From the NCBI GenBank assembly GCA_017476785.1, contig JAFUZD010000002.1, positions 1 through 37,496 of the forward strand: a DNA stretch of 37,496 bases, given 5' to 3'. The notes below the pieces were generated by a model. The model had not been told where the DNA came from. It ran no database searches and saw only the letters and a list, made by a program, of their open reading frames with translations. This document shows positions 1 to 37,496 of the stretch, one piece after another; position 1 is the first letter of the stretch, and the number at the start of each line of letters is the position of its first letter. The stretch is from Prevotella sp. Lineage in GTDB: Bacteria; Bacteroidota; Bacteroidia; Bacteroidales; Bacteroidaceae. Both the position numbers and the translations under genes were made by a program.

Positions 1-360
1 CAGCCCGAGAAGCAACTGCTCTTCCCCGCCGACGAGGAGAATCTGGACGGACTGAACTTCCTCGCTGGCAAGCGAGTGGACGAGGTGAACAAGATGGCCG
101 AGCTCGGAACACGGCTGGCTCACGTAGACGGCGGCGTGCCCAACATCCGCATCTCCGTTCCCCAGCTCAACGAATACTATCTGGGACAGCTCATCTACTT
201 CTTCGAGATTGGCTGCGGCATCAGCGGCAACGTGCTCGGTGTGAACCCGTTCAACCAGCCCGGCGTCGAGGCCTACAAGAAGAATATGTTCGCACTGCTC
301 GACAAACCCGGCTACGAGGCAGACTCGAAGGCCATCAAAGAGCGACTGAAGAACGAGTAA
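1..360 (+). CDS. pgi: Glucose-6-phosphate isomerase, C-terminal part (5' end outside window)
   Basis: The reading frame is open from base 1 and ends with TAA at 358-360, giving the last 119 residues of a longer protein. The segment [19 protein letters not shown] fits the second phosphoglucose isomerase signature (NPFNQPGVE followed by Lys), and the preceding stretch rich in Tyr and Phe ([15 protein letters not shown]) is typical of the C-terminal helices of this family. The enzyme interconverts glucose-6-phosphate and fructose-6-phosphate in the cytoplasm as part of glycolysis and gluconeogenesis. A HAD phosphatase follows 30 bp downstream on the same strand, so the two may be co-transcribed. 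The promoter and N-terminal half are not visible. Confidence 0.95.
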
Positions 361-363
361 ATT

Positions 364-385
364 GTAATTAGTCACTGCTAATTAC
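364..385 (+). other. Intercistronic hairpin between pgi and the HAD gene
   Basis: An 8-bp perfect inverted repeat (GTAATTAG ... CTAATTAC, 6-nt loop) fills most of the 30-bp gap. It is AT-only apart from the closing pairs and has no following T tract, so it is not a convincing terminator. It could affect mRNA processing or translation of the next gene. That role is inference. Confidence 0.4.
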
Positions 386-390
386 TGACA

Positions 391-1128
391 ATGAAAGAAA
401 TCAAGAACTACTTACAAAAGCACGGCTTTGAGGCATTCACCCCGAAGGCCGTGCTTTTTGATATGGATGGCGTCATCTACGACTCAATGCCCAACCACGC
501 CACGTCGTGGCACGAGTCGATGGCGACGTTCGGACTGGATATGCCGCTGAGCGGTGCCTATCAGTACGAGGGAATGCGCGGGGTGGAGACCATCAAGCTG
601 CTGGCACGCCAGCAGTGGAACCGCGAGCTGAGCGACGAGGAGGCACAGCGGATGTACGATGTCAAGTCGGCCTGCTTTGCCCAGTGTCCGCCGGCAGAAA
701 AGATGGAGGGCGTGGAGGAGCTGATGCGCCAAATCAAAGCCGACGGGCTGCGCATCTGCGTAGTGACCGGCAGCGGACAGCACACCCTGCTCGACCAGCT
801 GGAAGCGGCCTTCGACGGCCTGCTCAGCAAAAGCCTGATGGTGACCAGCTTCGACGTGAAGTACGGCAAGCCCAACCCCGAGCCCTATCTGCGCGGACTG
901 CAAAAGGCGGGCGTAAAGCCGTGGGAAGCCATCGTCGTGGAGAATGCACCGCTGGGAGTTCGTGCTGCCGTGGCAGCACACATCTTCACCATTGCCGTCA
1001 ACACCGGTCCGCTGCCCAACCAAATGCTACTCGACGAGGGCGCCGACCTGATTTTCGGTCGTATGACCGACCTGCGCGACGGCTGGCACCAGCTGACCGA
1101 GGCGTGGAGCCGACAGGACTCGCACTGA
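391..1128 (+). CDS. HAD-superfamily phosphatase of the beta-phosphoglucomutase-like group (BT2127-type, possible inorganic pyrophosphatase)
   Basis: This 245-residue cytoplasmic protein shows the HAD motifs in order. Motif I is FDMDGVIYDS, with nucleophile D24 and general acid D26. Motif II is VVTGSGQ, with T126. The motif III lysine lies in KYGKPNPEPYL (K160), and motif IV is VVENAPLGV (E184, N185). A helical cap lies between about residues 35 and 105. From memory, the pattern closely resembles B. thetaiotaomicron BT2127, a HAD protein of the beta-phosphoglucomutase group characterised as an inorganic pyrophosphatase, which also has ENAPLGV rather than the EDS/EDAP of true phosphoglucomutases. 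A phosphatase or pyrophosphatase is therefore more likely than a sugar mutase, but the substrate is inferred. The ATG at 391 follows pgi closely. Confidence 0.85.
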   Translation: MKEIKNYLQKHGFEAFTPKAVLFDMDGVIYDSMPNHATSWHESMATFGLDMPLSGAYQYEGMRGVETIKLLARQQWNRELSDEEAQRMYDVKSACFAQCPPAEKMEGVEELMRQIKADGLRICVVTGSGQHTLLDQLEAAFDGLLSKSLMVTSFDVKYGKPNPEPYLRGLQKAGVKPWEAIVVENAPLGVRAAVAAHIFTIAVNTGPLPNQMLLDEGADLIFGRMTDLRDGWHQLTEAWSRQDSH

Positions 1129-1171
1129 CTATTCCATACACCCCAACCAACCTCTCTATATCCCTATCCCA

Positions 1172-1441
1172 ATGACACAGGAAGACAGATGGGAGCTGCA
1201 CTACAAGCAGGTTCTGGAATTTATGCAGAAAACAAAGCGGCGGCCTTCGAAACATCACCTCGAAGACCACCGTATGCTGAACTGGATAAAATACAACAAA
1301 AAGCTAATCGCACTGGGCAAACTGACGGAAGAGCGCGTCGCCAAGTTCAACAAGCTGCTCAGCTTGGCTGAAGAGTGCCGCCGGATTAACCAGTACGCCT
1401 ATGCCGACCAGCATCAGGGAGAGCTCCCGCTCAACTTCTGA
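1172..1441 (+). CDS. Small helicase-associated-domain-like protein
   Basis: This is an 89-residue basic, helical protein. The pattern W-x2-HYKQVLEF ... HRMLNWIKYNKKLIALGKL-x-EERVAKFNKLL resembles one unit of the Helicase-associated (HA) domain, a three-helix DNA-binding-type fold with conserved aromatics and a terminal gKLs-eri-LeeL-like helix. That domain usually occurs as tandem copies fused to helicases. Here a single copy stands alone with no helicase nearby. It follows the HAD gene by 43 bp on the same strand and may be the last gene of that transcript. A DNA-binding role is inferred from family resemblance only. The convergent DUF4738 gene ends 20 bp away. Confidence 0.7.
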   Translation: MTQEDRWELHYKQVLEFMQKTKRRPSKHHLEDHRMLNWIKYNKKLIALGKLTEERVAKFNKLLSLAEECRRINQYAYADQHQGELPLNF

Positions 1442-1461
1442 AGCCCCCGCTCCCCGACCGC

Positions 1462-2001
1462 TCACTCTGCCGAGTCGGCATCCAGCGTTGACTCGCGGAC
1501 GATTTTCAGCTCGCCCATCCGCGACAGACGGATGACAAAGGGGATGAACTCGTCGGTCTGCGGCAGGCTGATGCTGGCCGCAAACTGGAGCCAGTCGCCG
1601 TCAGTCTTCTCGAAGACCAGCCCCTCGAGCACGCCCTGACGCCGATACTCCTCGGACAGCTGGGCACTGAAATCGGATTTCTGGAACTGCCGCTTGAAGA
1701 ATACCGACCCGTCAGCACGCGACACCGTCACCGTAGCCACGTTGTCTATAAACTCCTGCCCCATCTCGTCCTGCACCTTCGGCAGTGAGTCGCACGGCTC
1801 GCGCTGCACGTAGAGATGGTAGGTGCGCCCTATCCACTGCACGTCCTGTTCCTTAGTAAACTCCTGCTGGCTGATGGGAGCCTGCGGTTGGGGCTCCTCA
1901 ATCTCCTGCGCGATGATGTCGTCTGTCTGTTTCTTTCCGCCGCAGGCTGCCAGCCATAAGGCTGCCACACCCACCAGCAGATATTTCCATTCTCGTTTCA
2001 T
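1462..2001 (-). CDS. DUF4738-type lipoprotein
   Basis: From the ATG at 2001 the product is 179 residues: MKREWKYLLVGVAALWLAAC gives a type II signal peptide with lipidated C20, followed by an acidic linker and a single domain. The domain core (QWIGRTYHLYVQREPCDSL, then DNVATVTVSRADGSVFFKR and FIPFVIRLSRMGELKIV) matches my recollection of DUF4738, a Bacteroidota family of unknown function. An in-frame ATG exists 33 bp further upstream. The start at 2001 was chosen because it places the signal peptide correctly behind a consensus promoter (2032-2062). Upstream of that promoter is an array of 21-bp-spaced palindromes. The function is unknown, and it is probably anchored to an envelope membrane. 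Confidence 0.8.
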   Translation of the reverse strand: MKREWKYLLVGVAALWLAACGGKKQTDDIIAQEIEEPQPQAPISQQEFTKEQDVQWIGRTYHLYVQREPCDSLPKVQDEMGQEFIDNVATVTVSRADGSVFFKRQFQKSDFSAQLSEEYRRQGVLEGLVFEKTDGDWLQFAASISLPQTDEFIPFVIRLSRMGELKIVRESTLDADSAE

Positions 2002-2031
2002 AGTCCTTTCAAACGGTTCATTTGTGCTTTG

Positions 2032-2062
2032 CAAAGATAGCGTTTTTCACCGAATCCGCAAA
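2032..2062 (-). promoter_or_regulatory. Bacteroidota-type promoter for the DUF4738 gene
   Basis: On the minus strand, TTTG (2062-2059), a 19-nt spacer and TATCTTTG (2039-2032) match the -33/-7 consensus TTTG-N19-21-TAnnTTTG. Transcription would start near 2025, giving a leader of about 24 nt before the ATG at 2001. Confidence 0.7.
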
Positions 2063-2074
2063 AGCCTGTCAGAG

Positions 2075-2132
2075 AATTCTCGCGAGAATTCCGGAAATTC
2101 TCGCGAGAATTTCAAAAATCTTCGCGAGAATT
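2075..2132. repeat. Array of three 16-bp palindromes with exact 21-bp spacing (locus A)
   Basis: Copies of AATTCTCGCGAGAATT lie at 2075-2090 and 2096-2111 (both exact), with a variant AATCTTCGCGAGAATT at 2117-2132. Their CGCG centres fall at 2082.5, 2103.5 and 2124.5, exactly 21 bp apart and so on one face of the helix. The array starts about 12 bp upstream of the -33 element of the DUF4738 promoter, an activator-like position. A second array with the same unit and period lies at 21193-21250. The binding factor is unknown. A dispersed repeat family is the alternative. Confidence 0.75.
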
Positions 2133-2135
2133 CCA

Positions 2136-2166
2136 TCAAAAACGATGCCCGCCATCACTGGCGGGC
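2136..2166 (-). terminator. Intrinsic terminator for the DUF4890 gene
   Basis: On the minus strand, a perfect 10-bp stem ATGCCCGCCA/TGGCGGGCAT (2143-2166) with a 4-nt loop is followed by CGTTTTTG. It lies downstream of the gene ending at 2289 and upstream of the palindrome array. Confidence 0.8.
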
Positions 2167-2288
2167 ATCAGTAATCCTGAATCTTATTGCCTAAACAATA
2201 CCCATTTTAGAATGGTCTGGCACGCTTGCCAATAAAAAACACTATGTTAACCTAAATCACTATGATTCTTATGTTGATTTTTATCGCT

Positions 2289-2780
2289 TCATTCTGTCGG
2301 CTGCTGCGGGTGCTTTCCGTGCGGTCCCTTATGTCCTCCGCGCGGTCCGCGATGGCGGAACTGCTGCATATCGGTCTTGTAGGCCTGATACTGCTCGGGC
2401 GTCATTATGGCCTGCAGTTTGGTGTCGTAGGCCTGCATCTCGGCAGTAGGCTGCGGCTGCTGTGGGCGTTTGCGAGCCAGCGAGTCGGGAGCCTGCTGAG
2501 GAGCTTGGGGCGGTCGCTGTCCCCGTCCGGCCTTCGGTCCAAAATGCTGGCGCGGCCCGCGGCCCAGTTTGCCTGCATATTCTGTATTGAGAGCCAGCAG
2601 CTTCTGTGCCTGCTGGTCGTTCAGCCCGTACTTCTGCACCATCATCGTCGTGCGGCGCTGAGCCATTTCGGCCTTCGTTGGCTTGTGCCCTCCGGCTTCG
2701 CTCTCATTATCCTGTACCTGTGCCATTGCCGTGGTGGCAGTCAGCATCATTGCTGCTATGGCTATCATCATCTTTTTCAT
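2289..2780 (-). CDS. DUF4890-type exported small protein
   Basis: This 163-residue product starts with a clear signal peptide (MKKMMIAIAAMMLTATTAMAQ). The mature protein is rich in Gln, Pro, Arg, Gly and His. A helical part (AEMAQRRTTMMVQKYGLNDQQAQKLLALNTEY, residues about 39-70) and a second one (LQAIMTPEQYQAYKTDMQQF) resemble the DUF4890 family of Bacteroidota, which recalls LTXXQ/Spy-like periplasmic proteins (MTPEQ..., LNDQQ...). The C-terminus is a low-complexity GG/HKGPHGKHPQQP tail that might bind metal. It is divergent from the DUF4230 lipoprotein gene and has its own terminator. A chaperone or metal-stress role would be inference by analogy to Spy. Confidence 0.8.
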   Translation of the reverse strand: MKKMMIAIAAMMLTATTAMAQVQDNESEAGGHKPTKAEMAQRRTTMMVQKYGLNDQQAQKLLALNTEYAGKLGRGPRQHFGPKAGRGQRPPQAPQQAPDSLARKRPQQPQPTAEMQAYDTKLQAIMTPEQYQAYKTDMQQFRHRGPRGGHKGPHGKHPQQPTE

Positions 2781-2928
2781 TTCTATTATCCTTTCTTCAA
2801 AATTGTTAGTTGTACTTCAGTTATCTTCGTTTTTAGTTGCAACTATCAATTTGACGCAAAACGCCGGCAAAAGTTTAACGAATATCGAAAAAAACATCAT
2901 ATCGGCTCCATTTCTCATATTTTTTCAC

Positions 2929-2936
2929 TACTTTTG
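2929..2936 (+). promoter_or_regulatory. -7 promoter element for the DUF4230 pair
   Basis: TACTTTTG matches TAnnTTTG. It lies 19 bp before the ATG at 2956, so the leader would be only about 13 nt. I see no clear TTTG at -33. Confidence 0.55.
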
Positions 2937-2955
2937 CACAGTATTGACAGACAAG

Positions 2956-3633
2956 ATGAGAAATAGTTTGTGTTTATTAACACTTCTGGCGCTGCTCTGC
3001 ATTGCCTGCTCGGGCGGAGCGGAGAAGCCAAAGGAGGCCGCGCGCTACGAAAGCATCGACACGCTGCCGATGCTCATAATGCAGATCCAGAAGTGCTCGA
3101 AGCTATACACCGCCGAGTATCACATCCACAAGATAGTGACCCACGACGACGTGGTGCGCCTGCAAGGCAACATCCTGCAGCACGACTTCAACCTGCGGAT
3201 GCCGCTGAGCGACCGCAAGATTGCCATCCCGATAGACGCCACACTGAAGGCCTACATCGACTTTGCCGACTTCTCGGAGCGCAACATCGAGCGCAACGGC
3301 AAAAAGATTACCATCGTGCTGCCCGACCCGAAGGTGGCAATGACCAGCTCGAAGGTAGACCAGAGGAACATCCGCGAGTACGTGGCACTGACGCGTGCCC
3401 ACTTCAGCGATGCCGAGATGGCCAACTACGAACAGCAGGGACGCGAGGCCATCCTGCAGAGCATTCCCGAACTGGGCATCATCGAGACGGCACAGGCCAA
3501 TGCTGCCAGCACCATCATACCGATGCTGATGCAGATGGGATGGCGCGAGCAGGACATCACCATCGTCTTCCGTAAGGACTTCGGCGCGCGCGACATCCGG
3601 TCGCTGCTCGACAACTCAACCATTGAACAATGA
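2956..3633 (+). CDS. DUF4230 lipoprotein (first of a tandem pair)
   Basis: The start at 2956 gives a 225-residue protein with signal sequence MRNSLCLLTLLALLCIAC and lipidated C18. The frame is open further upstream, but the promoter and signal peptide fix this start. The mature domain (about 35-215) has the DUF4230 pattern: a beta-rich half (VVRLQGNILQHDFNLRMPLS ... IPIDATLKAYIDF ... ITIVLPDPKV) followed by helices (YEQQGREAILQSIPELGIIETAQANAASTIIPMLMQMGW). It ends in ATGA, with its stop overlapping the start of a second DUF4230 gene, so the two are translationally coupled and probably interact. The family function is unknown to me. The protein is likely on the inner or outer membrane facing the periplasm. 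Confidence 0.8.
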   Translation: MRNSLCLLTLLALLCIACSGGAEKPKEAARYESIDTLPMLIMQIQKCSKLYTAEYHIHKIVTHDDVVRLQGNILQHDFNLRMPLSDRKIAIPIDATLKAYIDFADFSERNIERNGKKITIVLPDPKVAMTSSKVDQRNIREYVALTRAHFSDAEMANYEQQGREAILQSIPELGIIETAQANAASTIIPMLMQMGWREQDITIVFRKDFGARDIRSLLDNSTIEQ

Positions 3634-4280
3634 AGAAAAAGAAAGCGAAGCAGACCCCATCCTTCCTCCAGCAGTGCAGACAGTTGCTCCGACGCCCTGC
3701 GCTGCCGCTGATTCTCATCGCTGCCGCTGCCATACTGGGCATCGTGTCGGGCCTTTACAGCACCGTCAAGCACAGCAGCATCGAGCTGGGAGCCGACGAC
3801 CGCATCGACATCACCCCACAACAGATACAGAGCATCAAAGCCATCGGCGAATGGGAGTTTCTGGCCATCAGCGACGAGGAGCTGGTAGACACCGTCCGCA
3901 AGGGCTTCTTCAGCGACGACCAGCTGGCACGCATCTACTACGGCACCATACGTCTGGGCATCGACCTGCATCAGGTGGACTCGGGGTGGATACGCGCCCA
4001 AGGCGACACCGTAGAGCTGAAGCTGCCGCGCGTAGGGCTGCTGGACAAGGACTTCATCGACGAGACACGCACCAAGAGCTTCTTCGAAAGCGGACGCTGG
4101 ACGGCGGCCGACCGCGAAGCTCTCTACCAGCGAGCCTACCAGCGGATGCTGGCCCACTGCCTCACCCCCCAGAACCTGCGCAGTGCCGAGCAGAACGCCG
4201 ACAAGCAGGTGCGCCAGATGATGCGCGCAATGGGGTTTGAACATATCACCATCACATACCAACAACAAGAACGTGACTGA
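3630..4280 (+). CDS. DUF4230 protein, membrane-anchored (second of the pair)
   Basis: This is a 216-residue protein. After a very basic N-terminus (MKKKKAKQ) one transmembrane helix spans about residues 24-43 (ALPLILIAAAAILGIVSGLY), and the rest should be periplasmic. The domain repeats the pattern of the preceding gene: IGEWEFLAISDEELVDTV, then YYGTIRLGIDL, VELKLPRVGLLDKDFIDE and a helical C-terminus (QNADKQVRQMMRAMGFEHITI). Its ATG overlaps the previous stop as ATGA, and its own end overlaps the symporter start by 8 bp, so three genes form one tight operon. One partner is lipid-anchored and one TM-anchored, which suggests a two-component envelope complex (inference). Confidence 0.8.
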   Translation: MKKKKAKQTPSFLQQCRQLLRRPALPLILIAAAAILGIVSGLYSTVKHSSIELGADDRIDITPQQIQSIKAIGEWEFLAISDEELVDTVRKGFFSDDQLARIYYGTIRLGIDLHQVDSGWIRAQGDTVELKLPRVGLLDKDFIDETRTKSFFESGRWTAADREALYQRAYQRMLAHCLTPQNLRSAEQNADKQVRQMMRAMGFEHITITYQQQERD

Positions 4281-5625
4281 CAGACTTAACGACCTACTTG
4301 CTGCTGCCAGCAGCTGGCTGTGGGGATGGCCCCTGCTGGTGCTGCTGCTTGGCACCCACCTCTTCCTTACCATCCGACTGCGATTCCCGCAGCGGCGCAT
4401 CTTTACGGCCATCCGCCTGTCGGTCAAGCGCGAGCCCGATGCCACGGGCGACGTGTCGCAGTTTGGCTCGCTGGCCACGGCGCTGGCAGCCACCATCGGC
4501 ACAGGCAACATCATCGGCGTGGCCACGGCCATCGCACTGGGCGGTCCGGGTGCCGTGCTGTGGTGCTGGCTGACGGGTGTCTTCGGCATCTCCACCAAGT
4601 ATGCCGAAGGGCTGCTGGCCATCAAGTACCGCATCAAGACCCCCGAGGGCAAGATGCTCGGCGGTCCGATGTATGCGCTGGAGCGCGGGCTGGGCTGGCG
4701 ATGGCTGGCAGTGCTCTTTGCGTTCTTCACGGCGTGTGCCTCGTTTGGCATCGGCAACTCCGTGCAGGCCAACGCTATTGCCACGTTGACCAGTGAGACG
4801 TACAGCATATCGCCCTACGTGACGGGCGGCGTAGTCTGCCTGCTCACGGGAGCCGTGGTGCTGGGCGGCGTGAAGAGCATCGCACGCGTATGCTCAATGC
4901 TCGTGCCGTTTATGGCCTTTTTCTATATCCTCGGCTGTATCTACATCCTCTGTGTCAACGCCTCGTTCCTCTGGCCCGCCGTCAAACTCATCTGCACGGC
5001 AGCCTTTAGTCCGCAGGCAGCCGGCGGCGGTTTTGTGGGCACCACGGTGATGATGGCAGCGCGCTTCGGCATTGCCCGCGGCCTGTTCAGCAACGAGTCG
5101 GGACTCGGGTCGGCACCCATCGTGGCCGCCGCAGCCCAGACGCGCAATCCCGTGCGGCAGGCACTGGTATCGAGCAGCGGCACGTTCTGGGACACGGTGG
5201 TCATCTGCGCAATGACGGGACTGGTCATCGTCAGCTCCGTACTGGCCTACCCCGACATCACCTTCGACAACGGTGCCATCCTGACGAAGGCCGCCTTTGC
5301 CAAGATTCCCGTCGTAGGCACGCCGCTGCTCACGTTCGGCCTGCTCACATTTGCTTTCTCCACTATCCTCGGCTGGTGCTACTACGGCGAGCGTGCCATC
5401 GAGTATCTGCGCGGCCATCGGTGGGTCATTGCCTACCGCGTGGCCTACATCTGCGTGGTGTTCATCGGCTCCGTGGTCAATCTGAGCATCGTGTGGAGCT
5501 TTGCCGACTGTATGAACGCCCTGATGGCCATCCCCAACCTCATATCGCTGCTGGCACTGAGCGGCATCATTGTCAGTGAGACGCGCAAATATCTGTGGAG
5601 CAACCGGCTGGACGACTGGGACTGA
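4273..5625 (+). CDS. Alanine/glycine:cation symporter (AGCS family)
   Basis: From the GTG at 4273 the protein has 450 residues and about ten or eleven hydrophobic segments. The signature region GSLATALAATIGTGNIIGVA and GGPGAVLWCWLTGVFG matches the sodium:alanine symporter family. Later conserved parts are KYAEGLLAIKYR, GGPMYALERGLG, the loop ARGLFSNESGLGSAPI and TILGWCYYGERAIEY. It should import alanine or glycine together with Na+ or H+ across the inner membrane. A TTG 36 bp upstream is an alternative start. GTG was preferred because the product then begins just before the first amphipathic and transmembrane segment. The gene overlaps the end of the DUF4230 gene by 8 bp. A bidirectional terminator follows. 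Confidence 0.92.
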   Translation: MTDRLNDLLAAASSWLWGWPLLVLLLGTHLFLTIRLRFPQRRIFTAIRLSVKREPDATGDVSQFGSLATALAATIGTGNIIGVATAIALGGPGAVLWCWLTGVFGISTKYAEGLLAIKYRIKTPEGKMLGGPMYALERGLGWRWLAVLFAFFTACASFGIGNSVQANAIATLTSETYSISPYVTGGVVCLLTGAVVLGGVKSIARVCSMLVPFMAFFYILGCIYILCVNASFLWPAVKLICTAAFSPQAAGGGFVGTTVMMAARFGIARGLFSNESGLGSAPIVAAAAQTRNPVRQALVSSSGTFWDTVVICAMTGLVIVSSVLAYPDITFDNGAILTKAAFAKIPVVGTPLLTFGLLTFAFSTILGWCYYGERAIEYLRGHRWVIAYRVAYICVVFIGSVVNLSIVWSFADCMNALMAIPNLISLLALSGIIVSETRKYLWSNRLDDWD

Positions 5626-5654
5626 CAGACGGCGACAAAAGACGGTAGCAAAGA

Positions 5655-5707
5655 AAAATCGCATTTCCCCGAGGGCGACGTTTCGCCCATCAGGGAAATG
5701 CGATTTT
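5655..5707. terminator. Bidirectional terminator between symporter and histidine kinase genes
   Basis: Perfect 15-bp arms AAAATCGCATTTCCC (5655-5669) and GGGAAATGCGATTTT (5693-5707) enclose an inner hairpin GGGCGA/TCGCCC. Each outer arm supplies a T run in its own direction, which suits the two convergent genes. Confidence 0.8.
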
Positions 5708-5746
5708 GCGTATGCAGTGACCAACGAAGAGACCGCCGCGCCGTCC

Positions 5747-6526
5747 CTACTTCAACGGCAGCACCAGCAACACCCGCGTGCCTCCGGTATAGCTGTCGTC
5801 CAAGCGTAGGTCACCGCCCAGCTTCTGCGCCAGCCGCTGTACGATGCTCAAGTCCAGTTCGGCCTCGTCGCGCATATCGTCGGGCTCGTCGAACCAATTG
5901 AAAAGGCTGTTCATACGCTCACTGGGAATGCCGGCACCCGTGTCTTGCACGTAGATGGTCAGCCGCTCTATCTCCTCGCTCGTGTTGCAGCCCACGGTAA
6001 TCTCGCCCTGCTCCGTAAACCGGCAGGCATTCAGTATCAGTTTGTTGACGATGAGCTCCACGATATGGCGGTCGCTCTTGACAAAGAACTCGTCATTCAA
6101 TTCGCGCTTGAAGTTCAGCTTCACTGCCTGTTGGTGGTAGATGCTGAACATATTGGCCTCCAGACAGCGACGGCAGAGTGCGTTGGGACTGAACGACTCG
6201 TCGCTCAGCTGGTGGCCGTCGCCACAGTCGCTGAAGAGCATCATCTCGTCGAGCAGTGTAGAGATGAGGTCGGCGTTGTACTGCATCTGCTCCGAGATGT
6301 TGCGTTTCTCGCTCTTCGAGAGATACAGGTCTTCCTTAGCCACGATGGCTGCCAACTCCTTAACCGACTTGAGCGGCGTGCTGATCTCGTGGCTGATGTT
6401 CTGCAGGAAAGCCCGGTTCATCCGTCCCGAACGCCGTTCCTGCCGCAAGTCGCCCTGCTGGCGGCGCAGCCACACAAGCAGCACCACACACAAGAGGGCC
6501 AGAATCATTGCTATTGCTATCCACAT
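5747..6526 (-). CDS. Orphan sensor-less histidine kinase
   Basis: The start at 6526 gives 259 residues. An ATG 60 bp upstream was rejected because it lies before the predicted transcription start. The protein has one N-terminal transmembrane helix (MWIAIAMILALLCVVLLVW), a short linker, a HisKA domain with H-box FLQNISHEISTPLKS, and a HATPase_c domain with N-box LILNACRFTEQG, G1 box VQDTGAGIP and F-box LFNWFDEP. The G2 box, normally GxGLGLSIV, reads EAELDLSIV, so its glycines are lost. There is no periplasmic or PAS sensor and no adjacent response regulator. It may take input through a partner protein, or it may have weak kinase activity. A consensus promoter lies at 6558-6589. Confidence 0.85.
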   Translation of the reverse strand: MWIAIAMILALLCVVLLVWLRRQQGDLRQERRSGRMNRAFLQNISHEISTPLKSVKELAAIVAKEDLYLSKSEKRNISEQMQYNADLISTLLDEMMLFSDCGDGHQLSDESFSPNALCRRCLEANMFSIYHQQAVKLNFKRELNDEFFVKSDRHIVELIVNKLILNACRFTEQGEITVGCNTSEEIERLTIYVQDTGAGIPSERMNSLFNWFDEPDDMRDEAELDLSIVQRLAQKLGGDLRLDDSYTGGTRVLLVLPLK

Positions 6527-6557
6527 ACTATTATCAGGAATCTTTATAATACCGCTC

Positions 6558-6589
6558 CAAAAGTAGGGAAAAAATCCGAGCATCACAAA
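6558..6589 (-). promoter_or_regulatory. Promoter for the histidine kinase gene
   Basis: The minus strand reads TTTG (6589-6586), 20 nt, then TACTTTTG (6565-6558), a full consensus match. It decides the translation start: the first ATG of the open frame (6586) would be upstream of the transcript start near 6550, so the ATG at 6526 is used. Confidence 0.75.
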
Positions 6590-6619
6590 TTTTTAATGCC
6601 CTTTTTGCCCGATGCGGCC

Positions 6620-7297
6620 CTATTTTTTGACAACTTCTACCACCGTCAGCTCGCGGCCGGCGACCCGGAAGCGTATGTCCCAACGCCCGAAAGGCATCCC
6701 GTAGATGCGGTCGGGCTGCGACTGATACGACGGTCGGGGGTCGAGGCTGAGCGTCTCGGAGAGGGCCGCACGCTCGTCGGCCGTCAGCAGCCGGGCCACG
6801 TCGGCGGGCAGCACCACGTGCAGCGGCTCCCACTGGTGCGTATCGGTGAATCCGCCGCGCGCATCGGGATGGCTATCGGCATAGGGCAGATAGGGCTTGA
6901 CGTCGTAGATGGGCGTGCCGTCCATCAGGTCGGCGCCCATCACCTCGATGCTGGGGGCACCGGCTCCCTCGGTCACTATCCGACGGATGCGTACCGACGA
7001 GAGCCCCAGATTGTTGGGGCGGAAAGGCGAGCGCGTGGCCCACACGCCCAGCCGCTCGTTGCCGCCCAGTCGTGGCGGGCGCACGGTGGGGTGCTTCGGG
7101 GCGGCAACATTGGCCGAGAAGCCCCATACAATCCACACATAGTCGAACGACTCCAGCCCGCGCAGTGCCTCTGCCTGTCGGTAAGGCTCCACGAAGACGA
7201 TGCGCCCGCCCACCGTCTCGGCCAGCCCGCTCTGGCGGGGAATGCCGAACTTCGACGTGAAGGGCGACTCAAAATATGCTATCGGCTCTATCTGCAT
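6620..7297 (-). CDS. trmO: tRNA (N6-threonylcarbamoyladenosine(37)-N6)-methyltransferase TrmO
   Basis: This 225-residue protein starts at 7297 with MQIEPIAYFESPF. The segments FGIPRQSGL (about 18-26) and RSPFRPNNLGLSSVRI match the conserved TsaA/UPF0066 (TrmO) motifs, and GADLMDGTPIYDVKPYLPYAD is the typical C-terminal part of the beta-barrel. The C-terminal extension to YGMPFGRWDIRFRVAG is also usual for this family. TrmO uses S-adenosylmethionine to add a methyl group to t6A37 in tRNA-Thr reading ACY codons. The open frame extends far upstream (to 8185) only as antisense to the metallo-hydrolase gene. The start was set by the family N-terminus and the promoter at 7316-7323. Confidence 0.93.
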   Translation of the reverse strand: MQIEPIAYFESPFTSKFGIPRQSGLAETVGGRIVFVEPYRQAEALRGLESFDYVWIVWGFSANVAAPKHPTVRPPRLGGNERLGVWATRSPFRPNNLGLSSVRIRRIVTEGAGAPSIEVMGADLMDGTPIYDVKPYLPYADSHPDARGGFTDTHQWEPLHVVLPADVARLLTADERAALSETLSLDPRPSYQSQPDRIYGMPFGRWDIRFRVAGRELTVVEVVKK

Positions 7298-7315
7298 AAA
7301 AACACCTTTCAGCTG

Positions 7316-7323
7316 CAAAAGTA
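7316..7323 (-). promoter_or_regulatory. -7 promoter element for trmO
   Basis: TACTTTTG on the minus strand, 18 bp before the start codon, matches TAnnTTTG. There is no TTTG at the -33 distance. It lies back to back with the promoter of the divergent metallo-hydrolase gene. Confidence 0.55.
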
Positions 7324-7340
7324 CGAAAAAATGCCGAATG

Positions 7341-7372
7341 TTTGGCGGGTTCACCGCATTTTTGTACATTTG
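7341..7372 (+). promoter_or_regulatory. Promoter for the exported metallo-hydrolase gene
   Basis: TTTG (7341-7344), 20 nt, TACATTTG (7365-7372): a full match to the Bacteroidota consensus. The predicted transcription start near 7379 leaves a leader of about 18 nt before the ATG at 7397. Confidence 0.8.
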
Positions 7373-7396
7373 CAGCAAACTAACGACAACAAGCCA

Positions 7397-8128
7397 ATGA
7401 GAAAGATTGCAGCACTTCTGGCACTGACGCTGCTGACAGCAACGGCGTGCCAAGCACAGTACAAGACCGACGAGTTCAAGACTCAAAGTGGCAAGACAGT
7501 GAAAATCACCTTCATCAAGCACGCCAGCATTCAAATCAGCTACCGCGGACTGGAGTTCTACGCCGACCCGGTCTATGAGTTCCAACCGCGCACGGACTTC
7601 ACGCGGTTTCCCAAAGCCAACTTCATCCTCGTCACCCACGAGCACCGCGACCACTACGATAAGGAAGCACTGGCACAGCTGAAGACACCGGCCACGACCC
7701 TCTACCTGAACCAGAGCGTCTACAACGACTATCGCCACGGACAAGTGGTGGCCAACGGCGACAGCCTCAGCATCGACACGGACATACAGCTGCAGGTGGT
7801 GCCAGCCTATAACACCACGCCCGGACGCGAGCAGATGCACCCCAAAGGGCGCGACAACGGCTACATCCTGACGCTCGACGGACTGCGCATCTACATTGCC
7901 GGCGACACGGAAGATATCCCCGAAATGGCCAATCTGGATCCCATCGACATTGCTTTCCTGCCCTGCAACCAGCCCTACACGATGACACCGCAGCAGCTGG
8001 AGCGTGCCGCACGCATCATCAAGCCGCGCGTGCTCTATCCCTACCACTATTCCGAAACGCCCATCCGGCAGATTCCCCTGCTGCTCGCGGGCTCGGGTAT
8101 CGATGTCAGAATCCGTGATATGAAATAG
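7397..8128 (+). CDS. Exported metallo-beta-lactamase-fold hydrolase (UlaG-like)
   Basis: The start at 7397 gives 243 residues with signal sequence MRKIAALLALTLLTATACQAQ. Cleavage after AQA-like residues or lipidation of C18 are both possible, and the lipobox is not canonical. The zinc-binding signature THEHRDHYD (HxHxDH, about residues 91-99) is followed by YIAGDTEDIPEM (metal-bridging Asp) and YPYHYSE (last metal-binding His), the layout of the Lactamase_B_2/UlaG-like group. Such enzymes hydrolyse phosphoesters, lactones or related bonds. The substrate cannot be told from the sequence. It is divergent from trmO with its own consensus promoter and ends at a bidirectional terminator. Confidence 0.85.
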   Translation: MRKIAALLALTLLTATACQAQYKTDEFKTQSGKTVKITFIKHASIQISYRGLEFYADPVYEFQPRTDFTRFPKANFILVTHEHRDHYDKEALAQLKTPATTLYLNQSVYNDYRHGQVVANGDSLSIDTDIQLQVVPAYNTTPGREQMHPKGRDNGYILTLDGLRIYIAGDTEDIPEMANLDPIDIAFLPCNQPYTMTPQQLERAARIIKPRVLYPYHYSETPIRQIPLLLAGSGIDVRIRDMK

Positions 8129-8149
8129 AAACAGGAGGCAGACGGAACT

Positions 8150-8212
8150 GACGAAAAAGCGATTGTTGCGCGAATTCAAACCCAAAATTCACGCAACAAT
8201 CGCTTTTTCGTC
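8150..8212. terminator. Bidirectional terminator between metallo-hydrolase and GH31 genes
   Basis: The 21-bp arms GACGAAAAAGCGATTGTTGCG (8150-8170) and its exact complement at 8192-8212 surround a 21-nt loop. A5 and T5 runs lie within the arms. It serves both converging genes. Confidence 0.75.
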
Positions 8213-8235
8213 GGTCTTTTGTCAGTGCAAGGCCA

Positions 8236-10590
8236 TCAACGCTTAATCGTCTGCAAGGCCGCGTCACCGGGCTTGAAGAGCAGCCCCGTGCACGGTGTGG
8301 AAGGCTCGACGCGATAGGGGTATAGCTCTACGGCATTCCAGTCTATCTGGTCGGTGCGCTGTGCCACCGGCACGTGGGGAATCAATGAGCCGTCGCGCAC
8401 GAGGATGACAGCCGGGATACGGCCGGCCTCGATGGTATGATAGCCGCCTTCATAGACTTTCAATGTCTGATAGTCTATCCACTTACCCTGCGGCAGATAG
8501 CACGTGCGGGAAGTGCCCGACTCCAGCAGCGGGGCCACCAGTATCTGACTGCCAAACATATACTCATCCTCCACCAGCCAAGCACCGGCATCTTCGGGGA
8601 ACTCCACCAGCAGCGCACGCACCATCGGCAGGCCGCGCTCGGTGCAGTCTTTAGCCTGCGCATAGACATACGGCATCAGCCGATACTTCAGCTCGGCCGC
8701 CTCGCGGAAGGCTTCGGTGAAGCTCTCGGAGATGAGCCACGGCTCTGTGGGAGGTGCGCCGTGGGCACGGGTATGGCTGCTAAGGAAACCGAAAGGCAGC
8801 CAGCGGCGATAGATATCCTCGGGCGAGGCGGTGACGAAGCCGCCGATGTCGTGACTCCAGAAGGAGAACCCGCTGAGTCCGAACGAGAGGCCGCCACGCA
8901 GGTCGCCCAGCATTCCCGTATTGGTGGTGGCGGCATCACCGCCCCAGTGCAGCGGATAGCGCTGACTGCCAGCCCACGCCGAGCGCGCCCAGATAACTCC
9001 TTCGCCCGTGGTCTGCTGGATAATGTCCCACAGTGCCTTATTGTAGCGCAGCGGATAGAGGTTGTGCTCATACTTTCCGCCACGGCCACTGTGGTAGAGG
9101 CCATCGTAGGGAGCCGCCTCGCCGAAGTCGCACTTGATGGCAGCGACGCCCTGACGCAGCAGTCCCGCAATCTTGGACTGATACCAACCTACGGTCTGCG
9201 GATTGCTCAAATCGAGCACGGCATCCTCGTAGGGCAGTTCACCGGCCGCATTCTTCACCGCCATCCCGCTGTCTACCAACTCGCGGAAGAAGCGGTTCTT
9301 CGGCGTGAAGTAAGGCAGCTGCCACAGACAGGTGTGGAACCCGTCGCGCCGCAGCTGGCGCAGCATTGCCACGGGGTCGGGGAAGCGGTCTTTGGCAAAC
9401 TCGTAGTCGCACTGCCAGTCGACACCAAACCAGCCGGTATCGAAGTGAATCACGTCTGACGGGATGCGATGGCGACGCAGCTGGCGGGCTATCTCGAGAC
9501 CCTCGGCCTGCGAGAAATAGGTGATACGGCTCATCCACGTGCCGAAGGTCCAAAGCGGCAGCATCGGCGAACGCCCCGTGATGCCGGTGTACTCATAAAG
9601 GATGTCTTTCGGCTCACCGAAGAAGACGAAGAAATCCAGTTGTTCGTCGGCCATAAACAGGCGGTCGGCTCCGATGTAGCTGGCACCGAAGTCGCACGTG
9701 ACGGGAGCCGACGTATGCATAAAGATGCCATAGCCGCGATTGCTGAAGAAGAAGGGGACGGGCTTGTACTGCCCTTCGGTCTCCGGTCCCTGCGGGTCAG
9801 TAACGAACAGATGGACGCGCTGCCCCACTTTGTTCAGTGCCCCGAACGACTCGCCACAGCCATAGATGCGTTCGCCGGGAGCCAGCGTGAAGACGGGATT
9901 CAGCGCACGGCTGTTGTCAGAACCGCGCTTGATGAACGAGAAGGGCAGCAGCTTCACCTGCGAAGAGTCGTTGTCGATGAGGTGGCGCGTCTGCGTCATC
10001 ACCTTCCCATTGGCATCGCGCAGTATGATGCGCCACGGATACTTCTGTATCTCAATGCTGCCATACGCACTCTTATAAATAATGGAACGCCCGTTATCCG
10101 CGCCCGTCCAAGCGTCAGACACCGGCGGGACGCCGCAGAGCATCAGGCTCTCAGCATCACTGCCCTTCGGCACTACGGGCGACGTAAACATACGGATGCG
10201 GAGGGTGCGCGGCGTGACGAAGCTGACCTGCAGGCGCAGGTTGGGGTCGTTGTCATACTGAGTGTCGGGGAAGTCGAGCATCTGCATCCTGACAGGCCAG
10301 TAGCCGTTGGTATTGAAGGCTTGGCGCGGTGACAGGCGGTAGCGCTTCCAATTGACTTCGCCCGTACCCTGCGCTACGTCGAACGACGCCAGAGAGTCGG
10401 CGAGGAAGTAGGTGTTCGACAAGTCGCTGAAGTCGGTCGACATATCCTTCGGGGCGTTCATCAGGTATTGAACGCCGGCCGAGGTCTGAATCTGGGCAAC
10501 TGTTGTGAATGGTAAAAAGGCAAAAAGGTAAAAAAGTATATACCTTATTCCCGTCTCCATTCTCATTCGCATTCTCTTAAGTTGTGTCAT
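8236..10590 (-). CDS. GH31 alpha-xylosidase, YicI-like, exported
   Basis: This is a 784-residue glycoside hydrolase. After an N-terminal beta-sandwich (about 40-330) the catalytic barrel carries the nucleophile D488 in IKCDFGEAAP and the acid/base D552 in HWGGDAATT. The surrounding SQRYPLHWGGD and FGLSGFSFWSHDIGGF match the E. coli YicI alpha-xylosidase group rather than ordinary alpha-glucosidases. It would release xylose from the non-reducing end of xyloglucan oligosaccharides. The signal peptide core (ILFYLFAFLPFTTVA) is encoded by three octamer repeats (10511-10535) related to the array just upstream. The first ATG (10590) is used, but internal ATGs within the next 30 bp are possible. The gene lies 94 bp after the GH2 gene and may share its transcript. 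Confidence 0.92.
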   Translation of the reverse strand: MTQLKRMRMRMETGIRYILFYLFAFLPFTTVAQIQTSAGVQYLMNAPKDMSTDFSDLSNTYFLADSLASFDVAQGTGEVNWKRYRLSPRQAFNTNGYWPVRMQMLDFPDTQYDNDPNLRLQVSFVTPRTLRIRMFTSPVVPKGSDAESLMLCGVPPVSDAWTGADNGRSIIYKSAYGSIEIQKYPWRIILRDANGKVMTQTRHLIDNDSSQVKLLPFSFIKRGSDNSRALNPVFTLAPGERIYGCGESFGALNKVGQRVHLFVTDPQGPETEGQYKPVPFFFSNRGYGIFMHTSAPVTCDFGASYIGADRLFMADEQLDFFVFFGEPKDILYEYTGITGRSPMLPLWTFGTWMSRITYFSQAEGLEIARQLRRHRIPSDVIHFDTGWFGVDWQCDYEFAKDRFPDPVAMLRQLRRDGFHTCLWQLPYFTPKNRFFRELVDSGMAVKNAAGELPYEDAVLDLSNPQTVGWYQSKIAGLLRQGVAAIKCDFGEAAPYDGLYHSGRGGKYEHNLYPLRYNKALWDIIQQTTGEGVIWARSAWAGSQRYPLHWGGDAATTNTGMLGDLRGGLSFGLSGFSFWSHDIGGFVTASPEDIYRRWLPFGFLSSHTRAHGAPPTEPWLISESFTEAFREAAELKYRLMPYVYAQAKDCTERGLPMVRALLVEFPEDAGAWLVEDEYMFGSQILVAPLLESGTSRTCYLPQGKWIDYQTLKVYEGGYHTIEAGRIPAVILVRDGSLIPHVPVAQRTDQIDWNAVELYPYRVEPSTPCTGLLFKPGDAALQTIKR
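10511..10535. repeat. Three GGTAAAAA-type octamers inside the GH31 signal-peptide codons
   Basis: GGTAAAAA, GGCAAAAA and GGTAAAAAA follow each other on the plus strand. Read on the coding minus strand they encode LFYLFAFLPF, the hydrophobic core of the signal peptide. They match the unit of the array at 10602-10689. Confidence 0.8.
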
Positions 10591-10601
10591 ATCTCGTTCT
10601 C

Positions 10602-10689
10602 TTTTTACTGTTTTACCTTTTTACTGTTTTACCGTTTTACCTTTTTACCTTTTTACCCTTTTACCTTTTCACCCTTTTACCTTTTCACA
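10602..10689. repeat. Octanucleotide array (TTTTTACC type), 11 copies
   Basis: Eleven consecutive 8-bp units with consensus TTTTTACC (variants GTTTTACC, CTTTTACC, TTTTCACC, TTTTTACT) fill the gap between the GH2 and GH31 genes. The stop codon of GH2 (10685-10687) lies inside the last unit. In the GGTAAAAA sense it immediately follows the GH2 stop on the transcribed strand. The same unit occurs at 31184-31287. Confidence 0.85.
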
Positions 10690-13102
10690 GCTTTATGGTG
10701 CTTGATTTCAGTCCTATTCCTTTGGCTGTGAGCGTGCCACGCCCGTCAACGACCACGAGAGCACGGCCGCAGAAGGCCTTACGGCGCGGCTCGCAGAAGC
10801 GCTCCATTGACGTCTGACTGCCATTATCGGTACCGAGAATGCGCAAGCCATCGGCCGACTCGAAGACGAGCTGGTCGTCGGCCCACGGGCAGCGACGGCC
10901 TTCGGCATCCACCACCTCGGCCTGAACAAAGGTGGTCTTCTGGCCGCGATAGTCTATCGAGAGGCGGATATGATGGGGCTGGCCGGCGGTCTGGATGCAC
11001 TGCTCGCCCACTACGGAGCCACCCTTACGGGCCACGACCTTCACCTCGCCGGGCTCGAAGACGACGCGCCACTGCACGTGGTACTGGTGGCTGTCGGCCT
11101 TACGCCGCACGCCCTGACTGCGTCCGTTGACGAAGAGTTCTACCTCGTCGGCATTGTTGTAGTAGCACCACATATCAATCTGCTGCCCTTCCAGCCAGTT
11201 CCAGTGGGGGAAGAGATGGAGCACGGGGGCTTCGGTCCACTCGCTTTGGTACATATAGTACACGTCCTTAGGCTGGCCAGCGAGGTCGATAATGCCGAAG
11301 TAGGAACTGCGGGCAGGGAATCCATAGGGCGTGGGCTCGCCGATATAGTCGAAGCCCGTCCAGATAAACTGGCCGCCGACATAGGGCGTATGCTTCACGA
11401 TGTCCCACGTCTCTTCGTGGGTAGAGCTCCACGAGGCGTGCATATTGTCGTAGGCCGAGCACATAAACGAGGGGTCGGTATAGGGTAGCCACCACTCCAC
11501 CGGTGCCGTATAGACCGAGTCGCTGGGCATACGGTAGTGGCCCGTGGTCTGCAGTGCGCTGACACTCTCGGTCATAATGAAAGGCTGGCCGGGGAAATTG
11601 CGCGGCACGTCCTTAATCCACTGATGGTGATAGTTGAAACCGATGATGTCGAGCGCACCGCTGCGGAACAGATGGTTGCCCGGATCGGGCTCGTTGCATC
11701 CGGCTGTAATAGGTCGCGTGGTGTCATAACGGCGCACGATGTTGCAAAGCCGGCGCGTCAGGATACTATTGACACTCAGCTCGCCGTCCTGTGCCAGCGT
11801 CGACACGTCGTGCCCCGCATTCAATATCAGGTTGGCCTGCTCGGCCGTGAGCGTATCAGCATCGGCCGACGACCACTGCTCCAGCACCTCGTTGCCAATG
11901 CTCCACATCAGGATGCAGGGGTGGTTGCGGTCGCGCAGAATGAGGTCTGACAGGTCGCGCTCGGCCCACTCGTCGAAGAAACGGGCATAGTCGTTCTGCG
12001 TCTTGCGCCGACGCCACATATCGAACGACTCATCCATCACGATGAGCCCCATCGTGTCGCACATATTCAGCAGCTCCGGAGCTGGCGGATTATGGCTGGA
12101 GCGGATGGCGTTGACACCCATCTGCTTCAGCTTGGTGAGCTTGCGGTGCAGGGCATCCTCATTGACCGCAGCACCCAGACAGCCAAAGTCGTGGTGCTCG
12201 CACACGCCGTTAAGTTTCATCGGCTGGCCGTTGAGCGAAAATCCCGTGGCCGCGTCGAAACGGAAAGAGCGGAAGCCCGTGGGAGTCTCATAGACGTCGA
12301 CCGCACGGCCGCCGACTTTGACGAGTGTCTTCACCTTATATATATAGGGGTCGGCAAGTGTCCACAGACGGGGATTCTTCACCCTCAGCGTGGTCTTCTG
12401 CCCCTTCGCCGTGGCTACCACACGACCGGCGGCATCGAGTAACTGATGCTCCACGGAGGCACCTGCTCCGCCTTCCAGCTCCACCTCGACGCTCACCGTT
12501 GCCACTCCGCCGCGCTTGACGGACGGCGTTGCCACCACGTGCGTGCCCCAATGGGCAACGCGGGTGGACGTGGTCTGCGTGAGCCACACGTGACGATAGA
12601 TGCCGCAGCCCGAGTACCAGCGCGAGTTAGGCTGGTCCGAGTTGTCCACACGCACGGCAATTACGTTGTCGCCGCGGCGCAACTGCGAAGTAAGCTCATA
12701 TTCGAACGAGCTATAGCCATAGGGGCGCGTGCCCAGCCGATGGCCGTTGATATAGACGGTGGCATTCATATACACACCGTCAAACTCGATGAAGAAACGC
12801 TGGTCGGCCGCAGGAGCCTGTGCCAGCTGAAGATGCTTGCGATACCAGCCCGTTCCGCCGGGCAGGGCTCCCCCACTCGCCCCCGAAGGATTGGAAGCCG
12901 AGAAGTCGCCCTCAATAGCCCAGTCGTGAGGCAGGTTCAGTCGTCGCCAATGGCCGTCAGCATAGTCGGCACCGGCCATCTGAGCCGAGTCGCCGAGGAT
13001 GAAGAGCCAGTCAGCATCGAAGTTCTTTCGGTCACGTGCAACGGCTGTCAGTACACCGATGACGACAGCCAGCAATAGCATCATTGTTCGTTTCATATTC
13101 AT
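10685..13102 (-). CDS. GH2 beta-galactosidase, exported
   Basis: From the ATG at 13102 the product has 805 residues with signal peptide MNMKRTMMLLLAVVIGVLTAVA. The ATG at 13096 is equally possible. The domains are: sugar-binding jelly roll (about 30-180, NLPHDWAIEG ... GTGWYRKH), Ig-like domain (about 185-290), TIM barrel with acid/base E405 in MWSIGNEVLEQW and nucleophile E512 in IMTESVSA, then DUF4982-like (VELFVNGRSQG) and a C-terminal Ig-like domain ending in LTAKGIG. In this setting it probably removes beta-galactose from xyloglucan side chains (inference from neighbours; GH2 also includes other specificities). The open frame upstream of 13102 is non-coding leader. The stop lies within an octamer repeat. 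Confidence 0.92.
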   Translation of the reverse strand: MNMKRTMMLLLAVVIGVLTAVARDRKNFDADWLFILGDSAQMAGADYADGHWRRLNLPHDWAIEGDFSASNPSGASGGALPGGTGWYRKHLQLAQAPAADQRFFIEFDGVYMNATVYINGHRLGTRPYGYSSFEYELTSQLRRGDNVIAVRVDNSDQPNSRWYSGCGIYRHVWLTQTTSTRVAHWGTHVVATPSVKRGGVATVSVEVELEGGAGASVEHQLLDAAGRVVATAKGQKTTLRVKNPRLWTLADPYIYKVKTLVKVGGRAVDVYETPTGFRSFRFDAATGFSLNGQPMKLNGVCEHHDFGCLGAAVNEDALHRKLTKLKQMGVNAIRSSHNPPAPELLNMCDTMGLIVMDESFDMWRRRKTQNDYARFFDEWAERDLSDLILRDRNHPCILMWSIGNEVLEQWSSADADTLTAEQANLILNAGHDVSTLAQDGELSVNSILTRRLCNIVRRYDTTRPITAGCNEPDPGNHLFRSGALDIIGFNYHHQWIKDVPRNFPGQPFIMTESVSALQTTGHYRMPSDSVYTAPVEWWLPYTDPSFMCSAYDNMHASWSSTHEETWDIVKHTPYVGGQFIWTGFDYIGEPTPYGFPARSSYFGIIDLAGQPKDVYYMYQSEWTEAPVLHLFPHWNWLEGQQIDMWCYYNNADEVELFVNGRSQGVRRKADSHQYHVQWRVVFEPGEVKVVARKGGSVVGEQCIQTAGQPHHIRLSIDYRGQKTTFVQAEVVDAEGRRCPWADDQLVFESADGLRILGTDNGSQTSMERFCEPRRKAFCGRALVVVDGRGTLTAKGIGLKSSTIKL

Positions 13103-13123
13103 AGTTTCAGCAAAAGTTATCGG

Positions 13124-13131
13124 CAAAGTTA
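13124..13131 (-). promoter_or_regulatory. -7 promoter element for the GH2 gene
   Basis: TAACTTTG on the minus strand matches TAnnTTTG and lies 22 bp before the ATG at 13102. There is no TTTG at -33. That region is taken up by the terminator stem of the preceding gene. Confidence 0.5.
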
Positions 13132-13134
13132 CGC

Positions 13135-13171
13135 AAAAATCCCGCAAGTTGTATGCCGACCGCGGGATTTT
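13135..13171 (-). terminator. Intrinsic terminator of the alpha/beta hydrolase gene
   Basis: Arms AAAATCCCGC and GCGGGATTTT (16-nt loop) end in a T5 run on the minus strand. It lies 60-100 bp downstream of the gene ending at 13234 and overlaps the -33 region of the next promoter. Confidence 0.75.
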
Positions 13172-13233
13172 ATGGTTATTTAGTAGAAGTTCCCAGAACT
13201 TCCGACATATCAAGCTGTGTGGTAAACTGGAAT

Positions 13234-14166
13234 TTAGTTGATTGTCCTTGCCAGAAACTCGCGCATCAACCGGGCAATCTCCGTGTGGTGGCTTTCGAGG
13301 GCGAAGTGGCCACTGGGCACGAAGTGGATCTCGGCATTGGGCAGGTCGCGTTTGAAGGCTTTGGCTCCAGCAGGGATGAACGACGGGTCGTTTTCACCCC
13401 ATACGGCCAGCAATGGGGGCTGATAGGTACGCAGATACTTTTGGAACTCGGGATAGAGAGCCACGTTCGTGCGGTAGTCCAGAATGAGGTCGTTCTGCAT
13501 CTCAGCGCGACCGGGCTGGCAGACGTAATAGTAATCGAGCGAATAGCCGTCGGGGCCTACGCTGCCCTCGGGTGTGCCGAAGGTGTACTGGCCGATAATG
13601 GTTTCAATGGCAAAGGCCGACGCAAACTGCTGACGAAGTTCGGACGTAGGATTTTTCCAATATACTTTGCGGGCCTCCCACTTCTTGCCCAGCCCCTCCT
13701 CGTACATATTGCCGTTCTGCGACACGATGGCCGTGATGCGCTCGGGGTGCCACATAGCCAATCGGTAGCCAATAGGTGCGCCGTAGTCGAAGACATATAT
13801 GGCGAACTTCGTCAGTCCGACGACCTCGGTGAACTTATCGACAATCTGTGCCAGATGGTCGAAAGAGTAAGTGAAGTGCTCGCGGCTGGGGCTTTCCGTC
13901 TGCCCAAATGCAGGGAAGTCAGGAGCAATCAGATGATACTCATCTGCCAGTTCGGGCATCAGTTCGCGGAACATATGGCTGGATGAGGGGAAGCCGTGCA
14001 GCAGGAGGATGGCGGGTTTGTCCTTCGCGCCTGCCTCGCGATAGAAGACGTTGCAGTCTTCAACTTGAATTTTGTGATAGGTTACCATATTATCTGTTGT
14101 TTTGTTTTGAGCCTTTGCCGTAAGTGCAAGCATTATTGCCGCAAAGGTTGTTAGTATTCTATTCAT
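13234..14166 (-). CDS. Exported alpha/beta-fold hydrolase (epoxide hydrolase / haloalkane dehalogenase-like)
   Basis: This 310-residue protein has a signal peptide (MNRILTTFAAIMLALTAKAQ). The alpha/beta hydrolase core shows the oxyanion motif LLLHGFPSSSHMFREL (about 55-70), a nucleophile elbow VFDYGAPIG in which Asp replaces Ser, the acid in WGENDPSF and the catalytic His in PSGHFALESH. An Asp nucleophile is characteristic of epoxide hydrolases and haloalkane dehalogenases. The cap between the elbow and the acid (about 150-245) is intact. The substrate is unknown, and there is no obvious link to xyloglucan. It lies 68 bp downstream of luxS on the same strand with only a weak stem between them, so co-transcription with luxS is possible. 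Confidence 0.87.
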   Translation of the reverse strand: MNRILTTFAAIMLALTAKAQNKTTDNMVTYHKIQVEDCNVFYREAGAKDKPAILLLHGFPSSSHMFRELMPELADEYHLIAPDFPAFGQTESPSREHFTYSFDHLAQIVDKFTEVVGLTKFAIYVFDYGAPIGYRLAMWHPERITAIVSQNGNMYEEGLGKKWEARKVYWKNPTSELRQQFASAFAIETIIGQYTFGTPEGSVGPDGYSLDYYYVCQPGRAEMQNDLILDYRTNVALYPEFQKYLRTYQPPLLAVWGENDPSFIPAGAKAFKRDLPNAEIHFVPSGHFALESHHTEIARLMREFLARTIN

Positions 14167-14234
14167 TTCTATATACTCCGATTTATCCCAATTCTATGCA
14201 AATGTTGCTCCTGCCTCATAAAGCCTGTGGCGGC

Positions 14235-14729
14235 TTATGCGTCGGCAAAGACTTTGCCATCGGCCAGCGTGACTTGAAGCAGGGTGTATTCACTGTGGAA
14301 ATCGTTGCGCAGGCGGTCTATGTAGCGGCGGCTCTCCCACTGACACATCGGCAGGTCGTGGAGCAGATAGTTGCCGCAGGTCTCCGGCTGCGTGGCCGGC
14401 ACTTCCGTCTGCTCGAGTATCCACTCCAAGCACTCGATGGTAAGACGGCGCATATCCTCGACGGAGTAGCTGCCCATCATCACGATATACATCCCCGTCA
14501 AGCAGCCCATCGGCCCCACGTAGACCACGTCGTCCTTTACTGCTGAGTTGCGAAACCACGTAGCCATTAGGTGCTCTATGCTGTGCATTGCCGCCGGTGC
14601 CACTGCCGGTTCGCGGTTGGGCTCGGTGATACGGAGGTCGAAGGTGGTGAAGCCTTTGTCTTGTCGCGACACATAGATGCCCGGCTTCAGGTGCGTATGG
14701 TCGATGGTGAAACTCTGAATTACTTCCAT
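14235..14729 (-). CDS. luxS: S-ribosylhomocysteine lyase LuxS
   Basis: This is a 164-residue cytoplasmic enzyme of normal family length. The metal site HSIEH (H49, E52, H53) and C129 in HDLPMCQWE are present, as is the catalytic Cys (C76) in GPMGCLTGMY. It cleaves S-ribosylhomocysteine to homocysteine and DPD, the precursor of autoinducer-2, within the activated methyl cycle. It sits between the PA14-type GH31 gene and an alpha/beta hydrolase, in the middle of carbohydrate-degradation genes. A separate -7 element (14760-14767) and the terminator at 14855-14887 indicate that it is transcribed independently of the GH31 gene. I see no SAM riboswitch in the short leader. Confidence 0.97.
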   Translation of the reverse strand: MEVIQSFTIDHTHLKPGIYVSRQDKGFTTFDLRITEPNREPAVAPAAMHSIEHLMATWFRNSAVKDDVVYVGPMGCLTGMYIVMMGSYSVEDMRRLTIECLEWILEQTEVPATQPETCGNYLLHDLPMCQWESRRYIDRLRNDFHSEYTLLQVTLADGKVFADA

Positions 14730-14759
14730 TTCTTTTCGTCTTTGATATCAATAACCCTG

Positions 14760-14767
14760 CAAAGATA
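14760..14767 (-). promoter_or_regulatory. -7 promoter element for luxS
   Basis: TATCTTTG on the minus strand matches TAnnTTTG. The predicted leader is about 24 nt. There is no TTTG at the expected -33 distance. Confidence 0.6.
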
Positions 14768-14846
14768 GGCAAAAGAGACGAGAAAAGCGATACCGGCCGG
14801 CTGTTTTTTGCCTCCATCCTCATTTGCACTGGGCAGCCGAGGAGCG

Positions 14847-14887
14847 CAAAAAGAATCAGGGAGAGGCCGCTGAGGTCTCTCCCTGAT
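14847..14887 (-). terminator. Intrinsic terminator of the PA14-GH31 gene
   Basis: On the minus strand the arms ATCAGGGAGAG and CTCTCCCTGAT (14855-14887) are followed by TCTTTTTGC. It separates the xylosidase gene from luxS. Confidence 0.8.
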
Positions 14888-14914
14888 GAGGTATGGTCGC
14901 GGGTCGCGCGCTGC

Positions 14915-17863
14915 TCAGAGCTTGACGCTGACTGCCTTACCGTTGTACTGCACGAGCGTTCCCTCGGGCGTGTCGAGGTCGAGGCTGCGAGCTTTGTCGG
15001 GCGTGATGAGCACCACGTTGAAGCGACGCTGCTTCAGCATTCCGTTGAACTGACCTGCGCGCTTGCCGAAGGTAATGGTGCGCGAGGCATCGTCGTAGGT
15101 GATGTCGATGGTGGCATACTTGCCACGCTCGTAGTTATAGTTGGTGCCCTCGTCCTCGTAGAGCTGGAACTGGCCGTTCTGCCCGGCGTAGACGTAGAGG
15201 TTAATCAGCTCAGCCGGCTTCTCGTCGCACCACTCCATCTCGGGGCCGAAGGGGATGATGGCACCCTCGCGCACGAAGACGGGGATGCGCTCGTAGGGAG
15301 CGTCGACCACCAGCGTCTGTCCGCCGTCGATGTGGCGACCGCTGTACAGGTCGTACCAGCCGCACTGACGGGGGAAGTAGACACTGCGGTTGCGCGCCTT
15401 ATAGTAGCCCACGGGGCAGGCCATCAGTGCCGGGCCGAACATCCACTGGTCGGGAATATTCTCTACGTTGCGGTCACCGTTGAAGTCCATCACCAGACCG
15501 CGCATCAGCGTATAGTCGCGGAAGTGGGCCCAGCCAGCCAGCGAGTAGAGATAGGGCATCAGCCGATAGCGCAGCCGGTCGTAGTAGAGTATCGACTGGT
15601 AGGCAGGATGGCTGTCGGGCGCAATGTTCCACACCTCGCGCAGGGGCCACTGGCCGTGGGCGCGATAGAGCGGGATGAAGCAGCCGAACTGGTTCCAGCG
15701 GGCCTGCAGCTCGCGCCACTCGGTGAGGTCGGTATTCTCCTCGCCCGTGCGGTCGAACAGCTGCTGGGCTGCCACGTAGCGGCTCTCTACGCTGAATCCG
15801 CCCTGATCCATACCCCAGAAGGGGATGCCGCTCATTGCATAGTTCATTCCGGCCGTCATCTGGGCGCGCATATCCTCCCAGCGCGTACCGATGTCGCCGC
15901 TCCACGTGGCAGTGCTATAACGCTGCTCGCCGGCAAATCCGCTGCGGGTGAGCAGGAAGACGCGCTGGTTGGGATTGACCGAGCGCTGGCCGTTGTAGAT
16001 GGCATCGGCATTGACGATGGAGTAGGCATTGAAGTATTCGGTAGACGAGCCGAGGGCCGTGGGGCCGCTGAGTGCCTTACGGTACCAGATGGGCGTACAG
16101 TCGCGCACGTTGGGCTCGGAGGCATCCATCCACCAAGCGTCTACGCCGGCAACGCCGTTCTTGTTGAACTTCGTATAGAGGTTCTCGTCCATCTGGCGCC
16201 AGAACATCTTGCGTGCATCGGCATCATAGGCATCGTAGAACGAGCCGCGGAAGCCCAGCCAGTCGTGGATGTCGTCGGTAATGGCCTGATGGTATATCCA
16301 TCCGTGGCGGTCGAGCTCCTTATAGTTCTCCACCGTGTCGTAGAACTTGGGCCACACGCTAATCATAAAGCGGCCGTGCATCTGGTGAACGGAGTCGAGC
16401 ATTGCCTGCGGATTGGGGAAGCGAGCCGCCTCGAAGATGTGGCTGCCCCACGAGTCGAGCTTCCAGTAGTTCCAGTCCTGCACGATGTTGTCCACGGGAA
16501 TGTGGCGGCGGCGAAACTCAGAGAGCGTCTGCTCGATGTCGGCCGAGCTCTGGTAGCGCTCGCGGCTCTGCCAGAAGCCGAGCACCCACTTGGGATAGAC
16601 GGGAGCCTTGCCCGTCAGCGTGCGGTAGCCCGAGATGACCTCGTCCATATTCTGGCCGGCAATGAAGTAGTAGTCCATATCGCGGGCCATCTCGCTCCAG
16701 ATGCTCAGCTGGTTCTGCTCCTGCTCCGTCTGCGGCACGGCGGCACGCAGTCCGCAGTAGCTCACGTCGCCGTCGGGCAGCCACTCTATGCGCAGCTGCG
16801 TCTTCTTGCCCTTCTCCAGCGGGGCGGTGAACTTCCACGAGTTGGGGTTCCAAGCCGTGCGCCAGCGCTCGCTGACCACCTCCTTACCGCCGATATACAC
16901 CTTCATATAGCCGGCATAGTAGAGGATAAAGTGATAGTTGGCCGTCTGAGGAGCCTCGATGAAGCCCTCGTACACCACGCTCGCCCCGTTGAGGGGGAAG
17001 CCCTTCGGCAGGTTCTTGATGCCGCCGGGCTCGGTAGCATTGGCAATGGCCGATGTCTCAGGGCAGTCGAACTCATAGTAGATGGAGTCCTCGTCGCGCA
17101 CCAGCCGCTTGCCGTCCTTAGCCACATAGGTACCCGTCAGATGGCCTTTCACGCCGTTCACGTCGTAGAGGGTGAAGGCGCGGTTCAGCTGCTGATAGTC
17201 GTTGGGATTGCCCCAGCGGCAATAGCTGTAGCTGTCCCACAGCAGTCCGTAGTTCTTCGTGCTCATCACGAAGGGGATGCTCACCTTCGTGTTGTACTGG
17301 AACAGGTCTTCGTTCTTACCTTTCATATTATACTCCTCTGCCTGATGCTGGCCCAGTCCATAGAAGGCCTCGTCGGCGGGGCTCTCAAAGAGCGCGCGCC
17401 ACGAGAAGGCATTGCGCTGCTCATCGGTCAGGGTGCCCACTCCTATCTCGCGGTCGGGCACGCGGAAAGGCTGGAACGTCTTGCCCTGCGCAGCCTCCTT
17501 AAGCAGCTGGCGGCCGGTGGCATCGTAGAAGGTGACGGCACCCGTCTGCTTGTCAACACGGGCCTCCACGTTCTTGGCTTTGATGCTGACGACGCTGCCG
17601 TCGGTCACGTTGAACTGAGGCTTGGCCGTCTGCTCCACAATCATCAGGCTGGGCTGCTTCACGGGCAACTGGGCCTCGCTGGTAGCCTGCACACGGATGA
17701 TGTTGTCGTTAATCACTTGCAGCCTCACCACCTTAGCGCCGTTGGCTGCTGCATTCTTCACTGGAATGGTAATGAAATTGCCGTCAACGGTATAGTCGGC
17801 TGCCATTACGGCACCGACGACCATCGACAGGACACCCACTAATAAAGTTTTCAGGTTTTTCAT
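14915..17863 (-). CDS. GH31 alpha-xylosidase with PA14 insert, exported
   Basis: The ATG at 17863 gives 982 residues with signal peptide MKNLKTLLVGVLSMVVGAVMA. An N-terminal beta-sandwich (about 22-220) is interrupted or followed by a PA14-like domain (about 235-385: VVYEGFIEAPQTANYHFILY, YAGYMKVYIGG, LRIEWLPDG). The catalytic barrel has nucleophile D580 in DAWWMDASEPN and acid/base D657 in TWSGDIGTRW. GH31 with an inserted PA14 is the layout of known xyloglucan alpha-xylosidases from Bacteroides ovatus and Cellvibrio, which remove the non-reducing-end xylose from xyloglucan oligosaccharides. It differs in its active-site motifs from the second GH31 at 8236-10590, so the two enzymes probably divide the substrates. 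It has its own promoter element and terminator. Confidence 0.94.
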   Translation of the reverse strand: MKNLKTLLVGVLSMVVGAVMAADYTVDGNFITIPVKNAAANGAKVVRLQVINDNIIRVQATSEAQLPVKQPSLMIVEQTAKPQFNVTDGSVVSIKAKNVEARVDKQTGAVTFYDATGRQLLKEAAQGKTFQPFRVPDREIGVGTLTDEQRNAFSWRALFESPADEAFYGLGQHQAEEYNMKGKNEDLFQYNTKVSIPFVMSTKNYGLLWDSYSYCRWGNPNDYQQLNRAFTLYDVNGVKGHLTGTYVAKDGKRLVRDEDSIYYEFDCPETSAIANATEPGGIKNLPKGFPLNGASVVYEGFIEAPQTANYHFILYYAGYMKVYIGGKEVVSERWRTAWNPNSWKFTAPLEKGKKTQLRIEWLPDGDVSYCGLRAAVPQTEQEQNQLSIWSEMARDMDYYFIAGQNMDEVISGYRTLTGKAPVYPKWVLGFWQSRERYQSSADIEQTLSEFRRRHIPVDNIVQDWNYWKLDSWGSHIFEAARFPNPQAMLDSVHQMHGRFMISVWPKFYDTVENYKELDRHGWIYHQAITDDIHDWLGFRGSFYDAYDADARKMFWRQMDENLYTKFNKNGVAGVDAWWMDASEPNVRDCTPIWYRKALSGPTALGSSTEYFNAYSIVNADAIYNGQRSVNPNQRVFLLTRSGFAGEQRYSTATWSGDIGTRWEDMRAQMTAGMNYAMSGIPFWGMDQGGFSVESRYVAAQQLFDRTGEENTDLTEWRELQARWNQFGCFIPLYRAHGQWPLREVWNIAPDSHPAYQSILYYDRLRYRLMPYLYSLAGWAHFRDYTLMRGLVMDFNGDRNVENIPDQWMFGPALMACPVGYYKARNRSVYFPRQCGWYDLYSGRHIDGGQTLVVDAPYERIPVFVREGAIIPFGPEMEWCDEKPAELINLYVYAGQNGQFQLYEDEGTNYNYERGKYATIDITYDDASRTITFGKRAGQFNGMLKQRRFNVVLITPDKARSLDLDTPEGTLVQYNGKAVSVKL

Positions 17864-17907
17864 TAGATTGTCTTTATTTTTTATGTCTTTTCGATTTTCT
17901 GCGATTG

Positions 17908-17915
17908 CAAAGGTA
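17908..17915 (-). promoter_or_regulatory. -7 promoter element for the PA14-GH31 gene
   Basis: TACCTTTG on the minus strand matches TAnnTTTG. The leader would be about 40 nt. The -33 region overlaps the terminator stem of the upstream regulator gene. Confidence 0.55.
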
Positions 17916-17929
17916 CGAAAATAAAACAA

Positions 17930-17968
17930 AAAACGTGCGTCGGAATGTTATTATTCGACGCACGTTTT
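17930..17968 (-). terminator. Intrinsic terminator of the AraC-type membrane regulator gene
   Basis: 13-bp arms AAAACGTGCGTCG and CGACGCACGTTTT with a 13-nt loop. On the minus strand a T-rich tract (TTTTTTGTTTTATTTT) follows. Confidence 0.8.
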
Positions 17969-17981
17969 GTTTTTTGCAGCC

Positions 17982-20900
17982 TTACTCGGCCTGTATCACA
18001 ATGGGCTGACCGCCGCCCGACTTATATTCCGAGGGCATCACGCCGTACATTTCCTTAAAATACTTGGAGAAGTAGCGGGGGTTGTTGAAGCCCACCTTAT
18101 AGGACACCTCGGCCACCGTGAGCTGGCTCTTGCGCAGCAGCTGCTCGGCGTGGCGCAGGCGAATCTGGCGGATAAACTCCGAGGGGGTGAGGTCGGTGAT
18201 GGCCGTGAGCTTCTTGTACAGATGGACGCGCGACATTCCCAGAGCCTCAGCCATCGTCTCTACGGAGATGTCGCTGTTCGACAGGTTGGTCTCCACATAT
18301 TCCGTGGCATCGTTTACCAGCTTCTGGTCGAGCGACGTAATCTCCATCTCCGTAATCTGCGGGGTTAGCTTGGCCTTAGCCGTGCCGCCACTCTCGGCCA
18401 GCTTGTTCACCTGTTCAAGCAGATGCTCCACGTTGCCGAACACCTGCTGCTCGCGCTCGTAGCGCTGCTCGTCGTTCTCTTCCTGCATCATCGTGTTCAG
18501 GCTCTCGAAGGTGTGCTGGAAGGGTTCGCGCAGCTCGTCGCTGACGGTGTCGTAGAAGTGCTGCTTCAGCTCGTCCAGTCGATGATTACTCTCCTGCTCC
18601 ATCTTCAGCCGGGCCAGTCTCATCCGCTCCTGCTGCCGGCGACGGTAGTAGCGCAGGGCCAGCAGCGCAATGCCGATGTAGACCAGCCACATCCACCACG
18701 AGCGATACCACGGGGCAGCGATGGTGATGTCCAGCTGGCTCTCTATGTCGCCGATGGTGCCGTCGTCGTTGAGCATACGGACGCAGAGCGTGTAGCTGCC
18801 CGAGGGCAGACTCATATACGTGATGTTGGGGTTCACCTCCTCGGTGCGTATCCACTGGTCGCTGAAGCCCTTCAGCTTGTAGACAAAGCGCGAGCGGTTG
18901 CTCACCTCGCCGCTGTTGGAGCCCAGCTGGATGGTGAACTGATTCTCGGCGTAGCGCAGGCGGAGCTTGCGGCAGTGGTCGAGGGCTTCGGTCAGGATGA
19001 CGCGCCCGTTGTATGTCTCGCCGGCTGAGATTTCGGTGTCGAAGAGATTCAGGCCAATGAAGATGGTCGTCTCGCCCTTGCGCCCTGAGCCCTGCCGGTT
19101 GGGGTTGATGATGTCAATACCGGTCTGGCCGCCCACGAGTATCAGCCCGTCGTGGGTGCAGAACACCGCCCGCTGGTTGTAGGTGCCGGGCTGCAAGCCG
19201 TCGCGCTGGTTGTAGCTGCGCACCAAGAACGTCCACGAGCCGTCGGCCGCGCGCTGGGGCACGATGTTAGACACGCCGTGGTCGGTAGAGGCCCAGATGG
19301 TGTGACGCTTGTCTTCGGCCACGCCCGTGATGCTCGAGCCCAGCAGGCCGCTCTTCATATCGAGCAGATAGACGCGGCCGGCAGTGCGGTCGACGATGGT
19401 CAGTCCTGAGGCCGAGCCCTGCCACACCAGCCCGCGGCTGTCCTGTATCACCTGCACGGAAGCCAGCGTGACGCCGACGTTGTCCTGATTGTCCTCAATG
19501 CTGCGGTTGACCACGCGGCGCGTCTTGGGATTGACCATTGAGTAGAAGTTGGAGTGAGCCACCAGCAGCCAGCCCTTCGACGTGAGCTGCACCGACGACA
19601 CATAGTCGCTGGACAGCTGGGAGTTCTGCGAGTTGATGGGCTCGTAGAGGCGACCCGTACGGCCGTCGATGCGCTGAACACCGCTGCCGAGCGTGCCCAC
19701 CCAGATGTCGTGGAACGAGTCTTCGGCTATGGTCCAGATGTTGTTGTTCGAGATATCCTGCGGATTGCCCGTGGCGCGGTAGTTGGTGAACTGGCCATTG
19801 CGGTAGCGGATAAGGCCACCCTCGTAGGTGCCGAACCACAGCGAGCCGTCGCTGGCGGCCAGACTGCCCACCATCACGTTCGACCCGAACCCGTAGGTCT
19901 CCTTATTGTAGAGCGTCTGCTCGCCAGTGTGGGGGTTGTAGCAGATGATGCCGCGGTCGTTGGTGCCCAGCCAGTAGTTGCCCCAGCGGTCCTCGCAGAT
20001 GGTGTTGATGTCGCCCAGCTCCACGTAGCTGAAGTCCTGCAGGTCGTCGGTATAGAGGTTCAGTCCGTTCTTGTAGGACCCTATCCAGATGCGCCCGAGC
20101 GCATCCTTATAGATGTGGCGCAGGGTATTGTCGGAGATGGTGGTCTCATCGTTCTTGTCGTTGAGGAACTGGCGCATCTCGCGGTGCTTGGCATCCACCA
20201 CGTAGAGGCCGCCGTGGTCGGTGGCAATCCACAGCCGCCCGCTGTTGTCGGTGTCCACGTCCCAGACGGATATCTGGTCGGGCACGTCGGCAATGCCCCA
20301 GTGGGCCATCACCTCGGTGATGGAGCCATACCACTTCTTCTCTTGCTTCAGATAGGCAAAGGAGTGACCGTTGGTGGTCACCCAGAGGTTACCCTTCGGG
20401 TCGCTCACCAGCTTGTAGCTCTGATTGGCCATCTGGCCGTACTGCCGCAGATAGGTGCTCTTCCACAAGATGCGGCCGCCCTCGCCGTCCATACTGACTA
20501 TCTCGCCGTTGTTCGAGATAATCATCACCTCCCTGCCCCGCTCAGCAAAGCAGGACACGCCGATGTCGGAGTTGAACTCCTGTTCGCCGTAGCCGAAGTG
20601 GAAGCAGTGCGTGTGCTTGGTGCGGGGATTGTAGAACCACATACCGGTATCGTAGGTCTTCACCCAGAAGTTCTTGTGCGAGTCAATGTAGAGAAACTCC
20701 ACGCCGCCCTTGATACCTACCTTATGGAGCCACGCTTCGGGCTGACGGTCGAACCGCTCGGTGACGGGGTCGAACACGGAGTAGTTCATACTCTGCTTAA
20801 TCCACAGCCGGCCGTCCCACGCCTCGAACACCTCGTCCACGTAGTTGTTCTTCATCGTCGTGGTATCCTTCACGTTCGAGTAGTAGGTTTTGATGCGATA

Positions 20901-21095
20901 GCCGTCGTAGCGGTTCAGTCCGTAGGGCGTGCCAATCCATACGAAGCCGCGCGAATCGCGCAGGATGCAGTTGATTTGCGAGTTGGAAAGGCCGTCGCGT
21001 GTGTCGAGCCGACGGAATTTCATATCGGGAATCGCCCCTGCCGACAGCAGTGAAGCAGTGAGGAGGCACAGGAAGACAGAGAGTAAACGTTTCAT
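17982..21095 (-). CDS. Transmembrane AraC-type regulator: hybrid two-component system lacking kinase and receiver domains
   Basis: The ATG at 21095 gives 1037 residues. In order: signal peptide (MKRLLSVFLCLLTASLLSAGA); two-bladed Reg_prop propeller repeats (WIGTPYGLNRYDG, WIATDHGGLYVVD, WLGTNDRGIICYN, WFGTYEGGLIRYR and others); a Y_Y_Y domain (VYKLKGFSDQWIRT ... LPSGSYTLCVRMLNDDG, to about 785); one transmembrane helix (about 796-814, SWWMWLVYIGIALLAL); a cytoplasmic helical hairpin (about 815-905); and an AraC helix-turn-helix domain (about 924-1030, ISVETMAEALGMSRVHLYKKL ... AEVSYKVGFNNPRYFSKYFK). The hairpin still resembles HisKA, but the H-box reads VSDELREPF with Asp (about residue 853) in place of His. 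HATPase_c and receiver domains are absent. Signal must therefore pass without phosphotransfer. It probably senses xyloglucan oligosaccharides and controls the adjacent susCD operon (inference from position). Confidence 0.9.
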   Translation of the reverse strand: MKRLLSVFLCLLTASLLSAGAIPDMKFRRLDTRDGLSNSQINCILRDSRGFVWIGTPYGLNRYDGYRIKTYYSNVKDTTTMKNNYVDEVFEAWDGRLWIKQSMNYSVFDPVTERFDRQPEAWLHKVGIKGGVEFLYIDSHKNFWVKTYDTGMWFYNPRTKHTHCFHFGYGEQEFNSDIGVSCFAERGREVMIISNNGEIVSMDGEGGRILWKSTYLRQYGQMANQSYKLVSDPKGNLWVTTNGHSFAYLKQEKKWYGSITEVMAHWGIADVPDQISVWDVDTDNSGRLWIATDHGGLYVVDAKHREMRQFLNDKNDETTISDNTLRHIYKDALGRIWIGSYKNGLNLYTDDLQDFSYVELGDINTICEDRWGNYWLGTNDRGIICYNPHTGEQTLYNKETYGFGSNVMVGSLAASDGSLWFGTYEGGLIRYRNGQFTNYRATGNPQDISNNNIWTIAEDSFHDIWVGTLGSGVQRIDGRTGRLYEPINSQNSQLSSDYVSSVQLTSKGWLLVAHSNFYSMVNPKTRRVVNRSIEDNQDNVGVTLASVQVIQDSRGLVWQGSASGLTIVDRTAGRVYLLDMKSGLLGSSITGVAEDKRHTIWASTDHGVSNIVPQRAADGSWTFLVRSYNQRDGLQPGTYNQRAVFCTHDGLILVGGQTGIDIINPNRQGSGRKGETTIFIGLNLFDTEISAGETYNGRVILTEALDHCRKLRLRYAENQFTIQLGSNSGEVSNRSRFVYKLKGFSDQWIRTEEVNPNITYMSLPSGSYTLCVRMLNDDGTIGDIESQLDITIAAPWYRSWWMWLVYIGIALLALRYYRRRQQERMRLARLKMEQESNHRLDELKQHFYDTVSDELREPFQHTFESLNTMMQEENDEQRYEREQQVFGNVEHLLEQVNKLAESGGTAKAKLTPQITEMEITSLDQKLVNDATEYVETNLSNSDISVETMAEALGMSRVHLYKKLTAITDLTPSEFIRQIRLRHAEQLLRKSQLTVAEVSYKVGFNNPRYFSKYFKEMYGVMPSEYKSGGGQPIVIQAE

Positions 21096-21127
21096 AAACA
21101 CTTTGGATTCATAGTTGATGATGGTCG

Positions 21128-21135
21128 CAAAGATA
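21128..21135 (-). promoter_or_regulatory. -7 promoter element for the membrane regulator
   Basis: TATCTTTG on the minus strand matches TAnnTTTG. Transcription would start near 21121, 26 nt before the ATG. There is no TTTG at -33, which fits a promoter needing an activator. The palindrome array lies 58-115 bp upstream of this element. Confidence 0.6.
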
Positions 21136-21192
21136 GCGTTTTTTTTCCATTCGGCCATCGAAACAGACGTTTTTCTTCCATTGCGCTCACAA

Positions 21193-21250
21193 AATTCTCG
21201 CGAGAATTTCCCAAATTTACGCGAGAATTCCAAAAATTCTCGCGTAAATT
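21193..21250. repeat. Array of three 16-bp palindromes with exact 21-bp spacing (locus B)
   Basis: AATTCTCGCGAGAATT is exact at 21193-21208. AATTTACGCGAGAATT (21214-21229) and AATTCTCGCGTAAATT (21235-21250) are reverse complements of each other. The CGCG centres are at 21200.5, 21221.5 and 21242.5, the same 21-bp period as locus A at 2075-2132. It sits between the terminator of the GH5 operon and the promoter of the membrane regulator. Relative to the -7 element it is displaced by 22 bp compared with locus A, about one period, so the copies lie close to the same helical face. Confidence 0.75.
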
Positions 21251-21258
21251 CACAAAGA

Positions 21259-21287
21259 AGGCTCCCGGCGCAGTGCGTCGGGAGCCT
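21259..21287 (-). terminator. Terminator of the susC-susD-binding protein-GH5 operon
   Basis: A 9-bp perfect stem AGGCTCCCG/CGGGAGCCT with an 11-nt loop lies 25 bp past the GH5 stop. On the minus strand a modest T-rich tail (TCTTTG) follows. Confidence 0.65.
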
Positions 21288-21311
21288 CGGTTCATTATGC
21301 CGGAAAGGGCA

Positions 21312-22781
21312 TTAGATGTTGTCGAACAGGGCGGTCACGATGTCGTCCTCGTACCACTCGAGCGTATTGCGTTTGAGCAGGCCCATCCACCACAGACCGA
21401 CGGTGTTGTAGGCTTTGAACTTCTGAGCCATATAGGTTGCATACTTCACGCGCTCTGCCATCGACTTGCCTTCGTCCAGTGCGCCAAACTCACCGTAGAA
21501 GTACGGCAGGTCGAGCTCCTGACGGAAACGCTTGTCAATCATCGTGAACATCTCGTCGATTTCGTCGGTGCACGACTTGTCGAAAGCCAGCACGTTCCAC
21601 TCGCCATTGTCGTTGCAGAAGTTGTAGGGGTCATACGAGTGGATGGAGGCCAGCAGATGGTCGGGTATCTGGTCGGACGGGGCTTGGAAGCCGTTGAGCT
21701 TAGCCTGCGTGTGGCCAGCACTGTAAGTATTGACCACCAGATTGCGGAAGGCATTGTTGCCGCCCGTGCTGCGCACCACGTCGACGAAGTCCTGCATCAA
21801 CCGATTGACGGCCGTATAGGCATCGGCATTGGCGGGATTTCCCCAGTTGCCGGTCTCGTCGATAATCTCGTTGATGCCCTCGAAGAGCAGCCGGTCGCCA
21901 TAGTCGCGGAAGCGCTCGGCAATCTGCTGCCACAGGTGCTTGAAGCGCGGGCTGATGGTCTCATACTGGCTTAGGTCGGCCACCAGCCAGTGGGCTCCGT
22001 CGCCGCGGTTGGCATCGGGCTCGCTGGCATCGTGGTGCACGTTGATGATGCAGTAGCAGCCGGCATCCAGCACGTAGTTCACCACTTCCTCCACGCGGTT
22101 CATCCACGCCTCGTCCACGTTGTCGTCGGCATCCAGATGGGGGAACCAAGTGACAGGCACGCGGATGAGGTTGAAGCCGCGCTCGGCGATGGTGTTGATA
22201 ATCTCGGGCGTGGTCCGCGGCTGTCCCCAGCAGGTCTCCCAGTCGTAGACGGTCGTCGGGTTGAACCAGCTCTGCACCGAGGGATCGGTGATGTCGTGGT
22301 TCGACTCCAGCGTGTTGCCAAGGTTGTAGCCCAGCTTCACGTTGGCAATAAACTCAGTAGCCTTCTCGAAGGTGTCGTCGGCATTGGTGCCGCTCTGATT
22401 GATGGCAATGACGCGCGACAGTCCGCCCGACTTGATGGTGACAGTGGCCGTACGGGGCACGCCGCTGTTGCGCTCCACGTCGATGCGGAGCCACGACATA
22501 CGGGTCTCGTAGGCATAGCCATAGCCTGCGCGGGCCGAAGTGGTCACCCAGTCGGCCGAGACCTCTACGTCCCAGTCGGCATTGCTGTTGATACCAATCA
22601 TCTTGCTGGCTGCCGAAGAGCCGAAGTCGAGGCTCTCGATGGCCAGCGTGTCGAGCGAGGTGACGGTCAGCCGCTGCTCGCCCGAGCCGTAGATACTGCT
22701 GTTGCTGTCGCTGCACGCGCTGACGGCCATCACAGCCAGCAACATCCATATTGCGCTGAATGAATATATAAGTCGTTTCAT
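21312..22781 (-). CDS. GH5 (subfamily 4-like) endo-xyloglucanase lipoprotein with BACON domain
   Basis: This 489-residue protein has a lipoprotein signal (MKRLIYSFSAIWMLLAVMAVSAC, C23) followed by SDSNSS, a likely surface-export signal. A BACON domain (about 38-132; SNADWDVEVSADWV ... GVPRTATVTIKSGG) precedes a GH5 barrel (about 140-480). GYNLGNTLES, RVPVTWFPH and INVHHD are typical of GH5_4. Acid/base E305 is in FEGINEIID and nucleophile E431 is in YFYGEFGALDE. The BACON-GH5_4 architecture is that of the B. ovatus xyloglucan-specific endo-glucanase BoGH5A, so it should cut the xyloglucan backbone at the cell surface. It is the last gene of the susCD operon, 27 bp after the binding-protein gene. 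Confidence 0.93.
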   Translation of the reverse strand: MKRLIYSFSAIWMLLAVMAVSACSDSNSSIYGSGEQRLTVTSLDTLAIESLDFGSSAASKMIGINSNADWDVEVSADWVTTSARAGYGYAYETRMSWLRIDVERNSGVPRTATVTIKSGGLSRVIAINQSGTNADDTFEKATEFIANVKLGYNLGNTLESNHDITDPSVQSWFNPTTVYDWETCWGQPRTTPEIINTIAERGFNLIRVPVTWFPHLDADDNVDEAWMNRVEEVVNYVLDAGCYCIINVHHDASEPDANRGDGAHWLVADLSQYETISPRFKHLWQQIAERFRDYGDRLLFEGINEIIDETGNWGNPANADAYTAVNRLMQDFVDVVRSTGGNNAFRNLVVNTYSAGHTQAKLNGFQAPSDQIPDHLLASIHSYDPYNFCNDNGEWNVLAFDKSCTDEIDEMFTMIDKRFRQELDLPYFYGEFGALDEGKSMAERVKYATYMAQKFKAYNTVGLWWMGLLKRNTLEWYEDDIVTALFDNI

Positions 22782-22808
22782 AATCGCACTTAATGTTTTG
22801 TTTGAGTG

Positions 22809-24482
22809 TTATTTCTTGATGTAAACAATGCGGACGTTGTCCATTCCGAAGTCTACGCTGCCGGGCAGTGCGCCCGGGTTGATCTGCATAATGCGGATGC
22901 GCTGCAGACCGAGGGCCTTAATCTCTCCATAGGTCTTGCCGGCGTAGCAAGCGAAGTGGCTCAGGCTGATGACGTGGCGATACCACTTGCCCAGCGGAGC
23001 CTCGCCGTTGATGTCGGCCAGTCGGAGTTCCTTGAAGTGACAGATGTTGGCATCGTAGTCAATCCAGTTGTCGGGAGCATCGTACTGGTTGTTCCAGTCG
23101 TTCTCACCGCCACCGAGCGGCTGCATCATATAGCGCAGATAGGCAGCATAGGTCTCTACGAGGTTGTAGTCGGAGTTATTGTTGTAGATTTCCATTGCCA
23201 GATAGACGTCGTCGGCCGAGGCATCGGCGGGAATCACGTCGTACTCGGGCAGATAGAACTTGTCATCGCCCCAGTCGTGGATAAAGTTGAGCTGCGTGCC
23301 CCACCACTGGGTGCGCTCGTTCTCTATCTTCCAGTGGGCGTAGATGCCGTCGCTGGTATAGGGAGGAGTAACGCCGTCGGCCGTCTTCTTCTCCACCTTC
23401 GGGCCGCCGCCCCAGTCTTCCGACACGACAGTGTCGTCGAAGTCGGTCAGCAGCGTGGTGTAGTTGAAGAAGGGCACGGTGGCCTCGCCGCCGCCCGTGA
23501 CGACGGTCAGCGTGGGCTCGCTGCCACGCGAAGGCTTCTGCGTGAAGACAAACGAGATCTCGTCTTCGGTATCTGCTACGGTGAACTGGTCTTCCGTCAG
23601 CGTGACGTCGCCATACTTCACGGCGTCAACCTGAATAAACTCCGTACCGCGGATGGTCACCGTCTCGCCCAGTACAGGCATATCCGTGCTTAGACCCTGA
23701 GCGCCCTCGAGGATGGTCGGGGCCTGCAAGTAGAGGCTGAACGGGGCATAGACCGTTCCGCCGGCACACTCGAGCACGAGCGAACCCGTGGTAAACGACA
23801 GCGTAGGAATGTCGAGTGCCAGCTCTGAATCGGTCTCATAAGCCGTGCTGTTGCTGTTCAGATGGTGGTCCATCACGACGGTGCTCACCGTAGCGTCGAC
23901 CTTCGTTCCGCCAATCTCACCGGCCTCGGCAATCTCCTCGGGCGTCATATCGGTGATGTAGGCGCGCTCAATGTCTACGAGGTTCTTGCCATAGATGGCC
24001 AGCACGTCGCCTGCACTGCGGGGATAGCGGCACTGCGTGCGCGAGATGCTGGGACCGGGAGCCGTCACCTTAAAGGCATAGGTGGCCGTACCGTGAGAGG
24101 TCACCACGCGGATTTCGTCGAGATAGGGATTCTCGGCCGTCCCCTGATCAAAGGCTGTCAGCTTGAAGCCGTTCAGCTCGGAGGGGATGTTGACAATGAT
24201 GCTGTGGTCGGTATTGAGCGTCGAGTTGAACGACACTTGCTGACCGTTGATGTAGATATACTGGGCACCACCCAGATTCTTACCCACAATCACGATTTTC
24301 GAGCCGGCCGATGCTTTGGTGAAGAGGCTGTCGGCTTGGGCAGGGTCGGTGGTGCGCACGCCCGTAATCTCGGGCGCACCGCCACCGCTGTCAGAGTCGG
24401 AACACGAGGTCAATGCAAACTGGCCCACTCCGAAGAGCACTACCAGCACCAAACTCCATATATGATTCATTGTATGTTTCAT
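22809..24482 (-). CDS. Surface glycan-binding protein (SGBP-B type, xyloglucan-binding)
   Basis: The ATG at 24482 gives 557 residues. The signal MKHTMNHIWSLVLVVLFGVGQ ... LTSC (C27) is followed by SDSDSGGG, a typical surface-lipoprotein export signal. Tandem IPT/TIG-like Ig domains fill about residues 35-340 (GSKIVIVGKNLGGAQYIYING; GDVLAIYGKNLVDIERAYI; GETVTIRGTEFIQVDAVKYG). The C-terminal domain (about 350-557) starts with a Trp-rich region (AHWKIENERTQWWGTQLNF) and ends in VDFGMDNVRIVYIKK, like the xyloglucan-binding domain of SGBP-B (BACOVA_02650). It holds xyloglucan at the outer surface for GH5 and SusCD. It follows susD by 23 bp. Confidence 0.9.
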   Translation of the reverse strand: MKHTMNHIWSLVLVVLFGVGQFALTSCSDSDSGGGAPEITGVRTTDPAQADSLFTKASAGSKIVIVGKNLGGAQYIYINGQQVSFNSTLNTDHSIIVNIPSELNGFKLTAFDQGTAENPYLDEIRVVTSHGTATYAFKVTAPGPSISRTQCRYPRSAGDVLAIYGKNLVDIERAYITDMTPEEIAEAGEIGGTKVDATVSTVVMDHHLNSNSTAYETDSELALDIPTLSFTTGSLVLECAGGTVYAPFSLYLQAPTILEGAQGLSTDMPVLGETVTIRGTEFIQVDAVKYGDVTLTEDQFTVADTEDEISFVFTQKPSRGSEPTLTVVTGGGEATVPFFNYTTLLTDFDDTVVSEDWGGGPKVEKKTADGVTPPYTSDGIYAHWKIENERTQWWGTQLNFIHDWGDDKFYLPEYDVIPADASADDVYLAMEIYNNNSDYNLVETYAAYLRYMMQPLGGGENDWNNQYDAPDNWIDYDANICHFKELRLADINGEAPLGKWYRHVISLSHFACYAGKTYGEIKALGLQRIRIMQINPGALPGSVDFGMDNVRIVYIKK

Positions 24483-24505
24483 CTTTCTTCTGCTGTTTAT
24501 TGTTA

Positions 24506-26353
24506 TTACCACGTAAAATCGTATGCCACGGGCGATGCCTTCAGATAGGCATTGCGCTGCACGTCGATAGAAGGATACTCCATAAAGATGTCGTTCTTCG
24601 TGATGACGATGGGCACGTAGCCGGCCTGCTTCGAGGCTTCCTCACGCCAGTTGATGCTGTAGCCGTGGGCTTTGTCCTGCGGAATACCGCCCGAAGTCAC
24701 CACGTTTCCGTCGGCATCGCGGTGCACGAAGGGATTGCCGTTGGCGCTGTCCAGATAACGCTCGCCGTCGTTGAAGTAGCAGGCTGCCATCGAGCCGTCG
24801 TCATTGTAGAGCGTAGCATAGTACCACGGAGCGTCTACCGAAGAGTAGAAGGTGCGGTAGCTGATGGTCTTGTCCTCGTTGAGGAAGATGTCGCCCTCAT
24901 TAATCATATAGCCGCGATACTGCTGATAGTTGAAGTAGGTCAGCATCTCGTCGGGCTTCCAGCGTAACCACGTCACCATATCGTACCAGTTCTGATACTC
25001 CATACAGAACTCGATGCGGCGCTCACGAATCAGGTCGGAGAAGGTGTAGTAGCTGCGACCGCGCAGTTCCTGAATGGTGGCTGCCTTTGCACGGCTGCGC
25101 ACGGCATTGAGAGCTGCCAGTCCGTCGGCATCGGCGCACTGGTCCTGATTGCCGAGGATGGCCTCGGCCTTAATCAGATAGACGTCGGCCAAGCGCATAA
25201 TGTAGGTGTTCAGCGGCGATGCCTGCTGCTTCAGATGGCCGTCGGCATCGGCTTTGTTGCCCACCACGTACTTGCGGTTCTGAATCCAATACTTGGAATA
25301 GGTGTAGCCGCCCTCGTCGCTGTGGAAGTTGGAATAGTAGCGGCCGGGCGTGAAGAACGTGGCGCGCAGGCGGAACGAGTCGCGCGGCTCTTCGTTGTAG
25401 AGGTCAATCATATCGGGCGATGCGCTCAGGTTACCGCCCCATCCGCCGACATCCGACATCTCGGAAGCCGTCAGCGTGGCCACCAGCGAGTTCACGTCGC
25501 CCCAGTCAGCCGACAGCGGATCGGCCCAACGGAGGGCAAGAATCTGCTCGGCATTGTCCTTATGGGCATAGACGAAGAGGTCCTCGTAGTTGTCCAGCAG
25601 GCTGTACTGGCCGCAGTTGATGACCTCGTTGCAGAGAGCCACCACCTTAGCCAGCGTGGCCTCGTCGCGCGTGGTCTTGTTCCATCCGCTCTGTGCCAGC
25701 AGCACCTTGGCCAGCATTGCCTTTGCGGCATAGCGACCGGGATGGTTGTCGACACCCTGCACAGGCAGCAGTTCGGCGGCCTTCTCCAAGTCGCGGACGA
25801 TGAACTTCAGTACGTCTTCTTCCGTATTCAGCGGCTTGATGGGCTCGCGGCCGGCCTCGTCATTGTCTTCAAAGAGGATGGCGGCACCCCAGATACGGAG
25901 GATATAGAAATAAGAGGTGGCACGCATCAGGTAGGCCTCGCCCATTGCCTGATTCTTGGCCGACTCACTCACGGCACTGGTGGCGTACTCCGGCACGTTG
26001 CGGATAATGGAGTTAGCAAACGTCACCACCATATAGAGCGACGACCAAGCATTGGCCAAGTCCTCGTTCTGCCCCGTCACTTGGAAGCGGGCAAAGGCTG
26101 CCATATTGTAGGGATTCCACGCATCGTTGGCACGCTGCGAGCCCAGACCGAGGGTGCAGCTGTTGTTGTAGAACACCCAAGCACGGTTGTAAAGCGGCTC
26201 AGTGGTTTTGATGACGGCCTCATCGCTGGCATAGAAGTTGCCGGCAGCATAGCTGTGAAGCGGTGCGCGGTCAAGAAAGTCCTTAGAGCAGCTGGTCTGC
26301 ATCAAACTGGCCGCAGCCACGGCAGACATCAACAATATATTCTTTGTTTTCAT
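24506..26353 (-). CDS. susD: SusD/RagB-family nutrient-binding outer-membrane lipoprotein
   Basis: This is a 615-residue lipoprotein (MKTKNILLMSAVAAASLMQTSC, C22) with the typical SusD start CSKDFLDRAPL. Tetratricopeptide-like helices of the family are visible, for instance NQAMGEAYLMRATSYFYILRIWG, GRYAAKAMLAKVLLAQSGW and DVYLIKAEA. The C-terminal part ERRIEFCMEYQNWYDMVTWLRW is also a standard SusD motif. SusD forms a lid over SusC and binds the oligosaccharide at the surface. It lies 21 bp after susC in the same operon. The specificity for xyloglucan is inferred from neighbouring enzymes. The symbol is the family name, not a strict orthologue. Confidence 0.95.
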   Translation of the reverse strand: MKTKNILLMSAVAAASLMQTSCSKDFLDRAPLHSYAAGNFYASDEAVIKTTEPLYNRAWVFYNNSCTLGLGSQRANDAWNPYNMAAFARFQVTGQNEDLANAWSSLYMVVTFANSIIRNVPEYATSAVSESAKNQAMGEAYLMRATSYFYILRIWGAAILFEDNDEAGREPIKPLNTEEDVLKFIVRDLEKAAELLPVQGVDNHPGRYAAKAMLAKVLLAQSGWNKTTRDEATLAKVVALCNEVINCGQYSLLDNYEDLFVYAHKDNAEQILALRWADPLSADWGDVNSLVATLTASEMSDVGGWGGNLSASPDMIDLYNEEPRDSFRLRATFFTPGRYYSNFHSDEGGYTYSKYWIQNRKYVVGNKADADGHLKQQASPLNTYIMRLADVYLIKAEAILGNQDQCADADGLAALNAVRSRAKAATIQELRGRSYYTFSDLIRERRIEFCMEYQNWYDMVTWLRWKPDEMLTYFNYQQYRGYMINEGDIFLNEDKTISYRTFYSSVDAPWYYATLYNDDGSMAACYFNDGERYLDSANGNPFVHRDADGNVVTSGGIPQDKAHGYSINWREEASKQAGYVPIVITKNDIFMEYPSIDVQRNAYLKASPVAYDFTW

Positions 26354-26374
26354 ATTACTATCTCTGCTATTGAA

Positions 26375-29300
26375 TTAGAAATTGACTTTAAGTCCGAAAT
26401 TATAGATGCGCGGTGAGGGATAACGGTAGTTATCGATGCCCTGCAAGCGCACGTCAGACGAGCCAAGCTCGGGGTCGTAGCCGTCGTAGCCGGTGATGGT
26501 GAACACGTTCTGGATGTTGGCATACACCTGCACCCAGTCCATCTTCAGCGGCTTGAGCCACTTCTTAGGCAGGTTCCAAGCCAGCGAGAGCGACTTCAGG
26601 CGCAGATACGAGCCGTCTTCGACGAAGAGCGAGCTGACGCGATAGTTGTCGTTGTTGCTCTGACCGTTACCCGTGATGCGAGCCACTTTGGCCGAGCCGG
26701 GGTTCGACACGTAGACATTCGACAAGTCGAGCGACGAGCCGTTAGCATCAATCAGGTCCACGCGGGCATAGTCGGCCACGTCGCGCAGCTTGTTGCCCCA
26801 CGGATTGGGATCCAAGTGCTGCTGGCGCACGTAGTTGTAGACGTCGTTGCCCACGCTACCGTTGATGAAGAACGAGAGCTCGAAGTCTTTCCAAGTAATC
26901 GTATTGTTGATACCGAACGTGAAGTCGGGGTTCGGATTGCCGATGAACGTACAGTCGGCCGACGTAATCTTACCGTCGCCGTTGAGGTCTTCGAAGATGT
27001 AGTCGCCCACCCAGATGCTGTTCGGGCCAATCTCGTACATCTCGCCGTTCTCGGGTGCGGGACGCGGGGTCTCCAAGCGGTTGCCGTTGCGGTCGATGAG
27101 GTTCTCGCCGAACTTGTTCTTCTGGTAGAAGTCCTCGCCATTGAGGTACATACCCTTTACCTTATAGCCCCAGAACTGGCCCACGGGCTGGCCCACTACC
27201 GAGCACGTCAGGTTGTTGGTGCCCAGCGCGCCGAACATTGCTGCCTCGCCGTTGTTCAGGCCGGTCAGCTCGTTACGGTTGAACGAGATGGTGGCATTGG
27301 TGCGCCACTGCAGGTCCTTATTCGAGATGTTGACCGTGTTCAGCGTGAACTCGATACCCTTATTGCGGATAGAGCCTGCGTTGACCCACGGCGGCGTGAT
27401 GCCGTACCACTCATTGCCGGCAGGAATCAGATAGGCTGGCAGTGAGGCCTTCATCAGCAGGTTCTTGGTGTTCTTATAGTAAGCGTCGACGATGAACTCG
27501 ATGCGGTTGTTGAAGAACGAGAGGTCGAGACCGGCGTTCCAAGCGCGGGTGCTCTCCCACGTCAGCTCGTCGTTGGCATAGTTGCTGATCATATAGCCAG
27601 TGCCCCAAGCGGTGGCGATGCCCTTCATTGCCGACATATAGGCATAGTCGTCGGCATTCTGGTTACCCACGAGACCCCATCCCAGACGCAGCTTGGCATT
27701 GCTGAGCCACGTCAGCTTCTTCATAAACGGCTCCTGCGTGATGCGCCAAGCCAGTGCCACGGAGGGGAACCAGCCCCACTTGTGACCCTCGGCAAACTTG
27801 CCAGAGCCGTCGGTACGCAGCGTGGCGGTCAGCAGATAGCGGTCCATCAGGTTATAGTTCAGACGGCCGTAGTACGACTCGATGGCCCAGTCGGCACCCT
27901 GCTCGCTGTTGGTCTGGCCGGTGGCACTACCCACTGCCAGCGAGTGCACGGAGTCAAAGATATAGTCGGTACGCGTAGCCGAGCCGCTGTACCACTCGCC
28001 TTCCTGCGACTCGTGGCCGAGCATTATCTGGAAGCGGTGGTCCTTCAGCGGTTCGAAGTCGTAGGTGGCATACTGCTTGAACGACTCGTACTTGTTGCGG
28101 CTGTTGCCGTGGGTCAGCTTCGACTGGTTCACGATGTTGCCGTACGAATAGTCGGGCTGGAAATAATAGGTGTTGCCCCAGCCGCGGTTGCCGCCGTACT
28201 CCAGACGGATGGACAGGCCCTTAATGGGCGTGATGTTGGCCCAGAAGTTATAGTCGAGCGAAGAGTTGACGCGGCGGTTCTCGCGCATCGACACCTCGAA
28301 GATGGGGTTCGACTGATACTGGTACTCGTGGGTCTCGCCGAAACCGAGCGAACCGTCGGGGTTGTAGGGCGCCACGTCGGGATACTGCACCAGCGCGGTC
28401 TGAATCACATTCTGCTCTTCAAACGTAATGGTCTGCTTGGTATAGGCATAGTAGCCGCTGGCACCTACCTGCAGCCAGTCGTTCACCTGCGTGTCAATGT
28501 TGGCACGCACGGAGTTGCGGCGGAAGCCCGAGCCCAGACCGATACCGTCCTGATCGAGCAGACCGCCCGAGATGGCGTAGTGCATCGTCTGCGTACCGCC
28601 GCTCACACCCACCTGATGGTTGTGCATAAAGGCCGTCTGGAACAGCTCGCGCTGCCAGTCGGTACCGTCGGTGAGCAGCGTGGGGTCCATATAGTCGGTA
28701 CTCGAAGTCCAACCCATAATTCTGGAACGCTGGTTGTAGAAGTCGGCATACTGCGGGAGCGTCATTACCTCGAGGAACTTCGGCAGCTTCTGCCAGCCGA
28801 CGTAGCCCTCGTAGCTCAGCTTGGCTTTGCCTTCCTGTCCGCGCTTGGTGGTGATGAGAACCACACCGTTCGAGGCGCGCGAGCCGTAGATGGCCGTAGC
28901 CGAAGCGTCCTTAAGCACCTCAATAGAGGCAATGTCGGCGGGGTTGAGCGAGCTCATCACACTGGTGTGCGAGTCGGTCTGTCCCGACATTGCCACACCG
29001 TCGACCACGTAGAGGGGCTCATTGCCGCTGAGCGAGTTGATACCGCGAATCTGCACGGAGATGCCACCACCCGGAGCACCCGAGTTCTGCTGCACCTGCA
29101 CACCGGCGATACGTCCCTGCATAGCCTGCTCAATGGAGGTGTTGACACCCTGCTTGATGGCCTTCTCGTCGATACTGGCGACGGAGCCGGTTAGGTCGGA
29201 GCGTTTCATCACACCGTAACCCACGACCACCACCTGCTCGAGCATCGTGATGTCTTCGCCAATCTGGATGTCGAGCTTGCCGCCCTTCGTCACTTTGACG

Positions 29301-29578
29301 GTCTTCGTGGTATAGCCCACATACGACACTTCGAGCGTGGCGCCAACCTTCGTAGAGATGGAGTAGTTACCCATCGCGTCGGTCACTGTCCCGCCCGAAG
29401 CTCCTTTCACTTTCACCGTGGCACCGATGACTTCTTCGCCTGTCGAGGAGTCGGTCACCGTACCCGATACGTTCACGTTCTGCGCCATCGCACAGAGCGG
29501 AAGCATCATCATCAACATTAGAGCGATGCGCCGGCAGCGAGCCAGCACACTGCTCTGACTTGAGCACGTTTGTTTCAT
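26375..29578 (-). CDS. susC: SusC/RagA-family TonB-linked outer-membrane transporter
   Basis: The ATG at 29578 (12 codons into the open frame) gives 1067 residues with a signal peptide ending LPLCAMAQ. A CarboxypepD-like domain (about 35-105; VSGTVTDSSTGEEVIGATVKV) is followed by a plug (about 115-225; LTGSVASIDEKAIKQG, GVQVQQNSGAPGGGISVQIRG, YVVDGVAMSG, ATAIYGSRASNGVVLITTK) and a 22-strand barrel ending in IYNFGLKVNF. It imports glycan oligosaccharides into the periplasm using TonB energy. It is the first gene of the four-gene operon susC-susD-binding protein-GH5. A -7 element lies at 29659-29666, leaving a leader of about 75 nt. Confidence 0.96.
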   Translation of the reverse strand: MKQTCSSQSSVLARCRRIALMLMMMLPLCAMAQNVNVSGTVTDSSTGEEVIGATVKVKGASGGTVTDAMGNYSISTKVGATLEVSYVGYTTKTVKVTKGGKLDIQIGEDITMLEQVVVVGYGVMKRSDLTGSVASIDEKAIKQGVNTSIEQAMQGRIAGVQVQQNSGAPGGGISVQIRGINSLSGNEPLYVVDGVAMSGQTDSHTSVMSSLNPADIASIEVLKDASATAIYGSRASNGVVLITTKRGQEGKAKLSYEGYVGWQKLPKFLEVMTLPQYADFYNQRSRIMGWTSSTDYMDPTLLTDGTDWQRELFQTAFMHNHQVGVSGGTQTMHYAISGGLLDQDGIGLGSGFRRNSVRANIDTQVNDWLQVGASGYYAYTKQTITFEEQNVIQTALVQYPDVAPYNPDGSLGFGETHEYQYQSNPIFEVSMRENRRVNSSLDYNFWANITPIKGLSIRLEYGGNRGWGNTYYFQPDYSYGNIVNQSKLTHGNSRNKYESFKQYATYDFEPLKDHRFQIMLGHESQEGEWYSGSATRTDYIFDSVHSLAVGSATGQTNSEQGADWAIESYYGRLNYNLMDRYLLTATLRTDGSGKFAEGHKWGWFPSVALAWRITQEPFMKKLTWLSNAKLRLGWGLVGNQNADDYAYMSAMKGIATAWGTGYMISNYANDELTWESTRAWNAGLDLSFFNNRIEFIVDAYYKNTKNLLMKASLPAYLIPAGNEWYGITPPWVNAGSIRNKGIEFTLNTVNISNKDLQWRTNATISFNRNELTGLNNGEAAMFGALGTNNLTCSVVGQPVGQFWGYKVKGMYLNGEDFYQKNKFGENLIDRNGNRLETPRPAPENGEMYEIGPNSIWVGDYIFEDLNGDGKITSADCTFIGNPNPDFTFGINNTITWKDFELSFFINGSVGNDVYNYVRQQHLDPNPWGNKLRDVADYARVDLIDANGSSLDLSNVYVSNPGSAKVARITGNGQSNNDNYRVSSLFVEDGSYLRLKSLSLAWNLPKKWLKPLKMDWVQVYANIQNVFTITGYDGYDPELGSSDVRLQGIDNYRYPSPRIYNFGLKVNF

Positions 29579-29658
29579 AAACTGATTATTGATTTTTAAA
29601 TTAATATGATTCACTTGTTAGTAATTATTCCAGCGTTTTTAGGTTTGGCATTCTTGTG

Positions 29659-29666
29659 CAAAGATA
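29659..29666 (-). promoter_or_regulatory. -7 promoter element for the susC operon
   Basis: TATCTTTG on the minus strand matches TAnnTTTG. No TTTG is found 19-21 bp upstream, where the sequence is AT-rich (AAAGATTTTATG). This suits a promoter that depends on the AraC-type regulator. Confidence 0.6.
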
Positions 29667-29753
29667 ACATAAAATCTTTAAATCAATGCTAATCGTCCCT
29701 GCTTTTTTTGACGGCAGGCGTCCATTCGCCCCTTACTGTTAACCAAAAAGGGC

Positions 29754-30794
29754 CTATTTCTTTACATTTTCGCCGCTGCGGGCCGACGTCTCGCGGATGA
29801 CGAGCTGCTGCGGCACAATCTTGTGATAGATTTTCTGGTCGCCGCCGATATTGCGCAGCAAGAGCTGGCAGGCCGTCTCGCCCATCAGGCGCGACTGGTC
29901 GGCAATGGCCGAGAGGCGCGGCGTGACGTAGGTGGCGTGGGGGTCGTCGGTGAATCCGATGAGTGCCACGTCGCCGGGAATGTCGAGCCCGCGCTGCTTG
30001 ATGGCGGCAAAGGCGGCAAAGGTGATGATGTCGTTGAAGGCGACAATGGCATCGGGACGCTGCGGCAGGTCGAGCAGTTCGAGGGCGGCCTGCATCGCTA
30101 CGTCGAAGTCGATGCTGCCACACTTCACCAACTCGCGGTCTACGGGCAGGTGGTTGTCGCGCAAGGCCTCCAGATAGCCGTGCTTGCGGCGGCGCACCAT
30201 ATCCAGATGGTTGGGCCCGCCGATGAAGGCGATGCGCCGGCTGCCGGTGTCAATGAGGTGCTGCGTGGCCAGCTGGGCAGCCTCGTCGCCGTTGGCCGTC
30301 ACGCAGGAGAAGCGGTCGGTGAGGCAGGTGCGCCCGAAGAAGACGAGAGGGATGCCCATATCGGCTATCTCCTGATAGTGGTGATAGTCGGTCGTTGTCT
30401 GCGCCAGACAGGCAATGATGCCTTCCACGTGCATACCGATGAAGTTGTCGATGGCGTGCGCCTCGTCTTCCACGTTCTCGTGGCTGTTGGCACTGATCAC
30501 GCTATAGCCGGCCTTGCGGGCCTCGGCTTCAATGCCGTCGAGCACGGCGGCATAATAGTGGGTCACCAGATTGGGCACCACCACACCAATCATCTTGGGA
30601 GCCTCGCGGCGCAGGCTCTGCGCAAAGGGATTGGGGCGGTAGTTGAGCCGCTTGGCCAGTTCCTTCACGCGCTGCTGCATCTCCTTCCCTATCTCGGGCG
30701 AGGAGCGCAGGGCACGGCTGACGGTGGCAATGCTGACACCGAGCTCTTGCGCCAAGTCTTTCAGCGAGGTTCTACGCTTTTTGTCGTTAGCCAT
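29754..30794 (-). CDS. LacI-family transcriptional regulator
   Basis: The ATG at 30794 gives 346 residues, the normal LacI length. The earlier in-frame ATG at 30887 lies upstream of the promoter and is not used. The N-terminal helix-turn-helix (TSLKDLAQELGVSIATVSRALR, about 9-30) and hinge (LNYRPNPFAQSLRR) are complete. The periplasmic-binding-protein-like effector domain spans about 62-330 (IGVVVPNLVTHYYAAVLDGIE, IAFIGGPNHL, DAIVAFNDIITFAA, GDVALIGFTDDP). It sits directly upstream of the susC operon on the same strand, so a role in controlling xyloglucan genes or its own promoter is likely. A near-perfect operator-like palindrome overlaps its -33 element. Confidence 0.93.
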   Translation of the reverse strand: MANDKKRRTSLKDLAQELGVSIATVSRALRSSPEIGKEMQQRVKELAKRLNYRPNPFAQSLRREAPKMIGVVVPNLVTHYYAAVLDGIEAEARKAGYSVISANSHENVEDEAHAIDNFIGMHVEGIIACLAQTTTDYHHYQEIADMGIPLVFFGRTCLTDRFSCVTANGDEAAQLATQHLIDTGSRRIAFIGGPNHLDMVRRRKHGYLEALRDNHLPVDRELVKCGSIDFDVAMQAALELLDLPQRPDAIVAFNDIITFAAFAAIKQRGLDIPGDVALIGFTDDPHATYVTPRLSAIADQSRLMGETACQLLLRNIGGDQKIYHKIVPQQLVIRETSARSGENVKK

Positions 30795-30820
30795 AATGAA
30801 GTAGTTAATAAGAGTGGGGG

Positions 30821-30852
30821 CAAAGATACGCATTTTCGGGGAAATCCGCAAA
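30821..30852 (-). promoter_or_regulatory. Promoter for the LacI-family gene
   Basis: The minus strand has TTTG (30852-30849), 20 nt, and TATCTTTG (30828-30821), a full consensus match. The leader to the ATG at 30794 is about 20 nt. Confidence 0.8.
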
Positions 30853-30860
30853 CGTTTACG
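30847..30860. promoter_or_regulatory. Candidate LacI-family operator
   Basis: CGCAAACGTTTACG is a 14-bp palindrome with one mismatched pair and a central CG, the usual form of LacI/CcpA-type sites. It covers the -33 element of the lacI-type promoter, a position expected for self-repression. Binding is inferred. Confidence 0.45.
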
Positions 30861-30904
30861 TAAGTTTTTTAAGTGTAAATGACACAAGTAACAGGAAAAG
30901 TCTG

Positions 30905-31005
30905 TATATTTGCAGTACGAATTCAGAATGAGTAATGAATAGTTGATAATAAGTTAGTTAGAAAACGAGGCTAATATTGTTGTGAAACAGTATTAGTCTT
31001 TTTTT
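30905..31005 (+). ncRNA. Candidate small RNA (promoter element to terminator, no ORF)
   Basis: A -7 element TATATTTG (30905-30912) is followed about 60 nt later by a strong intrinsic terminator: stem CTAATATTGTT (30971-30981), loop GTGA, AACAGTATTAG (30986-30996, one G-U pair), then TCTTTTTTT. The intervening sequence has only 3-4-codon frames (ATGAGTAATGAATAG), so a transcript of roughly 85 nt (about 30920-31004) would be non-coding. There is no TTTG at -33. It is divergent from the LacI-type gene. It might also be the relic of a leader or a degraded gene. Confidence 0.4.
30971..31005 (+). terminator. Intrinsic terminator on the plus strand
   Basis: An 11-bp stem with GTGA loop, followed by seven T residues. 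No annotated plus-strand gene precedes it, so it supports a short independent transcript. Confidence 0.8.
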
Positions 31006-31090
31006 ATGCCCTAACGCCAGCAGCCCCTATTCTTGGCCTGTCTGCCCGGCGCGCACGCCCCTTTCCGAGGCTACCGGAGGCGGCATCGGG

Positions 31091-31178
31091 CTTGTTTGCG
31101 CCACAGAAACAGTCTGTTTTTGTCATAGAAACAGCTTGTTTGTGCCACAGAAACAACTTGTTTATATGGCAGAAACAA
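31091..31178. repeat. Four tandem 22-bp repeats with internal dyad symmetry
   Basis: Units at 31091-31112, 31114-31134, 31135-31156 and 31157-31178 share the pattern CTTGTTTGTGCCACAGAAACA plus G or A. Each is itself an imperfect inverted repeat (C[TT]GTTT ... AAACA[G]). No protein is encoded. The GGTAAAAA array begins 6 bp further on. The rest of 31006-31090 holds nothing I can identify. Confidence 0.7.
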
Positions 31179-31183
31179 ACAAA

Positions 31184-31287
31184 GGTAAAAAGGTAAAAAG
31201 GTAAAAAGGTAAAAAGGTAAAAAGGTAAAAAGTTAAAAAGGTAAAAAGGTAAAAAGGTAAAAAGGTAAAAAGGTAAAAAGGTAAAAA
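31184..31287. repeat. GGTAAAAA octamer array, 13 copies
   Basis: Thirteen perfect 8-bp steps of GGTAAAAA run without interruption. Only the seventh differs (GTTAAAAA). A 25-bp spacer separates it from three inverted copies at 31313-31337, so the whole could fold into a long stem. The unit is the same as in the array near 10602-10689. Confidence 0.9.
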
Positions 31288-31312
31288 GAGACCCATTCCT
31301 TCCAAGAGTCCC

Positions 31313-31337
31313 TTTTTACCTTTTTTACCTTTTTACC
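31313..31337. repeat. Three inverted octamers (TTTTTACC) next to the LuxR-type gene end
   Basis: TTTTTACC, TTTTTTACC and TTTTTACC lie immediately beyond the stop codon of the gene at 31340. On the transcribed minus strand they read GGTAAAAA just after the TAA, as in the GH2 gene at 10685. Confidence 0.8.
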
Positions 31338-31339
31338 TT

Positions 31340-31984
31340 TTAAATATAGTATTCCGCCGAGTCGACCAGCCCGGCACGCAGGGCGTACTTGGTCGCCTCG
31401 TGCACATTGTTGACGCCCAGCTTGCGGAAGATGTTCTTGCGGTGGGTATTGACGGTGTGGAAACTGGAGAAGCGCCGGTCGGCAATCTCCTTCGTGGTCA
31501 TTCCGAGTGCAATGTCCTTCAGAATCTCGGTCTCGGTGCGCGTCAGTCGCACCTCCTCATCGATGACCGGTGCCTGAGGAGCCAGCAGTAGCTCCGTCAT
31601 TCGCTGGCAGATGAACCGCTGGTGGCGGCTGGCAAAGTGGATGCACTCGCGGATTTCCTGCAACGAGGAGTCCTTCAGCAGGATGCTGAAATGGGGGCTG
31701 ATGGCAATGACGCGGCGCACGAAGTCGCAGGAGAGGTCGAAACTGAAGAGCACCCAGCTGACCAGCGGGAAGCGCTCGTGCAGGATTTGCAGCTCGTCGG
31801 CGTCGTTGATGTCGAACAGGGTGTAGTCCAGCACCACGATGGCATCGGGCTGCTGCTTGAGCAGTTCTATCAGCTCCGTCTTGTCCTCGGCCTGCCGCTG
31901 CCGCACGTCGCTGCCTAACGCAGCGCAGACATACATCATCCCCGCTCGCGTAATATCTTGGTTGTCGGCTAATGCTATAAACAT
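31340..31984 (-). CDS. Orphan LuxR/NarL-type response regulator
   Basis: This 214-residue protein has an N-terminal receiver-like domain (about 1-120) with the phospho-acceptor candidate D53 in VVLDYTLFD and K104 in ILLKDSS. The acidic pair after beta-1 is reduced to ADNQD. A C-terminal GerE helix-turn-helix follows (about 146-205, LTRTETEILKDIALGMTTKEIADRRFSSFHTVNTHRKNIFRKLG). It should bind DNA as a dimer. No histidine kinase is adjacent; the nearest is the orphan kinase at 5747-6526. It lies 75 bp after the CDP-alcohol phosphatidyltransferase gene and has no obvious promoter of its own, so it may be co-transcribed with the lipid genes. Its target genes are unknown. Confidence 0.88.
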   Translation of the reverse strand: MFIALADNQDITRAGMMYVCAALGSDVRQRQAEDKTELIELLKQQPDAIVVLDYTLFDINDADELQILHERFPLVSWVLFSFDLSCDFVRRVIAISPHFSILLKDSSLQEIRECIHFASRHQRFICQRMTELLLAPQAPVIDEEVRLTRTETEILKDIALGMTTKEIADRRFSSFHTVNTHRKNIFRKLGVNNVHEATKYALRAGLVDSAEYYI

Positions 31985-32059
31985 CTTTACTTTTCTCTTT
32001 TTGTGTTGGTATCTGTTTGTTCTTGTCGGTGGTGGATGCGGAATGGGGAGCAGCCGCTC

Positions 32060-33040
32060 CTACTCTGCCCCGCCGGTAGTGGTCTGTCTGCCCTGCGCCT
32101 CGAGCAGCTCGTCATAGATGCGGGCGCAGAGTGCCTCGTGGCGAGCGCGCATCCGGTAGTACATCCACTGGAACACCGTCAGCTCGGCCAGCGGATAGAG
32201 GTAGGGCACGTTCAGCAGGCAGCTGACGTAGACGAGGATGGCCCGCGCATTGAACGTCAGCAGGTTGGTGTACTTCATCAGCGGCAGCGACCCGGCACGG
32301 AACTCGTCGCGCAAGGCCTGCGGGATGTCGGCCGCATTGGGATACTGCGCGCGCAGGGCGTGGTAGAGCTGCTGGAAATTGGAGGTGCGCCGTTCCTGAC
32401 TGCGGCAATAGTTGGCATAATTATAATAGAACGCGCGCGCAAAGAGATTCTTCTTCGGCGTCTGCTCATAGAGGCGCCGCTGCGTGGCATAGTCGTCCAG
32501 CTCGCTGCCCTCGCGACCGAGCAGGAAGAAGAGGTGAATCTGGCGGTAATAGTCGGCCAGCGAGCTCTGCTTGGAGTGCCCCTGCACGCCGGCTCCATAG
32601 CACAACGCAAAGGCCAAGCCGACAGCCCACGCCCCGAGGTAGGGCTCGAGCAGGGCGGTAGTGCGCCAGACAATGGCCAGATAGATGCAGAAGAACCACA
32701 CATCGCCCGAGAAACCGTCGAGCACGCGCCCCACGAGTGTCTTCTTGCCGGTCAGACGCGCCATCTGCCCGTCGGTAGAGTCGCAGAAGTTGGCCAGCAT
32801 CAGCAGGACTACGCCGCCCAGATTGTGCATCACGTCGGTGAAAGAGAACAGATAGCCTGCCGCTGCACCGAGGAAGATAGACAGGATGGTAATGGCATTG
32901 GGGTGAATGCCGAGGCGGTTCCACAGCAGGGCAAAGGCCAGACCGATGGGCCGCGTAAAGTGGACATCGAGCCACTCCTCGGTGTCGTCGGATTTGAACG
33001 AGGCACGCAACAGCTGCCCAAAAGTCTTTTTCTCTTCCAT
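32060..33040 (-). CDS. CDP-alcohol phosphatidyltransferase family protein (possible phosphatidylinositol-phosphate synthase)
   Basis: This 326-residue inner-membrane protein has several hydrophobic helices. The CDP-alcohol phosphotransferase motif is present as CDSTDGQMARLTGKKTLVG, then RVLDGFSGD. The first three Asp residues and the G/AR positions fit Dx2DGx2ARx8Gx3D, but the fourth Asp comes after four residues instead of three (DGFSGD), with Gly at the usual place. Such enzymes transfer a phosphoalcohol from a CDP-linked donor. The nucleotidyltransferase gene lies 20 bp upstream. This pairing resembles the Bacteroides inositol-lipid cluster around BT_1522/BT_1523 as I recall it, so inositol phospholipid synthesis is a reasonable guess, but no inositol-phosphate synthase gene is in the window. 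Confidence 0.85.
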   Translation of the reverse strand: MEEKKTFGQLLRASFKSDDTEEWLDVHFTRPIGLAFALLWNRLGIHPNAITILSIFLGAAAGYLFSFTDVMHNLGGVVLLMLANFCDSTDGQMARLTGKKTLVGRVLDGFSGDVWFFCIYLAIVWRTTALLEPYLGAWAVGLAFALCYGAGVQGHSKQSSLADYYRQIHLFFLLGREGSELDDYATQRRLYEQTPKKNLFARAFYYNYANYCRSQERRTSNFQQLYHALRAQYPNAADIPQALRDEFRAGSLPLMKYTNLLTFNARAILVYVSCLLNVPYLYPLAELTVFQWMYYRMRARHEALCARIYDELLEAQGRQTTTGGAE

Positions 33041-33060
33041 AACGCTGAACTAAAGAAACA

Positions 33061-33771
33061 CTAAGCCGACAGGAACTCCTCTGCCTTACGGATGTCGTCG
33101 GCGTGGTCGATGTCGAGTACCTTACTGAAAGGATAGGCCTGCAAGCGGCGGCCGTCGCTGATGAGGGCGCGCTGGAAGTTGCGCATACGGCTCTCGGAAC
33201 GGGCGATGCAGTTGTGAAGGGTGAAGATGGCCGACTCGTGCAGGCCGTAGATGCCCCCGCTGATGTAGCGGCACGAGGTGCTGCTGTCGAGGAAGGCCGT
33301 GATGTTAAGCTGGCTGTCGGTCTCGACGTAGAGCGGTTTTTCATCGTCCACATAGTCGGTTACGCCCATCAGCCCGTCGATCTGACTGCCGCTGAAGGCA
33401 CGCACATAGTCGGCAAACTCATCTTCGCGGAAGATGGTGTCGACCGTGGTCAATATAAAAGGCCCGTCGTTAAGGTACTTGCTGATTTCGAAGAAGCTGT
33501 GCATCGAACTCGGCGTACTCTTCACGACGAACCTCAAAGGAACGGGACGGCCCTGCAGGCCGTCGCGCTGTAATGCTACCAAATGTTGGGCCACTTGGGC
33601 CGTGCGGTCATTGCAGATGACCACTATCTCCTCTGCATCGTTCTGCAGGAAGATGCGTATCAGCCGGTCTATCAGCATCTCGCCCCCCACCCGCACCAGC
33701 GGTTTGGGCGACTGGATGCCTTCGGCGGCCAGACGGCTGCCTTCACCGGCAGCTATGATGGCGTATCTCAT
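33061..33771 (-). CDS. Sugar/inositol-phosphate nucleotidyltransferase
   Basis: This is a 236-residue cytoplasmic protein with an NTP-transferase (Rossmann-like) fold. The signature MRYAIIAAGEGSRLAAEG with KPLVRVGGEMLIDRLI is at the N-terminus (nucleotide and Mg binding), and FILTTVDTIF supplies the metal-binding Asp. It probably activates a phosphorylated alcohol (for example inositol phosphate) to its CDP or NDP form, which the adjacent CDP-alcohol phosphatidyltransferase would use or complement. That pathway role is inferred from the 20-bp gene spacing. It is the first gene of the unit, with a promoter at 33811-33842. Confidence 0.85.
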   Translation of the reverse strand: MRYAIIAAGEGSRLAAEGIQSPKPLVRVGGEMLIDRLIRIFLQNDAEEIVVICNDRTAQVAQHLVALQRDGLQGRPVPLRFVVKSTPSSMHSFFEISKYLNDGPFILTTVDTIFREDEFADYVRAFSGSQIDGLMGVTDYVDDEKPLYVETDSQLNITAFLDSSTSCRYISGGIYGLHESAIFTLHNCIARSESRMRNFQRALISDGRRLQAYPFSKVLDIDHADDIRKAEEFLSA

Positions 33772-33810
33772 TCGCTATCTGATTATCCTCTCTATATTAT
33801 TTGATGTGTG

Positions 33811-33842
33811 CAAATTTACGAATAATCAGCGAGAATGAGAAA
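33811..33842 (-). promoter_or_regulatory. Promoter for the nucleotidyltransferase / phosphatidyltransferase unit
   Basis: The minus strand reads TTTC (33842-33839), 20 nt, TAAATTTG (33818-33811). The -7 element is consensus and the -33 element has one mismatch. The leader is about 33 nt. Confidence 0.65.
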
Positions 33843-33851
33843 GATTTCCCC

Positions 33852-34613
33852 TTATTTTTTCACACGCAGCTTCTTCGTATGCAGGTCGCCAGAGCCCGCC
33901 ACACTGCTCGTCAGACGGTCTACGTCGCCTTTCAGCTCGATGTCGCCGCTGCCTGCGATGTGGGCTTCCACCTGTCTGCAGTCGGCAAACGAGGCTTCGA
34001 TATCGCCCGAGCCGCGCAGCTGCAAGCGGGTTTCGCCCACTTTATAGAGCCCCATCTCCACGTCGCCGCTGCCAATGAGTTCGACGGAAGAGGTCTGTGC
34101 CTCCACGTGCTTCACCTCGACGTCGCCCGAGCCGATGAGCGACACCGTAATGTGGTCGCAGATGATGTCGTGGAACTCCACGTCGCCCGAGCCTTTCAAC
34201 AGGATGGAGAGCCGGTCGGTATCAAGCCGCTGCTCGCACTCAAAGTCGCCGGAGCCATTGACGGTGACCGCCGTCAGGTCGGGCGAGCCGACATAAAACA
34301 CGATGCCATCGTCGTGGTTGATGTTGATGGTGAGGTTCTGCAGGTTCAGCTGTCCGTCGGCCCCGTCGCTACCGACAATCAGCTGCCGGCCTTCCACGCG
34401 GGCCGTCACCTTACTGGCCAGCCGCTCGGGCGCACTCACCCGAACGAAGAAGCTGTCGGACTGCACATACTTAACGTCCACCACCCCATTCACCTCAATG
34501 CGCTCAAAACCGTTCAGCGGCATCTTCTTGGCCACGCGCTTGCCGCCGCGCTCCAGCTGGACGCAGGAGGTCAGCACTGCTACGGCAGCCAGCAAAAACA
34601 AAAACTTTTTCAT
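33852..34613 (-). CDS. Head-GIN (DUF2807) domain lipoprotein
   Basis: The ATG at 34613 gives 253 residues with lipoprotein signal MKKFLFLLAAVAVLTSC (C17). An ATG 12 bp upstream is possible. The DUF2807 domain begins with MPLNGFERIEVNGVVDVKYVQ (about 30-50). Its second half is a ladder of seven GSGD motifs, mostly followed by V/I-E, about 20 residues apart, as expected for a right-handed beta-helix-like stack. It is probably in the periplasm or on the outer-membrane surface. The family is described as putative adhesin but its function is unsettled. It ends 85 bp downstream of the DUF5686 gene on the same strand, so the two may form an operon. Confidence 0.9.
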   Translation of the reverse strand: MKKFLFLLAAVAVLTSCVQLERGGKRVAKKMPLNGFERIEVNGVVDVKYVQSDSFFVRVSAPERLASKVTARVEGRQLIVGSDGADGQLNLQNLTININHDDGIVFYVGSPDLTAVTVNGSGDFECEQRLDTDRLSILLKGSGDVEFHDIICDHITVSLIGSGDVEVKHVEAQTSSVELIGSGDVEMGLYKVGETRLQLRGSGDIEASFADCRQVEAHIAGSGDIELKGDVDRLTSSVAGSGDLHTKKLRVKK

Positions 34614-34698
34614 CTTCTGTCTCATTTCTTGAATTGATTGTTTATCCGTTAGACGTGACAGAAGGTGAAAAAGTTGCAAAGAGTGGGCAGAAACGCGC

Positions 34699-37275
34699 TC
34701 AGAACGTCATTCGGACCATCATACGGACGCCGTGCTTATGGGCCGTCGGGAGGTCGTTGTAGTTCATTCGGCGCACATACTCCACGTGCAGAATCTTAAA
34801 GATGTTGTGCACACCGAGTATCATTTCCCAATAAGGTCGCTTGGAGTCCATCACATACGAGCCCACGGGGAAGGCCATCACGATGGGGTTGTCGGCATTA
34901 TGGGCCAGCAGCGGATTGTTCTTGTCGCTCAGCTCGCCCCAGAGCACGTTGACGCCGATGTACTCGCGCCACTTCAGCTTCTTCAGCAGCGGGATGCGGT
35001 TGAACACTTTTCCGTTCATATCCCAGCTGAGATTGAGGGAGGCATAGCGGTCGTTGAGGAACTCCATATTGTTGATGATGTTGAACGTGTAGTCCTGAAT
35101 GATGTACGAGAGGTTGGTCTCTGGCATACAGAGCAGCGGGAATGGCACCTTCTCCCACTGGATGCCGCCTTTGAGGAAGCAGTCAATCTTGCCCCAGCTG
35201 TTCATCCAGAAGCGCTTGTAGATGCTGGCCTCAGTGTAGTTGTAGCTGTAATCGCCGCCTAAGACGTTCTTCAGACCGAGCGTGTGGCTGATGGTGAACA
35301 CCGGCGCGTCGAGGTTGATTTTCAGCCGTCGCTGCTTGGTGTTGATATAGGTGGCACCGGGGCAATACTGCAGCTCGGCCCGCAGCTCGGTGGTGCGGAA
35401 CTTGATGGAGCGCTGCGACTCGTTGGCCACGTAGGGATTGTACATCGAGAGCGGCGTGAAGCGCAGCGAGCCGCAGGCCTCGTTCTCCTCGGTCTTCAGG
35501 CTGAGCGTGGTCTTGAAGCCGAAATCCTCTTCGCGCTCGAAGGTCAGCTGCTGCCGGTTGTAGAACATCATTGCGTCTACCTTACTCCACTTGAAGGCCG
35601 TTAACACGTTGTCCTTATCCGTGTGCATAAACTTGTCGGAAGGCGATGCCACGTCGTAGGTCGACGTGAAAGTCAGCGTGCGCTTGGGGAACTCGCGCGG
35701 CAGATACTCCTTCTTGTTGAACGAGTAGGTCACTTCGCCCTTATAATAGTTCTTGTGGGAGCCCCACCCGTGGGCGTAGTAGCCCGAGAAGAACCAGTGC
35801 TTGTTGAGGTTGGCCGTGGTCTGCGCACTGATACGGGTGCGGAATCCATCGACGAAGTTGCTGGTGAACATCGTGTTGATTGGGCCGATGTCTACCTTCG
35901 AGGGATTGCCCGTCTCCACGAAGTTCTCGATGAATGCCTTTGCACCGAAGATGATATACTTGAATCCCTTGATGTTCTCGATGCCGCGCAGGAAGTTGTC
36001 CATCGAGCTCTCGCTCTTGGTCAGGTCTACCTGCCGGTACTGCGCCCAGAAGTCGTCGCCGCGCATCATCGCATCGGCCTCGCGCACTTCTTTCTTCTTT
36101 CCTTTGAACAGCTGGCGCGGCAGCTCGTCGAAGGCGTAGTCGGTCAGGCGCGTGTTGCGGATGACTATCAGCTTCTGCAAGAAACTGGCCACCTTCAGCT
36201 CTACGACCATATCGTCCACCGAGAGCACCCACTCCCCGCTGGGCAGCAGCTTGAACTCCTGATTCACCCGCAGGTTTTCCACGAAGTTGACGTCGCTGCG
36301 ACGCGGGATGGTCAGCTCGCACCGCTTCACCTGATACGACGAGTCAGCCAGCACATACAGCTCGCCGCGGAAGCCGAAGTCCTGCTGGTTGTTGGGCGTG
36401 AAGCTCAGCTGGATGCACTTGTCGTTGTCGACCACCAGCGTGTCGGTGATATAGAAGCGGTAGAAGCTGATGGCATCCTTACCGATGGGCGACGTAAAGG
36501 GATATTGCAGCAGGCGCACTTGGTCGTCGTAGATGTTCACGTCGGTGAACACGTCCTTCATCATCGTGTTCAGGATGTCGCCCGTCTGGAACAAGTCGCC
36601 CACGCCCGTGGAGTTCTGTCCTTTGATGATGCTCTTCTCGTCGTGCGGTTTCTTGCGATAGAGCTGCTGCGTGACGGTCTCGTCGACCGACACCGGCAGT
36701 ATCAGCTTGTTGTTATAGGGGCAGGTCTCTATCTGGTCGATGAGCCACTGCTTGCTCTTAATCTTGGGGTTCTCCAGCATCTCGGGCGTAATCTCGTTCA
36801 TTGCGAGCGTCAGCTTCTGATACTTGTTGTACTGATAGAAGTCGTGATTGCCGAGGTCGGTCAGCTTCTTATGCTCAATCACTTTGCGCATCAGCTCCAC
36901 CGCAGGGTTGTTCTTGCGGCTGTAATGCCTGCGCTTGGACTTCACGGTCACGTTGGCCAGCGTCTTGGTGTCGGGTTTCAAGTAAATGGTCAGGGGATTC
37001 TGCGTGCGCTCGCCGATAACCACCGTGCGCGACTCATAACCCACGGCACTGAACGTGAGTGCCCAGCCTACGTGCTTCTGTATGGTGTACCGCCCTTCTG
37101 CATTCGATGCCACGGCCACGTGGTGACCCTTATAGATGGCACTGGCAAAGGGGATACTGTCTTTGGTCTGCTCGTCAATGATGTATCCCGACAGCAGTTT
37201 CTGGGCTGCCGTCGGCATCGCTGTGCTCACAATGATGAGCAGGAGCAGCAGTTGTCTTGTCAGTCTTTTATCCAC
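34699..37275 (-). CDS. DUF5686 outer-membrane protein with carboxypeptidase-like regulatory domain
   Basis: The 858-residue product starts at a GTG (37275). An in-frame TAA lies 12 bases upstream of it and no ATG lies between. Its signal peptide is MDKRLTRQLLLLLIIVSTAMPTAAQ. The N-terminal CarboxypepD_reg-like domain (about 27-105; LSGYIIDEQTKDSIPFASA ... VGYESRTVVI) is followed by a middle region (SKRRHYSRKNNPAVELMRKVIEHK) and a long beta-barrel-like part ending in MMVRMTF. This is the layout of the DUF5686 family, which is common in Bacteroidota outer membranes. There is no TonB plug, so it is not a SusC transporter. The function is unknown. Confidence 0.87.
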   Translation of the reverse strand: MDKRLTRQLLLLLIIVSTAMPTAAQKLLSGYIIDEQTKDSIPFASAIYKGHHVAVASNAEGRYTIQKHVGWALTFSAVGYESRTVVIGERTQNPLTIYLKPDTKTLANVTVKSKRRHYSRKNNPAVELMRKVIEHKKLTDLGNHDFYQYNKYQKLTLAMNEITPEMLENPKIKSKQWLIDQIETCPYNNKLILPVSVDETVTQQLYRKKPHDEKSIIKGQNSTGVGDLFQTGDILNTMMKDVFTDVNIYDDQVRLLQYPFTSPIGKDAISFYRFYITDTLVVDNDKCIQLSFTPNNQQDFGFRGELYVLADSSYQVKRCELTIPRRSDVNFVENLRVNQEFKLLPSGEWVLSVDDMVVELKVASFLQKLIVIRNTRLTDYAFDELPRQLFKGKKKEVREADAMMRGDDFWAQYRQVDLTKSESSMDNFLRGIENIKGFKYIIFGAKAFIENFVETGNPSKVDIGPINTMFTSNFVDGFRTRISAQTTANLNKHWFFSGYYAHGWGSHKNYYKGEVTYSFNKKEYLPREFPKRTLTFTSTYDVASPSDKFMHTDKDNVLTAFKWSKVDAMMFYNRQQLTFEREEDFGFKTTLSLKTEENEACGSLRFTPLSMYNPYVANESQRSIKFRTTELRAELQYCPGATYINTKQRRLKINLDAPVFTISHTLGLKNVLGGDYSYNYTEASIYKRFWMNSWGKIDCFLKGGIQWEKVPFPLLCMPETNLSYIIQDYTFNIINNMEFLNDRYASLNLSWDMNGKVFNRIPLLKKLKWREYIGVNVLWGELSDKNNPLLAHNADNPIVMAFPVGSYVMDSKRPYWEMILGVHNIFKILHVEYVRRMNYNDLPTAHKHGVRMMVRMTF

Positions 37276-37294
37276 GAAATCATCTTTTTATCTT

Positions 37295-37357
37295 AAAAAC
37301 GGAGAGTTGGAAGTGGCGCTATGGAGACATTCCCCCACTACGCCGCTTCCAACTCTC
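37295..37357 (-). terminator. Intrinsic terminator of the gene entering from the right edge
   Basis: The minus-strand stem GAGAGTTGGAAGCGGCG pairs with CGCCACTTCCAACTCTC (one mismatch or wobble) and is followed by CGTTTTTAAG. It lies between the partial gene and the DUF5686 gene. Confidence 0.7.
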
Positions 37358-37365
37358 GCTCTTTC

Positions 37366-37496
37366 TTAGTCAATCTCCTCGTCGGCCTCGTAGCCACCCA
37401 ACTCGCGGATGGCGTTCTTCAGCATAGCATACTGCTGATAGAGGTTGTTGACGGCCTCCTCGCCCTGCGTGTAGTCGTGCATCGGGCTCTTGAGGA
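37366..37496 (-). CDS. Unidentified protein, last 42 residues (5' part outside window)
   Basis: The minus-strand frame is open from the window edge to TAA at 37366-37368. The visible end includes SPMHDYTQGEEAVNNLYQQY, then AMLKNAIRELGGYEADEEID, a helical segment with an acidic tail. A strong terminator follows directly, which supports a real gene end. I do not recognise the family. Confidence 0.6.
   Translation of the reverse strand, partial: LKSPMHDYTQGEEAVNNLYQQYAMLKNAIRELGGYEADEEID

Follow-up and report, generated by a model that had tools for sequence, protein, structure and literature searches.

Phased palindrome triplets in a Prevotella genome as possible docking arrays for one oligomeric DNA-binding protein

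Two unrelated genes, encoding a DUF4738 protein and a putative polysaccharide regulator, are each preceded by the same palindrome repeated three times at exactly 21 bp, which raises the question of what reads such a triplet and how widely it is used. Both loci, A and B, lie in the window, a stretch of 37,496 nucleotides from a Prevotella metagenome-assembled genome (MAG). Their features are as follows.

1462..2001, minus strand: gene downstream of locus A, DUF4738 protein
2032..2039, minus strand: -7 box TATCTTTG of that gene, its distance to the array edge 35 bp (35 mod 11 = 2)
2075..2132, no strand: locus A, three units at 2075, 2096 and 2117, of the same build as locus B
17982..21095, minus strand: gene downstream of locus B, a regulator with Reg_prop propeller, Y_Y_Y and AraC-type HTH (start ATG at 21095, chosen from sequence reading)
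21128..21135, minus strand: -7 box TATCTTTG of that gene, its distance to the array edge 57 bp (57 mod 11 = 2)
21193..21208, no strand: locus B unit 1, AATTCTCGCGAGAATT, a perfect palindrome, nearest to the regulator promoter
21214..21229, no strand: locus B unit 2, AATTTACGCGAGAATT, with one variant half-site (AATTTACG)
21235..21250, no strand: locus B unit 3, AATTCTCGCGTAAATT, with the variant in the other half
21260..21286, no strand: GC-rich inverted repeat, terminator-like by sequence reading, between the locus B array and the 3' end of the upstream gene
21312..22781, minus strand: gene upstream of locus B, GH5 cellulase with a BACON domain

The description of locus B in the earlier note is borne out by direct reading and by a scan of the window: the three units stand at exact 21-bp spacing, and units 2 and 3 are exact reverse complements, the mirror-image variants that had been claimed. 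Six units with at most three mismatches occur in the window, three per locus, as compared with 0.13 on average, and never more than 1, over 100 shuffles. The proposed 22-bp offset between the loci is also correct, and A and B share one helical phase relative to the -7 box. A second match to the box motif at locus B overlaps the array itself and is probably due to chance. The open heptapeptide frame that was flagged as a trap for gene finders is accounted for by a period of 21 bp, or seven codons, and is not evidence of a gene.

These two loci are one case of a much larger set. The genome of the window (G000; 2.72 Mb, 139 contigs, 89% complete) yielded 98 matches to a pattern for adjacent pairs of units and none to the reversed control pattern. 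Scanning of the DNA around every listed locus (685,700 bases, about 8 kb per side where the contig allowed) led to 54 arrays that were read individually, so that the further loci on which the earlier note had made its proposal depend do exist. Fifty-one of them have three units, each with at most three mismatches, and the other three have two, one of these ending at a contig end; the array of L045 carries a degenerate fourth unit beyond its three. All 105 unit-to-unit spacings are 21 bp. Isolated units with fewer than two mismatches were absent from the scanned DNA, which contains 14 with two or three mismatches. Looser searches gave 58 three-unit windows (at most two mismatches) and 119 pairs (at most three), with no reversed-control match in either; set against the 105 pairs in the loci read, these counts indicate that a few weaker arrays may be missing from the 54. 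Degenerate or divergent arrays, for example of AATTTACGCGTGAATT type, are seen at L057:8036-8093, L029:8039-8096, L026:4976-5012 and L043:8065-8101, and could be ancestral or decaying copies.

Alignment of the copies defines the unit as R-AATTCTCGCGAGAATT-Y; all 51 triplets have the outer R and Y, and 49-50 of them the inner ones. With the strongly degenerate triplets L029, L033 and L057 set aside here and in the half-site, target-site-duplication (TSD), polarity and linker analyses, mean pairwise identity among the remaining 48 arrays is 94% for units, 58% for linkers and 30% for flanks, and information content falls off beyond the array edges; the boxes are thus kept while the linkers drift. 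The half-site rules that the earlier note had hoped to obtain from aligned copies could be derived: 57 of 63 variant half-sites fit AATYYWCG and the other six begin with G, the commonest being AATTTTCG (27) and AATTTACG (22). Variants favour the inner half-sites (51/63), and their number per triplet is strikingly constrained. None, one, two and three variants are carried by 1, 33, 12 and 2 arrays, respectively, against binomial expectations of 10.9, 18.3, 12.8 and 4.8, and the variance of 0.34 (1.0 expected) was never matched or undercut in 5,000 simulations. Not one of 144 units has both halves variant (6.9 expected, P=0.0016), a pattern that speaks for half-site recognition rather than base-pairing structures. 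A polarity set by the variant half-site was considered and dropped, its orientation towards the promoter not being clear. Linker pairs that agree at no fewer than eight of 10 bases outnumber those in shuffles (185 versus 126, 0/500), suggesting that some arrays may be copies, yet the excess is gone at nine or more (P=0.12) and at ten (P=0.21), and mean similarity equals that of the shuffles. These figures come from a null with arrays oriented, adopted in place of an earlier one that flipped orientation at random and was unsuitable.

The relation to promoters extends well beyond loci A and B. Boxes were called by TAnnTTTG, which we take to be the Bacteroidetes -7 box, and were found in 43 of 57 flanks in which a gene faces the array; the array is upstream of the box in 42 of the 43, at 3-268 bp. 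The 34 array-to-box distances below 150 bp follow an 11.0-bp period with a mean resultant R of 0.70, a value reached by none of 5,000 jittered sets with scanned periods and none of 400,000 at the fixed period. The 42 distances stem from 31 arrays, and the signal survives when one is taken per array (n=27, R=0.70, P=1e-5), also with degenerate arrays left out (n=24, R=0.68, P=1e-5). It is strongest below 60 bp (R=0.84, n=17), persists at 60-115 bp (R=0.65, n=14) and is absent at 115-200 bp (R=0.14, n=9 distances). Control octamers near the arrays number 4 (reversed), 3 (wrong strand) and 4 (complement) versus 36 boxes. Neither start-codon distances (P=0.31) nor the word T.ATT (P=0.32) is periodic; the bare word TTTG, which is part of the boxes, is weakly periodic (R=0.29, P=0.009). 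Convergent arrays have a box within 300 bp in one case of seven. The sole box that precedes its array is at L049:2747-2804, where 50 bp separate the array from the called start of a gene for an HU-HIG DNA-binding protein; the array thus probably lies in the 5' leader of this gene, which makes the gene a possible candidate for autoregulation.

Gene neighbourhoods, as drawn by a simple purpose-made gene caller, place all 54 arrays outside called genes, two of them running 1 and 13 bp into a called 3' end. Seventeen lie in divergent, 26 in co-directional and 7 in convergent gaps, and four have no neighbour on one side; the 197 background gaps of at least 100 bp comprise 50, 121 and 26, so that the convergent share (7/50) is about that of the background (26/197). 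Of the co-directional arrays, 24 of 26 lie closer to the stop codon upstream than to the start codon that follows, and for four of these the next called gene is over 1 kb away. Scanning of the 57 genes that have their 5' end towards an array and within 700 bp of it gave 103 Pfam families, each with at most two members, and a coherent pathway regulon is therefore not supported. The arrays are also over-dispersed along the chromosome. Forty-nine good arrays on 33 contigs give 16 intervals, of which the smallest is 10,256 bp; none is below 10 kb, as compared with 6.9 expected under uniform placement, and zero was never obtained in 20,000 simulations. Five degenerate arrays of the 54 were left out of this test, and restoring the two on shared contigs keeps the minimum at 10.26 kb; weaker arrays beyond the scanned DNA could fall within intervals, and none was found inside the scanned stretches.

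Comparison with other genomes, one per species, indicates that the palindrome itself is narrowly distributed. Exact pairs in the named genome collection occur in only one other species, the uncultured Prevotella MAG G438, whose array coordinates match those in the congeneric genome G185 and whose arrays carry AATTTTCGCGAAAATT (14 pairs with at most three mismatches); in all 99 further genomes of the genus that were sampled, no zero-mismatch pair was present. Loose triplets were found in 4 of 398 genomes, namely G000 and, with altered or asymmetric units, G051, G185 and G336. The region 600 bp upstream of proS, the sole orthologous place tried, holds no 21-22-bp array in the best 29 of 395 relatives with a match (ProS 91-93% identical in the 29, gene order differing in some). 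Promoter phasing recurs in G438: 12 -7 boxes at 7 of 9 distinct arrays, counted without requiring a facing gene, give R=0.65 at the preset 11-bp period (P=0.004), rising to 0.78 (P=0.0016) for the nine distances below 115 bp. The phase in G438 is 0.6-0.9 bp versus 2.2 bp in G000, and a period of 10.75 bp fits G438 better than 11.

The geometry appears to travel further than the sequence. A qualitative tandem-repeat scan of 48-100 kb from each of 14 relatives, some rows of which are coding repeats, showed arrays of about 21-23 bp and other sequence in most; the stretches sampled from G004 and G078 had none. In G128 (L078:1501-1558), which belongs to another family of the same order, a triplet of ATTCACCGCGGTGAAT-type units at 21-bp spacing was observed, so the geometry is not confined to this genus. 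Two closed genomes carry unrelated families in quantity. In G391 (2.73 Mb), AAAGNNNNNCTTT repeated at 22 bp makes up 96 four-unit windows at 95 loci, one of which has five units; within 100 kb that were read, all 24 single units belong to six arrays. Its smallest interval is 7,283 bp, with none below 7 kb versus 20.4 expected (0/20,000), and the coefficient of variation of the intervals is 0.78 versus 0.98 (P=0.007). None of 50 arrays read lies within a gene; the 42 with both neighbours known comprise 25 co-directional, 12 convergent and 5 divergent cases, beside 105, 30 and 32 among 167 background gaps. The arrays are embedded in a conserved element of about 215 bp (consensus made with four atypical arrays of the 50 left out) and show no clear phasing to promoters (n=28, P=0.065). 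Flanking boxes of TGTATATTTATGCA type are conserved at L203, L212 and other four-unit arrays, those on the right side partly keeping the 22-bp register. G016 (3.17 Mb) has 92 pairs of another 22-bp family at 72 loci, with one interval below 5 kb versus 7.6 expected (P=0.002) and otherwise random-like spacing (CV 1.04); it offers too few boxes to serve as a phasing replicate. The families of G391 and G016 may represent something else, akin to MITEs and alike in geometry only.

Other phased repeats are present in the window. Four 22-bp units (TGTTT...AGAAACA) at 31090-31178 form a second array upstream of a LuxR-type (GerE) regulator at 31340-31984, and one more copy of the unit was seen at L026:6007 among the G000 stretches scanned. 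This array adjoins one of two head-to-tail octamer arrays (AAAGGTAA / TTTTTACC), at 31181-31288 and 10601-10685; shorter copies of the latter type occur in G000 at L043:6563 and L065:13226.

Several explanations compete for these observations. Phage or plasmid origin was rejected, as the 74-bp array has no match in phages or plasmids and viral contigs contain no exact pair. RNA hairpins or DNA cruciforms, acting as terminators or 3' UTR elements, would suit perfect palindromes that often lie close to stop codons; the lack of units changed in both halves, and hence of compensatory changes, disfavours them, as do the two linkers, which do not covary as complements (111/255 matches versus 121 in shuffles), and the absence of any Rfam match in the window, making this reading very improbable. 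The shared regulon proposed in the earlier note fares better in part. Half-site rules, many further loci and the helical relation to the -7 element all stand, and the placement of arrays upstream of phased boxes in 42 of 43 flanks is what conventional operators of one transcription factor would show. A coherent gene set that includes the DUF4738 lipoprotein and the polysaccharide regulator is unlikely, however, in view of the scatter of Pfam families among the facing genes, convergent arrays at background frequency, co-directional arrays mostly nearer the upstream stop, and over-dispersion. Purely architectural sites, whether for topological domains, gyrase or a function like nucleoid occlusion, would account for exclusion distances in two species with unrelated arrays, for the avoidance of genes and for the position of 24 of 26 co-directional arrays near the upstream stop. 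They would reduce promoter phasing to a side effect of packaging, which leaves its strength in both G000 and G438 unexplained, and the otherwise random-like spacing in G016 fits poorly, so that we consider this account improbable.

Mobile elements of BrickBuilt or MITE type are a more serious rival, though still a doubtful one. Here the array would be bound by a mobilising enzyme and spread through intergenic DNA with target immunity over more than 7-10 kb and with no host function. Such a history is consistent with intergenic placement and exclusion distances in both G000 and G391, with the absence of zero-mismatch pairs from 99 of 99 sampled congeners, with the conserved element of about 215 bp in G391 and with the modest excess of similar linkers. 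A precedent is BrickBuilt, an intergenic minisatellite MITE of Porphyromonas gingivalis known from 19 loci (PMC4596501); its 23-nt repeat lacks spacers and is present in 1 to 22.8 copies, and the element has leader and tail ends. Like it, the G000 arrays are intergenic, species-limited, dispersed and repeated at about two helical turns. They differ in having three units at 51 of 54 loci, where BrickBuilt has 1 to 22.8 repeats, and in having no conserved ends. Terminal inverted repeats with a target-site duplication, and variable head-to-tail repeat number, the marks of a MITE, were not found in G000: the arrays share no flank, and TSD-like matches at k=3 to 5 are within the range of 300 shuffles, with none at k=6 to 8. 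Transposition of a whole element in G000 was rejected on these grounds. Units far more conserved than linkers, and helical phasing to promoters, would likewise not be predicted by mobility.

The REP/BIME elements of enterobacteria resemble the arrays in being extragenic palindromic units that are species-specific and near 3' ends; their units are longer and not fixed at three, and we know of no promoter phasing for them. The sites of SlmA and Noc are palindromic too and, to our knowledge, are not phased triplets tied to promoters. Specific binding sites for these proteins are described as scattered around the chromosome (PMC4331003, PMC4117426), as are the arrays. Among the titles and abstracts returned by searches of open-licence literature on Prevotella repeats and on nucleoid-occlusion sites in Bacteroidetes, none describes arrays of this kind, BrickBuilt being the nearest; repeats of Porphyromonas are also treated in a further paper (PMC5771137).

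The kept boxes, strict 21-bp geometry, fixed number and promoter register instead favour three cooperating dimers on one face of the helix. We infer from them the binding of a protein, its oligomeric state and its effect on transcription, and put at about even the chance that the arrays are species-specific docking sites for one oligomeric DNA-binding protein acting on one helix face. Three dimers would sit side by side, their dyads two turns apart, and about 60 bp of DNA would probably be bent or wrapped in the bound complex. At promoters no more than roughly 115 bp away, this complex would keep a constant helical orientation towards RNA polymerase and, in the manner of activators bound upstream, probably modulate initiation. 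A chromosome-wide set over unrelated operons suggests a binder closer in kind to global or architectural factors than to the regulator of one pathway. An exclusion distance of more than 10 kb is not expected of a regulator and counts against the docking reading; neither it nor the convergent arrays are explained by promoter action alone, so that an architectural role or an insertion-immune element may also be in play.

Proteins of the kind envisaged are known, and two provide geometric parallels. The ArgR hexamer of Escherichia coli binds two 18-bp semi-palindromic ARG boxes that are 3 bp apart, 21 bp centre to centre and on one face (PMC6640053). The G000 box RAATTCTCGCGAGAATTY, at 18 bp with a 3-bp gap and 21-bp spacing, has this same arrangement, a likeness of geometry alone; the boxes number three rather than two, have another sequence and recur at 50-odd unrelated loci. 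Dimers of the Lrp/AsnC type recognise sites of 13-17 bp that are separated by two or three turns of the helix, and in Ss-LrpB three dimers together wrap about 100 bp of DNA (PMC2995911). The 16-bp units at 21 bp in G000 and the 15-bp units at 22 bp in G391 fall within this site spacing, again by geometry alone, and the four units of G391 would suit an octamer. The Lrp/AsnC operators described there sit in control regions of target genes, a difference from the arrays here. ArgR and Lrp show that such machines exist and do not identify the binder in Prevotella.

More tentatively, the arrays may belong to a system found across Prevotella, in which each species has its own palindrome in the same two-turn geometry. 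The number of boxes would be fixed (three in G000, four in G391), as though each station were occupied by a single oligomer of three or four dimers, and stations would stand at least 7-10 kb apart in two genomes, with specificity rapidly re-set between species and promoter register in at least two of them. Should the arrays indeed be read by a protein, a major gut genus would have a chromosome-wide factor whose roughly 55 sites are predictable from sequence and whose phasing is on record at about 40 promoters. The 11.0-bp period is an evolutionary measurement that makes face-of-the-helix action testable, and the unrelated parallel arrays pose the question of why two-turn spacing, fixed copy number and exclusion distance recur in this genus when the sequence does not.
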